Virus record (IMG/VR): IMGVR_UViG_3300001686_000008
Span: 1 to 47,174 of that record
From: a virus
Length of the DNA: 47,174 bases
Reading direction: 5' to 3' (one strand)
The notes under the pieces: model-generated
Told to the model about the DNA's origin: nothing
Database searches by the model: none
The model's input: only the letters and a program-made list of their open reading frames with translations
Part shown: one piece after another, positions 1-47,174 of the stretch
Position numbering within the stretch: position 1 is the first letter of the stretch
Layout: every line of letters begins with the position of its first letter
Translations under genes and position numbers: made by a program

Positions 1-49
1 TGCCCTTTTGGTCCGATAATAGGAATTACGCAGTTGGGGGAATAAGCCG
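1..49. repeat. left copy of imperfect terminal direct repeat
   Basis: These 49 bases match 47126-47174 in the same orientation at about 44 of 49 positions. The differences cluster in the middle (ACGCAGT here, GCGGGCT there) and at the last base. Because the copies differ, this is not simply an assembly overlap. In a circular or concatemeric molecule the copies would lie side by side in a non-coding region of about 630 bases, so a role in packaging, termini or replication is possible. Confidence 0.7.
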
Positions 50-61
50 TCTTTAACGCTT

Positions 62-102
62 GTTGCTTCCACGCATCATCGGGTGTTGCTTTGGTGCATC
101 AT
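62..102. repeat. tandem direct repeats, GTTGCTT-N4-GCATCAT
   Basis: An 18-base unit, GTTGCTT-N4-GCATCAT, occurs at 62-79 and 85-102, a period of 23 bases (about two helix turns). A partial third unit (CTGGTGCATCC) lies near 140-150. The spacing suits a protein that binds one face of the DNA, such as a regulator or an initiator. No gene is visible in 1-290. Confidence 0.5.
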
Positions 103-221
103 ACCGTTCCCTGGTAAAGGTATATGGACTTGTGCTGCCCTGGTGCATCCGACCAGGCGGAAATAGTTGGGGAGATAAACCATTGGCCCAGTTAAACTTA
201 GGAAAATAATGGGCAGGGGAT

Positions 222-250
222 TTGACAACGCGAATTGCGTATTGGATACT
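222..250 (+). promoter_or_regulatory. sigma70-type promoter for the left early genes
   Basis: TTGACA at 222-227, a 17-base spacer and GATACT at 245-250. The first good start codon (291) lies about 35 bases downstream of the expected transcript start and has a GGAGG site. Confidence 0.75.
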
Positions 251-290
251 CGGGCAGTGAATGAAATGAGTAACCAACAACGGAGGCACG

Positions 291-467
291 ATGAGATACT
301 ACGAGGTCGATGGCTGGAATGATCCCGCAGTTGTGGCGGTGGTTTACACCGCTGCAAAGCATGAGTCAGCCGCCCTGCAAGCCTTCGCTGAGCAAGAGGG
401 CGATGAGTTCCAGCATGTAGAGGCGACCGAGATAAGCAAACGTGAGTTCAACGAGCTTACCGCATGA
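291..467 (+). CDS. small hypothetical early protein (58 aa)
   Basis: The first gene after the early promoter. The ATG is preceded by CGGAGG at an ideal distance, and the frame runs 58 codons to TGA at 465-467. The product is acidic (many Glu), begins MRYYEVDGW and has no visible membrane segment. I do not recognise the family. An early location suggests a host-takeover or regulatory peptide, but that is only positional inference. Confidence 0.6.
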   Translation: MRYYEVDGWNDPAVVAVVYTAAKHESAALQAFAEQEGDEFQHVEATEISKREFNELTA

Positions 468-504
468 ACTGCTATTAGCAGGTCGGCAAGCTGAGGAGAA
501 TACC

Positions 505-864
505 ATGCGATTCGAGCTTGGATATGGAGTTGGATTTGACCGCAATGGGAAAGCACTGGACGCCCAGCATGTGGCCGAGGTCCAGAAGCTCATCCTGGTC
601 GAAGCATGCCGCCGGTTTGGCGGGTGCAACATACTGGCCGGCCAAGGGGCATGGCTGGATGGAGACAACCTGGTGGTCGAGGAATCGCGTGTGCTGGTGC
701 TCGACACGGATGCCGCAGTGGGCAGCCGACCAGGTTATCAGGCGGAGATTGACGCCCATGAGTTGGCACAATTTATCGGTCATCTGCTCAACCAGAAGGC
801 CGTGCATGTGGTGCAGACTATCGGACTGAGGACATACAACTTGGAGGTAAAGGTATATGAGTAA
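505..864 (+). CDS. hypothetical early protein (119 aa)
   Basis: The frame is open from 442, but the ATG at 505 has a GAGGAG site upstream and a natural N-terminus (MRFELGYGVGFD), so I choose it. The product looks soluble and globular, with alternating strands and helices (VAEVQKLILVEACRRFGG; LVVEESRVLVLDT). The 3' end overlaps the next gene by 8 bases, which suggests coupling. Family not recognised. Confidence 0.65.
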   Translation: MRFELGYGVGFDRNGKALDAQHVAEVQKLILVEACRRFGGCNILAGQGAWLDGDNLVVEESRVLVLDTDAAVGSRPGYQAEIDAHELAQFIGHLLNQKAVHVVQTIGLRTYNLEVKVYE

Positions 865-1081
865 AAAAGATTATGAGGCGTTGGCGGAGGCCATACGTGC
901 AACACGCCCCTTGCCTATCGACGTGATGTTATCGGGCAGGGTGTGGACAAAGAACGAGCACGCAGCCAGGGAGAATGTGTGGTACTCCACAATCACCGCC
1001 TTATCAGCAGTGCTGGGCCGTGACAACCCCAGGTTCGACGAGGACAGGTTCCGGGAAGCGTGCTATCGGAGGAACGAATGA
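857..1081 (+). CDS. conserved small phage protein (74 aa)
   Basis: Starts MSKKDYEALAEAIR and ends with an LGRDNPRFDEDRFREAC segment. This arrangement (SKKDYE..., then a Trp-containing middle, then DNPRFD...F..AC) is a recurrent small protein of unknown function in many phages and plasmids. A GGAGG site lies before the ATG. It overlaps the previous gene by 8 bases and the next start by 4 (ATGA). No biochemical role is known to me. Confidence 0.75.
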   Translation: MSKKDYEALAEAIRATRPLPIDVMLSGRVWTKNEHAARENVWYSTITALSAVLGRDNPRFDEDRFREACYRRNE

Positions 1082-1131
1082 ACCGGCGTATTTTCTTGTG
1101 GTTTGTTATCTGGACCTTGTTGCTCTGGTGA
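1078..1131 (+). CDS. 17-residue hydrophobic microprotein
   Basis: The ATG overlaps the stop of the previous gene (ATGA) and has a perfect GGAGG five bases upstream. The peptide MNRRIFLWFVIWTLLLW has two basic residues and then an unbroken hydrophobic stretch, typical of a single-pass membrane micropeptide. Too short for family assignment. The strong ribosome site and coupled start are the only evidence that it is real. Confidence 0.45.
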   Translation: MNRRIFLWFVIWTLLLW

Positions 1132-1206
1132 AATTGAAAATCGGGTTGACGCCAGGCGATTTGTATGTGATGGTGTGACATCAACCCAAACAATGGAGGT
1201 CACGAA

Positions 1207-1368
1207 ATGAGACAGAAGTACGAACCAATTAAGATGGGCATAGGCGTCGGTGTCGGTCCGCACCTGGCACCCAGCGTCTCGCCCAAACGTCCGCCAAGGC
1301 GGGCAGTGCAACGATATAAGGTGCGTGTCGCGGGACGATGCGTGGCGTTGGTGGCGTGCAACAGTTGA
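1207..1368 (+). CDS. small basic hypothetical protein (53 aa)
   Basis: ATG with a GGAGG site. The product is rich in Arg, Pro, Val and Gly (GVGVGP near the start, PKRPPRRAVQR in the middle), strongly basic, with no membrane segment. The composition suits a nucleic-acid-binding peptide but also a low-complexity false frame. The ribosome site and fit between neighbours favour a real gene. Not recognised. Confidence 0.45.
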   Translation: MRQKYEPIKMGIGVGVGPHLAPSVSPKRPPRRAVQRYKVRVAGRCVALVACNS

Positions 1369-1445
1369 GCCACACCTTCCTGGTCTGGATAGCCAACCCC
1401 GAGACCAGGTGGGAGTTGCTTAACCTACAAACTACGGAGGTCTGT

Positions 1446-1691
1446 ATGGCGAAACACGTTAAGTCCACCGACCCTCGCAAGCCTGCCATTGTGGCAGCCT
1501 TGAAGAAGAAGGCCGGCGGGACGAAAGTGACGAACCTGGAGGAACTGGCCGATGGCGGCTTTCGTGGCGACGTGCTGCGACCGCTAACCACTGCGGAATG
1601 GGATGCGAAGTATCCGGGGGAAGGACGCCGCAAACGCGGCTGGATGAACCTGGGCACGTTCGAGGTCACGAAGGCAGAAGCGGGGCAGTAG
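1446..1691 (+). CDS. hypothetical protein (81 aa)
   Basis: The frame is open from 1338, but ATG 1446 follows ACGGAGGTCTGT and gives a sensible N-terminus (MAKHVKSTDPRKPAIV). Highly basic, with an AALKKKAGGTKV segment and a conserved-looking LTTAEWDAKYPGEG block. Possibly nucleic-acid-binding from its charge; family not recognised. Confidence 0.65.
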   Translation: MAKHVKSTDPRKPAIVAALKKKAGGTKVTNLEELADGGFRGDVLRPLTTAEWDAKYPGEGRRKRGWMNLGTFEVTKAEAGQ

Positions 1692-1779
1692 ACAGTCAAC
1701 TTCCAGGCACCTTCTGGGCAACGGGTGGATGAGAGGCGACCACTGCGACCACAAGGGGTGCCTGGATGTTGGAGGTCTT

Positions 1780-2181
1780 ATGTACGTGAATTATACCGAC
1801 ATCGGGCATCACGAGAAGCGGGCCGAGCTATGGGCCTGGGCACCTGGTCTGCCCAACTTGTGGAGGGCATCGACCATCTATAAGTGCTTCGGGCCAAAAG
1901 AGGATAGCATGACCGGCCCAGCCCACTACAACTGCCTGGGACGACCTTACGAGTCTCAGGCATCGGTGCCGGCATCCTGGTACGAGGCCCAAGGCTATGC
2001 CCAAGGCCGGGTGTCATATGCGGACAAGCGTATATCACTCAGCATGTCTAGCTATGATCGGCGGAGGTTCGATTATGTGGTCAAACTCCTGTGCCGTGCC
2101 TGGCCAGGGTTTGCAATCTACAGGAATGGGGCAGAGATATTCGCGTCAGATGAGTCCGAGAACCTTGTGGAGGCAGCATAG
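1780..2181 (+). CDS. hypothetical protein (133 aa)
   Basis: The frame is open from 1729; ATG 1780 is chosen for the GGAGG four bases upstream. Rich in Tyr and Trp and apparently soluble. The C-terminal part (RRFDYVVKLLCRAWPGFAIYRNG) looks like a helix followed by a strand. Unknown family. Followed nine bases later by the next gene with its own GGAGG. Confidence 0.6.
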   Translation: MYVNYTDIGHHEKRAELWAWAPGLPNLWRASTIYKCFGPKEDSMTGPAHYNCLGRPYESQASVPASWYEAQGYAQGRVSYADKRISLSMSSYDRRRFDYVVKLLCRAWPGFAIYRNGAEIFASDESENLVEAA

Positions 2182-2190
2182 GAGGTCAAT

Positions 2191-2430
2191 ATGGCCAAGC
2201 GTAAATTCAAGACCGGACATGGTGAGGTCGAGCCAAAGATCATCGACGCCACCGTGTCTGATCAGGGTTCGATCTTCCTGGTGACACCGTTGACATCGGA
2301 CGCCAAGGAATGGATCGAGCAGAACGTATCCGAGGACCACCAGTTTTTCGGAAACGCCCTGGTGGTCGAGCATCGCTACATTGCCGGCCTGGTGGCTGGG
2401 ATGAGGGGCGATGGTCTGGAGGTCCAGTGA
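2191..2430 (+). CDS. conserved phage protein of unknown function (79 aa)
   Basis: The second half (AKEWIEQNVSEDHQFFG, ALVVEHRYIAGLVAGM) matches a small phage protein pattern I have often seen: a helix with W-(I/L)-x-x-N-V, an aromatic-Gly turn and a VEHRYI...L...M helix. Start ATG with a GGAGG site. It overlaps the next gene by 4 bases (GTGA). Function unknown. Confidence 0.75.
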   Translation: MAKRKFKTGHGEVEPKIIDATVSDQGSIFLVTPLTSDAKEWIEQNVSEDHQFFGNALVVEHRYIAGLVAGMRGDGLEVQ

Positions 2431-2675
2431 CAGAGATTAAGTTCAAGATCAACCCCACCTGGCACCAAACGGGCATGGTGGACAGCTACACTGGTCGGGC
2501 CTATCTCGTGGCCGAGACGCCGGCCAACCTGCTGATACGCCTCAAGGGCACAAGGCAGGTGCTCAAGCTGCCCTGGGGCATGGCGTACTTGCGTGCAGCC
2601 TACACCGAAGCTGCCCGTCTGCGGATGGAGAAGATGAACGCCAAGAAGGCCGCGAGGAAGGCAAAGGGCAAATGA
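2427..2675 (+). CDS. hypothetical basic protein (82 aa)
   Basis: GTG start at 2427, overlapping the previous stop and preceded by TGGAGG. The frame is open further upstream, but that part lies inside the previous gene. The C-terminus is a long basic helix (RMEKMNAKKAARKAKGK). Could bind nucleic acid; family not recognised. Its stop overlaps the next ATG (ATGA). Confidence 0.6.
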   Translation: MTEIKFKINPTWHQTGMVDSYTGRAYLVAETPANLLIRLKGTRQVLKLPWGMAYLRAAYTEAARLRMEKMNAKKAARKAKGK

Positions 2676-2749
2676 GTCTGTCCAAGTATGCTCGACGACA
2701 GTGGGCCAAGTATCGCCGCATGAGGCGGAAGCAGATGAAACATGCGTAA
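2672..2749 (+). CDS. 25-residue basic peptide
   Basis: ATG overlapping the previous stop as ATGA, then 25 codons to TAA. Very rich in Arg, Lys and Met (MSLSKYARRQWAKYRRM at the start), so likely one amphipathic basic helix. There is no strong independent ribosome site, so translation would rely on coupling. It overlaps the start of the ribbon-helix-helix gene by 8 bases. Confidence 0.35.
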   Translation: MSLSKYARRQWAKYRRMRRKQMKHA

Positions 2750-3314
2750 TCAGAAGTGGCGTAAAAACTCGGTCATCGTTTCCATCGTCTGTTCCACCGA
2801 TCTTCTCGCCCTGGTGGATGAGGCGGTGGCCACACAACGACAACGGACGCGGCAGGCCCCGCTCAACCGATCCTCGTGGATCGTCCGGGCCATCAACCGC
2901 GACCTCGACCATAGGCGGCGAAGCCGCAGGAGCAACCATGAAACACACAGCGGACTATTGGCGGGCCTGGCCGCAGAAGGCCAAAGCGTACCTTCGCTGG
3001 CAACGGGGCCTGAAGGTCAACACGACCCGTTGGATCAGCGGCCTGAAGCTGCGGCTGAAGGCCAGGGAGGAAGTGTTGCGAACCTGGATTTATCGGTGGA
3101 CATACGACAACCCCAGGAGAGTATGGGCCTGGGCACGAGCAGCCAAGCTGTGGGGGACACCGACGCCAACCCTGCCCCTCATCTCGGACAAGGAATGGCT
3201 GGGCCTGCATCGGTTCGCAGTGAGCCACAGTGGCCGCTTGTCGGCCCTGGGCCTCTACTGCCGGCCAGTGCAGCAACCTTTGTTGCCGATCTTGGGGCAG
3301 CAGAAGGCGGGTGA
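2742..3314 (+). CDS. ribbon-helix-helix-like protein with long disordered tail
   Basis: The first ~65 residues fit the ribbon-helix-helix fold of small DNA-binding regulators: a strand (NSVIVSIVCSTDL), a helix (LALVDEAVATQRQR) and a second helix with the typical LNRSSWIVRAINRDL. From about residue 66 the frame becomes Gly/Pro/Ala/Gln-rich and lies entirely opposite frame 2938-3345, which has better codon use, so the tail may be only an open shadow frame. If the tail is real, the two genes share about 375 bases in different frames. A last-gene repressor of the early unit is plausible. Confidence 0.55.
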   Translation: MRNQKWRKNSVIVSIVCSTDLLALVDEAVATQRQRTRQAPLNRSSWIVRAINRDLDHRRRSRRSNHETHSGLLAGLAAEGQSVPSLATGPEGQHDPLDQRPEAAAEGQGGSVANLDLSVDIRQPQESMGLGTSSQAVGDTDANPAPHLGQGMAGPASVRSEPQWPLVGPGPLLPASAATFVADLGAAEGG

Positions 3315-3345
3315 GTACACCCAGAAGTGCATGCTTGAAGTCTGA
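2938..3345 (+). CDS. hypothetical basic Trp/Arg-rich protein (135 aa)
   Basis: ATG preceded by AGGAG. Third positions are mostly G/C, as in neighbouring genes (ctg, aag, gcc), which argues that this frame is coding. The N-terminal half is a very basic helical region (WPQKAKAYLRWQRGLK, SGLKLRLKAREEVLR). The C-terminal half is less charged, with Cys residues. Nucleic-acid or membrane-surface binding is conceivable from the charge; the family is unknown. A strong terminator follows 4 bases after the stop. Confidence 0.55.
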   Translation: MKHTADYWRAWPQKAKAYLRWQRGLKVNTTRWISGLKLRLKAREEVLRTWIYRWTYDNPRRVWAWARAAKLWGTPTPTLPLISDKEWLGLHRFAVSHSGRLSALGLYCRPVQQPLLPILGQQKAGEYTQKCMLEV

Positions 3346-3349
3346 TATT

Positions 3350-3380
3350 GGGCCACCCCGAAATGGGTGGCCCACTTTAT
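3350..3380 (+). terminator. terminator closing the left early operon
   Basis: Perfect 9-base inverted repeat GGGCCACCC / GGGTGGCCC with a 6-base loop, followed by ACTTTATT. The T-tract is short but the stem is very stable. Confidence 0.7.
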
Positions 3381-3415
3381 TGGAATCAGGAATACCGGAA
3401 AGTCAAATGGTCTGG

Positions 3416-3443
3416 TTGACATCTTGCCGATAGAGTGTACGAT
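3416..3443 (+). promoter_or_regulatory. promoter for the GHKL ATPase unit
   Basis: TTGACA at 3416-3421, a 16-base spacer and TACGAT at 3438-3443. Lies between the terminator at 3350 and the gene at 3513. Confidence 0.65.
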
Positions 3444-3451
3444 GGGTTTAA

Positions 3452-3489
3452 GTAATCCTGCTGTCCGGCGTTCGGGCGAGCAGGATTAC
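3452..3489 (+). promoter_or_regulatory. perfect 11-bp inverted repeat in the leader of the GHKL gene
   Basis: GTAATCCTGCT at 3452-3462 and AGCAGGATTAC at 3479-3489 are exact reverse complements around a 16-base loop that contains a CCG...CGG inner stem. It begins just downstream of the expected transcript start and ends 23 bases before the ATG. With no T-run it is unlikely to be a terminator. An RNA control element or a protein-binding palindrome fits. Confidence 0.65.
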
Positions 3490-3512
3490 AACAACTCGAT
3501 TCGGAGGCTACC

Positions 3513-5087
3513 ATGCCAGTGGCAGCGAAGCAGAAGAAGGCGGTGGCATCACCATCCGCCCCGATCTACACAGAGGTCCAGCCCAACGCGGGCCGGACGA
3601 TCCATGCCCTTCGTGAGATGGGCTATGACTCATTCAGTTCCATCATGGACCTGATTGACAATAGCCTGGACGCGGGGGCGAAGAAGGTGACGGTCAACAT
3701 CAAGGAAGTGGGTGAAGACCGGACGGTGGACATCATCGACAACGGCAAGGGCATGGATGAGAAGACCCTTGCCGAGGCCCTGAAGCTGGGCAGCCAGGTG
3801 GAGAAGTACGACCCTACGAAACGCCTGGGCAAGTTCGGTATGGGTCTCATCACCGCGTCCATCTCCCTCGCCAGGAACATCTGGGTGCTGTCCCGCGTCA
3901 AGGGGCAAGCCGCATATGAGGCGAGCTTCGACGTGGACACGATTGAGCGGGAGAATCGGTTCGTCATCACCCTCAAGCCGGCGGACTCCAAGCGGGTGCT
4001 TGAGACGGTGGATGAGTACGGCACCATCGTCCGCCTCAGTCGCATCGACCGCATCAACGACAGCAACGTGGCCAGGTTCGCCCAGAACCTTCGCGTCAAG
4101 CTCGGCCAGGTCTACCGCCACTTCCTGGCCCAGGGTGTGAACATCACCGTCAACGGTCGCAAGGTGGAACGATACGATCCGCTCATGCTCGATCATCCCG
4201 AGACTGAAACGGTGCTCAACACCACCCTCGACCTGGGTGACGGCACGAAGGCGAAGCTCGTGGCCGTGGAGCTTCCTGACCTGGGCACTGAAGGCGACGC
4301 CCAGGCCAACATCTTCCCGCACAACAGCGGGTTCTACGTGGTCCGTAATGGCCGCGAGATTATTGCCGGCGACACCTTTGGGTTCTATCGGCACCACCAC
4401 AGCTACTCCCACTTCCGAGCGGAGTTGAGCTACACGGGCGATAGCACTGCCCTGCACGAGGACATCAAGAAGTCCAGCGTCCACCCCGATGACAAGCTCC
4501 TGGACAAGCTGCGGGGCCTGACCGAGAAGCTGATTGCCAACAGTGGCCGGCGTTCGCGTGAGACCGCTGAGGCCCAGCCGATCCAGATGAAGCATTCGAC
4601 CGCAGCGGCAGCCATCAACGCCAAGATGGCGAGTCTCATCCAGGGGCCGAGCAAGGCCGTTGTCGCCGCTGCCAAGGAAGCTGCCATCAATCCACCTGCC
4701 CCTGTCGAGGAGGTCAAGCCCAAGGGCAAGCGGGGCCGGCCCAGCAAAGAGGAGGCAGCCAAGAAGGCCAAGGAAGCGGAGAAGGCAGAGGCCGAGAAGC
4801 TGGCCGCACCTCCTGCCCCTACGGTGGAGTTCATCGAAGCTGACCTGGGGAACGAAGGCCGCTTCTTCCAGGCGGAGCAGAAGGACTTGAAGACGATCAT
4901 CACCTACAACAATCGTCATCCCTTGATCCGTTTCGTGTCCGGCACCAACCAGCCCAAGGTCAACGCTATCTTGGACATGATGGCGTTCGCCCTGGCCAAG
5001 GCCGAAGGGGACAACCCCGAGGGCAAGAAGCTGGTCAACCGGGCGTGCGACTATCTGGCCGTACTTGCTGCTCCAAACGTAGGGTAG
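3513..5087 (+). CDS. GHKL-family ATPase (MORC/MutL/Hsp90-like) with AT-hook
   Basis: 524 residues. The three GHKL ATP-binding motifs are clear: an N-box (MDLIDNSLDAGA, 45-56), G1 (DIIDNGKGMDE, 73-83) and G2 (GKFGMGLITASISLA, 106-120). This is the ATP-clamp module of MutL, Hsp90, MORC and histidine kinases. No histidine-kinase phosphoacceptor or MutL endonuclease motif is visible. An S5-like second domain probably runs to about residue 300. An AT-hook core (GKRGRPSK, 405-412) starts a Lys/Ala/Glu-rich linker, followed by a distinct C-terminal domain (436-524). The order resembles MORC proteins, which clamp and compact DNA. Start ATG with CGGAGG. It has its own promoter and structured leader. 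A role in DNA compaction, defence evasion or replication is inference. Confidence 0.85.
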   Translation: MPVAAKQKKAVASPSAPIYTEVQPNAGRTIHALREMGYDSFSSIMDLIDNSLDAGAKKVTVNIKEVGEDRTVDIIDNGKGMDEKTLAEALKLGSQVEKYDPTKRLGKFGMGLITASISLARNIWVLSRVKGQAAYEASFDVDTIERENRFVITLKPADSKRVLETVDEYGTIVRLSRIDRINDSNVARFAQNLRVKLGQVYRHFLAQGVNITVNGRKVERYDPLMLDHPETETVLNTTLDLGDGTKAKLVAVELPDLGTEGDAQANIFPHNSGFYVVRNGREIIAGDTFGFYRHHHSYSHFRAELSYTGDSTALHEDIKKSSVHPDDKLLDKLRGLTEKLIANSGRRSRETAEAQPIQMKHSTAAAAINAKMASLIQGPSKAVVAAAKEAAINPPAPVEEVKPKGKRGRPSKEEAAKKAKEAEKAEAEKLAAPPAPTVEFIEADLGNEGRFFQAEQKDLKTIITYNNRHPLIRFVSGTNQPKVNAILDMMAFALAKAEGDNPEGKKLVNRACDYLAVLAAPNVG

Positions 5088-5090
5088 GTT

Positions 5091-5348
5091 ATGGAAAAGC
5101 ATGAGTGGAATCGTATAACGCGGGCATTGACTGACCGGGAGTGCGAGGCCACGGATGGCCTTCCACCCCAGACACGCGAGCAACTGGAGGCTATGCATGG
5201 GCAGGTGTGGGACAGCTTCACTCTTGCCAGGGACTACGAGGTCGAAGTCTTTGTTGACCGTTGCGTCGTCGCGGTGCGTAGATCGGATGGTACGCGGGGC
5301 ACGTTGATGTACCAGAACAACCCTCGGTTCTACTGGGGGTTCAAGTAA
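5091..5348 (+). CDS. hypothetical protein (85 aa)
   Basis: Begins 3 bases after the GHKL stop, so it is co-transcribed and probably coupled; its own ribosome site is weak (GGGTAGG). Starts MEKHEWNRITRALTDRE and contains a strand-rich second half (YEVEVFVDRCVVAVRR). I do not recognise it. Being the only partner in the GHKL unit makes it a candidate functional or structural partner. A strong terminator follows directly. Confidence 0.65.
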   Translation: MEKHEWNRITRALTDRECEATDGLPPQTREQLEAMHGQVWDSFTLARDYEVEVFVDRCVVAVRRSDGTRGTLMYQNNPRFYWGFK

Positions 5349-5351
5349 CCG

Positions 5352-5387
5352 GAGGCCGGCCTGGGAATACAGGTCGGCCTCTTTTGT
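5352..5387 (+). terminator. rho-independent terminator after the GHKL unit
   Basis: GAGGCCGGCCTG, a 6-base loop, CAGGTCGGCCTC (one G-T pair), then CTTTTGTT. A stable 12-base stem with a T-run. Confidence 0.85.
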
Positions 5388-5411
5388 TCGCAAAAGAATT
5401 TCCAGATTTAA

Positions 5412-5441
5412 TTGGACGCCATTTAATTTACGGGGTATATT
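5412..5441 (+). promoter_or_regulatory. promoter for the 5506 gene group
   Basis: TTGGAC at 5412-5417, an 18-base spacer and TATATT at 5436-5441, in an AT-rich island. The element resembles the one at 14122-14151, which also begins ATTGGACGC. Confidence 0.55.
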
Positions 5442-5505
5442 TCCATTCAACGACGCGAAGCTCCCGGCGTTAAACGGGGGGCAGGTTTGACAACGGAGGT
5501 TTCGC

Positions 5506-5754
5506 ATGTGTGGTCCCGATGATTCGCCCGAACGCACGCCGTATCAGATCGCCAAGGACAATCTTGTCTCGGCGAAGAACGACGTGAAGTATTGGACGGC
5601 CACGAACAAGACGTTCCCCGGCCAGTACACCGAGGCCCTCAAGGACGCGAAGGCCCGCTTGAAGACGGCCACGAAGGCCATCGCCAAGATTCGCTCCGAC
5701 CGTGCCAAGAAGGCGGCGAAGAAGGCCGCGAAACGTCAGCTTCAGGTCGCCTGA
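5506..5754 (+). CDS. small lysine-rich protein (82 aa)
   Basis: ATG after ACGGAGG. The N-terminus MCGPDDSPERTPYQIA is followed by a long basic helix rich in Ala and Lys (residues ~45-82, ending KKAAKRQLQVA). The product is strongly basic and may bind nucleic acid or the nucleoid. The start MCGPDDS recalls the next gene (MCFHGGPDNSD), hinting at a shared N-terminal tag or an old duplication. Family unknown. Confidence 0.6.
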   Translation: MCGPDDSPERTPYQIAKDNLVSAKNDVKYWTATNKTFPGQYTEALKDAKARLKTATKAIAKIRSDRAKKAAKKAAKRQLQVA

Positions 5755-5864
5755 TGCAGACTTCCCAGCGGGGAGTAGAACTGGCCAAGTCCTCCCTGCT
5801 TGGATGTCTCTATCATGCTCCAATGTGGATGCTGTTAGAGAAGAAACTTTTCGGAGGTATGCGT

Positions 5865-6152
5865 ATGTGCTTTCATGGTGGTCCCGACAATTCGGATCAG
5901 GGTCAGAAGTCGTTTCGCAAGGTGACGGAGGGTGAGACCCCGCTCCCCGGCAGCACCGTCTTCCTGGGTGACTTCGGCAGCCGCCCCGGCATCGTGCAGA
6001 CTGTCGCTCAGAATCGCCTGTTGATCGTCAAGCTCAATGCCCCCGTCATCCTGTCCGGCAACGTCATCAACATCGTCGGCATCAACGCCACTACCGCGTT
6101 CGTGTCCGCCCAGAATGCCGTCGCCGCCGAAGTCGCCGCGTCCGCCTTCTGA
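5865..6152 (+). CDS. hypothetical protein (95 aa)
   Basis: Two ATGs follow GGAGG. The one at 5859 is only 1 base from the site, so I take 5865 (7 bases away), giving MCFHGGPDNSDQGQKSF. The C-terminal two thirds look beta-rich and hydrophobic (SRPGIVQTVAQNRLLIVKL, VINIVGINATTAFV), like a small barrel. No known family. The 110 bases between 5755 and 5864 show no gene. Confidence 0.6.
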   Translation: MCFHGGPDNSDQGQKSFRKVTEGETPLPGSTVFLGDFGSRPGIVQTVAQNRLLIVKLNAPVILSGNVINIVGINATTAFVSAQNAVAAEVAASAF

Positions 6153-6235
6153 CCTGAACTTCCCGGCTGGGTGCTATCCAGCCCGGATGTTCGGGCCTGT
6201 CGGCTAGATGGGCGATACACTTGAGAGGAATCTGT

Positions 6236-6412
6236 ATGAATCATGACCCTGACCTGGAGCGGTTCGAGGATGAGGCACCGCACACTGCCCCTCCTCATGC
6301 TGAGCCGATGGAGGGTTGGCCCACCGGCTATCAGATGCCGTGGGATAACCCAAAATCCCCAGCTTCCCTGCCTCTCGGTCCTGACGGTAAGGACGGCGTA
6401 CTGGTCCGCTAA
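6236..6412 (+). CDS. small acidic proline-rich protein (58 aa)
   Basis: ATG 6236 is preceded by GAGAGGA (a weak site). Acidic and rich in Pro, His and Glu (DLERFEDEAPHTAPPHAEP), ending in a Pro/Gly-rich tail, so probably unstructured. Unknown function. A hairpin (CCGGCTGG / CCAGCCCGG) without a T-run precedes it near 6165-6188. Confidence 0.45.
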   Translation: MNHDPDLERFEDEAPHTAPPHAEPMEGWPTGYQMPWDNPKSPASLPLGPDGKDGVLVR

Positions 6413-6431
6413 ATATCCATACGTGACCTCC

Positions 6432-6463
6432 CCCGCCCCATTGGTTGTCGCCAGTGGGGCGGG
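6432..6463 (+). terminator. strong hairpin, probable terminator
   Basis: CCCGCCCCATTGG, a 6-base loop TTGTCG, CCAGTGGGGCGGG. This 13-base stem has one mismatch at most; downstream is TGACTTTC, so the T-tract is poor. It separates the small-protein group from the next promoter. Confidence 0.6.
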
Positions 6464-6481
6464 TGACTTTCAGGACAGAGG

Positions 6482-6510
6482 TTGACTACAAGTTTAACGT
6501 ACACGATATT
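6482..6510 (+). promoter_or_regulatory. promoter for the oxidoreductase gene
   Basis: TTGACT at 6482-6487, a 17-base spacer and GATATT at 6505-6510. The expected transcript start near 6517 decides the gene start: only the ATG at 6530 would have a leader with a GAGGA site. Confidence 0.6.
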
Positions 6511-6529
6511 TATGGCAGAGGACAACAAT

Positions 6530-7561
6530 ATGATTTATGACGTTGCGGTTATTGGGGCAGGACCAGGCGGGCTGCAAGCTGCCATTGCAGCAGCCAGCGA
6601 AGGCATGAACGTCCTGGTCCTTGAGAAGGGCACCGTGGGCGGGCAGATCGGACAGACGCCGCTCCTGGAGAACAGCGTGTTCTCGGGCGGGGGGATTACC
6701 GGCCCGGAGTTCGCCGGCCTGATGAAGCGGCAGGCGGAGGCGATGGGTGCGACGATCATCGCCGACACCATCACCGAGATTAAGAGGACGCCGGCCAGCT
6801 ACGCCGTAGTGGGGCAGAAGGCCGGCTACTTCGCCCATGCTGTTATCCTGGCGATGGGCAATCGGTGGAGCGAGCTTGACATCCCTGGTGTGAGAGAATC
6901 AGTGGGCAAGCACATTCACTACGGTCCAGTGAAGACCCTCGCCACCAACGCCGCCGGCACCCAGGTCGCCGTCTATGGCGGCGGTCCCTCCGCCGGCCAG
7001 GCCATCATCGCCTTGGCCAAGTTCGCCACTGCCAGCAAAGTCCAGGTGCTCATGCGGTCCACCCTGAAGATGCCGCAGTACCTCGTCGATACGATCCTCC
7101 GTCTGGTCGAGGAGGACAAGGTGGAGCTTCACGACCACGTTACCATCCGTCGCGTGACGCAACGGGAGGACGGCCAGATCGACCTGCTAATATCAGGCGA
7201 TGCTGGAGGTCCACAGAAAATCACTATCAGCCAATGCTTCATGTGCAACGGCCTGACACCCGCGACCGAATGGCTGCCCAAGGCAATCCAGAAGGACAAG
7301 GACGGGCGGGTGCTCGTCGGCCTGGACGTGGACCGCGACGGCGACCGATTCAAGCACGAGCCGGGCAGTCTTGAGACCAGCTTGCCGGCGGTGTATGCCA
7401 TCGGCGACTGTCGCAGCGGATCGACCGCCCGCGTTGGTGTGGCCATCGGCGACGGCAGCATGGCCATCACCGAGCTTTGGCAATACTTTGCTAAGCATCC
7501 TGTATGCCGCATGTGTAAGACGTTCTTCCCAGCCCAACCTGCCCCCGCTCGCAGGGGTTAA
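6530..7561 (+). CDS. FAD/NAD(P)-binding oxidoreductase, thioredoxin-reductase-like
   Basis: 343 residues. The FAD-binding Rossmann motif is at the N-terminus (DVAVIGAGPGG), the second dinucleotide fold is in the middle (VAVYGGGPSAG), and the C-terminal FAD motif is AVYAIGDCRSG. This is the order of the thioredoxin reductase/ferredoxin-NADP reductase group. The redox CxxC that thioredoxin reductases carry in the NADPH domain is absent (the position reads HYGPVK). Instead a CRMC pair lies at the extreme C-terminus. It may therefore be a ferredoxin/flavodoxin-NADP reductase type enzyme, or use the tail cysteines. I start at 6530 because the promoter overlaps upstream ATG/TTG codons. It could supply electrons for nucleotide reduction, though no reductase is present here. 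Confidence 0.8.
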   Translation: MIYDVAVIGAGPGGLQAAIAAASEGMNVLVLEKGTVGGQIGQTPLLENSVFSGGGITGPEFAGLMKRQAEAMGATIIADTITEIKRTPASYAVVGQKAGYFAHAVILAMGNRWSELDIPGVRESVGKHIHYGPVKTLATNAAGTQVAVYGGGPSAGQAIIALAKFATASKVQVLMRSTLKMPQYLVDTILRLVEEDKVELHDHVTIRRVTQREDGQIDLLISGDAGGPQKITISQCFMCNGLTPATEWLPKAIQKDKDGRVLVGLDVDRDGDRFKHEPGSLETSLPAVYAIGDCRSGSTARVGVAIGDGSMAITELWQYFAKHPVCRMCKTFFPAQPAPARRG

Positions 7562-7605
7562 ACTCTGCGGCCTGTAGGGGGGCGAGGAAATTCGTACTGG
7601 CAAAG

Positions 7606-7634
7606 TTGCGGGAGTCCATTTCTTGAGGTATACT
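7606..7634 (+). promoter_or_regulatory. promoter for DNA polymerase, leaderless type
   Basis: TTGCGG at 7606-7611, a 17-base spacer and TATACT at 7629-7634. The GTG start lies only 5 bases after the -10 box, so the transcript should begin at or next to the start codon. Confidence 0.65.
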
Positions 7635-7639
7635 GCACC

Positions 7640-9637
7640 GTGCCACAAACAATAGTCATCGACTTTGAGACCTACTACGACAAGGACTACCACCTGCGGC
7701 AAAAGGGGATGACCTACCTCCAGTTCATCCTGGACAAACGGTTTCACGTTTTTGGTATGGCGGTGAACTACGACTCGGGCGTGTCCGAATGGATCAGTGG
7801 CGACGACGTTCAAGCCTGGTTGGAGACTCATTCTGAGGACATCCTTGTCGCCCACCAGGGTTTTTTCGACTTCGCGGTCCTGTTCTGGCACTACAAGTTC
7901 CGGCCAGCCTACATGGTCGATACCCTCCTGATGGCCAACCATGTTCTGGGTTCTGCCCGTGACAAGGGTGGCACCCGCAATGACGTGGCCAGCTTGGCAA
8001 CCCGGCTGGGCCTGAAGGCCAAGGGCAGGATCGAGTTCATGAAGGGCGTGCGGCATCCTGATGAGCAGCAGATGCAGGCCCTCATCTCCTATGCCATCAA
8101 CGACGCGGAGATTGAACGGCAGATTCTCAACCGCCTGCTCCCCCAGTTCAGCAACCCCGACTTTGAGTTCTGGCTGATGGATCACACCATCCGCATCTAC
8201 CTGGAGCGGCCCCTTCAGATCGACCCCGAGAAGCTGAAGAACGTCCGCGAGATTGTCACGAAGCGGCAGGCTGAGCTACTGTCCCTCTCGGGCACCACCC
8301 GCGACGTGCTGGCCAGCGACAAGAAGTTCCCACCCTACCTGACCGAAGTGCTCAAGAAGCACAAGATCAAGCTGCCCATGAAGAAGGCAGCCAAGCCCCG
8401 CAAGGATGGCACCCAGCCCATGATCCCTGCCCTCTCCAAGGGCGACGCCAAATTCATCGAGCTATCCGAGTCTGACATCCCCGAGGTTCGCAACCTCATC
8501 CAGGCGAGGCTGGCCGTGCGGTCGGCTGCCACTGTTATCGCCCGGCTCGCCACCATGCAGAAATACATAGACTGGGGGGTCGGTATTCCCGTCCACCTGG
8601 TCTACTACGGTGGGCACACAGGCCGCTTCAGCGGCGGCGGGGGGTTCAACTTCCAGAACCTCACCAGCCCGGACCGTGCCCAGGATGACATCGACAAGCT
8701 GATTGCCCAGTTGGTGCGGCAGGCCATCCAGGCACCGTCCGGCAAGGTCTTCGTGCCCGTCGATGCGGCTCAGATCGAGGCCCGCGTGCTGGCATGGCTG
8801 GCCGGCGAAGAAGAACTGGTCGAGGCGTTCCGCAGCGGCACCGACATCTACAGCAAGTTCATCTCAGACGTGCTGGGCGAGGACATCCACAAGCCCACCG
8901 AGGAAGACAAGAAGGACGCCGCCAAAGCCCACCACCTGATTCTCATGCGAGGGGCGGGCAAGATCGCCGTCCTGGGCCTGGGCTTCCAGATGGGTGCGGA
9001 CAAGTTCTTTAAGCAGATGGAGTCCAAGGACAAGAACCTGGCCAAGATGATTAAGGCCGGCAAGATCACCCTGGAGTTCGCCGCTGATGTCGTGAAGGGC
9101 TACCGCGACACCTACCAGAACATCGCCGCCTTCTGGGGCAAGATCGACAAGGCATTCCACCGTGCTCGCCAGGGCATCGAGACGAAGCTGGGGCCGCTAA
9201 CCTTCAAGCGGATCGGCATGAACGCAGTCTCCATCACCTTGCCCTCTGGCCGTGCCCTCTACTACCGCAACATCCGCCAGGAGGCGTACAAGGGCAAGCG
9301 GAAGTTCACCAACGTCAAAGGCAAATGGCAGGACGCCAAAGATCAAATGGAGTGGAAGCATGGAGCGGGACAGAAGATTTACGGGGGCCTCCTCACTGAG
9401 AATGTGGTTCAGGCTATTGCTCGTGACATCCTTGTTGAGCAGGGCATCTTTGCCGCCGAACAGGCCGGCTATCCCGTCAACATCCACATACATGATGAGG
9501 TCGTCCCTCTGGCTGACGAGAAGGACGGCGAGAAGGCTTTGGCCTTCCTAGTGAAGTCGTTGTCCACCGCTCCAAGCTGGGGCGAGGGCATGGCGTTGAG
9601 TGCCGAAGGCAAGGTCAGCAGGAGCTTGGGCAAATGA
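7640..9637 (+). CDS. family A DNA polymerase with 3'-5' exonuclease
   Basis: 665 residues. The N-terminal DnaQ-like exonuclease shows Exo I (IDFETY; D8, E10), Exo II (AHQGFFDFAV; D77) and Exo III (YAINDAEI; Y151, D155). Polymerase motif A is VDAAQIEARVLAWL (catalytic D375), motif B lies around GKIAVLGLGFQMG, and motif C is IHIHDEVV (H618, D619, E620). There is no 5' nuclease domain. It replicates the phage genome. The GTG start has no ribosome site, and the -10 box ends 5 bases upstream, so the mRNA is predicted leaderless. The next gene overlaps its stop (ATGA). Confidence 0.95.
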   Translation: MPQTIVIDFETYYDKDYHLRQKGMTYLQFILDKRFHVFGMAVNYDSGVSEWISGDDVQAWLETHSEDILVAHQGFFDFAVLFWHYKFRPAYMVDTLLMANHVLGSARDKGGTRNDVASLATRLGLKAKGRIEFMKGVRHPDEQQMQALISYAINDAEIERQILNRLLPQFSNPDFEFWLMDHTIRIYLERPLQIDPEKLKNVREIVTKRQAELLSLSGTTRDVLASDKKFPPYLTEVLKKHKIKLPMKKAAKPRKDGTQPMIPALSKGDAKFIELSESDIPEVRNLIQARLAVRSAATVIARLATMQKYIDWGVGIPVHLVYYGGHTGRFSGGGGFNFQNLTSPDRAQDDIDKLIAQLVRQAIQAPSGKVFVPVDAAQIEARVLAWLAGEEELVEAFRSGTDIYSKFISDVLGEDIHKPTEEDKKDAAKAHHLILMRGAGKIAVLGLGFQMGADKFFKQMESKDKNLAKMIKAGKITLEFAADVVKGYRDTYQNIAAFWGKIDKAFHRARQGIETKLGPLTFKRIGMNAVSITLPSGRALYYRNIRQEAYKGKRKFTNVKGKWQDAKDQMEWKHGAGQKIYGGLLTENVVQAIARDILVEQGIFAAEQAGYPVNIHIHDEVVPLADEKDGEKALAFLVKSLSTAPSWGEGMALSAEGKVSRSLGK

Positions 9638-9849
9638 TCGTGATACAGGAAGGCAACATCTGTCGGAACGAAGGCGGCGACCTCGGCATCGTCATCGGTG
9701 TCAACGAGCCGTGCATTCGCTGTGGCAGGATCAACGGCCCAGTGTGGTTCGGGGAGATGGTCGGCGACAACCCCAGCCTGTGGATTTCCAGCAGGCCGGT
9801 CAAGGTTGCGGAGTCATTGGAGGACTACGAACAAGGAAACGTGCTATGA
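9634..9849 (+). CDS. small CxxC-containing hypothetical protein (71 aa)
   Basis: The ATG overlaps the polymerase stop (ATGATCG). The product begins MIVIQEGNICRN and has CIRC in the middle, so a single metal or redox site with the upstream Cys is possible. Strand-rich (DLGIVIGVNEP) and OB-like in length. Family not recognised. Co-transcribed with the polymerase; its stop overlaps the next start. Confidence 0.6.
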   Translation: MIVIQEGNICRNEGGDLGIVIGVNEPCIRCGRINGPVWFGEMVGDNPSLWISSRPVKVAESLEDYEQGNVL

Positions 9850-10001
9850 GGATGACCATATGCATAACGTCGCTTTCCCGGATGATGATTGGGACGATGA
9901 TCTTCCTGACCCTTTTATCGTCATCGTTTAAGCTGCGGAAGCTGCACCTGGTCCGCCCCGACCTGATTTACTATCCGCTGTACGTGGAGGTATACGCATG
10001 A
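9846..10001 (+). CDS. small membrane-associated protein (51 aa)
   Basis: The ATG overlaps the preceding stop (ATGA). Residues ~12-27 (MMIGTMIFLTLLSSSF) form a likely membrane segment, followed by a basic patch (KLRKLHLVRP). Its stop overlaps the next start (ATGA). An alternative product from the same DNA is the 23-residue acidic frame at 9860-9931; I cannot tell which is used. Confidence 0.4.
   Translation: MRMTICITSLSRMMIGTMIFLTLLSSSFKLRKLHLVRPDLIYYPLYVEVYA
9860..9931 (+). CDS. alternative 23-residue acidic peptide
   Basis: A different frame inside 9846-10001. The ATG is preceded by GAGGATGACCAT, and the peptide is full of Asp (FPDDDWDDDLPDPF) before a hydrophobic end. Short, very acidic peptides of this style occur in phages, so it may be the true product of the region. 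Evidence is only composition and a weak ribosome site. Confidence 0.25.
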   Translation: MHNVAFPDDDWDDDLPDPFIVIV

Positions 10002-10111
10002 AGAATAATCTGTGGTGGATTGTCGCTGTGGTGATTGGCCTCCTCGTACCTTTTGCGATGGTTCCAATTTGTTCGCTGTTGAGTCGCTGGGTCACGTATT
10101 GGTATAACTAA
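9998..10111 (+). CDS. 37-residue single-pass membrane protein
   Basis: The ATG overlaps the previous stop and is preceded by TGGAGG. After MKNNL come about 20 hydrophobic residues (WWIVAVVIGLLVPFAMVPI), then a short Trp/Tyr-rich tail. Part of a cluster of four small membrane or lipoproteins (9846-10525), which may act on the envelope, for example in superinfection exclusion or lysis. Confidence 0.55.
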   Translation: MKNNLWWIVAVVIGLLVPFAMVPICSLLSRWVTYWYN

Positions 10112-10113
10112 AA

Positions 10114-10311
10114 ATGACCACCAAACAAATCACCGGCTGGACAACCTTGGCAGTGCTGCTCCTGGTCGTGGTCGTCGATGTCTACATGGCCATCCACGGG
10201 AAGGAACTGATTTCCCATGTGATGCTCCAGGCAGCCCAGAAGCATCCGATCCTGGCCGTCCTGGTGGGCATCCTCATCGGCCATCTGTTCTGGCCGCAGG
10301 GGTGCCAATGA
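10114..10311 (+). CDS. two-helix small membrane protein, holin-region type
   Basis: 65 residues with two membrane helices (TLAVLLLVVVVDVYMAI and HPILAVLVGILIGHLFW) joined by a short amphipathic loop. The C-terminal pattern, a helix of small residues then HP(I/L)...G...GHLFWP, is one I recognise from small membrane proteins of many phages, often near lysis genes. Holin activity is possible but unproven. The ATG lies 2 bases after the previous stop; the next ATG overlaps its end. Confidence 0.65.
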   Translation: MTTKQITGWTTLAVLLLVVVVDVYMAIHGKELISHVMLQAAQKHPILAVLVGILIGHLFWPQGCQ

Positions 10312-10433
10312 AGTACCTCGTGTTGCTCTTGCTCGTCGCCGGCTGCGGTACACAGCCGAAGGTTTCCCCCTACGTGGACGGGGACGCGGGCAAGAGTCTG
10401 TACTTGGGCGTCAAACTGGAGTGGCAACTATGA
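10308..10433 (+). CDS. small lipoprotein (41 aa)
   Basis: Starts MKYLVLLLLVAGCG: a short charged start, a hydrophobic stretch and a lipobox (LVAGC), so signal peptidase II should cleave before Cys13, leaving a ~29-residue mature lipoprotein. The tail YLGVKLEW is a motif I have seen in other small phage lipoproteins. An Rz1-type outer-membrane spanin subunit is possible, but the Pro-rich character of Rz1 is missing. Confidence 0.6.
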   Translation: MKYLVLLLLVAGCGTQPKVSPYVDGDAGKSLYLGVKLEWQL

Positions 10434-10525
10434 CCTGGGCAGCTTGGCTGACAATCATCTTCGTGTGCCTCACGCCCCTAGCCGTGCTCGGGCTTGAGAG
10501 CTTGTTCGTGTGGAGGATGAGATGA
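10430..10525 (+). CDS. 31-residue membrane peptide
   Basis: The ATG overlaps the lipoprotein stop (ATGA) and the stop overlaps the next ATG. Residues 3-25 are hydrophobic (WAAWLTIIFVCLTPLAVLG), one membrane helix. It has no clear ribosome site and relies on coupling. Function unknown. Confidence 0.4.
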   Translation: MTWAAWLTIIFVCLTPLAVLGLESLFVWRMR

Positions 10526-11682
10526 GCGGATATTCAGACGACTACGCGGTTCGCACCATACAGAAACCCAAAGTGCGTAGTTCGTCTATGCCCATGCTCA
10601 TGGTCTGCACCAACAGCATCATGAACCCGGACGGTATCCTGCCCGTGGAGAATGAGACCGAGACCTCGCTCCTGGGCACCATCATCCACAGCCTATGTCA
10701 GTCCATCGTGGATACTGGCAGCTTCGACCTGATGAGCTACAAGGACCGGCTCAACCAGGAAGACTTCGACCGGGCTTCTATGTGCGTCTCCAATTTCATG
10801 ACTGCCTGGCGTCAGGCGTCGCTCTACATGAAGACTCCGCAGACGGAAGTGGAGTTCGAGGTCGAGCTTGCCCACGTCATCGTCACCGGGCACATTGACA
10901 ATCTTCAACTCGATCCTGCCCGTGCTTTCATCCTGGACTACAAGACCGGACGGATGCACGAGGATCACTACCATCAAATGGCGGCATATGCTTATGGAGC
11001 CTGGGACAAAGCCGGACGCCCCCCGATCTTCAACGTGTTTGTCACCACGATCTACCTGGAAGACAATAGCATCCAGAATTATGAATGGGATGTTGCAGGA
11101 CTACTGGCATGGGAACGCGAAGTCAGTGTCCAGGTTTTGCAGTTGCGTTATACCGCCGGGCGGAAGTGTGCATTCTGCCCTCTGCAAGGTGGGTGCCCCG
11201 CCTACCGATCCTGGGGGGCTGGAGCAGTTGGCATCTTTTCCGACGACATAACGGTGCCGGCCAAGACCTGGGAGGAGATGACCCCCGAGGAACGCGGCGA
11301 CCTGGTTGACAAGATGTACGTCATCAAGAAGGCCATCGACCGGGCCAACCTGGGGCTTCGCAACCTGGTCAAGAGTACGGGGGCAGTGGACGTTGGCGAC
11401 GGCAAGGAATACGTCCTGGTGGAGGAGGAGCAGAAGCAGGTTAATTCCCGCATCGCCCTCCCCATCCTGACGACGTACCTGGGCAAAGAGGTTGTCACCA
11501 ACAACACCCAGCTATCCCTGGACGCGGTGCTCGGGGCCTACTCCCAGCGGGCGGCACGGGGGCAGAAGACGGCAGCGAGGAAGGAACTGTTCGAGATACT
11601 GGAAAAGGCGGGTGCCATCACCCGAGTCAAACAAACGAAGATGTGGCGTAGACCCATCGGCGAGAAAACATTGGAGGCATGA
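10522..11682 (+). CDS. PD-(D/E)XK nuclease, Cas4/RecB-like
   Basis: 386 residues. Motifs in order: GTIIHSLCQ (the RecB-family helix with catalytic His), GHID, ILDYKTG (the D...E/D-x-K core) and QMAAYAYGAW (motif with Gln and Tyr). A C-terminal cysteine cluster (CAFCPLQGGC) resembles the iron-sulfur-type clusters of Cas4/AddB nucleases. It probably resects DNA ends for the ERF annealing protein encoded downstream. The frame is open from 10510, but ATG 10522 has TGGAGG and overlaps the preceding stop, so it is chosen. Confidence 0.85.
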   Translation: MSGYSDDYAVRTIQKPKVRSSSMPMLMVCTNSIMNPDGILPVENETETSLLGTIIHSLCQSIVDTGSFDLMSYKDRLNQEDFDRASMCVSNFMTAWRQASLYMKTPQTEVEFEVELAHVIVTGHIDNLQLDPARAFILDYKTGRMHEDHYHQMAAYAYGAWDKAGRPPIFNVFVTTIYLEDNSIQNYEWDVAGLLAWEREVSVQVLQLRYTAGRKCAFCPLQGGCPAYRSWGAGAVGIFSDDITVPAKTWEEMTPEERGDLVDKMYVIKKAIDRANLGLRNLVKSTGAVDVGDGKEYVLVEEEQKQVNSRIALPILTTYLGKEVVTNNTQLSLDAVLGAYSQRAARGQKTAARKELFEILEKAGAITRVKQTKMWRRPIGEKTLEA

Positions 11683-11683
11683 T

Positions 11684-11962
11684 ATGTGGCGAGCAGCAGC
11701 GGATCGAGTCGTGATTCAGAAGACCTCATCTGGTCCCAAGCGGACAGCGGGGGGTCTCTACCTGCCCGACAAGATGAAGTCGAAGGGCCTGGAGGACGGC
11801 ACCGTGCTTGCCGTTGGGCCTGATGCCAAGGGCATCCAGGAAGGCGACACCGCCTTCTTCATTACCCAGGGTTCGGTCGAAGTGCAGCCGGGCATTTTCT
11901 CGGTCAACGCGGATTACGTCGCCGCCATCCAGCGGCAGGACGAGCCTGAAGGCCAGCGATAA
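11684..11962 (+). CDS. GroES-like co-chaperonin
   Basis: 92 residues. The N-terminal ADRVVIQKTSSGPKRTAGGL and YLPD match the Cpn10 start and mobile-loop region, and the rest follows the small beta-barrel (GTVLAVGPDAKG, EGDTAFFI). No GroEL partner is visible, so it would pair with host GroEL, as T4 gp31 does for capsid folding. ATG with TTGGAGG, 1 base after the nuclease stop. The C-terminus ends in a short Glu/Gln/Arg tail. Confidence 0.8.
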   Translation: MWRAAADRVVIQKTSSGPKRTAGGLYLPDKMKSKGLEDGTVLAVGPDAKGIQEGDTAFFITQGSVEVQPGIFSVNADYVAAIQRQDEPEGQR

Positions 11963-12001
11963 ATCAGGGGCGGTGCCCCCTTAACAATCAACGGAGACGC
12001 A

Positions 12002-12613
12002 ATGGACGATCCAAAGACAATGAAGAACATCGGGGCCGCTCTGCTGAAGGCCCAGCTTGAGATTCAGCAGACCGAAGTGAAGAAGACTGGCGAGAACGAT
12101 CACTTCCACAACACCTACGCGGAGTTGCCGACAGTGATTGACGCGGTGATACCCGTGCTCAACAAGCATGGCGTCCTGGTCATCCAGCTTCCCACTTCCA
12201 GCGAGTTCCCCAACGTGCTCGCCCTGACCACTCTGCTGCTGCACGTCGAGAGCGGCGAGTCGATCAGTGCCACGGCGGTCACTCCCCTGGGCAAGGAAGA
12301 CCCCCAGGGGTACATGGCTGCCATCACCTACCTCCGCAGGGGTTCGCTCATCTCTGCCCTCGGCCTGAAGACCGTCGATGATGACGGCGAGGCAGCGGTG
12401 GGGCGGGGCAAGCTGACGCCCACCACGTCCAAGACGGGCGAGGTCAAACGTCCAGCCTTCCTGAACAGCGGCGGCAAGAAGGCCGTTGTTGCAGCAGCCC
12501 CGCAGCGGCAGAAGGCCAGCATCTTCCCCAAGGTCGGAGGAGGGAAGCAGAACGCCACCCAGGAACAGGAGGAAGGGGGTGAAGGCGATGACCAGCAGCA
12601 AGATGGGAACTAG
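12002..12613 (+). CDS. erf: ERF-family single-strand annealing protein
   Basis: 203 residues. The N-terminal block (GAALLKAQLEIQ, HNTYAELPTVIDAVIPVLNK) and the central RRGSLISALGLKTVDDDGE are the two signatures of the ERF superfamily (GSLISALGL replaces the usual RYALAALLGI, followed by the acidic turn). These proteins pair complementary single strands and support recombination or genome circularisation. The C-terminal 60 residues are low-complexity (Lys-rich, then Gln/Glu/Gly-rich). Start ATG after ACGGAGACGCA. Works logically with the Cas4-like nuclease and the RecU-like resolvase. Confidence 0.85.
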   Translation: MDDPKTMKNIGAALLKAQLEIQQTEVKKTGENDHFHNTYAELPTVIDAVIPVLNKHGVLVIQLPTSSEFPNVLALTTLLLHVESGESISATAVTPLGKEDPQGYMAAITYLRRGSLISALGLKTVDDDGEAAVGRGKLTPTTSKTGEVKRPAFLNSGGKKAVVAAAPQRQKASIFPKVGGGKQNATQEQEEGGEGDDQQQDGN

Positions 12614-12785
12614 CCCCAAGACCAACTACAAGTTCGAGCGTAGTCTGAAGCACCTGGGCTTTACCCAGCGGGTCAAGATCGAATCTTACCGCAAGGGCTT
12701 AGAGCCACGGCCATACACGAAGCGTGGCAGCGACGAGGCGGAGCGTTTGGAACGCGGCTTCGGCATGCTACAGGATGACCAATGA
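12588..12785 (+). CDS. small basic hypothetical protein (65 aa)
   Basis: Overlaps the last 26 bases of erf; a GGGGGTG stretch lies 6-12 bases before the ATG. An internal ATG at 12603 is a possible alternative. Basic, with KYNF-like aromatic spacing (NYKFERSLKHLGF) and a charged end (DEAERLERGFG). The stop overlaps the helicase ATG (ATGA). Not recognised; could be a helicase-loading or accessory factor by position only. Confidence 0.55.
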   Translation: MTSSKMGTSPKTNYKFERSLKHLGFTQRVKIESYRKGLEPRPYTKRGSDEAERLERGFGMLQDDQ

Positions 12786-13624
12786 AAGCAGAGAAGAAGC
12801 CACTATCCCCGTTGGACCTTTTGGGCGGCGGGGCGGCTGAAGATTTTGAGAGCGGCCCCCCCGAGCAGTTCGTGCCCTCGGGGGTCAAGGCCGTGGACAA
12901 GATCATTCTTGGAGCGGTCAACGCGGAGCTACTGCTAATAGCTGGAAACCCAGGCCAAGGTAAAACTGCACTGGCCATGCAGTGGGCCACGGCATCTGCC
13001 CAGAACGGATTGCCCTCGGCGATACTCTCCCTGGAGATGGGCAAGCGGGCCTTGCGTAACCGGCTCATCTCTGGCCTGACTGGCATACCGATGCAGATAC
13101 TTCGTACCCGCGAATGGCCCAGTGCCAAGCATCGGCAAAGGGCAGTGGAGGCGGCTGAATACCTGGCCTCAATCCCACTCTACGTGGATGATCGGAGCGG
13201 ACTGGATGCGATTCAGGTGTACGACACGATCACTTCCTGGAAGGATCGCGGAATCGGTTTGGGGTTTGTGGATTACATCCAGCGTATGGGCGGCGACAGC
13301 GACAGCCGCGTGCAGCAGGTGGGCGAGGCGGTTCGGTCCATCAAGAACGCCGCTAAAGATGCGGACCTGCCAATTGTGGCACTCTCCTCTTTGAACCGCA
13401 CCGGCAACACCAGCGAGAAGCCTCGCCTGTCTCACCTGCGGGACAGCGGGGACATCGAGTTCGAGGCGGACACGATCCTCATGTTCCACTACCCAGAGGA
13501 CGACCTGTACGAGGACATCCGCCTGTGCGACGTGCATGTGATGAAACAACGCAACGGACCTACCGGCGTGGCGTCGGTTCGCTTCAACAAACCAGCTACG
13601 CGATTCGAGGATTTAGACACATGA
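12782..13624 (+). CDS. DnaB-type replicative helicase (RecA-like domain only)
   Basis: 280 residues. Walker A is AGNPGQGKTALA, Walker B is GFVDYIQ, the LNR sensor is ALSSLNR, and LRDSGDIEFEADTILM is the typical DnaB C-terminal segment. The N-terminal collar domain and linker of DnaB are absent, so this is a short helicase or a DnaB paralogue, and no primase domain is attached. It unwinds DNA ahead of the phage polymerase. The ATG overlaps the previous stop; the next gene overlaps its stop. Confidence 0.9.
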   Translation: MKAEKKPLSPLDLLGGGAAEDFESGPPEQFVPSGVKAVDKIILGAVNAELLLIAGNPGQGKTALAMQWATASAQNGLPSAILSLEMGKRALRNRLISGLTGIPMQILRTREWPSAKHRQRAVEAAEYLASIPLYVDDRSGLDAIQVYDTITSWKDRGIGLGFVDYIQRMGGDSDSRVQQVGEAVRSIKNAAKDADLPIVALSSLNRTGNTSEKPRLSHLRDSGDIEFEADTILMFHYPEDDLYEDIRLCDVHVMKQRNGPTGVASVRFNKPATRFEDLDT

Positions 13625-14121
13625 AAACCGTTTACATCGCGGGGCCAATGCGGGGCTACCCCGAATACAACTTCCCTGCTTTCCATCGTGCCGCTTCCCT
13701 GGGCCGGTCCCTGGGGTATCGGGTGTTCAGCCCTGCTGAGATGGATGAGGCAGACGGCGTGGCCGTGGAGGAGCGTCCGACTGGGGCCGAGGTCTCAGTC
13801 CAAGTGGCCAGAGACCTCATGCTCAAGGACGCCAAGATCGTCTGCGAGCAGTGCGACGCGGTGGCCCTCCTGCCCGGCTGGGGTAAGTCCCGAGGGGCAA
13901 GGTTTGAAGTGGCACTTGCCCAGTCCATCGGGCTTGAAGTGCTCAACGCCCTGAGCTTCACCCCCATGAAGGCGGTGCTCATCGGGTATGAAGACAATCC
14001 TGCCCTTGCCGGCAGTTGCGAGGATGGAAGCTGTGGCCTGCCGCCGCTCCATCACAACAGCATCCTCACGGAGATGGACGCCCTGATTCAAATCGGGACG
14101 AAGATCGCCAACGAAAAATAA
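13621..14121 (+). CDS. DUF4406 / nucleoside 2-deoxyribosyltransferase-like protein
   Basis: 166 residues. The N-terminus (VYIAGPMRGYPEYNFPAFH) is the hallmark of DUF4406, related to nucleoside 2-deoxyribosyltransferases. The DAVALLPGWGKSRGARFE segment matches the conserved D...LPGW..S.GA..E block with the catalytic-type Glu. It may act on (deoxy)nucleosides for salvage or base exchange. A Cys-containing C-terminal extension (SCEDGSCGLPP) is unusual for the family. Codes past residue 130 are of unknown role. Confidence 0.8.
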   Translation: MKTVYIAGPMRGYPEYNFPAFHRAASLGRSLGYRVFSPAEMDEADGVAVEERPTGAEVSVQVARDLMLKDAKIVCEQCDAVALLPGWGKSRGARFEVALAQSIGLEVLNALSFTPMKAVLIGYEDNPALAGSCEDGSCGLPPLHHNSILTEMDALIQIGTKIANEK

Positions 14122-14151
14122 TTGGACGCGGCACAATTCGTGGTGCATAAT
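14122..14151 (+). promoter_or_regulatory. promoter for the nucleotide/RNA ligase operon
   Basis: TTGGAC at 14122-14127, an 18-base spacer and CATAAT at 14146-14151. The next ATG (14172) has CGGAGGG. It shares ATTGGACGC with the promoter at 5412. Confidence 0.6.
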
Positions 14152-14171
14152 TACGCCTTACGGAGGGCAAC

Positions 14172-15116
14172 ATGAGCTTTGAAACGAAGGACTCGGGGGA
14201 ACGTCAGCAATTTGATAGCGGCATGCAGCGTGATACCCAGAACGGAAAAACACTTTTCCATTTGGTGTATGACGGGCCGATGTTCAAGCGATGGGCGGAG
14301 CTTCTGACCAGGGGGGCCATCAAGTACAGCGAACGCAACTGGATGAAGGCCAATGGAGACGCGGAGCGAGACCGCTTCAAAGCCTCCGCCGCCCGCCATT
14401 TCTACCAGTGGTTCATCGACGACACCGACGAAGACCACGGTGCCGCTGTCATCTTCAACATCAATGGTGCCGAGTACGTGAAGGGCAAGATGATCGGTGC
14501 CATGCCGCCGGAAGTGTACGCCGAGAAGCGGGTGGAGGCCCTGGTCGATAACGACGAACCCAGCGTCTTCACCAGCCGCTTCCCTGGCGAGCCGGTTGAC
14601 CTGATGGAGAAGGGCGAGACCTTCACCGACGATGACATCGTGGACGCCCTGTACGAGGTCCAGGAGGGGGCAGGAACTCCCGACCCGCACGCCAGGGAAA
14701 CAGCGGAGCGGTTTAATGGTGGTCGGCCCTACTACGATGAGACCTACACCAGCGGCGTTGACGTGGCCAAAGAAGGTGGCGACCACTCGTTCGTCACTTA
14801 CCACGTTCCGATTTATTTCCATGAGACCGTTGATGGTCCGCTGGCCTCTTTCGACGAGCAGCCCGGCCAGTACATCGCTCTGATGCAACAGCGGCGGGTG
14901 GAGATGGCCCAGGCCCTCGCCGATCACCTGGAGCAGCAGGTGTGGGATAACCCCGACTTTGGAACGTCGTGCTCGGTCGATGCTCCCTTGGACTTCATCC
15001 AGAAGGCGATTCTCAAGGTGGCCGCGTTCTATGAGAAGCTGCGGACCGGGCTGGCCCGCAAGCTGCTGGACCTGGCGACTTCCCTCGATCCATATGTAAC
15101 CGGCAATTACAAATGA
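14172..15116 (+). CDS. DUF5664 dATP/dGTP diphosphohydrolase-like protein
   Basis: 314 residues. The first ~110 match the N-terminal domain annotated as dATP/dGTP diphosphohydrolase (DUF5664): TKDSGERQQFDSGMQRDTQ, RWAELLTRGAIKYSERNW, RFKASAARHFYQWF and TDEDHGAAVIFNINGAEYV, an all-helical MazG-like fold with acidic metal ligands. The later part is unique and acidic, with an extra helical domain after ~200. The family is linked to removal of dNTPs in phages with modified DNA, but no PurZ is present here. First gene of its operon. Confidence 0.8.
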   Translation: MSFETKDSGERQQFDSGMQRDTQNGKTLFHLVYDGPMFKRWAELLTRGAIKYSERNWMKANGDAERDRFKASAARHFYQWFIDDTDEDHGAAVIFNINGAEYVKGKMIGAMPPEVYAEKRVEALVDNDEPSVFTSRFPGEPVDLMEKGETFTDDDIVDALYEVQEGAGTPDPHARETAERFNGGRPYYDETYTSGVDVAKEGGDHSFVTYHVPIYFHETVDGPLASFDEQPGQYIALMQQRRVEMAQALADHLEQQVWDNPDFGTSCSVDAPLDFIQKAILKVAAFYEKLRTGLARKLLDLATSLDPYVTGNYK

Positions 15117-15355
15117 GCGTTCAAAGCATTCCGCACATGGTCATTGTCTACCGTCCCCGGTTTGTGAAGCCGGGGGGATGGTTCGCCTGGGTGGCAAAGG
15201 ATTTAGCAGACGTTCATCTGCCCACCTGGAAACGCCGGCTGGTCTGGTGGCCAGTCAGTGAAGCAGACGCAATCAACTGGAGGCTTACGTGGAATCCTAC
15301 AAGTCAATCGAAACACTCTACGTCCGAGACCCTGACACCCATGCTCTGGACCTGA
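15113..15355 (+). CDS. small Trp-rich hypothetical protein (80 aa)
   Basis: The ATG overlaps the previous stop (ATGA). The first ~58 residues look folded (MVIVYRPRFVKPGGWFAWV, then KRRLVWWPVSEADA). The last ~22 lie opposite the start of the RNA ligase gene and may be a shadow extension, since the overlap is 67 bases. Unknown family. Confidence 0.55.
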   Translation: MSVQSIPHMVIVYRPRFVKPGGWFAWVAKDLADVHLPTWKRRLVWWPVSEADAINWRLTWNPTSQSKHSTSETLTPMLWT

Positions 15356-16053
15356 AGCAGATTCGCGTCCAGGAGAACCGGCTGATTAACGGCTGGGCAA
15401 TGACGGAGAAGATCGACGGCATGAACATCCGGGTGCTCGTCACCCAGTTGGCCGGCGTCATTACCTTCACCGTCAAGGGTCGCACCGATGCGGCTCAGTT
15501 GCCGGCTGGTGTCGAGGCCCAGGTGTTGAAATACGGATTCGACGTGGATGTATGGCGGAAGAATATCTTCCTCGACCCCGCCAAGGACTCCACTGTCACC
15601 GTCTACGGCGAAGCGTTCGGTGAAGGAATCCAGAAGAACCCGCTGAAGCTGAGCGGCAAGCGGTTCCGAGCCTTCGACATCCTCCTGCCCGGCGGCATCT
15701 GGATGAGCGATGACGAGCTTCGTGCCGTCCCCCTCGACATCCCGACCGTGCCGTTCCTGGGCCTGGTCACTGGTCTCCCCCGCACGGAGAAGCAGTTGAA
15801 CGAGATTACCGGCGGCGTCAGCAAGGTGGCCACCGAGCCGGTCCGGCCCGAGGGAATCGTGGCCCGTCCCCTCCTGCCCCTCTTTGACCGATACGGCAAC
15901 CGCGTCATCTGGAAGCTGACCTACCGGGAGTTCGACAAGATTCGTGCCAACGAGGCACGGGCGAAGGCTGCCGAGCAGGGCATCGTCATGGCCGCTCCAT
16001 CCACTGAAGTCATTAAGGCGGCGGAGGAGATTACCGCTGCGGCCAAGTCGTGA
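15289..16053 (+). CDS. RNA ligase family protein
   Basis: 254 residues. Nucleotidyltransferase motif I with the adenylated Lys is EKIDGMNIRV (K41), motif III is VYGEAFGEGI with FRAFDIL, motif IV is PEGIVARP and motif V is VIWKLTYREF. This is the pattern of Rnl2-like RNA ligases, which seal nicked RNA, for example tRNA cut by host anticodon nucleases. GTG start chosen for the TGGAGG 8 bases upstream. In a phage carrying a tRNA this suggests defence against RNA-cleaving immunity (inference). Confidence 0.85.
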   Translation: MESYKSIETLYVRDPDTHALDLKQIRVQENRLINGWAMTEKIDGMNIRVLVTQLAGVITFTVKGRTDAAQLPAGVEAQVLKYGFDVDVWRKNIFLDPAKDSTVTVYGEAFGEGIQKNPLKLSGKRFRAFDILLPGGIWMSDDELRAVPLDIPTVPFLGLVTGLPRTEKQLNEITGGVSKVATEPVRPEGIVARPLLPLFDRYGNRVIWKLTYREFDKIRANEARAKAAEQGIVMAAPSTEVIKAAEEITAAAKS

Positions 16054-16136
16054 AGTGGTACGACCTCGACCTCATCGGGTGCTTCACGGTCGCGTTGGTG
16101 GTGGTGTTCTCAGTCCTCATGCTTGCCTGGAGGTAG
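16050..16136 (+). CDS. 28-residue membrane peptide
   Basis: GTG overlapping the ligase stop (GTGA), then about 20 hydrophobic residues (GCFTVALVVVFSVLMLA) and a stop. Single membrane helix. No independent ribosome site. Its 3' end carries the TGGAGG used by the next gene. Confidence 0.4.
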   Translation: MKWYDLDLIGCFTVALVVVFSVLMLAWR

Positions 16137-16138
16137 CT

Positions 16139-16273
16139 ATGAAATACGAAAGTTTCACTGATAGTGCTTTCCCCTGGCTGCGTATCTGGGGAGTCATGAA
16201 GGACCGGAAGTACATCTACGTTTACCTCGGCAGGCGGTGCTTCATCTTCCGCCGCAGGAAGGAAATAGCATGA
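16139..16273 (+). CDS. small basic aromatic protein (44 aa)
   Basis: ATG with TGGAGG at a good distance. Rich in Tyr, Phe, Arg and Lys (KDRKYIYVYLGRRCFIF), ending in RRRKEIA. Strand-rich and basic. Not recognised. The stop overlaps the next ATG (ATGA). Confidence 0.5.
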   Translation: MKYESFTDSAFPWLRIWGVMKDRKYIYVYLGRRCFIFRRRKEIA

Positions 16274-16824
16274 ACGAATTTGAACGGGAGGTCGGCAAGA
16301 CCTTCCAGCAGTACCGGGACGCCCGTGTGGCCAGCCTGGTCTTCCTTCATCCGCCGATGCGGGTGGGGGGCATGATGGGCAAGCAGCCATGCTTCGTGCA
16401 GACGGGCAAAGCCCCCTTCGACGTGGCCGGCATCTACTACGACAAGGCCGGGACAGCTATCGGCCTGGAGTTGAAGCAGACTGCGGACCACGAGACAAGT
16501 CTGCCCATTGTCGGGCCGGACAAGAAGGGGAATGGTCTCCAGTACCACCAGCTTGCCGCCCTCGTCGAGGTTCACCAGGCCGGCGGCGTCGCCCTGGCCC
16601 TGTGGAACAACGGCGGGGAGGTTGGTTTGCTGACTGGGGACGCAATACAGCTTGCCAAGATTCAGTATGACGCCAGCCTAAAAGCGGAGCAGGCCGGCAA
16701 AGAGATTACACGCGGCAGCCGCTCGATCCTTTGGGGGATGTTCAAGCCGGTGAAGGATGGCCACGGCGGGGCACCGCTCTGGCTTCCCGCGTCGCCGGTA
16801 GACAAGCGAAAGAAGGCAGCATGA
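16270..16824 (+). CDS. RecU-like Holliday junction resolvase
   Basis: 184 residues. The core FDVAGIYYDKAGTAIGLELK carries the PD-(D/E)XK pattern (D...E-x-K), followed by LQYHQLAALVEVHQAGG and VALALWNN, the helix and strand order of RecU/penicillin-binding-factor-A resolvases. It would cut branched recombination or replication intermediates before packaging. The ATG overlaps the previous stop. The frame is open slightly upstream, but the N-terminus MNEFEREVGKTF is natural. Confidence 0.75.
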   Translation: MNEFEREVGKTFQQYRDARVASLVFLHPPMRVGGMMGKQPCFVQTGKAPFDVAGIYYDKAGTAIGLELKQTADHETSLPIVGPDKKGNGLQYHQLAALVEVHQAGGVALALWNNGGEVGLLTGDAIQLAKIQYDASLKAEQAGKEITRGSRSILWGMFKPVKDGHGGAPLWLPASPVDKRKKAA

Positions 16825-17150
16825 CTCTCAATCAATTCCAAACCGCTGCCGTGCGGAGCGTCAACCCTGGTGCCACCTACAAGGATCGGATGGCGGACTA
16901 TGGCCTGGGTGTGGCCGGCGAAGCTGGAGAGGTCGCCGACATCATCAAAAAGGTTGTCTCTTACGGCAAAGAGATGGACACCCAGAAGTTCAAGAAGGAA
17001 CTGGGGGATGTCCTGTGGTACGTGGCTGCTCTGGCCTGGGTCAACGGCATGACCCTGGAGGACGTGGCCGTGACGAACGTGAACAAGCTGATGGCCCGCT
17101 ACCCCAACGGATTCGAGGCGGAGCGAGCCAAGACCCATAACGGTGAATGA
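16821..17150 (+). CDS. mazG: MazG-like nucleotide pyrophosphohydrolase
   Basis: 109 residues. The diagnostic ExxE...ExxD metal-binding arrangement is present as GEAGEVADIIKK and FKKELGDVLWYVAAL. Single-domain MazG enzymes hydrolyse (d)NTPs to monophosphates and in phages may alter dNTP pools or (p)ppGpp signalling. It pairs naturally with the DUF5664 protein in the same operon. ATGA overlap at both ends. Confidence 0.9.
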   Translation: MTLNQFQTAAVRSVNPGATYKDRMADYGLGVAGEAGEVADIIKKVVSYGKEMDTQKFKKELGDVLWYVAALAWVNGMTLEDVAVTNVNKLMARYPNGFEAERAKTHNGE

Positions 17151-17431
17151 TGAAGACACGTAAGCCGAAGAAGGGGGCAGAGGTCGTGTTCGTCCTGGAG
17201 AAGGGCCAACGCTTCGCCACCGTGACTAACGTGTGGACTCGCCCCGTTGACATTGCCCTCCTGGCCGAACGCTACGGAACGAGCGTCGAGGCGATGGTTG
17301 AATCCCACCGCCTGCGGGCGAGCCTGGAAGTGCAGACTGCCCCGGAGGATGGTCTGCCCAACCCCTACTACGTGACCAACGCGGAGTACGACGAAGCCGG
17401 ACGGGTGGGAAGCTGGCACTACAAACCATGA
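17147..17431 (+). CDS. hypothetical protein (94 aa)
   Basis: ATGATG start overlapping the MazG stop; either ATG is possible. Basic N-terminus (KTRKPKKGAEVVFVL), then a folded part with PVDIALLAERYGTSVEAM, which looks like a helix-turn-helix-like pair of helices. Family not recognised. Coupled to the next gene by ATGA. Confidence 0.6.
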   Translation: MMKTRKPKKGAEVVFVLEKGQRFATVTNVWTRPVDIALLAERYGTSVEAMVESHRLRASLEVQTAPEDGLPNPYYVTNAEYDEAGRVGSWHYKP

Positions 17432-17799
17432 AGATCGAAGTCAAAAATCTGTTCAAGGATGAGATTGACAGCACCTACGACGTGTTCTGTGGGTGGGGCG
17501 AAGGGCCAGACGTTGGCATCAACCTGCAACGGAAGGCAGGTTCGCACGCACACTACTCCGACCTTGACTTCGTGCCGATGGATTTTACTGCGGACCAGGC
17601 GGAGGCCCTGGGTAAAGCCCTGCTCACCGCTGCCGAGGAGGCACGGCGATGGGACAGGGAGTTGAATGCGTATTTCGAGGCCCACAAGAATGACCCATCC
17701 ACAACAAGACAGCCCCTTTTGATGTTTACATCGGTCGCCCTGGACCGTGGGGTAATCGGTTCGTCATCGGGCGAGATGGGACGCGGGAGGAAGTGGTAG
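17428..17799 (+). CDS. hypothetical protein (123 aa), 3' part overlaps DUF4326
   Basis: The ATG overlaps the previous stop. The first ~88 residues look real: MKIEVKNLFKDEI, then an acidic middle and an ADQAEALGKALLTAAEEA helix. From 17690 on, the frame lies opposite the DUF4326 gene and becomes Ser/Gly-rich, so those last ~36 residues may be an open shadow frame. The natural C-terminus is uncertain. Unknown function. Confidence 0.5.
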   Translation: MKIEVKNLFKDEIDSTYDVFCGWGEGPDVGINLQRKAGSHAHYSDLDFVPMDFTADQAEALGKALLTAAEEARRWDRELNAYFEAHKNDPSTTRQPLLMFTSVALDRGVIGSSSGEMGRGRKW

Positions 17800-18008
17800 C
17801 CAAGCACAAGAGGTACTTGGACGCCCGGCCCTGGCTGAAGGCCAAGGTCCGCAGGGAGTTGACAGGGAAGACACTAGGCTGCTGGTGCAGCCCATCACAG
17901 CTATGCCACGGGGATAACTACATTGAGGTCTGTGATGGCATTGATGACACTGAAGGAAGCGGCAGCCCAAGCAAAGCTGTCAGCGAAGACGCTACGCAAT
18001 CACTGTAA
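17690..18008 (+). CDS. DUF4326 protein, expressed across a +1 frameshift
   Basis: The DUF4326 signature is intact: FDVYIGRPGPWGNRF, VIGRDGTREEVVAKHKRYL, then LGCWCSPSQLCHGD with the Cys/His group. No start codon exists in that frame ahead of the first motif. The ATG at 17690 (CGAGG upstream) reads ten codons, MTHPQQDSPF, to TTT TGA at 17717-17722. A +1 shift on TTT-T enters the DUF4326 frame exactly at DVYIGRP. The site resembles the prfB type of shift (a slippery codon plus TGA). A one-base sequencing insertion in the TTTT or CCCC run would give the same picture. Function of DUF4326 is unknown. Confidence 0.7.
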
Positions 18009-18198
18009 GAGCGGACGATTGAAGTGCATGGACTACGGCACGGGGGGTGTACGCCATGACTGGCGAATCACCCCGGAGGCCCTGGAGGCTATTGAGCCAG
18101 CCCCCATCATCCCGCAGCCCGCTGCTGCCCCTCGCCGGGGGCGTCGTCGGGGACGATCCGCATCTGCGGCTGTCCAGACGTACCTGCTTGATGCTTAG
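17935..18198 (+). CDS. helix-turn-helix protein, excisionase-like
   Basis: 87 residues. Residues 4-50 (LKEAAAQAKLSAKTLRNHCK, then a turn with SGRLKCMDYG and DWRITPEALEAIE) match the winged-helix MerR/Xis type used by phage excisionases. The tail is Pro/Ala- and Arg-rich (PRRGRRRGRS). ATG 17935 has GAGG six bases upstream. It is convergent with the integrase, and their 3' ends overlap by about 92 bases. That position supports an Xis role; a lysis-lysogeny regulator is the alternative. Confidence 0.7.
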   Translation: MALMTLKEAAAQAKLSAKTLRNHCKSGRLKCMDYGTGGVRHDWRITPEALEAIEPAPIIPQPAAAPRRGRRRGRSASAAVQTYLLDA

Positions 18199-19390
18199 GC
18201 TGCGGCCACAGGCGGAGGCGTACCACCCTGGCCACCTTGCGAATCCGCTTCCATCCAATTTCCTCATGGTCGTACCCGTCTTCGACCTTGTTCCCCGAGT
18301 GACCCATGCACAGGTTGAGGGCGTCCTTGTCCCTCGCCTTCTTGCCCAGCGTCTTGAACGTGTGGCGGAATCGGTACGCGGTCACACCCTCAAGCTCCAG
18401 CCTCTTAGCAATCCGGCTGACCGTCAGGGAGATGGCGTTGTGGACAACAATCTTCAACTTGCCGTTGACGTTCCGCTTCTCCTCCCAGTAGTACGGCTGC
18501 TGCTTTCGTGTGACGAATACAAGGGCCTCTCCGCCTTCTCTGCTAATAGCTGCCTGGGTGTGCTTCAGCTTCTTCACGTCCTCCAGGGCGGCGATAGTCT
18601 TCTTCCACAGATAGCCTACGCGGGCGTTGCCGGTCTTGTGCCGGGGGTAGTCGAGCTTCCGCCCGTCCAGGTGCCGCCACTTCATCCGGCCCAGGTCCGC
18701 CGGCCCCATGCCCGTGTTGACGGCCAGGAGAATGATGGCCTTGAAGTTCGGCTGAGCGTCCGAGAGCATCTTGTCAACCTCCTCGCCCGTAACAATTCTC
18801 TTGGAGTGGTCCTTCAACCCTGCCCTCATCTTTTCCTTCTTGAGAGCTTGCTTCGTCGTGACTGGGGCCTTGAAGGCAGAGCCGAAGTTGGGAAGGGGGG
18901 CATGGCCGTTGCCGGCAGCCCAGCGGAACATCGCCTTGATGTACGCCTGGACTCGCTTGCGGGCGAGGGCTTTGAGCTTCCGGCTTTCCAGCAGGTGTTG
19001 GACGTAGCCGCCGAAGTGCTCGGGCTTCAGGTTGGCCACGGCGGTCTGCGGCTTGATCCATTCGATGAAGACGCCGAGTTCGGTGTTGTACTCACCCAGG
19101 GTGGCCAAGCTCAGGGTGCCAGCGATGACATCGAGTTGGCGTTGATCGAGAAACCTTTTGACAATCTCGCCCACGGTGGGGAGGCCCTTCGATTCAAGCT
19201 GCCTCAGATGGTCGGTGCCGGCGAAGATGCCAGCGACGCGAGAGTCATAGTCCTTGACGGCCCGCTCGCCCTTGGGGTCATCCTTCCAGCTTCCGAAGTA
19301 GTAGGGCTTCTGGTTGATCTTCTTCCACCACTGCCCGTTCAGGTGGGGGGACAGGGGGAAGTCTTCGTGTGGCTTGTTCGGTCGCGTCAT
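18107..19390 (-). CDS. int: tyrosine-type integrase
   Basis: 427 residues. Core-binding helices occupy ~60-190. The catalytic C-terminus has YRFRHTFKTLG (R342, H343), CMGHS (H364) and the nucleophile in GYDHEE (Y373). The first catalytic Arg, normally in TG(L/M)R, is replaced: the segment reads NTGMGPADLGRMKW (residue 229 is Gly). A nearby PRHKTG block carries the Lys. This variant style is one I associate with planctomycete integrases. The frame is open to 19450, but ATG 19390 has GGAGGAAAG and a natural start (MTRPNKPHEDF). It would integrate the phage; the promoter is at 19482-19510. Confidence 0.9.
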   Translation of the reverse strand: MTRPNKPHEDFPLSPHLNGQWWKKINQKPYYFGSWKDDPKGERAVKDYDSRVAGIFAGTDHLRQLESKGLPTVGEIVKRFLDQRQLDVIAGTLSLATLGEYNTELGVFIEWIKPQTAVANLKPEHFGGYVQHLLESRKLKALARKRVQAYIKAMFRWAAGNGHAPLPNFGSAFKAPVTTKQALKKEKMRAGLKDHSKRIVTGEEVDKMLSDAQPNFKAIILLAVNTGMGPADLGRMKWRHLDGRKLDYPRHKTGNARVGYLWKKTIAALEDVKKLKHTQAAISREGGEALVFVTRKQQPYYWEEKRNVNGKLKIVVHNAISLTVSRIAKRLELEGVTAYRFRHTFKTLGKKARDKDALNLCMGHSGNKVEDGYDHEEIGWKRIRKVARVVRLRLWPQPKHQAGTSGQPQMRIVPDDAPGEGQQRAAG

Positions 19391-19400
19391 CTTTCCTCCA

Positions 19401-19598
19401 GGTGTCGTAACAGGTGTCGTATCGACCAGCCCGTCACTCGACTTTTGCAAGTTTCTTAGGAAACCTGCGAATCACGAAGGAAAGATACTATATTTTCAGT
19501 CCTCTGTCAAGTGCGTTTCCAGCTTAATAATCAAAGGTGAGGGGAATCTAAGGGCCGCTTAGAGAAGCCAAGAATGGGGGTGTCAGGTGTCCGACACC
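19401..19598. repeat. GGTGTC repeats around the integrase promoter, candidate arm or operator sites
   Basis: GGTGTCGTA occurs at 19401-19409 and 19413-19421, 12 bases apart. GGTGTC recurs at 19579-19584 and 19586-19591; the last forms the palindrome GGTGTCCGACACC (19586-19598). All flank the integrase promoter. They could be integrase arm-type sites, excisionase sites or repressor operators. I cannot define the attP core. Confidence 0.45.
19482..19510 (-). promoter_or_regulatory. promoter for the integrase
   Basis: Reading the minus strand: TTGACA (19510-19505), a 17-base spacer, TATCTT (19487-19482). The leader to the ATG at 19390 is about 85 bases and contains the two GGTGTCGTA repeats. 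Confidence 0.75.
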
Positions 19599-19602
19599 CG
19601 AC

Positions 19603-19631
19603 TTGCGCCTAAGCCATTCGCGGGGTACGTT
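19603..19631 (+). promoter_or_regulatory. promoter for the 19637 gene, leaderless type
   Basis: TTGCGC at 19603-19608, a 17-base spacer and TACGTT at 19626-19631. The ATG is 5 bases further on, the same arrangement as at the DNA polymerase. Confidence 0.45.
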
Positions 19632-19636
19632 GTCGC

Positions 19637-19918
19637 ATGACCAACGACAACGAGACGAAGATCGAAGTGGCGGGGCCTGAGCCTGTACCCGAACCTGTTT
19701 GCGTCGTCATCATCCATCGCGGTAAGCCGCCGCTCCTCCCCAAGACCTACGCCCAGGCTAAGCTCTGGGCCAAGGGAAGGAAGCGGACGGTGATTGGCCG
19801 TGGCTACGTCCTGTTCCGCGAGAAGGATGGTTACTGTCTGATGGCTGAGCAGAGGGGCAGGGTGAAGGTCATCGACGTGTGGCTTCCCTCTGATGACAAT
19901 GGGCAGGGCCGGAATTGA
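19637..19918 (+). CDS. small hypothetical protein (93 aa) beside the attachment region
   Basis: Starts MTNDNETKIEVAG, followed by a Pro/Glu-rich stretch, then a basic folded part (YAQAKLWAKGRKRTVIGRGY, GYCLMAEQRGRVKVID). No ribosome site; the putative -10 box ends 5 bases before the ATG, suggesting leaderless expression. Its last 19 bases overlap the 3' end of tRNA-Phe on the other strand. Between divergent promoters near int, it could be a lysogeny-expressed gene. Family unknown. Confidence 0.55.
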   Translation: MTNDNETKIEVAGPEPVPEPVCVVIIHRGKPPLLPKTYAQAKLWAKGRKRTVIGRGYVLFREKDGYCLMAEQRGRVKVIDVWLPSDDNGQGRN

Positions 19919-19972
19919 ACCGGCGACACAGCGATTTTCAGCCGCTTGCTCTACCAACTGAGCTACCTGCCC
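19900..19972 (-). tRNA. tRNA-Phe (GAA)
   Basis: The minus strand folds into a standard cloverleaf. The acceptor stem is GGGCAGG / CCTGCCC with discriminator A. The D-arm is GCTC...GAGC, the anticodon stem AGCGG / TCGCT holds the loop CTGAAAA (anticodon GAA), and the T-arm is GCCGG...CCGGC with TTCAATT. CCA is not encoded. It decodes UUU/UUC. It lies 0.5 kb from the integrase, so it could be a translational aid, part of attP, or both. Confidence 0.93.
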
Positions 19973-20064
19973 CACTTCCTCTCACACCATCCTATCACCC
20001 AGAGGATTGCGATGGCAACAAACCCGGCTACTGCGGCCACAAGAAATTTTGCAACTATCTCCAT
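19963..20064 (-). CDS. 33-residue membrane protein
   Basis: Minus-strand ATG with AGGAAGG just upstream. Residues 5-26 are hydrophobic (AKFLVAAVAGFVAIAILWVI), followed by a basic tail (CERKWGR). The stop codon lies inside the 5' end of tRNA-Phe. Downstream of a terminator, so it depends on read-through or an unseen promoter. The tail-end position in the late operon suits a lysis accessory protein. Confidence 0.45.
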   Translation of the reverse strand: MEIVAKFLVAAVAGFVAIAILWVIGWCERKWGR

Positions 20065-20078
20065 GCCTTCCTCATCGG

Positions 20079-20115
20079 CAAAAAAGAACCCCTGGTTTGA
20101 GGGCCACCAGGGGTT
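20079..20115 (-). terminator. rho-independent terminator of the late operon
   Basis: On the minus strand: AACCCCTGG, an 11-base loop, CCAGGGGTT, then CTTTTTTG. Perfect 9-base stem with a T6 run, 37 bases after the stop of the 20152 gene. Confidence 0.85.
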
Positions 20116-20151
20116 CGGAGGGAAGATGCTGCCGTGAGGGCAGTTCGTAGT

Positions 20152-20766
20152 TTACGCTGGCACGGGAGCGGGGTCAACCTTTGCCTGCTTAAAGGCCATG
20201 AGCTTCTGGACCAACCAGCGGATCGCACCGACCACATGGGGGATGCCGGCAAACAGGATGAAGCGGACAGCCTTGATTGCCCAGAGGGCAGGAAGCGACC
20301 ACCACCCAGGGCGGACGTTGCCGACTGCGGCGAGGATACCCAGCAGCACAGAGATACCAATGCCGAACCAGAATAGATGCTTCTGCTTGGGGCTGAAGAA
20401 CGATTCCTTCAGGTCTTTAATTTCCTTCGCCTGGTCAGCCAGCTTCTCCAGGGCATCACCGACTTCTTCCTTCACTGCCTTCGTTTCCTTAACAGCTTGG
20501 GTCAAGTCCTTGTCGGCCTGCTTCAGTTCACTGCGAGCTTCAGGGACAGCCGGCGGAGTCTTGGCAAGCTGAACATCGGCTGCCTTAACGTGGGCCTGGC
20601 CCGACACCAGAGGGGCCTCGATCCGCTCAACCGGGTTCGGCTGCGGGGCAGCAGAGCACCCACCGAGGGACGCCATAACTGCGATTGTCATGATGACAGT
20701 AAAAAATGCGAGTGCAAGGAACAGCAAAACATCGCTGATATTCCTCACTACAAAAGGGTGTTTCAT
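20152..20766 (-). CDS. unimolecular-spanin-like membrane lipoprotein
   Basis: 204 residues. An N-terminal hydrophobic segment ends in a lipobox (ASLGGC). A Pro-containing linker is followed by a long coiled coil (~70-115: many K/E/L, for example EVGDALEKLADQAKEIKDL). Two membrane segments follow (HLFWFGIGISVLLGILAAVG; WAIKAVRFILFAGIPHVV). An outer-membrane lipid anchor plus coiled coil plus inner-membrane helix is the architecture of u-spanins (T1 gp11), which fuse inner and outer membranes at lysis. The two helices, rather than one, are unusual. The ATG overlaps the preceding stop (ATGA); last gene before the terminator. Confidence 0.6.
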   Translation of the reverse strand: MKHPFVVRNISDVLLFLALAFFTVIMTIAVMASLGGCSAAPQPNPVERIEAPLVSGQAHVKAADVQLAKTPPAVPEARSELKQADKDLTQAVKETKAVKEEVGDALEKLADQAKEIKDLKESFFSPKQKHLFWFGIGISVLLGILAAVGNVRPGWWSLPALWAIKAVRFILFAGIPHVVGAIRWLVQKLMAFKQAKVDPAPVPA

Positions 20767-21023
20767 AGTCCCATTTTCCTTTTCGCCCACTCCAGGGCAG
20801 AGTTAAAACCAATGGACACGAGTGCGACGATGCCGGCGTAACCCAGCAGGGCCTTCTTCTGGTTTCCTTCCAGCTTGATGATCCGGGCGTACTGGCCCTT
20901 GATCTTCCACTCATGCTCCTCAAGCTCTTTCCGCAGGGGGGCAATCTCCAAACGGAGAGCGTCCACCACGGGGTCAACGATGACCTTCTTAATGTTCTCG
21001 GCGTCTTCCAGGTTCAGTGGCAT
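20763..21023 (-). CDS. coiled-coil membrane protein, XhlA/holin-like
   Basis: 86 residues. A charged helical N-terminal half (residues ~20-50: LRLEIAPLRKELEEHEWKIK) likely forms a coiled coil. One membrane helix (LLGYAGIVALVSIGFNSALEW) and a basic end follow. This is the layout of haemolysin XhlA-type proteins and some pinholins or antiholins. It begins 2 bases after the end of the giant virion gene and is coupled to the spanin-like gene. A lysis role is inferred from this company. Confidence 0.6.
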   Translation of the reverse strand: MPLNLEDAENIKKVIVDPVVDALRLEIAPLRKELEEHEWKIKGQYARIIKLEGNQKKALLGYAGIVALVSIGFNSALEWAKRKMGL

Positions 21024-21025
21024 GG

Positions 21026-24000
21026 CTATTCCTCATCGCCTTGCGGCACTGCCCCGGCCTTGACTCTGGCCCAGTCAGTTTGCAGGCGTTTCATGTACGC
21101 AACCCGGTCTTCCCGTTTGAGGGATTTACTGGATCGCAGCTTGGCGAACATCTGCGGGCCAAGCCTCCGCTTCTCCCCGTCGTCCATGACCTCCCATACC
21201 TTCATTGCGTCGTCGAACTCCATAGACTTGACCGACCGCTCCAGCATCCCGGAGAACTTCTGCCGGCTGCGGATGTTCTGGATGTCCGCTTCAGTGAAGT
21301 CCCCGGACTGCATCGCCTCCCGGATGTTCTCCCGAGCGTTCGGCTCTTTGGCCTTCAAGGCGTTGGCCAGGTCGCGGACCTTCTTGGAATGGTCAGCCTC
21401 CTCCTGGGTTCGCGTCCCGTGGGGCTGCCGCTCCTGCATAATCTCCTGGGCCTTCAATTCAGCTTCGCTGTGTGTGATGTCGCTGCGAGCCTGGACGATG
21501 CCGATGATGGGGAGTAAGGATCGAGCACCCTGCCCTTCATCATGGAGCTTCTTAACTTCGCGGACGCCGAAGGGAGTGAACTGCTCGCCCACGAACTTCG
21601 CTTCGTCCAGCAGTTGCTTCATGAACGGATCGTCTTCGTTGCGAATCTTCGTGCCGTAGTAGTCCTTGTTCGCCAGCATCTCCATGATCGTGTTGAGCAT
21701 GGGGTGGACCTTGTTGCTGAGGGTCTTCGCTGGGTCTTTCCCGTATGCGAGCACGTCCTTCATGTAGGAGGGAAGGGCAAGTCGGATGTCGTGGCCTTCC
21801 TTGTCCTTCTCCCCGGTCTTGGGGAAGAACCAGTCCTTGGCTTCTTTGGGGACGCCGTTGCCCAGGGCGTAGTGGACCATGCCACCTACGAGGCCAGCCA
21901 TGATTGGCATTGCTGCGGCGTAGGCCATGCGGTGCGTGAACTCGGTGTTGCCGAAGCTGCGGTCAATGGCTGCTTGCTTAACCATCGTGCCGAGGTCGGC
22001 CACCCCGCCGGCCAGTTCTCGAAGCGTACCCAAGTTCCATCCAACGGAACGGGTGGAGGCCATAGCGAGGTCTTTGGCTGCTTTGTTCCAGAACAGGTTG
22101 TCATAGACCAACTCTCCCATTCGGTTGTCCACACTGTCCCAGGCTTTAGCCATCGCCGCCCGCACTTCCTCACGCCCGGCCCCTGCCGGCATCTTGGAAA
22201 GCTCATAGCGGGCCATGTCATGGAAGACGCCCATCTTCATGCGGGGCACGATTATCTCCATGATGGGTTTCGCGGACTGCTCAATGCCGGCGAAGGGAAG
22301 GCGGAGGGCTGCACCGATATAGTTGCCCTTCTTGAACGCTTCCATCATCTTGTCGGTCATGCCGGTGTGGTAGAAGTCATCCATCTTGATGCGGCCACCA
22401 GCCGCTTTCATCGCGTCCACGATCTGAGCAATCTCAGGCGTCGTGCTGCCGGGCTTCACCCATTCCCGAAGGACGAGGTTGCCTTTGTGGATGTTGCCGA
22501 TGGCCGGACCGATCATGGTCGCCGCGTTGACGACAGACTTCCCTGCCTCTTTGAATTGGCCGCTCCCAAGCTGTTTGAAGGACAGAGCCAGCTTCGACGT
22601 TGCCGAGTCGAGTGTAGTGTTCAGCAGATGGAAGCCGGACATACCAAGCTGCACCTGGTTCATGACGTTGCCGGCACCCAGGTACGCCCGGAATAGGCCA
22701 CCGAAATTCTTGTCCCCTCGGATGCCTGGAGACAGGTAGTTGTTGATGACGTTGGCGACAGCTTCAGGAGCGACGATGTAGCCTTTGATCTGGATCGCAC
22801 CGCGACGGCTCGCCTTGGCGTACACCGTGGCGATGTTGTCATTGATCTTCGCGTAGCCTTCCGGCAGCCCGCCCCTGGCACTGACCCTGGTGAGCACGCC
22901 CTTCATGCCCATCTCTTGGAACGCCTGGTGGATCGTGATGTACTTGTCCATCTCCCGCACGCGGAGGAGCACGGCTTCGACTGGGTTCTCGGTGACGGGT
23001 TCTAATCCCTTCTTGATGCCATCCGAGAACAGCTTCAATGTCCGCTGTTTAAGGAAGCCCTTCTTCCCCTCCAGAGGAGCTTTGGCAATCGCTTCCCCAT
23101 AGACCGACTTGGCTTTCGCCGGGTCTTTCCACAGGTGGGGGAAATAGTCTTCAATGAAGTTGGCCAGCTTGCCAGTGCCGAGGGCCTGCACCTGGGCCAG
23201 CCGGTCATTCAGGATGGCACGGAGGGCGTCTGCTGCGGGCTGAAGGGCAGGATCGGTCTGCCTCAATCCCCGCTCCATCTTGTCGATGAAGTCACGGGTG
23301 ATGGGCACGTCCAGCTTCTCGAACGCCTTCATGGAATCGCGGAAGGCTTCGTTGAGCCGGTCGCTACGCTGGGCCAATTCTGCCCCGCGTTCGCGGATGG
23401 TGTTGGCGGCATAGCGGGCATCGTCACTGCGGACCTGGGGACCGAGGATCGACTTCACGCCGGTCCACGCAGCCTTCAAGCTCTTGCCGGCTTCCTCCAG
23501 CCGGGGCTTCACGTCCTCGTCAATGAACTTCTCGCCTGGATAGAACAGAGTCCGTTGGGCTTTGGTTATTTCGGAGGGCTGATGCTTTGCGAATTTTTCA
23601 GCCCTTTGAGCGATTCGGTTAAGAACTTCCTTACGACCTTCAGCGACGTAGCCGCTGGGAGGTTCTTCGCCGCTTCCCGCCTCTTTCGCTGCCCCTTCTG
23701 CACGGCTGATAGATTCTTCAGATAGTCCAAGTCCTCGGAGGGCTGCTCTGACATCGGGGTCTCCCAGCATGTCGTGGAAGGCAGGGGCCTCGGCCACGTC
23801 TTCATGCGTCAAATTCTTCAGGGCCTCATGGCCCGTCGTGTCCTTGTTGATTCGTTCCGATAAGGTCTTGAAGAAGCTCCAGATGGTCTCTTGCACCTGG
23901 GCCGGCTCAAGCCCCATCGACTTCGCCACACGGCGAACCTTGGCAGTATACCCCAGGTATCCGCCATTGTCAGAAAACACCTTCTGGTCAACGTCGCCGA

Positions 24001-27000
24001 ACTTAGCCATCCATGCATCGTTCGTCACAGCCTGGAGGTTGCCCCGGACGTTCTCAGTGAAGTTGCTGACCTTGGGGCCGGAAAGCTGTTCGCTCCGCAG
24101 TGCCCGGATGATGTTGGGCTTGCGGGTCTCCATCACACCATCTAGGAGGGCTTCAATCTTGGCAGGATCGTTTGGCCGGCCAGCATCGTCCCAGGCTTTC
24201 CACACCTTGATGGTTTCACGGAAATTCTTCTCGACCGTTTGACGCGGGGAATCCGCCGCGAGCAAGGCGGCGAACTGGCGACTGTCGGGGCCGAACAAAT
24301 CAATGAGTGCCGCCGCAGCCTTCTCGTACCAGCCCTTCTTCGCAATGCCCGCCTGGGCCGCTGCCTCGAACTCCGCGTCGGCGGGGAGAGTGCGGAAGAC
24401 ATCCAGAGCACGCTTCGCTTCAGAATCGGTCAGTGACTCCCGCTCCTCGGGAGTCAAATGCTTCATCAATTCCTTCTCACCCTTTGGGGCGAAGGACGCA
24501 CCGTTTGCCTGCTCAACTTTGTGGAACTCATCGGGCAGGAGGGTGGCCTTCTGCTCGGCATAGCGGGTGTCGGTTGGATTGGCCTGGTTGTGTTCACCCT
24601 GCGGACCGAAGTTGACCCAGGAGTTCTGCCCCCTGGTCTCGGTCGTCATAGCACCACGGGCCTGCTCGGAATACATTACCGAGTGAGACCGCCATGCATT
24701 CTCCTCTCCGCGAGGGCCAAATCCAACTCCCTCTTTAGTGTGGCCAAAGTAGTCGTGGACCGCCCGGAAGACATCATTGTACGTGTAAGGCGTGCCAGGT
24801 GCCTTTTCCGCAAGCGGGTGGTCGGCTGGTAGATCGCCGCCCTGATAGAAGTATAGATGTTTATGTTCCGCAACATCGTTTCTCATCTCCTCCGAGTTTT
24901 TGTAGGGCTGCCCCTCCTGATTCCACGCCTCGAACTTCACACCCTTCGATTCGAGGTACTTCCACTGGTCGAGCGTTTCCTTTTTGAAGGCTTCGTAGCT
25001 GGCTTTGACTTTCGGGTCGTTGGGGGAATGGGTGGATAGATCATATGCTGAAGCAATCCGCTTGGCCCGCTCGACGTTGACTTCAGCGTAGGAAGAATCT
25101 GGGTGGTAGGGTACTCCGTTCGCCTTTGTGTATTCCTCAGCTTCCTTACGAATGCGGTCATTGCCCTTCGGAGCAAAGAGGGTGCCTTGGGTTTCGACTT
25201 CACGGGGGCGACGGGTGGCCCGTACTTTCGCAGGTGGGCCAGCAGCCTCAGTTTTCGGGACTGCCGCTTCTGAGCCTCCGCTTGTTGCCTCCGAATTTCC
25301 TCCCAGTATTCGTACCCCTCTATCTCCATTTTTGCTAGGAACTTCCGAAACATTTGCTTCCTCCGGTTTGACTGTTTTATCGCGGAGAAGGGCAAGAGCC
25401 TTGTCCACGATCTGATGTTTGCCAGTGAGCTTATCCCAGATGCCCTGGCCGGTTTCGACGATCTTCTCCCAGACACCAGCCTTCTGCCCCATGAGGGCAC
25501 GGCGGATGACGGAACGGGTGGCCGCATCCTGCAAAGCCATCGCCCCGATTTCCCGCTCGGACACTTCCGGCGTCAGGTACTTGCTCGTGTCGATGCCCTT
25601 CATCTTGGCGAGCTTCGACTTGTAGGTGTCCATGTACTTCGTCCGCTGCTCCTGGGGAATCGCCTCCAGGAAGGCTTTGGCGGCAGCCGGATCGCTGTCC
25701 TGGACAGTGTGCATCCACTCATGGCCCAGAACCGACACCCACCCCTTTACGGGGTAACGAGCGTCGATGAACGCGACTCCTGGATGATCTGGGTGGATGA
25801 AGCCAGCGGCACCACCGGAGTCGTTAATGTGGACGACTTTGATGCCCAGAACCTTCTCGACTGCGTTTGAAGCAGCCCGGACGTACTTGCTTGGCTTAAC
25901 AAGTCTCGCTTCGGGTCGAATGTTCGGAAGGTCGGATTCGGCTTTAGCCACTTCGGGAACGGCCCGTACCGATTCAGAAGGTACTGGCTTTGATACCGTT
26001 CCTTCAGGTAAGACGACCTTGCCAGCCCCGGATTGCGGTACTTCTGGAGTACCTCCCGGTAAACCTGTCTGTCTTCCTTCAGGTACTCGAACCACGTTCG
26101 CCGCATCTCCCGGTCCACCAGCAAGTGCCACAGGAGCTTCAGCCTTGACTTGAGCATTTGCTACCTCCGCAGGTTGCATTGACCGGACTGGCACTGGCCC
26201 GGATTGTCCTTGTTCAGCAGGCGTGCCAACTCCTGCAACAGCCGCCGCTGGCGGCGTAATTGACGGGACTTTGACCGTATCGCCAGCACTTCCCTTCGCC
26301 AGCTTAGAAACGCGGTCACGAAGTTCAGAGCCATAGCTTTCAATTTGGTCATCTGTCAGCCCTCGGGATTTCAGTTCGTTGATGGCTTCCTTGCCGACCT
26401 TCCCCAGCCTGGGCTGAGTCGCGGCATAGTGGAGCTTGTCGTCACGATTCTCGAAGTCGAGCACAAGGCCCTTGGACTCTGCCCCTTCCTGGACGCGGTA
26501 TTTGGGAACCGCCTTGTCAACCAGACTCGTCTTCGGCTCGGGAGCGGGGGCAGTGAGGAGAGGCTTCATTACCTCGGCAGTGGGGGCCGGGACTTCGTTG
26601 GGTTTGGCTTGGGGAGCAGACACTTCCAGGGCTTTTGTATTTTCGGCGACTGGAGCACGGCCTTCCGCGAGACCACGCACGCCACCCGACCCCAGCCCGC
26701 CCACGGCGTTGACTGCCGCCTGGTGGAGGATCGCTTCAAGGGAGGGGGATTCGCCTGTCAGCAGATACTTGGACGCCTCGCTGGTCAATCCCTGGCCGGC
26801 ACCGACCGCACCTTGGGCGAAGGCATCTTTGACCGCCATCGTCATCGCCGCCCGGATCGCCGGCTGCTTCGTAGCTGCCGAACCGATGGCACCGAACTTC
26901 ATCAAGTAGGTGTTGACCACGCCGTCAACGGCACCGCCGGCCAGAGCCACAGAGTTTGCGTCTGCTTCGTTCAAGCCCTGAGCACGGGCAGCGTTATAGG

Positions 27001-27871
27001 TTCTCTCGTAACCAGCTTGGAAGCCTTGTGCCCCCATCTGGCCGAAGGCCAATGCCTTATCCACTCCGCCGGCTTGGAACGCTCGCCCCATCATTATCAA
27101 TGGGGGAATCATCTCTGCACCGGATTCGACCAACTTCTGGGCCGTCCCAGTGTTCAGACCGAAGTGGCTGTTCTGAGCGACAGTGGATTGGGGGAAGGAC
27201 TTTTCGACGTTGCCCGTAATCTTGTTGAGAGTGTTGGCGGTAGCCTGGCGTGCGATGGCTGCGGAACTGGTGCCAGCGTTTGGATCAGCACCCTCGCCAT
27301 TCTGGTAGCCAGCTTCAACGCCTTGCTCGACCGTCCCCAGGATGAGATTTGCCCCACCCTTGACCGGCTCGGTGACGGTCTTCGTTGCTCCGCGAATGGG
27401 AGCATTGACCAAAGTTGCCTGGAGTCTTCCCACCTGTTCGGGAGTCTTTCCAGCTTGCCCGGCCTGCTGACCTGCGAGGGCGACGTTAAGAGCGTTGGTG
27501 CTGTATTCCTGCCGCCACTTATCTTCGGTGGCCTGTCGTTGCTCGGGTGGGATGCTGCCCTGGAGATATGCGATGGCGTTGGGGAGGGTCTTTTCGGATG
27601 CCTCAGTCACCAGACGGGTTTCGCCTGGGTTGGCCTGCCGATAAGCCTCGTCCGCACTAGAGACAATCTTCTGCCCCTGGGACTGCAAAGCGGCATGGCC
27701 AAGCTGTTCCCACTTCTGGCGAACATAGCCTTCCGCTGCCTGACTGATGACTGGGTTGGATGAATCGAAAGCCTGAGACCCTGTTGAAGCCAGTGGATCG
27801 CCAAAAGGATTTGACGTGGCTTGGGGCTGAGACGGGGCAGCATTCGCTGGTGCGTCACCGAAGGGATTCAT
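21026..27871 (-). CDS. giant polyvalent internal virion protein (2,281 aa)
   Basis: Begins MNPFGDAPANAAPSQPQ with a second NPFGD soon after (a disordered start). Long helical stretches follow, then a zinc-peptidase-like segment (VLGHEWMHTVQ, HEXXH at 717-721). Next comes a block with HDYFGHTKEG and WVNFGPQGEHN, then an all-helical region (GWYEKAAAALIDLFGPDS). The C-terminal module has membrane-active character (GLVGGMVHYALG). This mosaic is typical of large polyvalent or ejection proteins of podoviruses, stored in the capsid and injected to process host targets or form a channel. No lysozyme-type motif recognised. ATG 27871. The start of the 20763 gene lies just past its stop. Confidence 0.85.
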   Translation of the reverse strand: MNPFGDAPANAAPSQPQATSNPFGDPLASTGSQAFDSSNPVISQAAEGYVRQKWEQLGHAALQSQGQKIVSSADEAYRQANPGETRLVTEASEKTLPNAIAYLQGSIPPEQRQATEDKWRQEYSTNALNVALAGQQAGQAGKTPEQVGRLQATLVNAPIRGATKTVTEPVKGGANLILGTVEQGVEAGYQNGEGADPNAGTSSAAIARQATANTLNKITGNVEKSFPQSTVAQNSHFGLNTGTAQKLVESGAEMIPPLIMMGRAFQAGGVDKALAFGQMGAQGFQAGYERTYNAARAQGLNEADANSVALAGGAVDGVVNTYLMKFGAIGSAATKQPAIRAAMTMAVKDAFAQGAVGAGQGLTSEASKYLLTGESPSLEAILHQAAVNAVGGLGSGGVRGLAEGRAPVAENTKALEVSAPQAKPNEVPAPTAEVMKPLLTAPAPEPKTSLVDKAVPKYRVQEGAESKGLVLDFENRDDKLHYAATQPRLGKVGKEAINELKSRGLTDDQIESYGSELRDRVSKLAKGSAGDTVKVPSITPPAAAVAGVGTPAEQGQSGPVPVRSMQPAEVANAQVKAEAPVALAGGPGDAANVVRVPEGRQTGLPGGTPEVPQSGAGKVVLPEGTVSKPVPSESVRAVPEVAKAESDLPNIRPEARLVKPSKYVRAASNAVEKVLGIKVVHINDSGGAAGFIHPDHPGVAFIDARYPVKGWVSVLGHEWMHTVQDSDPAAAKAFLEAIPQEQRTKYMDTYKSKLAKMKGIDTSKYLTPEVSEREIGAMALQDAATRSVIRRALMGQKAGVWEKIVETGQGIWDKLTGKHQIVDKALALLRDKTVKPEEANVSEVPSKNGDRGVRILGGNSEATSGGSEAAVPKTEAAGPPAKVRATRRPREVETQGTLFAPKGNDRIRKEAEEYTKANGVPYHPDSSYAEVNVERAKRIASAYDLSTHSPNDPKVKASYEAFKKETLDQWKYLESKGVKFEAWNQEGQPYKNSEEMRNDVAEHKHLYFYQGGDLPADHPLAEKAPGTPYTYNDVFRAVHDYFGHTKEGVGFGPRGEENAWRSHSVMYSEQARGAMTTETRGQNSWVNFGPQGEHNQANPTDTRYAEQKATLLPDEFHKVEQANGASFAPKGEKELMKHLTPEERESLTDSEAKRALDVFRTLPADAEFEAAAQAGIAKKGWYEKAAAALIDLFGPDSRQFAALLAADSPRQTVEKNFRETIKVWKAWDDAGRPNDPAKIEALLDGVMETRKPNIIRALRSEQLSGPKVSNFTENVRGNLQAVTNDAWMAKFGDVDQKVFSDNGGYLGYTAKVRRVAKSMGLEPAQVQETIWSFFKTLSERINKDTTGHEALKNLTHEDVAEAPAFHDMLGDPDVRAALRGLGLSEESISRAEGAAKEAGSGEEPPSGYVAEGRKEVLNRIAQRAEKFAKHQPSEITKAQRTLFYPGEKFIDEDVKPRLEEAGKSLKAAWTGVKSILGPQVRSDDARYAANTIRERGAELAQRSDRLNEAFRDSMKAFEKLDVPITRDFIDKMERGLRQTDPALQPAADALRAILNDRLAQVQALGTGKLANFIEDYFPHLWKDPAKAKSVYGEAIAKAPLEGKKGFLKQRTLKLFSDGIKKGLEPVTENPVEAVLLRVREMDKYITIHQAFQEMGMKGVLTRVSARGGLPEGYAKINDNIATVYAKASRRGAIQIKGYIVAPEAVANVINNYLSPGIRGDKNFGGLFRAYLGAGNVMNQVQLGMSGFHLLNTTLDSATSKLALSFKQLGSGQFKEAGKSVVNAATMIGPAIGNIHKGNLVLREWVKPGSTTPEIAQIVDAMKAAGGRIKMDDFYHTGMTDKMMEAFKKGNYIGAALRLPFAGIEQSAKPIMEIIVPRMKMGVFHDMARYELSKMPAGAGREEVRAAMAKAWDSVDNRMGELVYDNLFWNKAAKDLAMASTRSVGWNLGTLRELAGGVADLGTMVKQAAIDRSFGNTEFTHRMAYAAAMPIMAGLVGGMVHYALGNGVPKEAKDWFFPKTGEKDKEGHDIRLALPSYMKDVLAYGKDPAKTLSNKVHPMLNTIMEMLANKDYYGTKIRNEDDPFMKQLLDEAKFVGEQFTPFGVREVKKLHDEGQGARSLLPIIGIVQARSDITHSEAELKAQEIMQERQPHGTRTQEEADHSKKVRDLANALKAKEPNARENIREAMQSGDFTEADIQNIRSRQKFSGMLERSVKSMEFDDAMKVWEVMDDGEKRRLGPQMFAKLRSSKSLKREDRVAYMKRLQTDWARVKAGAVPQGDEE

Positions 27872-27874
27872 AGT

Positions 27875-28789
27875 TTATTTCTTTGTGTAGGCTTTGCCGT
27901 CGCCGGCCCAAATGTAGGTCGTGCCGCTGGGAACCTGAGCGTACTCGGTCGCGTCGTGAACCACCGGAGGAGAACCCGAGCCAGCCGCAGGGCTGCTATT
28001 AGCTGGGGCCTGCTGCTGAGCATCCACCATCTTGTTGACGGTGCCAGGATCGACCACCGGAGCGGTCTTTCCCGTCAAGCTGTTGGTACGAGTAACCACT
28101 TCCTGGTTCATCCCGTCCAGTTGTTGCTGAAGCTGTTGAGCAGCTTGTAGAGCCGCCTGGTACTTCGGCATCATGCCCAGAGCGACATGCTTGCCGCCGG
28201 GTAGCGGCGTCGGATCGAGCTTCGTGGCGAAGTCCTTGTTCTCGTCGATGACGTAGGAATTGATTTCCTTGGCCTTCTTCTGAAGCTCCGCACTGATGAG
28301 CGAAGCCGAACGACGAACGGCATCCAAGGCCCTGCGATTCGCTTCCTCGGGATTCAATCCCGAATTGGCGTTAAGGCGGTCCTGGTTGGTCTGGAAGTTT
28401 TCCTGCCCCTGCTGATGATACTGCTGGCTTTGAGCCATGCGGGCTTGGGCGTTCGCGTCGTTGGCGGAGACGGCCTGCTGGCTGATGTCAAGCTGACGGT
28501 TACGCTGTTGGTTCTCCGCCACCTGCTGAGTGTTAGCCGCGTCCATTGCCCGCTGCTTCATCTCCAGGTCCGCGTTGGCGTCATCCGCTTTGAGAGCGTT
28601 GGAGATTACGAAGTTATCCTGCTGGTCCTGTTGAGCCTGGGCCTGCTGCATCATCCGTATCAGTTCCATGTCCCGCTGCTGCTTCTGCAATTGAAGCTGC
28701 TGAGCCTGGACTTGCCCTTGTCCGGCCCCGCCCTGTTGGGCCATGCCGAGGGCAGCAGAGATTGGACCGTATGTGACGTTGATCGCCAT
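27875..28789 (-). CDS. glutamine-rich internal virion protein
   Basis: 304 residues. Very rich in Gln, Ala and Asn; nearly all helical from ~25 to 250 (QAQQLQLQKQQRDMELIRMM). It ends in a small globular motif (TTYIWAGDGKAYTKK). Composition and position, directly upstream of the giant gene, fit an internal core or ejection protein (compare T7 gp14/gp15 type). The ATG shares a base with the previous stop (TAATG), so I prefer 28789 (MAINVTYG) over an upstream GTG at 28807. Confidence 0.65.
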   Translation of the reverse strand: MAINVTYGPISAALGMAQQGGAGQGQVQAQQLQLQKQQRDMELIRMMQQAQAQQDQQDNFVISNALKADDANADLEMKQRAMDAANTQQVAENQQRNRQLDISQQAVSANDANAQARMAQSQQYHQQGQENFQTNQDRLNANSGLNPEEANRRALDAVRRSASLISAELQKKAKEINSYVIDENKDFATKLDPTPLPGGKHVALGMMPKYQAALQAAQQLQQQLDGMNQEVVTRTNSLTGKTAPVVDPGTVNKMVDAQQQAPANSSPAAGSGSPPVVHDATEYAQVPSGTTYIWAGDGKAYTKK

Positions 28790-29763
28790 TATGCGTACCC
28801 TTTGCACATATGGATCATCTTCTGGATCGAACCGACGTTCGGGTCAGAGCAGCCCGACCATTGGACCGAGATGTATCCGCACTTACTTGGATCGGTCGAT
28901 TGCGAAGCACAGGGAGTGTTCGGAGTATTGGGGGTCGGCGGGGGCTGGTTAGGAATCGGGGGAGGCGGCGTATTCGGGGTGTTTGGAGTCGGAGGCGTAT
29001 TGGGTGTGGGCGGAGTGTTCGGCGTAGGAGTGTTGGGGGTGTTCGGAACGGGCGGCTGCTCCTGTGGAATCTGTCCCTGCTGGGGAGCTTGGATAGCCGT
29101 GTTGGAACCCAGGGCACCACCGCCGCCACCGGACGATCCGCCGCTGGTATTCAAATGGTTGATGCTGCCCTGCGTGCTGGTGATAGTGGTCTTCTTCGTG
29201 GGCGTGTTCGCCGCCTGAGCTTGCGACGCAGCCGACACGAGGCCGGCATAATCGCCGATGCTGGGAGCGATGTCATTCCGGTTGGCGATGAAGTTGGAAA
29301 TGCTGTTCGCCCCGGCGTTCGCTTGCCCCGCCTGTTGAAGTCGAATGTTGCTACGAGACTGGGCCTGCTGGTCCGCGAGGGATAGGCGGGCCAATTCAGC
29401 GGATCGCTGGGGAATCGCCGACATGGTATCCATGACGGTCGTATTCCCGATGCCCCGGCCAATAGCCGACTGCTGAACATCCGCAATGCCCGACTTCTCT
29501 CGTTGGTTGATGTCGGCAAGCTGGCTGGCCCCGACATTCTTAATGTCATTCAACGCACCAGAGATGAACCCGGCACCCTGGTTATACCCCTTTGACAATA
29601 CATTGAGGCCCTGGCCGTATCGTTGGTTGTTCGCGTTGTTGGCCTGGTTCTGCCCCGTCTGAGCGAGGTTAATCGCGTCAGTAATGCTGAAGCCCCCAGT
29701 GTAGGGCTTGTACTGAATCGGATCGGGAGGCGAGAGATTCACGCCATTATATTTGATTGCCAT
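28789..29763 (-). CDS. virion protein with PNTP repeat linker and Cys-rich tail
   Basis: 324 residues. The N-terminal half is helical and Ala/Gln/Asn-rich (SITDAINLAQTGQNQANNAN), then comes a Gly/Ser turn (GGSSGGGGG). A ~50-residue proline repeat (residues ~234-283) is built from PNTP/PNTPP units. A C-terminal cap has four Cys (CASQSTDPSKCGY ... SGC ... MC). It looks like an internal virion protein with a rigid linker and a disulfide- or metal-stabilised head. Good ribosome site; a late promoter lies directly upstream. Confidence 0.65.
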   Translation of the reverse strand: MAIKYNGVNLSPPDPIQYKPYTGGFSITDAINLAQTGQNQANNANNQRYGQGLNVLSKGYNQGAGFISGALNDIKNVGASQLADINQREKSGIADVQQSAIGRGIGNTTVMDTMSAIPQRSAELARLSLADQQAQSRSNIRLQQAGQANAGANSISNFIANRNDIAPSIGDYAGLVSAASQAQAANTPTKKTTITSTQGSINHLNTSGGSSGGGGGALGSNTAIQAPQQGQIPQEQPPVPNTPNTPTPNTPPTPNTPPTPNTPNTPPPPIPNQPPPTPNTPNTPCASQSTDPSKCGYISVQWSGCSDPNVGSIQKMIHMCKGYA

Positions 29764-29783
29764 TTAACTCCAGGAGAGCGTTA

Positions 29784-29812
29784 ATTATACCACATTTTCG
29801 GACTTAAAGCAA
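29784..29812 (-). promoter_or_regulatory. late promoter, consensus type
   Basis: Minus strand: TTGCTT (29812-29807), a 17-base spacer ending AATGTGG, TATAAT (29789-29784). The TGG before TATAAT is an extended -10. Drives 28789 and the lysis genes. Confidence 0.85.
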
Positions 29813-29813
29813 A

Positions 29814-30446
29814 TTAGATGTTCCATGCGTCGGCATCGACGATGGTATGTGTCCACACCCCCAAGGCCCCTGGATCGACCGAAATACCAATGATGAGGCC
29901 AGCCACAGTCGTATCAAAAGCCGCCGACGTAGCCACCAGAGTAGGGCTTCCAATATTAGCAAACCCAGTCGCATCCAGGTTATGGGTGAGGGTGAGAACC
30001 CCGGAGATAACGCCAGATGCCCCGCCAATAGCCCGGACGGTCACTTCAACCGTGACGTAAGCAGTATCAATCACGCCTGTCTGGGCGGGGCCTGTCAAAG
30101 TCAATCGGGCAGTGTCGGCGACCGATCCCGCCGTCCCAATACGGATTCTCCAAATGGGAGTAGCAACACCAGCCGCCGTCTTGGTGATTGCCATGACCCA
30201 GGTGAACTTCGTTCCCACTTGGAGCTTGTGTGATGGAATGGCGAGGTTAGAGCCGGTCAGATAAGTGTCTGCCGCGTTAGCCACAACATCCGCAGTATTG
30301 GAGTTGTGCAGACCGTGCAGGGTTCGGACATACCCAGCGTTGTTCTGCTCAGAAAACTGGGCGGTGGATGAATGGGGGAACAGCGTATTCACTGTGCCAC
30401 CGACTGGGGTGGGAGGAGCTTCTTGATCGAATACTGCGTCGGCCAT
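29814..30446 (-). CDS. beta-rich virion protein (210 aa)
   Basis: Ser/Thr/Ala/Val-rich, predominantly strands (TARLTLTGPAQTGVIDTAYV, VTVEVTVRAIGG), consistent with a jelly-roll or head/tail decoration fold. The N-terminus is charged and Pro-rich (MADAVFDQEAPPTPVGG). Lies between tail and internal protein genes. The ATG shares its base with the upstream stop (TAATG). Not recognised as a specific family; a receptor-binding or appendage protein is possible. Confidence 0.6.
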   Translation of the reverse strand: MADAVFDQEAPPTPVGGTVNTLFPHSSTAQFSEQNNAGYVRTLHGLHNSNTADVVANAADTYLTGSNLAIPSHKLQVGTKFTWVMAITKTAAGVATPIWRIRIGTAGSVADTARLTLTGPAQTGVIDTAYVTVEVTVRAIGGASGVISGVLTLTHNLDATGFANIGSPTLVATSAAFDTTVAGLIIGISVDPGALGVWTHTIVDADAWNI

Positions 30447-30913
30447 TATATGATCCTCAGTTGTGCAGTGCCTTGGAGAGTCACCCGCTGGGTGCTCGTC
30501 AAGATCAACCGCTTCGCCATCACCGTAAAGTTCCCAGTAGGGACAGTCACGCTTGCACCAGGGGCGTAGGGAAGGTAGCCGGTAAACTTGATGCCCGATG
30601 CACTCAACGAAAGCGAAGCTCCATCCAGCAGAATCCCGAGGCCAGTGGAAATGAGCATCCCGCTGCCGCCCCTCAGATTCACGCCGATGCCTGTCGCCCC
30701 GCGAGTGAGGGACGTGTCGATCAACTTCACGCGGAGCAGGGAGCTTATACTTTCAAGTCCGCCAGCAGAGTCCAGATTCAACTGGATTTGACTGCCCGTG
30801 TTCTGGAGCGGAGCAGCGACCCGTATCGTGCTGGTAAGAGCACCGGCCCGGCCCCGCTGCTGGTTGCGGCGGAGTCGCATTGAATTAGCCGCGTTTCGGT
30901 CAATACTTGGCAT
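30446..30913 (-). CDS. beta-rich virion protein (155 aa)
   Basis: The frame is open to 30973, but ATG 30913 has a perfect GGAGGCGGTA site and shares a base with the previous stop. The N-terminus is basic (MRLRRNQQRGRAG); the rest is repeated strand-turn units (IQLNLDSAGG, GIGVNLRGGSGMLI, TVPTGNFTV). Likely a small tail or capsid accessory component. Family unknown. Confidence 0.55.
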   Translation of the reverse strand: MPSIDRNAANSMRLRRNQQRGRAGALTSTIRVAAPLQNTGSQIQLNLDSAGGLESISSLLRVKLIDTSLTRGATGIGVNLRGGSGMLISTGLGILLDGASLSLSASGIKFTGYLPYAPGASVTVPTGNFTVMAKRLILTSTQRVTLQGTAQLRII

Positions 30914-33114
30914 TACCGCCTCCGAACAAGTCCACCGTCCATGACCATCGCCACGATCCGCTCCAAGTTCCAAGTCTTGTTAAGCACCGAGTTCGACACC
31001 TTCACGATGAAGGCGTTGCCCCTGGAACGATTGAGCCATCTGAACTGCCGGCGAGGGGCGGTGAAGGTCTTCGTTCGGGTGGACCTGGGAGCACTGTATG
31101 CCTGCTCCACTGTCGATCCTGTGAACACTTCAATCTTGGCGTTGTAGTCCCCGGCCACGAACCCAGTCTGCGGCTCGCCCAGGATCACGTCTGCCCATTC
31201 CCACAGCGATTCAGTGACGTTCGAGGATAGGTAAGGGGCGAAGATGAGGTAGCTGGAGATAGCAGTGCCATCATCGCTCTTGTCGGTCTGGGTGAGCTTC
31301 TGGATGTACCCAGTTCGCCCGCCCATGAGAATTGCCCTGTCACTCGGACCGTCGCCATCGAACACGATTGCAGAGATGGGGCCGTGCGACGCCGGGAACT
31401 GAATGGGCCAAAAGCTGCCTGTCTTGGAGTCATACCAAATGTGCGTTGTCGTACCCGACACAACAGGCGTCACGAAGATGTACGCCCCTTCTCGGTCGCG
31501 GTCCCAGGCCATCTGCACGTAAGAGGAACCTCGGTTGATCTGCCGGAAGAAGTCGGCCCATTTCCCGTTGCTAAGGTTCTCTGGAGCACTTCCCGAAGGG
31601 GACATCCTGAAGAACCCGCCAGTGCCCACGAAGTAGACTGTGCCGTCCGGGGATTTAGTCCAGGCGTTCGACCCCAACATTCCGATGGCGTCACTCACCA
31701 TGTCAATGCTGCCGCCGTCCGCAGGATCGCCCCGCATCGCCCAGAGATTGTGGTCGCCGCCGATCAACAGAACGTCGTCAGAGAACGGCATGAGGCTGAT
31801 GATAGGTTCGCCTATCCTGCCCGCCGTCGATGCGTTGCCGGCGAACGCCGCCGCACTGTCCGTCTGGGAATAATCCCAGTCGGTCAGGGTGCCAACCCGT
31901 GTGAAGAAGAAGTTCTGCATGTTGTCACGAGGGGCAGCGAGAACCAGACGCCCCCTGTAGACCGCCGCGAGGGTGCAGAGGGTTGGAGCGGTGCCCGCTG
32001 TCGCGGCATAGGTTTCCATGCTCTGCGTCAGGAGGTTCAGTTGTTTGATCGTGAATCCGTCAACGATGTATGCCTTGCCAGTCGAAACCGCCACTGAGGG
32101 AATCACGTCGGCTTTCAGGATCGCCGTACCACCAACGGCCACCGCGATACTTGTTCCAGTGGAATTTCCCTCGTACACGTTGCCGCCGCTGCATGCCACA
32201 AGATTCGTCTGTCGCAGAGTCGCAACCGAGGTCGCGGTATAGACCTGGAAGTTATCCACAGGGGCATTCGTAACCGTTCCCGCAGCGTCAATCCACGCGA
32301 ATCCAACCTGCGTCTGGGACGAACCGGCGGAGGTTGTTGCAGTCACATACAGAATCCCATCCACGTATCCTTGGAACGAATCTCCATTGGCCCGCAACTC
32401 TAAAATATGCTCGGAAGTGTTCAGGAGTGCGGAGGTATTCGTCGGGATAGTGTAGATGCTGGAGATGGTGACATCGTTGGATGCGATACTGATTGTTCCT
32501 GGTCCAGCACTGGTGCTGGCTTGGAAGGTGAGGGTGAGAGCGTTAGTACCCGCACTCCCCGCAACTGCCCCAAGTCGAGCCGCGAGATAGTAGTTTGGAT
32601 TGAGAGTGCCGGTCTCTGCTCGTATGGTGAGCTTCAACACGAAGGCCGATCCCAATGTGATAGCTCCAGTGTATCTTGCTCCGCAACGCTGAAGACCTTT
32701 ATCGGCTTGATTTGAGATGATGACTACGGCAGCGACGTTTGAAGCTGCGTTGTAGACTGCTTTGATGCTGTTGCTCGCCGCGTTGGAGCAGAACCAATTC
32801 GCGTTCAATGTGCCGAGGTTGCCGTTGGCATAGGTGAACGGTTCGTTGAAGTTTAACTGGTCCGCCGTCACGGTGGCTGGGTCGAGAGCAATAGTGGTCT
32901 GGGTGAGAGAAGCGACGTTCTGAGAACCGCTACCAAGCTGGGTGGCATACATCTTCGACGTACCCGCCCGTTGGTTGGCCCTCATTCTTCCCTGGCGGTC
33001 GAAGGGCAGGACATTGAGGCCATCAATCGCTCCATCCACAGGGATGTCCGCGAACGCGGCATCCTTGAGAATCCCCTTGATCGGCGTCTTCCATTCTACG
33101 GGCTTATTGGCCAT
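30913..33114 (-). CDS. tail nozzle-like protein with beta-propeller character
   Basis: 733 residues. The ATG at 33114 has GGGGAG and a natural start (MANKPVEWKTPIKGILKD). The early FDRQGRMRANQRAGTSK and later blocks (SDDVLLIGGDHNLWAMRG, WTKSPDGTVYFVGTGGF, AYIFVTPVVSG) form repeating four-strand units like the propeller of podovirus nozzle proteins (T7 gp12, P22 gp10 type). A lectin-like insert (concanavalin-type LDNF/VDGILYV) spans ~100-300. It should close the portal channel and may contact the host. Followed by the small genes by TAATG. Confidence 0.7.
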   Translation of the reverse strand: MANKPVEWKTPIKGILKDAAFADIPVDGAIDGLNVLPFDRQGRMRANQRAGTSKMYATQLGSGSQNVASLTQTTIALDPATVTADQLNFNEPFTYANGNLGTLNANWFCSNAASNSIKAVYNAASNVAAVVIISNQADKGLQRCGARYTGAITLGSAFVLKLTIRAETGTLNPNYYLAARLGAVAGSAGTNALTLTFQASTSAGPGTISIASNDVTISSIYTIPTNTSALLNTSEHILELRANGDSFQGYVDGILYVTATTSAGSSQTQVGFAWIDAAGTVTNAPVDNFQVYTATSVATLRQTNLVACSGGNVYEGNSTGTSIAVAVGGTAILKADVIPSVAVSTGKAYIVDGFTIKQLNLLTQSMETYAATAGTAPTLCTLAAVYRGRLVLAAPRDNMQNFFFTRVGTLTDWDYSQTDSAAAFAGNASTAGRIGEPIISLMPFSDDVLLIGGDHNLWAMRGDPADGGSIDMVSDAIGMLGSNAWTKSPDGTVYFVGTGGFFRMSPSGSAPENLSNGKWADFFRQINRGSSYVQMAWDRDREGAYIFVTPVVSGTTTHIWYDSKTGSFWPIQFPASHGPISAIVFDGDGPSDRAILMGGRTGYIQKLTQTDKSDDGTAISSYLIFAPYLSSNVTESLWEWADVILGEPQTGFVAGDYNAKIEVFTGSTVEQAYSAPRSTRTKTFTAPRRQFRWLNRSRGNAFIVKVSNSVLNKTWNLERIVAMVMDGGLVRRR

Positions 33115-33124
33115 GACTCTCCCC

Positions 33125-33165
33125 GAAACAAATGTGGGGGCGATGCCGGATGACACCGCCCCCAC
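33125..33165 (-). terminator. terminator after the 33191 gene (minus strand)
   Basis: Minus strand: GTGGGGGCG, a 14-base loop, CGCCCCCAC, then ATTTGTTTC. Strong stem with a partial T-run, 26 bases past the stop of 33191 and directly before the nozzle gene, so that gene needs read-through. Confidence 0.65.
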
Positions 33166-33190
33166 CGGCTTTCAGGTGTGCAAATGAGGC

Positions 33191-33754
33191 TTACCGGATC
33201 GAAGGATCGGTGGCCACGATGCCGCTCTTGAACTGCACTTCGACGCTGGAGATGAACACCGCGTCGGTCGCATGGGCGGCGGAGACCAGGTTGATCGTCA
33301 CGACATCGCCGGCCACGAGGGTATTGCCATTCAAACTGATGGTACGAACCGCAGCTTTCGCAGCCGCCAGCGGGATAGCCGCACTGGCAACCACGGTGAG
33401 GGCAGCAGTCAGGGCCGCACCCGCACGTTTACGGTAGGCCGTGCAAGTCAGGGTCGGGGCGTCAGCCGCTCCGCCGGACACCGCCAGGACGTTGATCTTC
33501 AGTTCGTCGGAGGTCGGGTCGTAGTGCTGGGGCACGATGAACGAGAAGGTGCCGCACGCAGTCTGACCAGCGACGCAGGACGCGACAAGGGCATTGGTTT
33601 CACTCGCCACGATGGCGGGAACCGTCGCCGCAGTCAGGCCCAGGCCGGCAGCGGTGGAAAGATCGAAGGGGGCGAGAGGCATGTAAAGACGAACACCGTC
33701 GCCGCTCGTGCGGGGCAGGTTCTTCAACTGTGAGAGGAACTGGAACGGATTCAT
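33191..33754 (-). CDS. virion structural protein (187 aa)
   Basis: ATG 33754 (AGGAAG upstream) gives MNPFQFLSQLKNLPR; the frame is open earlier. Ala/Val/Thr-rich with many strands (PLAPFDLSTAAGLGLTAATV, VVTINLVSAAHATDAVF), like a trimeric head-fibre or decoration protein. Between adaptor and nozzle genes. Followed by a terminator. Not assigned to a known family. Confidence 0.6.
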   Translation of the reverse strand: MNPFQFLSQLKNLPRTSGDGVRLYMPLAPFDLSTAAGLGLTAATVPAIVASETNALVASCVAGQTACGTFSFIVPQHYDPTSDELKINVLAVSGGAADAPTLTCTAYRKRAGAALTAALTVVASAAIPLAAAKAAVRTISLNGNTLVAGDVVTINLVSAAHATDAVFISSVEVQFKSGIVATDPSIR

Positions 33755-33818
33755 GTGACTTCTTCCTGCCCGTCTGGGCAACTTGGATACAAACCTCTCG
33801 GGTCTGTATTTCTTATCC

Positions 33819-34565
33819 TCACGCCGCGTAAATGCGGAGACGGTCGGCAAACACTACCTGACCATCATTGATCGTGGCTTGTAAAATCTCCGTGCGGTTG
33901 TCAGGCAGGAACGCTCCGTAGCTCCACCCGTGCTGCTGCCGCATAGCTGTCAAATGCGAGCGGTTGTAGCTCATGTCCAACTGGCAAAGGCAGCCAACTG
34001 AACGGGCCACTCGGGGTTCATCCCCCGGTTCACTCGCAACATCAACGGCGTGAATGTGGCCGAAGATGATATTGCCGTACACCTGGGCCATCTCGGACGC
34101 AGCGTTCTTGCCGCCGACAAATCCATGCCCAAACTTCTGGCCGTTGTACTTGTAAATTCCTCTGCGTTTATCGAAGGGCAGGACGATGGTGCCATTGCTG
34201 GTGGTCAACTCCTCGAACTCACCGATAAACAGTTTGGCCAAATCGGTAAGCGGGCCGGCCTTCTTGACCCCATCCTTATCTACCAAATCCCATAGCCGCT
34301 GGTCATGGTTGCCGAGGGTGATGACGTTGGGCTTGTACCACTTCAAGAAGTCCATGCCGGCATCGAAGTCGGCTTGCATGGAATGACGCTTCTCATCCTT
34401 CTTGGCCCCTTCACGGATCGCCCGGAAGTCCCAGATGTCACCCAGGAAAATCCGCATCTTCGGATCAAATTCCTTGACGAATTTCTTGAAAGCCCGAACC
34501 GCAGTAATGTCCTGTCGGTCCCCGTGAAGATCGCCTGCGGCGACGAATGTTTCCATTAGTCCCAT
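33819..34565 (-). CDS. calcineurin-like metallophosphoesterase
   Basis: 248 residues. All five family motifs are present: AAGDLHGD, FLGDIWDF, TLGNHDQ, then GHG and GHIHAVD. The enzyme uses two metals to hydrolyse phosphomono- or diesters. In a virion operon it may trim nucleotides or signalling molecules, but its target is unknown. Two near starts (34565, 34556). The GGAGG site at 34573-34577 sits inside the spacer of the promoter at 34567, so the first is used on long mRNAs and the second could be nearly leaderless on local ones. Confidence 0.85.
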   Translation of the reverse strand: MGLMETFVAAGDLHGDRQDITAVRAFKKFVKEFDPKMRIFLGDIWDFRAIREGAKKDEKRHSMQADFDAGMDFLKWYKPNVITLGNHDQRLWDLVDKDGVKKAGPLTDLAKLFIGEFEELTTSNGTIVLPFDKRRGIYKYNGQKFGHGFVGGKNAASEMAQVYGNIIFGHIHAVDVASEPGDEPRVARSVGCLCQLDMSYNRSHLTAMRQQHGWSYGAFLPDNRTEILQATINDGQVVFADRLRIYAA

Positions 34566-34566
34566 A

Positions 34567-34595
34567 ATTATACCTCCAAATTACCCGAAAAGCAA
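34567..34595 (-). promoter_or_regulatory. late promoter merged with a ribosome site
   Basis: Minus strand: TTGCTT (34595-34590), a 17-base spacer, TATAAT (34572-34567). The spacer ends TTTGGAGG instead of AATGTGG, so it also supplies the GGAGG for ATG 34565, which begins 1 base after the -10. Confidence 0.65.
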
Positions 34596-34596
34596 A

Positions 34597-35397
34597 TTAG
34601 ACTGCGTTACCGTTGTAGGTATCGACGCCGTAGTAGTTCGCTGGGCGACCATACGACTTTGCTTCGGACTTATCCCCATAATCCAAGATTCGTGGTGCGG
34701 TCGTGCGGAGGTCAATCCGCTTCGACTTCGCAAGCTCCCGTTGATAGGCCGCTTCACGCGGCCCAATGTTGTCCCCGATGTCCAGTTCTGCTTCAGCCAT
34801 GCACGCGGCCAGGATGGTCCGGTCATGGATATAGCCGCTGACAGGTGAATCGGTCCCGTTGGCCATCGCCTGGGGGAACCTCTTGTAGCGGGCTGTAATC
34901 GTTTCGGTCCCAGTCGGGGCAGGATAGAAGACAGCTTCCCACCGCTGGCCGGTCGCGGTCGCAATCGTGTTGATGGGACGGACCGTGTAATAGGTCGCCG
35001 TACCCGTACTGCTACTAGCAGCTTGCATCCGGCGAAGCTCTACGTCCGTCACCTGGGTAATCTCTATCCGAGGCCCAGTGGCCCCGTAGGTGAACGGCCC
35101 GATGATAATTCCGTAGAAGTCGTCAGGCAGGTAAAGGCGAGACGCATCCGCTGCGACCAGGCCCGTGCCGAACACGAGAGTCAGAGGCACGGTTAGGAAG
35201 TTCCACTTCCCGTCATTCTCCGTCATGAACCGATGGTAGCCGTCATCCACCAGCCGCGTCACGCGGTCCAGGTCATGGGCGTCAATCGGAAGCTGAGCAG
35301 CTTGATCGCCGGCAGCCCCGTAGTAGGCCACGCCCAGGTACTCCGCAACTCGGATGCGGAGCTTATCGTAAGTGAGTCGGAGGGTTGAATCAGCCAT
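34597..35397 (-). CDS. head-tail adaptor / tail tubular protein A-like
   Basis: 266 residues. Long N-terminal helix (RLTYDKLRIRVAEYLGV), a VTRLVDDGYHRFMTENDGKW block, strand-rich middle (TYYTVRPINTI) and helical C-terminus (AELDIGDNIGPREAAYQ). This helical-strand-helical layout fits podovirus adaptors sitting between portal and nozzle (T7 gp11 type). ATG with TGGGGAACGA. A strong terminator lies just upstream, so expression depends on read-through from the capsid genes. Confidence 0.65.
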   Translation of the reverse strand: MADSTLRLTYDKLRIRVAEYLGVAYYGAAGDQAAQLPIDAHDLDRVTRLVDDGYHRFMTENDGKWNFLTVPLTLVFGTGLVAADASRLYLPDDFYGIIIGPFTYGATGPRIEITQVTDVELRRMQAASSSTGTATYYTVRPINTIATATGQRWEAVFYPAPTGTETITARYKRFPQAMANGTDSPVSGYIHDRTILAACMAEAELDIGDNIGPREAAYQRELAKSKRIDLRTTAPRILDYGDKSEAKSYGRPANYYGVDTYNGNAV

Positions 35398-35408
35398 TCG
35401 TTCCCCAG

Positions 35409-35447
35409 AAAAAAATTGGGGGCCAAGGCCGTTGCCTCGGCCCCCAA
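35409..35447 (-). terminator. strong terminator after the capsid genes
   Basis: Minus strand: TTGGGGGCC, inner stem AGGC/GCCT, GGCCCCCAA, then TTTTTTTC. Perfect outer 9-base stem plus T7 run. It would keep capsid and scaffold transcripts more abundant than downstream tail transcripts. Confidence 0.9.
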
Positions 35448-35490
35448 CCGGAGGTTGCGTAGCATCCTAGCTACGCCAGGGGGATTTCAA

Positions 35491-35928
35491 TTAGACCTTC
35501 TGAACGCGATTGACAGTCTTCACGTTGTCGGTCGTGTTGGCTTCAAAGGCGATGAACAGGATGTCACCGTCTGCCGCAGTACCCTTAACCAGGGCACCTT
35601 TGGTGTTGTCCGGCTCCAGGAAGTCGCCAGCCGCCACGTCGGCGGTGCCGTCAACTTCCACGTCCAGCACGTCGCCGGACTGGGGCTGAAGAAGCTCAAC
35701 GAAGCAGGGGCCAACCTTGCCAGCTTCACTCTCGGGAGCGACGCCGGCGAAGAACTTCACGTTGCCCGCCGCAACGGCCTGCACAGCCTGGCCAAGCCGC
35801 AGCTTGGGGTCGGCGTCAGTCTTCGTCGCAGCCTGGTCGTAGTGAAAAATCTGACCCTTGCGAATGGTCGTGGTGCCGGTGAAATACCGGCGAATCGTCT
35901 TGAGGTCTTGAGAACCGCTGTACTGCAT
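35491..35928 (-). CDS. capsid decoration-like protein (145 aa)
   Basis: Directly downstream of the major capsid gene and ended by the strong terminator, so made in high amount. Strand-rich, with GTTTIRKGQIFHY, SGDVLDVEVDG and ADGDILFIAF, the beta-barrel style of head decoration or stabilising proteins (DUF2190-like). Ribosome site GGGAG. Assignment rests on position and fold style. Confidence 0.6.
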   Translation of the reverse strand: MQYSGSQDLKTIRRYFTGTTTIRKGQIFHYDQAATKTDADPKLRLGQAVQAVAAGNVKFFAGVAPESEAGKVGPCFVELLQPQSGDVLDVEVDGTADVAAGDFLEPDNTKGALVKGTAADGDILFIAFEANTTDNVKTVNRVQKV

Positions 35929-36026
35929 GATTTCTATCTCCCGCCCTAAAGGGCAGTGGCTAAATACACTTTGCCGTCAACCGTATGAGGGAAGGCCCGC
36001 TACGCAGGCCCCCCTCGGTCGGTTGT

Positions 36027-37127
36027 TTAGGCGGTAAGGACGTTGTGGATGCAGAAGCCGCCTTCGCGGACGTTGATGCCCACATACTGGTACGAGCCGT
36101 CCACGAAGGTCGTGGCGACGTTGTGAAGCTCGGGGTCACGGTCCGGCTCATCCTCACGCATCCAGTCGCCTTCCAGGACGAAGGGCTTGAACTTGTCGTG
36201 ATTCACGCCGTAGACCGGGCGGTCAGTGTCGCCGTCCAGTTCGGGGGCATGCTCGACGGGGACGCGGTTGAACGCCAGGACGCCGTGGAACTTGTCCAGG
36301 TCGGCACCGAGGTTCTCGTTGGCCTTGCGAGCCAGATCGCCATACGAGACGACATCATCCAGGCCCATGTAGATGCGGAACTTGTTCGAGCCTTCCTTGC
36401 TGAGGTCTTTCGCCAGCATGGGGCTGCGGAAACGAGTCGCATAGAAGGCACGGCTCAGCTTCGTGATGAAGTCGGAGTTGATGCCGGTCTTCGTGTCGGC
36501 GTAGTTACGCCACTTGGACTGGGTGGTCGGATTGATACCCGACTTGTCGTTGATGGTCTGGGTCGTGTCGCCCCACAGAATGCGGCGACCGCTGAAGCCA
36601 CCCGCGATGTCGATCAGGGCGTCATAGCCGCTGCCGACAGCCGGGATGAGTTTCGAGATGTAGTACGGCAGACCACGGGGATTCAGGTCGTCGTTCGAGT
36701 CCTGCGGAGTCTTCCACGCACGGGTTTCCAGCAAGTCGGCCATCGCCAACATTGCGTCGAGCCGGCGGGACTCCACGAGGTTGATGAACCGGGCCTTGCC
36801 ACGGTTACGCAGCACTTCACGACGCTCGATGCTCCACTGGCCTTCGACCTGCACCCACGGTGCGGTCAAACGCTTCTGGACATCGGCGACGTTGATGCTC
36901 GAACGCTGGTAGAGCCGGACGTGACGGGCGTTGCCCGAGTTGTCCAGCATGATGTTGCGGACGATGCTCGTGCCGCCATCAATTTCCATCTTGTCTTTCT
37001 GGAACCACGTATTGACGGCGACGTAATTGACCTTCGCCAGAGCGACCTCGAAGTCCATATCCGGGAGATTCTCCAGGGTGGTCTTCGTCAGGTCGATGAG
37101 GTCAGCGTTTGAAATTCCAACTGCCAT
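36027..37127 (-). CDS. major capsid protein (HK97-type)
   Basis: 366 residues. Begins MAVGISNADLIDLTKTTLE. Shows an N-arm, an E-loop-like stretch around DGGTSIVRNIML, a long spine helix (SRRLDAMLAMADLLETRAW) and A-domain strands (DFITKLSRAFYATRFRSP, FRIYMGLDDVVSYGDL), ending GGFCIHNVLTA. The order and size match podovirus capsid proteins that need a separate scaffold, which is encoded directly upstream. It forms the procapsid shell with the portal. A weak AGG ribosome site is offset by high expression from 38352. Confidence 0.85.
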   Translation of the reverse strand: MAVGISNADLIDLTKTTLENLPDMDFEVALAKVNYVAVNTWFQKDKMEIDGGTSIVRNIMLDNSGNARHVRLYQRSSINVADVQKRLTAPWVQVEGQWSIERREVLRNRGKARFINLVESRRLDAMLAMADLLETRAWKTPQDSNDDLNPRGLPYYISKLIPAVGSGYDALIDIAGGFSGRRILWGDTTQTINDKSGINPTTQSKWRNYADTKTGINSDFITKLSRAFYATRFRSPMLAKDLSKEGSNKFRIYMGLDDVVSYGDLARKANENLGADLDKFHGVLAFNRVPVEHAPELDGDTDRPVYGVNHDKFKPFVLEGDWMREDEPDRDPELHNVATTFVDGSYQYVGINVREGGFCIHNVLTA

Positions 37128-37168
37128 GATACAAACCTATTTTCTTCTGTCCGAGAGAGGGGCAGGAT

Positions 37169-38329
37169 TTAGTCGTCGAAGCCTTCGATGCCTCGATCAG
37201 CAGCGAACCTTGCGACAGCTTCTTCAGCCGCTTCCTTGGACTTGCCGGCAGTCGCGGGAACCAGCCGTTGAGTGGGCCGGGCCGTAATCGCGTTCTGCCG
37301 TTTGTGAACCTGTTCCTTGATACCTTTACGCACGATTTGGTTTCGGAATGGTGCCGAAACCGACAGATGGGCCTGGTTAAGGGCCTTCCTCGGGGAGAGG
37401 TCAATGCCCTTGGCTTTGGCGGCAATCCGAAGATCGTCAGCCAGTTGGCCAAGCTGCTTCTTGAACTCCATCTGCTCAGGAGTGAGGGGCTTGTCAGCCG
37501 TGCCATACATTTCCGGGAACTTCTCGGTCAATGTAGTAAACGTCTGACGGGCTTCCGTCTTGTTCAACTCCTGCTGCTGAACCAGATTCGCCGCGAACAT
37601 TGCTTTCACGGGTTCGATCAGTTCAGCTTTCAGGGCGTCCGCGAACTCGCCAAGCTCATCTCCGTTTGCCTCTTTGAAGTCATTGAGGGCGGAGTAAAAC
37701 TTGTCCAGTCGGGGCGTCAGTGGCTCAACCACATTCTGTGCGGGCGGTTGGACCTGGGTGCCAGGTGCGGCCTGGGTGCCAGGGAGGTACTGCCGTGACA
37801 GGTTCGTGTAGTTCTCTGCCAAACTCGTCAACGTCTCGGCGGCGATTTCAGGGTCGGCCTTCACGAGACGATCAATCTTTTCCTTGGACCACCCAAGCTC
37901 CGCTTCCGCGAAGTAACGTAGGGTGGGGTCGATGTCAGCCGGCGTCTCAGCCTGCGTTTCAGCGGCGACCGCCTTGCTTTCGACCTTTGTTTCTTTGGCG
38001 ACCTTTTCGGTCGGCTTCCCTTCCTCTGTCGCATCGTTCTCGGGGGTCTCCAGACCCTCCTCACGAAGTTCTTCCTGCTGCTCCAGGCGAGCTTGCCGGT
38101 TTCGATCCCGACGCCGCTGGGCCACGTCACCAGACACTTCGGCCTTTTCGGTATCCTTGGCAGCCTTCTCGCTCTTGCCCTCCAATTCCTCGGGGGCCTT
38201 CTCGAAAAACCGCTCCATCGCAGATTCGATGTTGGCGTTCTGCTCAGCGGTCAATTCCGGCATCTCCGAAGATGCAGGTTCGGTACTGTTCAGGTCTGCT
38301 TGATCGTTCATATTAAAGTCGTCAGCCAC
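37169..38329 (-). CDS. scaffolding protein
   Basis: 386 residues, very acidic and helical. Disordered, Glu/Lys/Ala-rich first half (ADLNSTEPASSEMPEL...), then helices (LVKADPEIAAETLTSLAENY) and a basic C-terminal end, the part of scaffolds that contacts capsid protein. Position directly before the capsid gene supports it. The GTG start is decided by GGAGG seven bases upstream and by the promoter at 38352. The product should be shed or cleaved on maturation. Confidence 0.8.
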   Translation of the reverse strand: MADDFNMNDQADLNSTEPASSEMPELTAEQNANIESAMERFFEKAPEELEGKSEKAAKDTEKAEVSGDVAQRRRDRNRQARLEQQEELREEGLETPENDATEEGKPTEKVAKETKVESKAVAAETQAETPADIDPTLRYFAEAELGWSKEKIDRLVKADPEIAAETLTSLAENYTNLSRQYLPGTQAAPGTQVQPPAQNVVEPLTPRLDKFYSALNDFKEANGDELGEFADALKAELIEPVKAMFAANLVQQQELNKTEARQTFTTLTEKFPEMYGTADKPLTPEQMEFKKQLGQLADDLRIAAKAKGIDLSPRKALNQAHLSVSAPFRNQIVRKGIKEQVHKRQNAITARPTQRLVPATAGKSKEAAEEAVARFAADRGIEGFDD

Positions 38330-38351
38330 AGAATACCTCCGTAGAACTGTA

Positions 38352-38380
38352 ATTATACCACATTATTGGACTGAATGCAA
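38352..38380 (-). promoter_or_regulatory. late promoter, consensus type
   Basis: Minus strand: TTGCAT (38380-38375), a 17-base spacer ending AATGTGG, TATAAT (38357-38352). Placed directly before scaffold and capsid genes. Confidence 0.85.
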
Positions 38381-38390
38381 ATTATCGGAC

Positions 38391-38717
38391 TTAAAAATGC
38401 TCAAAGCCCAGGTCTTTTTTCACGCGGTCAAGCTGTTTGGCGTTCTCGAAGATCATCCGCCCGTCCGGGGCGAACTCATGATGAGGGAACATACGCTTGG
38501 CTTCCTCGATTTGCTCGGGAAGCACGCCCAATGCCCTGCTGTACTGCACCTGCCGGAACCCGGCGGTGCTTTGCGGCTCATCGTCGATCTTCTTCCCCAC
38601 GGTGTCACAGGTAGGGCAGTGCTGTTTGTCCACGTCGCTATCCCAGCAGAACTGGGAGAAGCGGTCTTCGCACTTCTCGCATGAGAAGCTGTAGATGCCT
38701 CCGCCTTGTTTGGCCAT
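38391..38717 (-). CDS. zinc-ribbon protein, FmdB-like (108 aa)
   Basis: N-terminal CEKC and CPTC pairs (YSFSCEKCEDRFSQF; KQHCPTCDTVG) form a zinc ribbon of the FmdB style, followed by a charged helical part (PEQIEEAKRMFPHHE). Ribosome site GAGGAGG. Small zinc-ribbon proteins are common between portal and scaffold genes; the role is unknown, perhaps a head-assembly or regulatory factor. Confidence 0.7.
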   Translation of the reverse strand: MAKQGGGIYSFSCEKCEDRFSQFCWDSDVDKQHCPTCDTVGKKIDDEPQSTAGFRQVQYSRALGVLPEQIEEAKRMFPHHEFAPDGRMIFENAKQLDRVKKDLGFEHF

Positions 38718-38718
38718 T

Positions 38719-38820
38719 TCAACCTCCTCGCAGAATGCGAATGAACGAAACGATGTTAGCCCCCAGCAACATTGCGGATGCGGTAATCCACAATACCGAT
38801 TCGACCACCTTGTATGCCAT
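38719..38820 (-). CDS. 33-residue membrane peptide
   Basis: The ATG shares a base with the portal stop (TAATG). One hydrophobic helix (VLWITASAMLLGANIVSFI) with a basic end (RILRGG). Its 3' end carries the GAGGAGG site of the zinc-ribbon gene. Unusual as a membrane peptide inside the head module. Confidence 0.5.
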   Translation of the reverse strand: MAYKVVESVLWITASAMLLGANIVSFIRILRGG

Positions 38821-40655
38821 TAGTACCCCTGAGCAAGTTGTTTCACGGACGGTTGCCGTGCCCCCTGTGAATCGCCGGACGATTCCTGCTGAGCCATGTT
38901 CGATTCTGTCTCGGGTGTGACGCCGCCGGTCGGTCCCGTCGCGGTCGGAACCGGCTGTTGCGGATTGAATGACGGGGGAGGCACGCCGTTCTGCATACCG
39001 CCGGCTTTGCCGGGGTCGCCCATCATCATCGCCATCTGAACCTTCTGCATGATCCACTGCTGGATCGAAGGATCGTCCAGCCACTCCTCCAGGCCGTCCA
39101 TCTGAACGTCTTTGGCGATGTCCTTCAGGAAGGGGCCAACACGGAACCCAGGACCGAGAAGCATGGCAGCTTGAGCGGCGGCTGGGATGACGCTGGTAGC
39201 GAACTCGATCTTACGACGCACGGCCATGTTCGGATCGGGACGAGCCATGCTGAAGGGTTCGACCTTGAACGTGAAGTCGAAGAAGTCCCCTTGACGCATC
39301 TCGGGAGTGTAGACCACCTGGGTCTTGACGCCCATCACACGCTTGATGAGGGGAAGCTCGATGAGCGGATCGGTGTGCAAGAAGAAGCCGAGGTCGTGTT
39401 CAACTTCCTCGGTAAACGCATAGACCAACCCCTGCATGTCGCCCATCCGCACGCTCGTATTCGCTTGGAGCATTTCGGACTGGCCCAGGGTCGGCACGTC
39501 GGTCCCGGTGCCACTCAGCAAATCCATGCTGTTTGCCTGTTCAGCGAACGCAGTCTTAGTCCACTGCATCCACTGATAGGCTTCAGTGCCGGCCCCGCCA
39601 AATTTCACTTCCTTGATCTTGTTGATGTCGGACACGCGGACTGCTTCACCGTCGTCTGCCTCAGCGATGGCTTCAGCATCTTCCTGGGCGTCGCCTTCAT
39701 AGGCCAGGACGTTCTTCAACCGCTCGGCCTGTTTGGCGAGCTTCCGGGCAATCTTGTTGCCCATCATGTGAAGGTCGTACCAGATATGCACGGGAGCAAC
39801 GGGCAGGAGGTTGTCGGATACCGGGGTGAACCCCAGCATGTGATAGGGGCCGGTGTTCGGCCCGATGTAGTCCGCCACGCGGAGGAACTGGTCAGCTTTG
39901 CCGCCGTCGTAGTAGGGGAGGGTGACGACGATCTTCTCTCGGGGGAAGTACACGTCGCACAGGTCGATGAACTCCTGGACTTCGCCGAACTCCCGGCTGG
40001 GGTCGCCGCCACTGAGCTTGGACGCATATCGTGCAGCAGTGGTGCTGGCGTCGTCGCTCTTGGGCAGCTTCCGAAGCAAGTCCATGTCATAGAGGCCCGT
40101 CGCCTCCAGGTCATCCAGGTTGGCCCGATACCGATTGCCAATAAATGTCTGGGCTTCCCACTCCCTGGCCCAGGGGTCGAGCACGATGTCATCGGGGTCA
40201 ACGCGGTCGGCATAAGGCTGGCCGATTTCAAAGTCGGTGCCATCCATCGTCAACAGTTCATCCCCGGAAGCCAGCCCGGTCTTGATGAAGCCGGCCAGGA
40301 AGATCGCGTCGTAGATCGCCTTGCGAAGGGAAACCTTCAGCTTGATTCGTTTGATGAGATTATTGGTGGCTAAGCCCAGCATTTCCGCGTAGTCCTCATA
40401 GATGAGGATGTCGGTGCTGACCTTTGCCCTCGGTTCGTTGGCGACCAGGTTGGGCACCAGGGTCGTAACGGCGGTGTGCAGCATGTTGATCGGCGAGGCG
40501 AGCCGATCTTCTCGGTCATTGCGGCGGCTGCTGGACTTGTTGTAGAACCTGCCAACCATCTGCCGCATGAAACGCCCACGAGCCTTACGCAAGTGGTCGT
40601 ATTTCCCGAAGCTGGCGTTGATGGCTTTGCTGACAATCGGTGGGGCAATCTTCAT
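38820..40655 (-). CDS. portal protein
   Basis: 611 residues. Shows the podovirus portal layout: an N-terminal helical wing (INMLHTAVTTLVPNLVANEP), a DPDDIVLDPWAREWE block, and a long stem/crown with helices around KQAERLKNVLAYEGDAQEDAEAI. A Gln/Ser/Pro-rich C-terminus is disordered. It forms the 12-subunit ring through which DNA is packaged and which nucleates the procapsid. ATG with TGGAGC. Neighbours (terminase, scaffold, capsid) are in the standard order. Confidence 0.85.
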   Translation of the reverse strand: MKIAPPIVSKAINASFGKYDHLRKARGRFMRQMVGRFYNKSSSRRNDREDRLASPINMLHTAVTTLVPNLVANEPRAKVSTDILIYEDYAEMLGLATNNLIKRIKLKVSLRKAIYDAIFLAGFIKTGLASGDELLTMDGTDFEIGQPYADRVDPDDIVLDPWAREWEAQTFIGNRYRANLDDLEATGLYDMDLLRKLPKSDDASTTAARYASKLSGGDPSREFGEVQEFIDLCDVYFPREKIVVTLPYYDGGKADQFLRVADYIGPNTGPYHMLGFTPVSDNLLPVAPVHIWYDLHMMGNKIARKLAKQAERLKNVLAYEGDAQEDAEAIAEADDGEAVRVSDINKIKEVKFGGAGTEAYQWMQWTKTAFAEQANSMDLLSGTGTDVPTLGQSEMLQANTSVRMGDMQGLVYAFTEEVEHDLGFFLHTDPLIELPLIKRVMGVKTQVVYTPEMRQGDFFDFTFKVEPFSMARPDPNMAVRRKIEFATSVIPAAAQAAMLLGPGFRVGPFLKDIAKDVQMDGLEEWLDDPSIQQWIMQKVQMAMMMGDPGKAGGMQNGVPPPSFNPQQPVPTATGPTGGVTPETESNMAQQESSGDSQGARQPSVKQLAQGY

Positions 40656-40725
40656 GTAGCTCCAGGAATGGGACGCCCCATAGGGCCACCGTTAAAAGCG
40701 GCAACCCTACAGGGCGGTAAGCGGA

Positions 40726-40992
40726 TTACTGCTTGTTTTTCAACTGCTGGGCGGAGATGGAGAGATAGTCCCCCGCCTTTTCAGAGTTCTTGTTCCAAGC
40801 AGAGAGGCGAATGTGGATGAGGCCATCCTCGCCCAACTCGTACTGCTCGGGGTCGATGGCGAGATTGCCGGTCATGTCGGGCCGGTTCTCGTTGTCCCCT
40901 TTGTCGTTCATGAACAGCACGCCACGGTTGCTGTCATCGTACTGACCCGAGCTTTTCTTGTTGCTTTTCTTCTTACCGGCAGTGACGGCCAT
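40726..40992 (-). CDS. DUF736-like small protein, possible OB-fold
   Basis: 88 residues. After a Lys-rich start comes RGVLFMNDKGDNENRPDMTG, then LIHIRLSAWNKNSEKAGDYL. A 'N(D/K)...PD.TG...LSAW.K....G.YLS' pattern is shared with small phage DUF736-like proteins that may bind single-stranded nucleic acid. It sits first in the transcript from 41039, ahead of portal. Function unproven. Confidence 0.6.
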   Translation of the reverse strand: MAVTAGKKKSNKKSSGQYDDSNRGVLFMNDKGDNENRPDMTGNLAIDPEQYELGEDGLIHIRLSAWNKNSEKAGDYLSISAQQLKNKQ

Positions 40993-41038
40993 ACAAATCC
41001 TCCGTTTGTGTAATGAATGGGATACTCAGTGTCCCATA

Positions 41039-41067
41039 ATTATACCACATTTCCGTCCGATAAGCAA
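41039..41067 (-). promoter_or_regulatory. late promoter, consensus type
   Basis: Minus strand: TTGCTT (41067-41062), a 17-base spacer ending AATGTGG, TATAAT (41044-41039). Drives 40726 and portal. Confidence 0.85.
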
Positions 41068-41068
41068 A

Positions 41069-41551
41069 TTACCGTCCGGTGACGAACTCAAATATGTTGC
41101 CGACGAACTCAGGAACGGCCCTTGCCCGCTCTGTGGCGTCAGCAGATCGGTCGGTCTCAAACCACACCGAATCCAAGGCGTAATAGACGTTTGGCGTCGA
41201 TATGCGGGCGTGCCCTGGATTGCACATGATGAGCACGATGATCCGGTCAGGGTACTTGGCGTGCAGGATGTCGGCCACTTCCTGGACGGTCTTACCTCGC
41301 ATCTTGCTTCCAGGTTCGGCGTAGCACCGCCACACGCCTTTGTCGTCGCCACCATGCGAGAACAGGACGAAGGCGTTTGGAAACCGCCTGGCTATCTCAA
41401 CTGTCCACGCCTCGATTGACTCGGGCACCCCCTCCTGGTGAACCAGAGCCAGCGTCTCAACACCATGCCAGTGATGGATTTCCTTGGGGAATATCCCTCG
41501 TCCAGTTGCGAAGGATAAAGCCAGGAGAACGGTAATCAGGTATTTCTTCAT
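41069..41551 (-). CDS. secreted caspase-like (clan CD) protein, tentative
   Basis: 160 residues. A signal peptide is likely (MKKYLITVLLALSFATG). Two core strands end in the His and Cys positions typical of caspase/gingipain folds: NAFVLFSHGGDD (H-G) and RIIVLIMCNPGHA (Cys after a hydrophobic strand). The ~60-residue spacing between them is plausible. If real, it would be a small exported cysteine peptidase or an inactive relative. The ATG overlaps the preceding stop (ATGA). Alternatives: an unrelated Rossmann-like periplasmic hydrolase. No homologue name is claimed. Confidence 0.45.
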   Translation of the reverse strand: MKKYLITVLLALSFATGRGIFPKEIHHWHGVETLALVHQEGVPESIEAWTVEIARRFPNAFVLFSHGGDDKGVWRCYAEPGSKMRGKTVQEVADILHAKYPDRIIVLIMCNPGHARISTPNVYYALDSVWFETDRSADATERARAVPEFVGNIFEFVTGR

Positions 41552-41940
41552 TCGTCTTCATCATCCTGGGGCGGATCATCCAAGCCAGTTCCGCCCTGAA
41601 CTGTATCCCCGATTCTGAACGTCCCAGGGGAAGGTTCCGTCACTTCCGCAGGGATTGGTTTGGTCTCATCCAGCTTGAGGTTCGCCGGCTGTAGGTCGGT
41701 GAACAGGGCCTTGGCCTTCTCGTAGTCGCGGGACAGCCCCTTGCTCAAAGCATGGTCGTAGATGTAGCAAAGCTCACAGATGATTGGATCGCGGCGATAG
41801 ACGAACACCTGCTTATCATGCTCGTCGAAGAATGCCTTCACTTCAGGCAGCATGTCCACCTTGATCTTCATCCCTGCAATGGCCCCAGGGCCTCCGAGAA
41901 ATGTCACAGTGATGTCCATTTTACGTCGTGCTCCATGCAT
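41548..41940 (-). CDS. hypothetical protein (130 aa) in the terminase operon
   Basis: Two candidate starts: 41940, with a perfect AAGGAGG six bases upstream, and 41919, giving MDITVTFLGG. I choose 41940 for its ribosome site. It overlaps the terminase end by 20 bases. A folded N-terminal part (PGAIAGMKIKV, CELCYIYDHALSKG) and an acidic Pro/Asp-rich tail (DDPPQDDEDE). Unknown family. Confidence 0.6.
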   Translation of the reverse strand: MHGARRKMDITVTFLGGPGAIAGMKIKVDMLPEVKAFFDEHDKQVFVYRRDPIICELCYIYDHALSKGLSRDYEKAKALFTDLQPANLKLDETKPIPAEVTEPSPGTFRIGDTVQGGTGLDDPPQDDEDE

Positions 41941-43828
41941 CACGTTCCTCCTTATCACCTTGAAGCCGGCGGTTACGACGCCAGGCATACGACCCCTTCG
42001 GACTTTCGTGTTTGTCGGTTTCCTTCGTCGGCATCCCCACCCGACCGATGACCAGCAGAGCATCCGCAATAACGTGGTCCCCGTGGAGGGCAGTGCCGCC
42101 ACCATCTTCGCCACCGCTGATGCCAGGGTCGATCTTGCCTTTGTCGTCATAGACGTAATCCAGTGCCTCAGCCAAAGCCTCTCGGCACGGATTGATAATC
42201 TGGTTCAGCGACAGAGCTTCGCGGTAGTCGCGGAGAAGGATTTCCTTCTTCGTGTCGGATGAGTGCCAGCCCCATTTGCTCGTCCGCGTTTTGGTCTTCG
42301 CGTCCACGACCTCCTGGTAGTAGACGTTGGGAAGCTGGAGCTTCTGGACAATCTTCTTGCCGAAGCTGATGCCCGGCCCATTCTTCTCGAACACGATCCT
42401 CGCCGGCTTCTTGCCGCCGAAGAATATCTGGGCCTTGGCCACTTCCTCGGCCAGGTCTTCCGGGCTGGTGAAGGCGTCCCAGAACTTGGCGACGATCATC
42501 CCGCTGCCGTGGTCGAGCACGCTGATAACGGAGTTGCTTGCCCCGCTCCCGTTGCTGATGTCAACACCGAAAACATACCGGGTGTGTTGGTTTGGCCGCT
42601 TGTGCCCGTTGGCGTCTTCCAATAGGGGCACCCAGAAACGCCAGGGTCTCCAGCCCCCGTTTTCCACCCAGGCCACTTGATCGACAAGCTGCTTGCGGAT
42701 GACATTGAGCTTCCCTTCCTCGTTGAGGTCTTCACGCCAGCCGATGTTGCCGACCATGAGTTCTTTCCGCTCATGGGCCTTCATGTGGCGTTCAATCTCA
42801 TCGGCATCGAAGAACATATCGCCGGCTTTGCCGTGCTCGCCGTAGATGTTCTGAGCCATGTTTCGCTTGGACCGCTTCGCTTCCTCCTGCTTCGTCCAGT
42901 CGGACACCACGATGTCGGTGCCATTCTCGTCCTTTTCGATCCTGATGTTGCCGGCCTTATCGGGATGCATCCAGAAGGGCAGGAGAATGAGCTTGCCTTC
43001 GCGGACGCCACTCTTGAACTGACGATACAACTTCGTGAAGTATGTATTCGGCCCCTGCGGCGTGCTGTTGTAGATGATGCATGGCGACGTATCAGCCAAC
43101 GCCAGGTCGATGTTCTCCAGTTCGCGGATGCGGGCTGCCTCGTCGGCGAAGACCGCTGTTTTACGTGACGCCTGGCCGGCGTTCTCGTTGGTCGATTCAC
43201 CCTCAATCGTCGTGCCGATGTCCTGGTTCTCGAAGTGCATCTCCCGATCCACAACCCGTTTGGGTCGCAGCCACTCAGGTTGCATCCGAAGCATGAAGCG
43301 GTGCTTCTCGAACAGCGAGTCCATGTCGCCGCGTCGATCAACCAGCTTCTCTTTCCGGCTGATTTCCAGGAAGCTCGTGTTGGGCCGGAACTGCCAGTAC
43401 CACTGGAAGACCGCGAGCACGATCCAGGTCGCTCCCATGTCGCGGGACTTGTGCATCAAGCCCTGGTGGCCGTTGTCGATGGCATCCAGTAGCTCCAGGA
43501 TCGCATCGTCCTGCACCTTCCAGGTGATGAACGGGACGACCGTGCCAGCCTTGCCCTGGGCTGCTCGATCCTTGCCGGTCTTGTCGATCTTCTTTTGGAG
43601 GTAAGTCCAGCCGAATGCATTGACCCAGAAGATGGGGGAGGTCGCCGCTGCCTTCTTCAATGCCCGCTGCATCGGGAGTGATTGTTTGGCTTTCGACAGC
43701 AGCGTCCGACGCCAGGCCAGGTTCGCCAACGGCTCTTTGGGAATGACGATCCCGGTGTAGGGGTCAGTCATCTCCACCCCATACTGGGCCGGCGGCATCA
43801 ACCGGAATAGTTCGGGGGTGAAACTCAT
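41921..43828 (-). CDS. terL: terminase large subunit
   Basis: 635 residues. ATPase: adenine-side and Walker A-like KSRDMGATW (127-135) and Walker B VFADEA (226-231), followed by the STPQG motor block. RNase H-like nuclease: first Asp in VFGVDISNGSG (D423), a middle acidic segment and GDHVIADALL near the end. It cuts concatemers and pumps DNA into the procapsid. Probably partners the product of 44618. ATGA overlap with the upstream gene. Confidence 0.95.
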   Translation of the reverse strand: MSFTPELFRLMPPAQYGVEMTDPYTGIVIPKEPLANLAWRRTLLSKAKQSLPMQRALKKAAATSPIFWVNAFGWTYLQKKIDKTGKDRAAQGKAGTVVPFITWKVQDDAILELLDAIDNGHQGLMHKSRDMGATWIVLAVFQWYWQFRPNTSFLEISRKEKLVDRRGDMDSLFEKHRFMLRMQPEWLRPKRVVDREMHFENQDIGTTIEGESTNENAGQASRKTAVFADEAARIRELENIDLALADTSPCIIYNSTPQGPNTYFTKLYRQFKSGVREGKLILLPFWMHPDKAGNIRIEKDENGTDIVVSDWTKQEEAKRSKRNMAQNIYGEHGKAGDMFFDADEIERHMKAHERKELMVGNIGWREDLNEEGKLNVIRKQLVDQVAWVENGGWRPWRFWVPLLEDANGHKRPNQHTRYVFGVDISNGSGASNSVISVLDHGSGMIVAKFWDAFTSPEDLAEEVAKAQIFFGGKKPARIVFEKNGPGISFGKKIVQKLQLPNVYYQEVVDAKTKTRTSKWGWHSSDTKKEILLRDYREALSLNQIINPCREALAEALDYVYDDKGKIDPGISGGEDGGGTALHGDHVIADALLVIGRVGMPTKETDKHESPKGSYAWRRNRRLQGDKEERDAWSTT

Positions 43829-44217
43829 GGCTCAGGTCGTGCTCCGCCGTTATGAATTAAGTTGTACGTCGGCAGCCCCGCGAGCTTGCCGCCATTCACA
43901 AATTCAATCCCGCCATCATCAAACTGCAACGAACAATCGACGTTAATGCCAGTCGCATCCAGGGGCATCGTGACCTGAACGCTCCGGGCGTCCAATTGGA
44001 ACCAGCCGGCGTTGGGCTGGTACTCCGTTTCGCCAACCGACGCCTTGAACATCATTCCCGAAAGAGAACTGAGGTTCACAATGTCGGCGTCGAAGTAGAC
44101 TATAGCCTGGTCCGGCGTGCCCCATATCCATTGAACATCGGACAGGAACACGTCAGGGGGCGGGGAAACAGTCGGAGTTCGCACGGACACTCCCCGGTGG
44201 CGTCGTCTTCGGATCAT
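43825..44217 (-). CDS. hypothetical beta-rich protein (130 aa)
   Basis: Basic start (MIRRRRHRGVSVRTP), then strands (QAIVYFDADIVNLSS, VDCSLQFDDGGIEF). The ATG overlaps the previous stop (TAATG) with GGAG upstream. Between 44217 and terminase, it may be a minor virion component. Not recognised. Confidence 0.6.
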   Translation of the reverse strand: MIRRRRHRGVSVRTPTVSPPPDVFLSDVQWIWGTPDQAIVYFDADIVNLSSLSGMMFKASVGETEYQPNAGWFQLDARSVQVTMPLDATGINVDCSLQFDDGGIEFVNGGKLAGLPTYNLIHNGGARPEP

Positions 44218-44618
44218 TAGCTCCGAACGATGGAAGCCTTGACAAGAATATCAACTGCACCAGCCGCAGACGCGACCGCGTAGAACTTGTTGGTGAGGGC
44301 GGCATTGATCTTCCGGGAGGGAAGCCCATTGCCCTCGCCATCGGCCAGGAAAATCTGGGTGGGGCCAGCAGCGGCATGGCTAATGACGCAGATTTCTTCG
44401 CCAGCATCGAGGTCAACCCCAGCGTCCGCGTCCTGGAAGAAGGTGACATCCTTGGCGGTCGCTCGATTATTGCTGGTCACGCTCTCGAACAGGACACGCT
44501 CACCCGCAACGAAGACGTGGGCGACACCATCCGGGTCTTTGAACACGACTTCGACGGCACCCGCGTTGAGTGCAGTGTTGGTGATCCGCCCGATTACTTC
44601 CTTGCCGTTGGAAAACAT
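44217..44618 (-). CDS. hypothetical beta-rich virion-type protein (133 aa)
   Basis: Strand-rich throughout (VEVVFKDPDGVAHVFVAG, VDLDAGEEICVISHAAA, FYAVASAAGAVDILVKA). Resembles small beta-barrel head-fibre or decoration proteins in style. ATG by TAATG overlap, ribosome site AAGGA. Placement ahead of terminase is unusual for a decoration protein, so the assignment is loose. Confidence 0.55.
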   Translation of the reverse strand: MFSNGKEVIGRITNTALNAGAVEVVFKDPDGVAHVFVAGERVLFESVTSNNRATAKDVTFFQDADAGVDLDAGEEICVISHAAAGPTQIFLADGEGNGLPSRKINAALTNKFYAVASAAGAVDILVKASIVRS

Positions 44619-45379
44619 TATGCGTCCTTCTTGAGTGAGTTGATGAGGTCTACTTCTGCTCGGTCAATCTGTTCTTCGATAGTCGTATCAGGCTGGACTG
44701 GCTTGTCGCCGCGAACTGCCTTGCCCTCCAAACGCTCCGCAATCATCTCTCGGGCCTTCTGGCTGCCCATGTTCAAAGAGAGGGCTTCTCGCCACACCTT
44801 CCGGGCGAGCACTTCCAGGTTCAACATCTGGGTGTCGCGGTCCTGGTGCAGTGGTGCCGCAATCTCCAGGCCGATCTTCTTCAGCAAATTCGTGAAGGTT
44901 ACGTCGGCGTCGTCGGTGCTGGACCGTCCTGGAGAGTCAAGAACCGCTGGCGGGATAGCGTCTGCACGCCGTCCACTGTCGTTACCTTCAGCGGCTCCAA
45001 ATATCCGACTTGTTCGAGCCGGCGGAGCACCGTTTTCTGGTGCTTCCTGCAATACCGATCCTTCCGGCTTGTATTCTTGATCCCGCAAATCTCGCAATTC
45101 AGGGCCATCGGACACCTTCTTCAGTACAGGCACCAGGCCAACGTGTTTTCGGGGGCGTCCCGGTGTTCTATTGGCCATTCGTTGCTCACCAGCTAATAGC
45201 AGTAAAACGATGAATCCCTCGACGACTCCGGGGCCTGCCAGTTCAGCTAAAGCTGTTGCCTTATTCCTTTTCTCGCTGGTCAGGATCGTTTGTCGCACCG
45301 ATCTTACCCGGTGCCGGTATAAAGGCTCGTTAATTGTCTGATACGAGCCGATCAGTTGCCCACGGTCGGTAGTTTTCAT
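44618..45379 (-). CDS. putative small terminase / DNA-binding protein, start uncertain
   Basis: The frame is open from 45394; candidate starts are 45379 (first ATG after the promoter at 45418) and 45178 (GGTGAG upstream; MANRTPGRPRKH, an AT-hook-like basic start). The C-terminal ~90 residues look well folded and helical (LEVLARKVWREALSL, KAREMIAERLEGKAVRG), like terminase small subunits. The middle ~70 residues overlap a different frame with better codon use (44899-45108). Either the two frames are both translated or this gene is interrupted by frameshifts. Confidence 0.5.
   Translation of the reverse strand: MKTTDRGQLIGSYQTINEPLYRHRVRSVRQTILTSEKRNKATALAELAGPGVVEGFIVLLLLAGEQRMANRTPGRPRKHVGLVPVLKKVSDGPELRDLRDQEYKPEGSVLQEAPENGAPPARTSRIFGAAEGNDSGRRADAIPPAVLDSPGRSSTDDADVTFTNLLKKIGLEIAAPLHQDRDTQMLNLEVLARKVWREALSLNMGSQKAREMIAERLEGKAVRGDKPVQPDTTIEEQIDRAEVDLINSLKKDA
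44899..45108 (-). CDS. nested Cys-rich zinc-finger-like ORF (69 aa)
   Basis: Lies wholly inside the 44618 frame but in another phase. Encodes MALNCEICGIKNTSRKDRYC and RKHQKTVLRRLEQVGYLEPL: two CxxC/C...H metal ligands then a helix, a believable small zinc finger with DNA- or RNA-binding character. G/C third positions favour this frame over the outer one here. AAGG ribosome site before the ATG; stop TAA at 44899-44901. Confidence 0.5.
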   Translation of the reverse strand: MALNCEICGIKNTSRKDRYCRKHQKTVLRRLEQVGYLEPLKVTTVDGVQTLSRQRFLTLQDGPAPTTPT

Positions 45380-45417
45380 GCCACAATGGGCCATATGGAC
45401 TAACGCGACCGTATTGA

Positions 45418-45446
45418 ATTATACCACATTATTAAGTGAGAAGCAA
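45418..45446 (-). promoter_or_regulatory. late promoter, consensus type
   Basis: Minus strand: TTGCTT (45446-45441), a 17-base spacer ending AATGTGG, TATAAT (45423-45418). First promoter of the terminase operon. Confidence 0.85.
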
Positions 45447-45497
45447 ATCCAGGGATGAATTTCAAATGTACGTCGTAGCCTTCCCTCCCAATGGCTC

Positions 45498-45546
45498 GCT
45501 AACGCACGCATTAGCTAAGCATACCACATTTATTCCCTAAAGTCAA
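45498..45546 (-). promoter_or_regulatory. second minus-strand promoter with an operator-like palindrome
   Basis: Minus strand: TTGACT (45546-45541), a 17-base spacer ending AATGTGG, TATGCT (45523-45518). An imperfect 18-base palindrome (GCTAATGCGTGCGTTAGC, 45515-45498) begins at the expected transcript start, a natural place for repression. The -35 is closest to consensus, the -10 weaker. Confidence 0.65.
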
Positions 45547-45675
45547 ATCCCCACGAGGGGAATTTCCCAAATACGATCCGATGGGGGCAGACCGTAGGTC
45601 ACACAACTTTTCCCGGTCCCAACATAAAGCGGGGCATCGCAAGTGTGGTCCTTGGAGGGGCAGCAAGATACGCAT

Positions 45676-45704
45676 TTGTCAATGTTGTATTCCTGGTGTA
45701 TAAT
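45676..45704 (+). promoter_or_regulatory. promoter for RNase H, leaderless type
   Basis: TTGTCA at 45676-45681, a 17-base spacer and TATAAT at 45699-45704. The ATG at 45711 is 6 bases after the -10, at the expected transcript start. Divergent from the terminase promoters. Confidence 0.8.
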
Positions 45705-45710
45705 TCGGTC

Positions 45711-46613
45711 ATGCTCGCTCACATTCCTCAGAAGCCCCCCAAGCCTACTGCCGTGGACCGCAGCACGCCGCTTCCCGACTCGCCTCCTGCCCTTCTTCGG
45801 TTCGACGGTAGCTGTCGTCCGAACCCTGGACCTATGGGCATAGGATATGTGTTGGAATACAAGTCCAGGGTTCTGGTCCAAGTTGGAGCACAGATTGGGC
45901 AGGGGACCAACAACGAGGCAGAGTACCAGGCACTTTTGAGCAGCCTCCGCCATGCCCTCCGTCTCGGGTTCTGGAACCTGGATGTCGAGTGTGATTCGCT
46001 CCTGGTGGTCAAGCAGATGCACGAGGAGTGGAAGGTCAAGGACGCTACGCTCCGCCGGCTGCGGGACGAAGCCCTGGGCCTGGCACCCCTGTTCAAGAGC
46101 CTCACCATCGTCCATATCCCGCGAGAGGAGAACGGTGCCGCCGATGACCTGTCCCGTAAGATCGTTTTCGAGGAGCCGGACCTTCCATCCTTGGAGCCTT
46201 CAAGGACCAGCCGTTACGCCAAAGTCCTCCACGACTGGCAAGCGGCGGCGGTTCGGGTCTGGTGGCTCAAGCACCACCCAGGGGCAGGTGTGCTCAGTCG
46301 CATCTTCGGGGTCGCCCCGACGATGATCGAGCAGATCGGCCTGGGCAAGAGCTACCGCGACGCAGACTTCAGCACGTACACAGAACACCTGGATCGGACG
46401 ATGGGCTTCTTCGCCGTCGCCGGTCTCATCGACCAAACCTTGGAGGTTGCCAATGGACGGACAGAACGGGAAGGGGGACATCCAGCGTCCCATGTCGATC
46501 AGCCAACGTCAGTGGATCGAGAACTGGGAAGCAGCCTTCAAGAAGGGCATGGACGAAAGCCCGAAGTCCTCCCCGGCTGCCCCTGCGATTATTGCACCCG
46601 TCAAGCCGTTTGA
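45711..46613 (+). CDS. RNase HI-like protein with C-terminal extension
   Basis: 300 residues. RNase H catalytic residues line up: FDGSCRPNPG (D32), NNEAEYQAL (E71), ECDSLLVV (D95) and NGAADDLSR (D145). It cuts RNA in RNA-DNA hybrids, such as replication primers. An extra ~100 residues follow (YAKVLHDWQAAAVRVWW, TYTEHLDRTMGFFAVAG). The last ~53 overlap the next gene in another frame and may be a shadow. The frame is open from 45645, but the promoter's -10 lies at 45699, so ATG 45711 is chosen; the mRNA is predicted leaderless. Confidence 0.85.
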   Translation: MLAHIPQKPPKPTAVDRSTPLPDSPPALLRFDGSCRPNPGPMGIGYVLEYKSRVLVQVGAQIGQGTNNEAEYQALLSSLRHALRLGFWNLDVECDSLLVVKQMHEEWKVKDATLRRLRDEALGLAPLFKSLTIVHIPREENGAADDLSRKIVFEEPDLPSLEPSRTSRYAKVLHDWQAAAVRVWWLKHHPGAGVLSRIFGVAPTMIEQIGLGKSYRDADFSTYTEHLDRTMGFFAVAGLIDQTLEVANGRTEREGGHPASHVDQPTSVDRELGSSLQEGHGRKPEVLPGCPCDYCTRQAV

Positions 46614-46836
46614 GTTCCAGGCGGCAGGGCAGGAGCTTCCTGCTGAGTGCGGCGGGGGGAACTGCATCAACACTGCCCCTCGGGATATTCGTATCCAACA
46701 GGGCGTATGTGTGGGTCGTGGAACCCCCCAGCTTAACGTAAACGCACGTACCCGTGCCAACCTCCAGTGTGTCCACTGTGGCACCAGGGTCGGCCCCATC
46801 CAGGATGGGAAATGTGATGCGTGCTATATCGTGTAA
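46453..46836 (+). CDS. C-terminal zinc-ribbon protein (127 aa)
   Basis: ATG after TTGGAGG at a good distance. G/C-rich third positions mark this frame as coding where it overlaps the end of the RNase H frame (161 bases). A helical start (ISQRQWIENWEAAFKKGM), a Pro/Ala linker, then two Cys groups (ECGGGNC; CVHCGTRVGPIQDGKCDAC), the last a clear zinc ribbon. Unknown function. No terminator seen after it. Confidence 0.65.
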   Translation: MDGQNGKGDIQRPMSISQRQWIENWEAAFKKGMDESPKSSPAAPAIIAPVKPFEFQAAGQELPAECGGGNCINTAPRDIRIQQGVCVGRGTPQLNVNARTRANLQCVHCGTRVGPIQDGKCDACYIV

Positions 46837-47174
46837 GTCCAGCCCCCCAGACGGATTAAACGGGCGACCGATTCTCATATCGAATTTTTGGCTATATAAC
46901 ATCCCGACCTCGTGGCGAAAGTTCCGAGGGGTATACCCGGCCCCCGTAGTCCCATAACTACAGGCAGCGTCCAATAATAAGGCCCTTCTCATGGGGTACT
47001 CATTGCCCTGGTGTCGTCCTTGGGTGTCATCACCTGGAGGCAGCACACATCCCTTGCACACAGCAGCACTTACATGCAGAGTATGATGGACCTTTGATCC
47101 ATTAGCACGACCAGGCGAGCGATCCTGCCCTTTTGGTCCGATAATAGGAATTGCGGGCTTGGGGGAATAAGCCA
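46837..47174. other. right-end non-coding region
   Basis: 338 bases with no supportable gene. Contains a small hairpin (CGAT / ATCG) around 46886-46899 near an AT-rich stretch, and the right terminal repeat at 47126. Together with 1-290 it would form one ~630-base intergenic region if the genome circularises. Candidate for packaging or replication signals, but no cos or pac signature can be named. Confidence 0.5.
47126..47174. repeat. right copy of imperfect terminal direct repeat
   Basis: Matches 1-49 at about 44 of 49 positions in the same orientation; see the left copy for the differences. Confidence 0.7.

Follow-up and report, generated by a model that had tools for sequence, protein, structure and literature searches.

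One question raised by this locus is what a MORC-type GHKL ATPase does in a phage when it is encoded alone. Prokaryotic MORC proteins have been viewed as components of restriction systems and their eukaryotic counterparts as chromatin clamps; in animals and plants, MORC proteins clamp and silence DNA. The window analysed here is an entire virus record of 47,174 bases, in which the initial annotation had described a self-contained unit: a 524-residue GHKL/MORC-like ATPase with an AT-hook linker and a C-terminal domain, paired with an 85-residue product and provided with its own promoter, a structured leader and a strong terminator.

Boundaries of the transcription unit

Both open reading frames were found as described (Table 1), and the ATPase unit is real and well formed. 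The perfect 11-bp inverted repeat announced for the leader is present, the leader folds with -32.4 kcal/mol (z=-4.5), and the repeat would form a hairpin close to the 5' end of the message. The terminator is strong (-28.9 kcal/mol, z=-5.4), and a second hairpin, additional to those initially listed, delimits the unit on its upstream side. The claim of an own promoter was only partly sustained: a sigma-70-like site was located, but two promoter-like sites were observed in the region against 0.7±0.9 in shuffled sequences, so that the match is weak. Similarly, the unit is self-contained as regards transcription, but the ATPase gene heads a block of replication and recombination genes.

Two candidates were rejected in this region. 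The leader repeat is not a shared operator: in an exact search of the window no copy of the repeat unit was found beyond its own two arms, the second exact copy being the other arm, and it is not conserved in relatives (the leader of the closest one, phage L013, also has a hairpin, of other sequence). A 635-aa antisense ORF (3630-5537) was discarded as a gene, its codon pattern being shadow-like.

The 85-aa ORF starts 3 bases past the ATPase stop and its GC periodicity is coding-like (0.60/0.44/0.71). No relatives of its product were found in viral contigs in two scans, BLAST and phmmer returned nothing, and its structural model (pLDDT 54.8) is unusable. Phage L013 contains at the equivalent place a 73-aa ORF that overlaps the ATPase stop (ATGA) and shows a similar pattern (W, VRR/DG/GTL, RFY), with a similarity near chance, its score being equalled in 191 of 5000 shuffles; other relatives have unrelated ORFs at this position. 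The two genes can thus not be upheld as a functional pair, the counterpart being doubtful at best and confined to the closest phage, and the 85-aa product is at most a lineage-specific accessory.

Table 1. Features of the ATPase locus in the window
Feature	Position	Strand	Remarks
Terminator-like hairpin	3349..3374	+	shuts upstream unit; 10-bp perfect stem, z=-4.4
Sigma-70-like promoter TTGACA-16-TACGAT	3416..3443	+	10/12 consensus; chance possible
Leader hairpin, 11-bp perfect inverted repeat	3452..3489	+	arms 3452-3462/3479-3489
Stand-alone MORC-type GHKL ATPase, 524 aa	3513..5087	+	
GHKL ATPase + S5/transducer module	3573..4490	+	about residues 21-326
MORC-family S5 motif GFYVVRNGREI, residues 273-283	4329..4361	+	E282
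AT-hook-like KGKRGRPSK, residues 404-412	4722..4748	+	disordered linker; lineage-specific
C-terminal domain, residues 437-524	4821..5084	+	beta hairpin + 3 helices, N466xxHP motif
85-aa ORF	5091..5348	+	probably translationally coupled
Intrinsic terminator (stem-loop)	5351..5382	+	T-rich tail to about 5390
Family A DNA polymerase (PolA)	7640..9637	+	downstream neighbour kept with ATPase

Identification of the ATPase

The 524-aa protein matched Pfam HATPase_c_3 (E=3.2e-24) and its catalytic positions are intact, in agreement with the GHKL assignment. The nearest curated family was MzaB, which belongs to MORC-type restriction systems (PADLOC PDLC02204, E=4e-26; NCBIfam NF041932, E=2e-30), although the protein scores 105.6 bits against the NF041932 (MzaB equivalog) cut-off of 850. 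A sequence search of the PDB gave weak matches to MutL and MORC2, with MutL ranking first (E=7e-6, residues 41-158), and the MutL family TIGR00585 was matched with 36.6 bits across 47 residues, the threshold being 180. An AlphaFold2 model was built on a 47-sequence alignment from which plasmid sequences were left out (pLDDT 88.5). Foldseek ranks 1-7 in the PDB were structures of MORC3, MORC4 and MORC2 (E about 1e-16), followed by TRAP1/Hsp90, and MutL was not present among the 50 PDB fold matches listed. The fold ranking and the sub-threshold scores rule out that the protein is a MutL, and fold and scores likewise exclude a histidine kinase; with MORC structures at the top and MzaB as nearest curated family, its description as MORC-like was supported. 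As judged from the predicted fold, its identification as a MORC-type GHKL ATPase with intact catalytic positions is well supported.

The recognised motifs are motif I (D46..N50), DNGxGM (76-81), LGKFGMGL (105-112), GT (170-171) and the S5 lysine K320. D46/D49, N50, D76, G78, G80, G106, G109, G111, G170 and T171 are invariant or near-invariant in the 47-sequence alignment, the exceptions being one E at D46 and two deviations at G170, and K320 is kept in 47/47 sequences within an S5-type secondary structure. The catalytic-base position is generally Glu in MORC proteins and Asp (D46) in the phage ATPase; it is Asp in the restriction homologues too, the single Glu mentioned above being the only one in 47.

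The MORC S5 motif was defined by Iyer et al. as GhXhhpXXRhl (PMC2292703). The sequence in the window matches this consensus at 10 of 11 positions, position 10 being a non-hydrophobic E. In the alignment this residue (282) is E, D or Q in 18/21 members of the clade described below versus L in 26/26 restriction homologues.

In the AlphaFold2 model the GHKL and S5 module is followed by long helices (residues 327-392) and, at the end of the protein, by the C-terminal domain that had been claimed, which is common to restriction-system MORC homologues, NxxHP motif included. Regarding the AT-hook, the core sequence is present, but it is missing from relatives and was rejected as a family feature; its surroundings were modelled at pLDDT <50.

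A stand-alone clade, mainly viral

An alignment-based scan of IMG/VR yielded 69 loci, and a scan of GTDB genomes yielded three MAG contigs, labelled Verrucomicrobia in two cases and Chloracidobacterium in the third. L001 and L002, obtained in the first single-sequence viral search, were unrelated GHKL proteins and were dropped. Restriction partners were scored at each locus using those of annotated plasmid systems. In a tree of 68 proteins, 26 partnerless proteins including that of the window fell on one branch (support 100/99), sister to the branch of HNH/SF2/EcoRII-N restriction systems. The stand-alone label requires two changes on this tree, compared with 21 after shuffling; the extra change corresponds to L029, which was rejected as partnerless, being restriction-type by tree and motif and lying on a contig that ends just past the gene.

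Relatives of dcm, vsr, Z1, AIPR, HNH, SF2 and EcoRII-N were not found in the fetched loci of the clade members, and whole-record searches of 17 stand-alone virus records detected neither a C5-methylase nor Z1, whereas the same searches were positive in restriction-type controls. In the window, Z1/SF2 helicase, nuclease, AIPR and C5-methylase are absent near the ATPase, and C5-methylase and Z1 are absent record-wide. When 396 and 388 genomes from two phyla were sampled in addition, 17 high-scoring bacterial loci were obtained: two were the clade members used as sampling centres (motif REI, no partners), and 14 of the 15 restriction-type loci had partners. In a restriction system on a Sphingomonas plasmid (L009, 7977-9589) the MORC-type ATPase is split between two overlapping frames, possibly through a frameshift.

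The clade spans virus records from 39 kb to 548 kb, many of which are fragments, plus rare stand-alone chromosomal copies. The existence of a stand-alone, mainly viral clade sharing ancestry with the restriction-system MORC ATPase subunit is well supported, and the clade may have originated from such a subunit. Two of its large records contain unusual gene arrays. In the 548-kb record (L025, 2658-6209) eight consecutive small genes share a near-identical N-terminus, MKIRxGFxSNSSxxSF, in one case after a longer predicted start, and differ in their bodies; in a 123-kb virus record (L020, 11518-17363) several genes begin with MRxIRTxGxK and encode proteins that then differ.

When the window protein and four other clade members were used in tblastn against 50,697 deposited phage records, no clade match was obtained; the search returned solely MutL and restriction-type fragments of human faecal origin, the latter bearing Z1 plus the beginning of a PD-(D/E)XK-like gene. 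PHROGs contains no dedicated family for the clade, the matches there being partial and limited to the N-terminal domain, and a megablast of 24 kb against phages matched nothing. Such a clade was not described in the full text of open-licence papers; Iyer et al. in 2008 (PMC2292703) referred to stand-alone paraMORC3 genes without mentioning those of the clade. Within the scope of these searches, the stand-alone, mainly viral MORC branch is previously unrecognised.

Genomic context

Downstream of the ATPase unit lie genes for a Pyr_redox_2 flavoprotein, PolA, a PD-(D/E)XK exonuclease, an Erf annealing protein, a DnaB-like helicase, an RNA ligase and a Holliday-junction resolvase. In phage L013, whose ATPase is 53% identical to that of the window over the alignment, the order ATPase, flavoprotein, PolA, exonuclease, Erf, DnaB is kept. 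PolA lies on the same strand and at most 4 kb from the ATPase in 9/10 distinct PolA-bearing records; this proximity has a p of about 2e-8 if records are independent and about 0.002 on four lineages, with a 4-kb cut-off picked post hoc, a crude null and phages that are partly related. Where a phage has replication genes of the T4 type together with a short PolA-like protein, the ATPase is located between genes of the gp32 SSB and RecA/UvsX type (L044, L060) or has gp32 downstream (L056). Shielding of phage DNA, silencing of host DNA and exclusion of other phages, as initially suggested, would be candidate roles of the ATPase; the gene context favours one in replication or recombination.

Other neighbours recur as well. 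An integrase adjoins the ATPase in L015, L016 and L018, and adenine methylases (N6/N4 or adenine) lie beside or near it in distant members (L025, 6895-7719; L037, 1401-1952; L064, 2254-2736; L044, 7021-7932). Such contexts would fit lysogeny or anti-restriction roles too, and the clustering of early genes also yields gene adjacency in phages, which counts against a specific replication function.

Several further observations were made in these regions. The flavoprotein (window 6482-7561, also in L013, between the ATPase unit and PolA) is a FAD/NAD-dependent pyridine nucleotide-disulphide oxidoreductase whose family is labelled ribonucleotide reductase in PHROGs, and it is perhaps a supplier of reductant. 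The small neighbouring ORFs at 5506-5754 and 5865-6152 have similar starts (MCGPDDSPE and MCFHGGPDNSD) and are possibly paralogues. On the minus strand, a 2281-aa ORF (21026-27871), whose matches, to unknown PHROGs, are only partial, is a candidate large structural or injected protein. Also on this strand, a tyrosine integrase (18107-19450; Phage_integrase, E=6e-7), with no relatives in deposited phages or plasmids, lies about 450 bases from a tRNA-Phe gene (19900-19972), so that the phage is probably temperate, with a tRNA as its attachment site; in L015, a tRNA-like stretch noticed by eye next to the integrase was not called by ARAGORN.

Proposed function and alternatives

MORC2 clamps DNA and compacts it with ATP (PMC12216690), and C. 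elegans MORC-1 entraps DNA, according to work cited in the same paper. Judged by its fold and conserved positions, the phage protein is expected to bind ATP and to close a gate. Monomers would dimerise by way of their C-terminal domains, and the N-terminal gate would shut around DNA once ATP is bound; the closed clamp might bridge, compact or protect phage DNA undergoing replication or recombination; alternatively, it might load and retain the adjacent polymerase and recombination proteins. The 85-aa product is predicted to be an accessory that is confined to this lineage and dispensable. The gene context suggests that it is replicating or recombining phage DNA on which the gate would close, and dimerisation and clamping are likewise predicted; the deviation of the MORC motif from consensus at one position counts against a clamp. 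We regard this ATP-gated clamp on phage DNA as our leading reading, one that comes close to probable without reaching it. More tentatively, a MORC-type ATPase may have become, in a mainly viral lineage, a stand-alone part of replication and recombination, acting as a clamp or compactor of phage DNA, which would make it the first MORC branch outside restriction systems and eukaryotic chromatin.

An anti-restriction decoy, in which the ATPase mimics a host MORC-type subunit of the Mza-like or HNH/SF2 type and thereby shields phage DNA, could explain the sister position to the SF2/HNH/EcoRII-N restriction branch, the full-length similarity that includes the C-terminal domain, the mainly viral distribution and the missing effectors. 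Nevertheless, the catalytic core is conserved across a deep clade, which a pure decoy would not need, and the gene occurs in very different phages (records of 39 kb to 548 kb), in rare chromosomal copies and recurrently by replication genes. We consider a decoy unlikely, and there is similarly little to expect of the route by which it would operate, namely non-productive heterodimers or competition for the host helicase and nuclease.

T4 rIIA guards infection against exclusion systems, and the phage ATPase might be a comparable stand-alone protector against abortive infection or exclusion. The rIIA proteins of phages are GHKL ATPases with an unclear mechanism; they have been discussed together with conflict systems (PMC7824862), and they were frequent among the viral fold matches. 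However, Foldseek covers only about 350-400 columns of rIIA proteins of 620-1050 aa (TM by query about 0.4), no rIIA-annotated PHROG matched, MORC structures match far better, and protein length and C-terminal domain differ, all of which leaves this protector role improbable.

Since eukaryotic MORCs silence transposons, a clamp expressed in the lysogen could also compact and silence incoming or resident phage DNA, leading to superinfection exclusion or prophage silencing. The isolated transcription unit with its promoter-like site and terminators agrees with this, as do the integrases of the window and of several relatives, three of them adjoining the ATPase, but that of the window is 13 kb away, the promoter match is weak, and integrase was not found in L013, L019, L020, L025 and others, several of which are fragments; we give this explanation little credence. 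Finally, a subunit left behind when a restriction system was lost, or a protein working in trans with a host helicase and nuclease, as raised by Iyer et al. in 2008 for stand-alone paraMORC3 genes (PMC2292703), would account for the kinship with restriction-system MORCs in the tree, yet it is very improbable, because the clade is diverse and old, has a motif change peculiar to it and retains the catalytic positions, unlike recent leftovers, and because partners are missing from whole virus records.

A deep partnerless branch, mainly viral and recurrently placed by replication genes, suggests that MORC ATPases can work alone on DNA in prokaryotic systems, and that uncultured phages have a DNA-handling or counter-defence function so far unrecognised. 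Being small and lacking CW and long coiled-coil domains, the protein would suit as a minimal model for the clamp mechanism.

Comparison with known systems

The T4 rIIA family resembles the phage ATPase in being phage-encoded, stand-alone GHKL ATPases, but rIIA is longer, its C-terminal part is unrelated and the structural match is confined to the N-terminal module. MutL shares the GHKL and S5 module with a weak sequence match (E=7e-6), and its C-terminal endonuclease domain is not reported for the phage protein. Eukaryotic MORC2, MORC3 and MORC4 are the best structural matches at 11-16% identity, although the phage ATPase lacks the CW zinc finger and the MORC2-type coiled coils. MzaB, the ATPase of the MZA anti-phage system, has the same GHKL and S5 architecture; the phage ATPase differs in the absence of the Z1, PD-(D/E)XK and AIPR genes and in carrying E, not L, at motif position 282. 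The systems of the dcm-vsr-GHKL-HNH-SF2-EcoRII-N type, exemplified by Fuscovulum and Agrobacterium plasmids, L007 and L012, have a linked methylase, Vsr, HNH, SF2 helicase and EcoRII-N, none of which accompanies the phage ATPase. Their GHKL subunit nevertheless forms the sister branch, and in a profile comparison the restriction-type, virus-borne member L021 matched the phage ATPase with a probability of 100% (E=4e-43).
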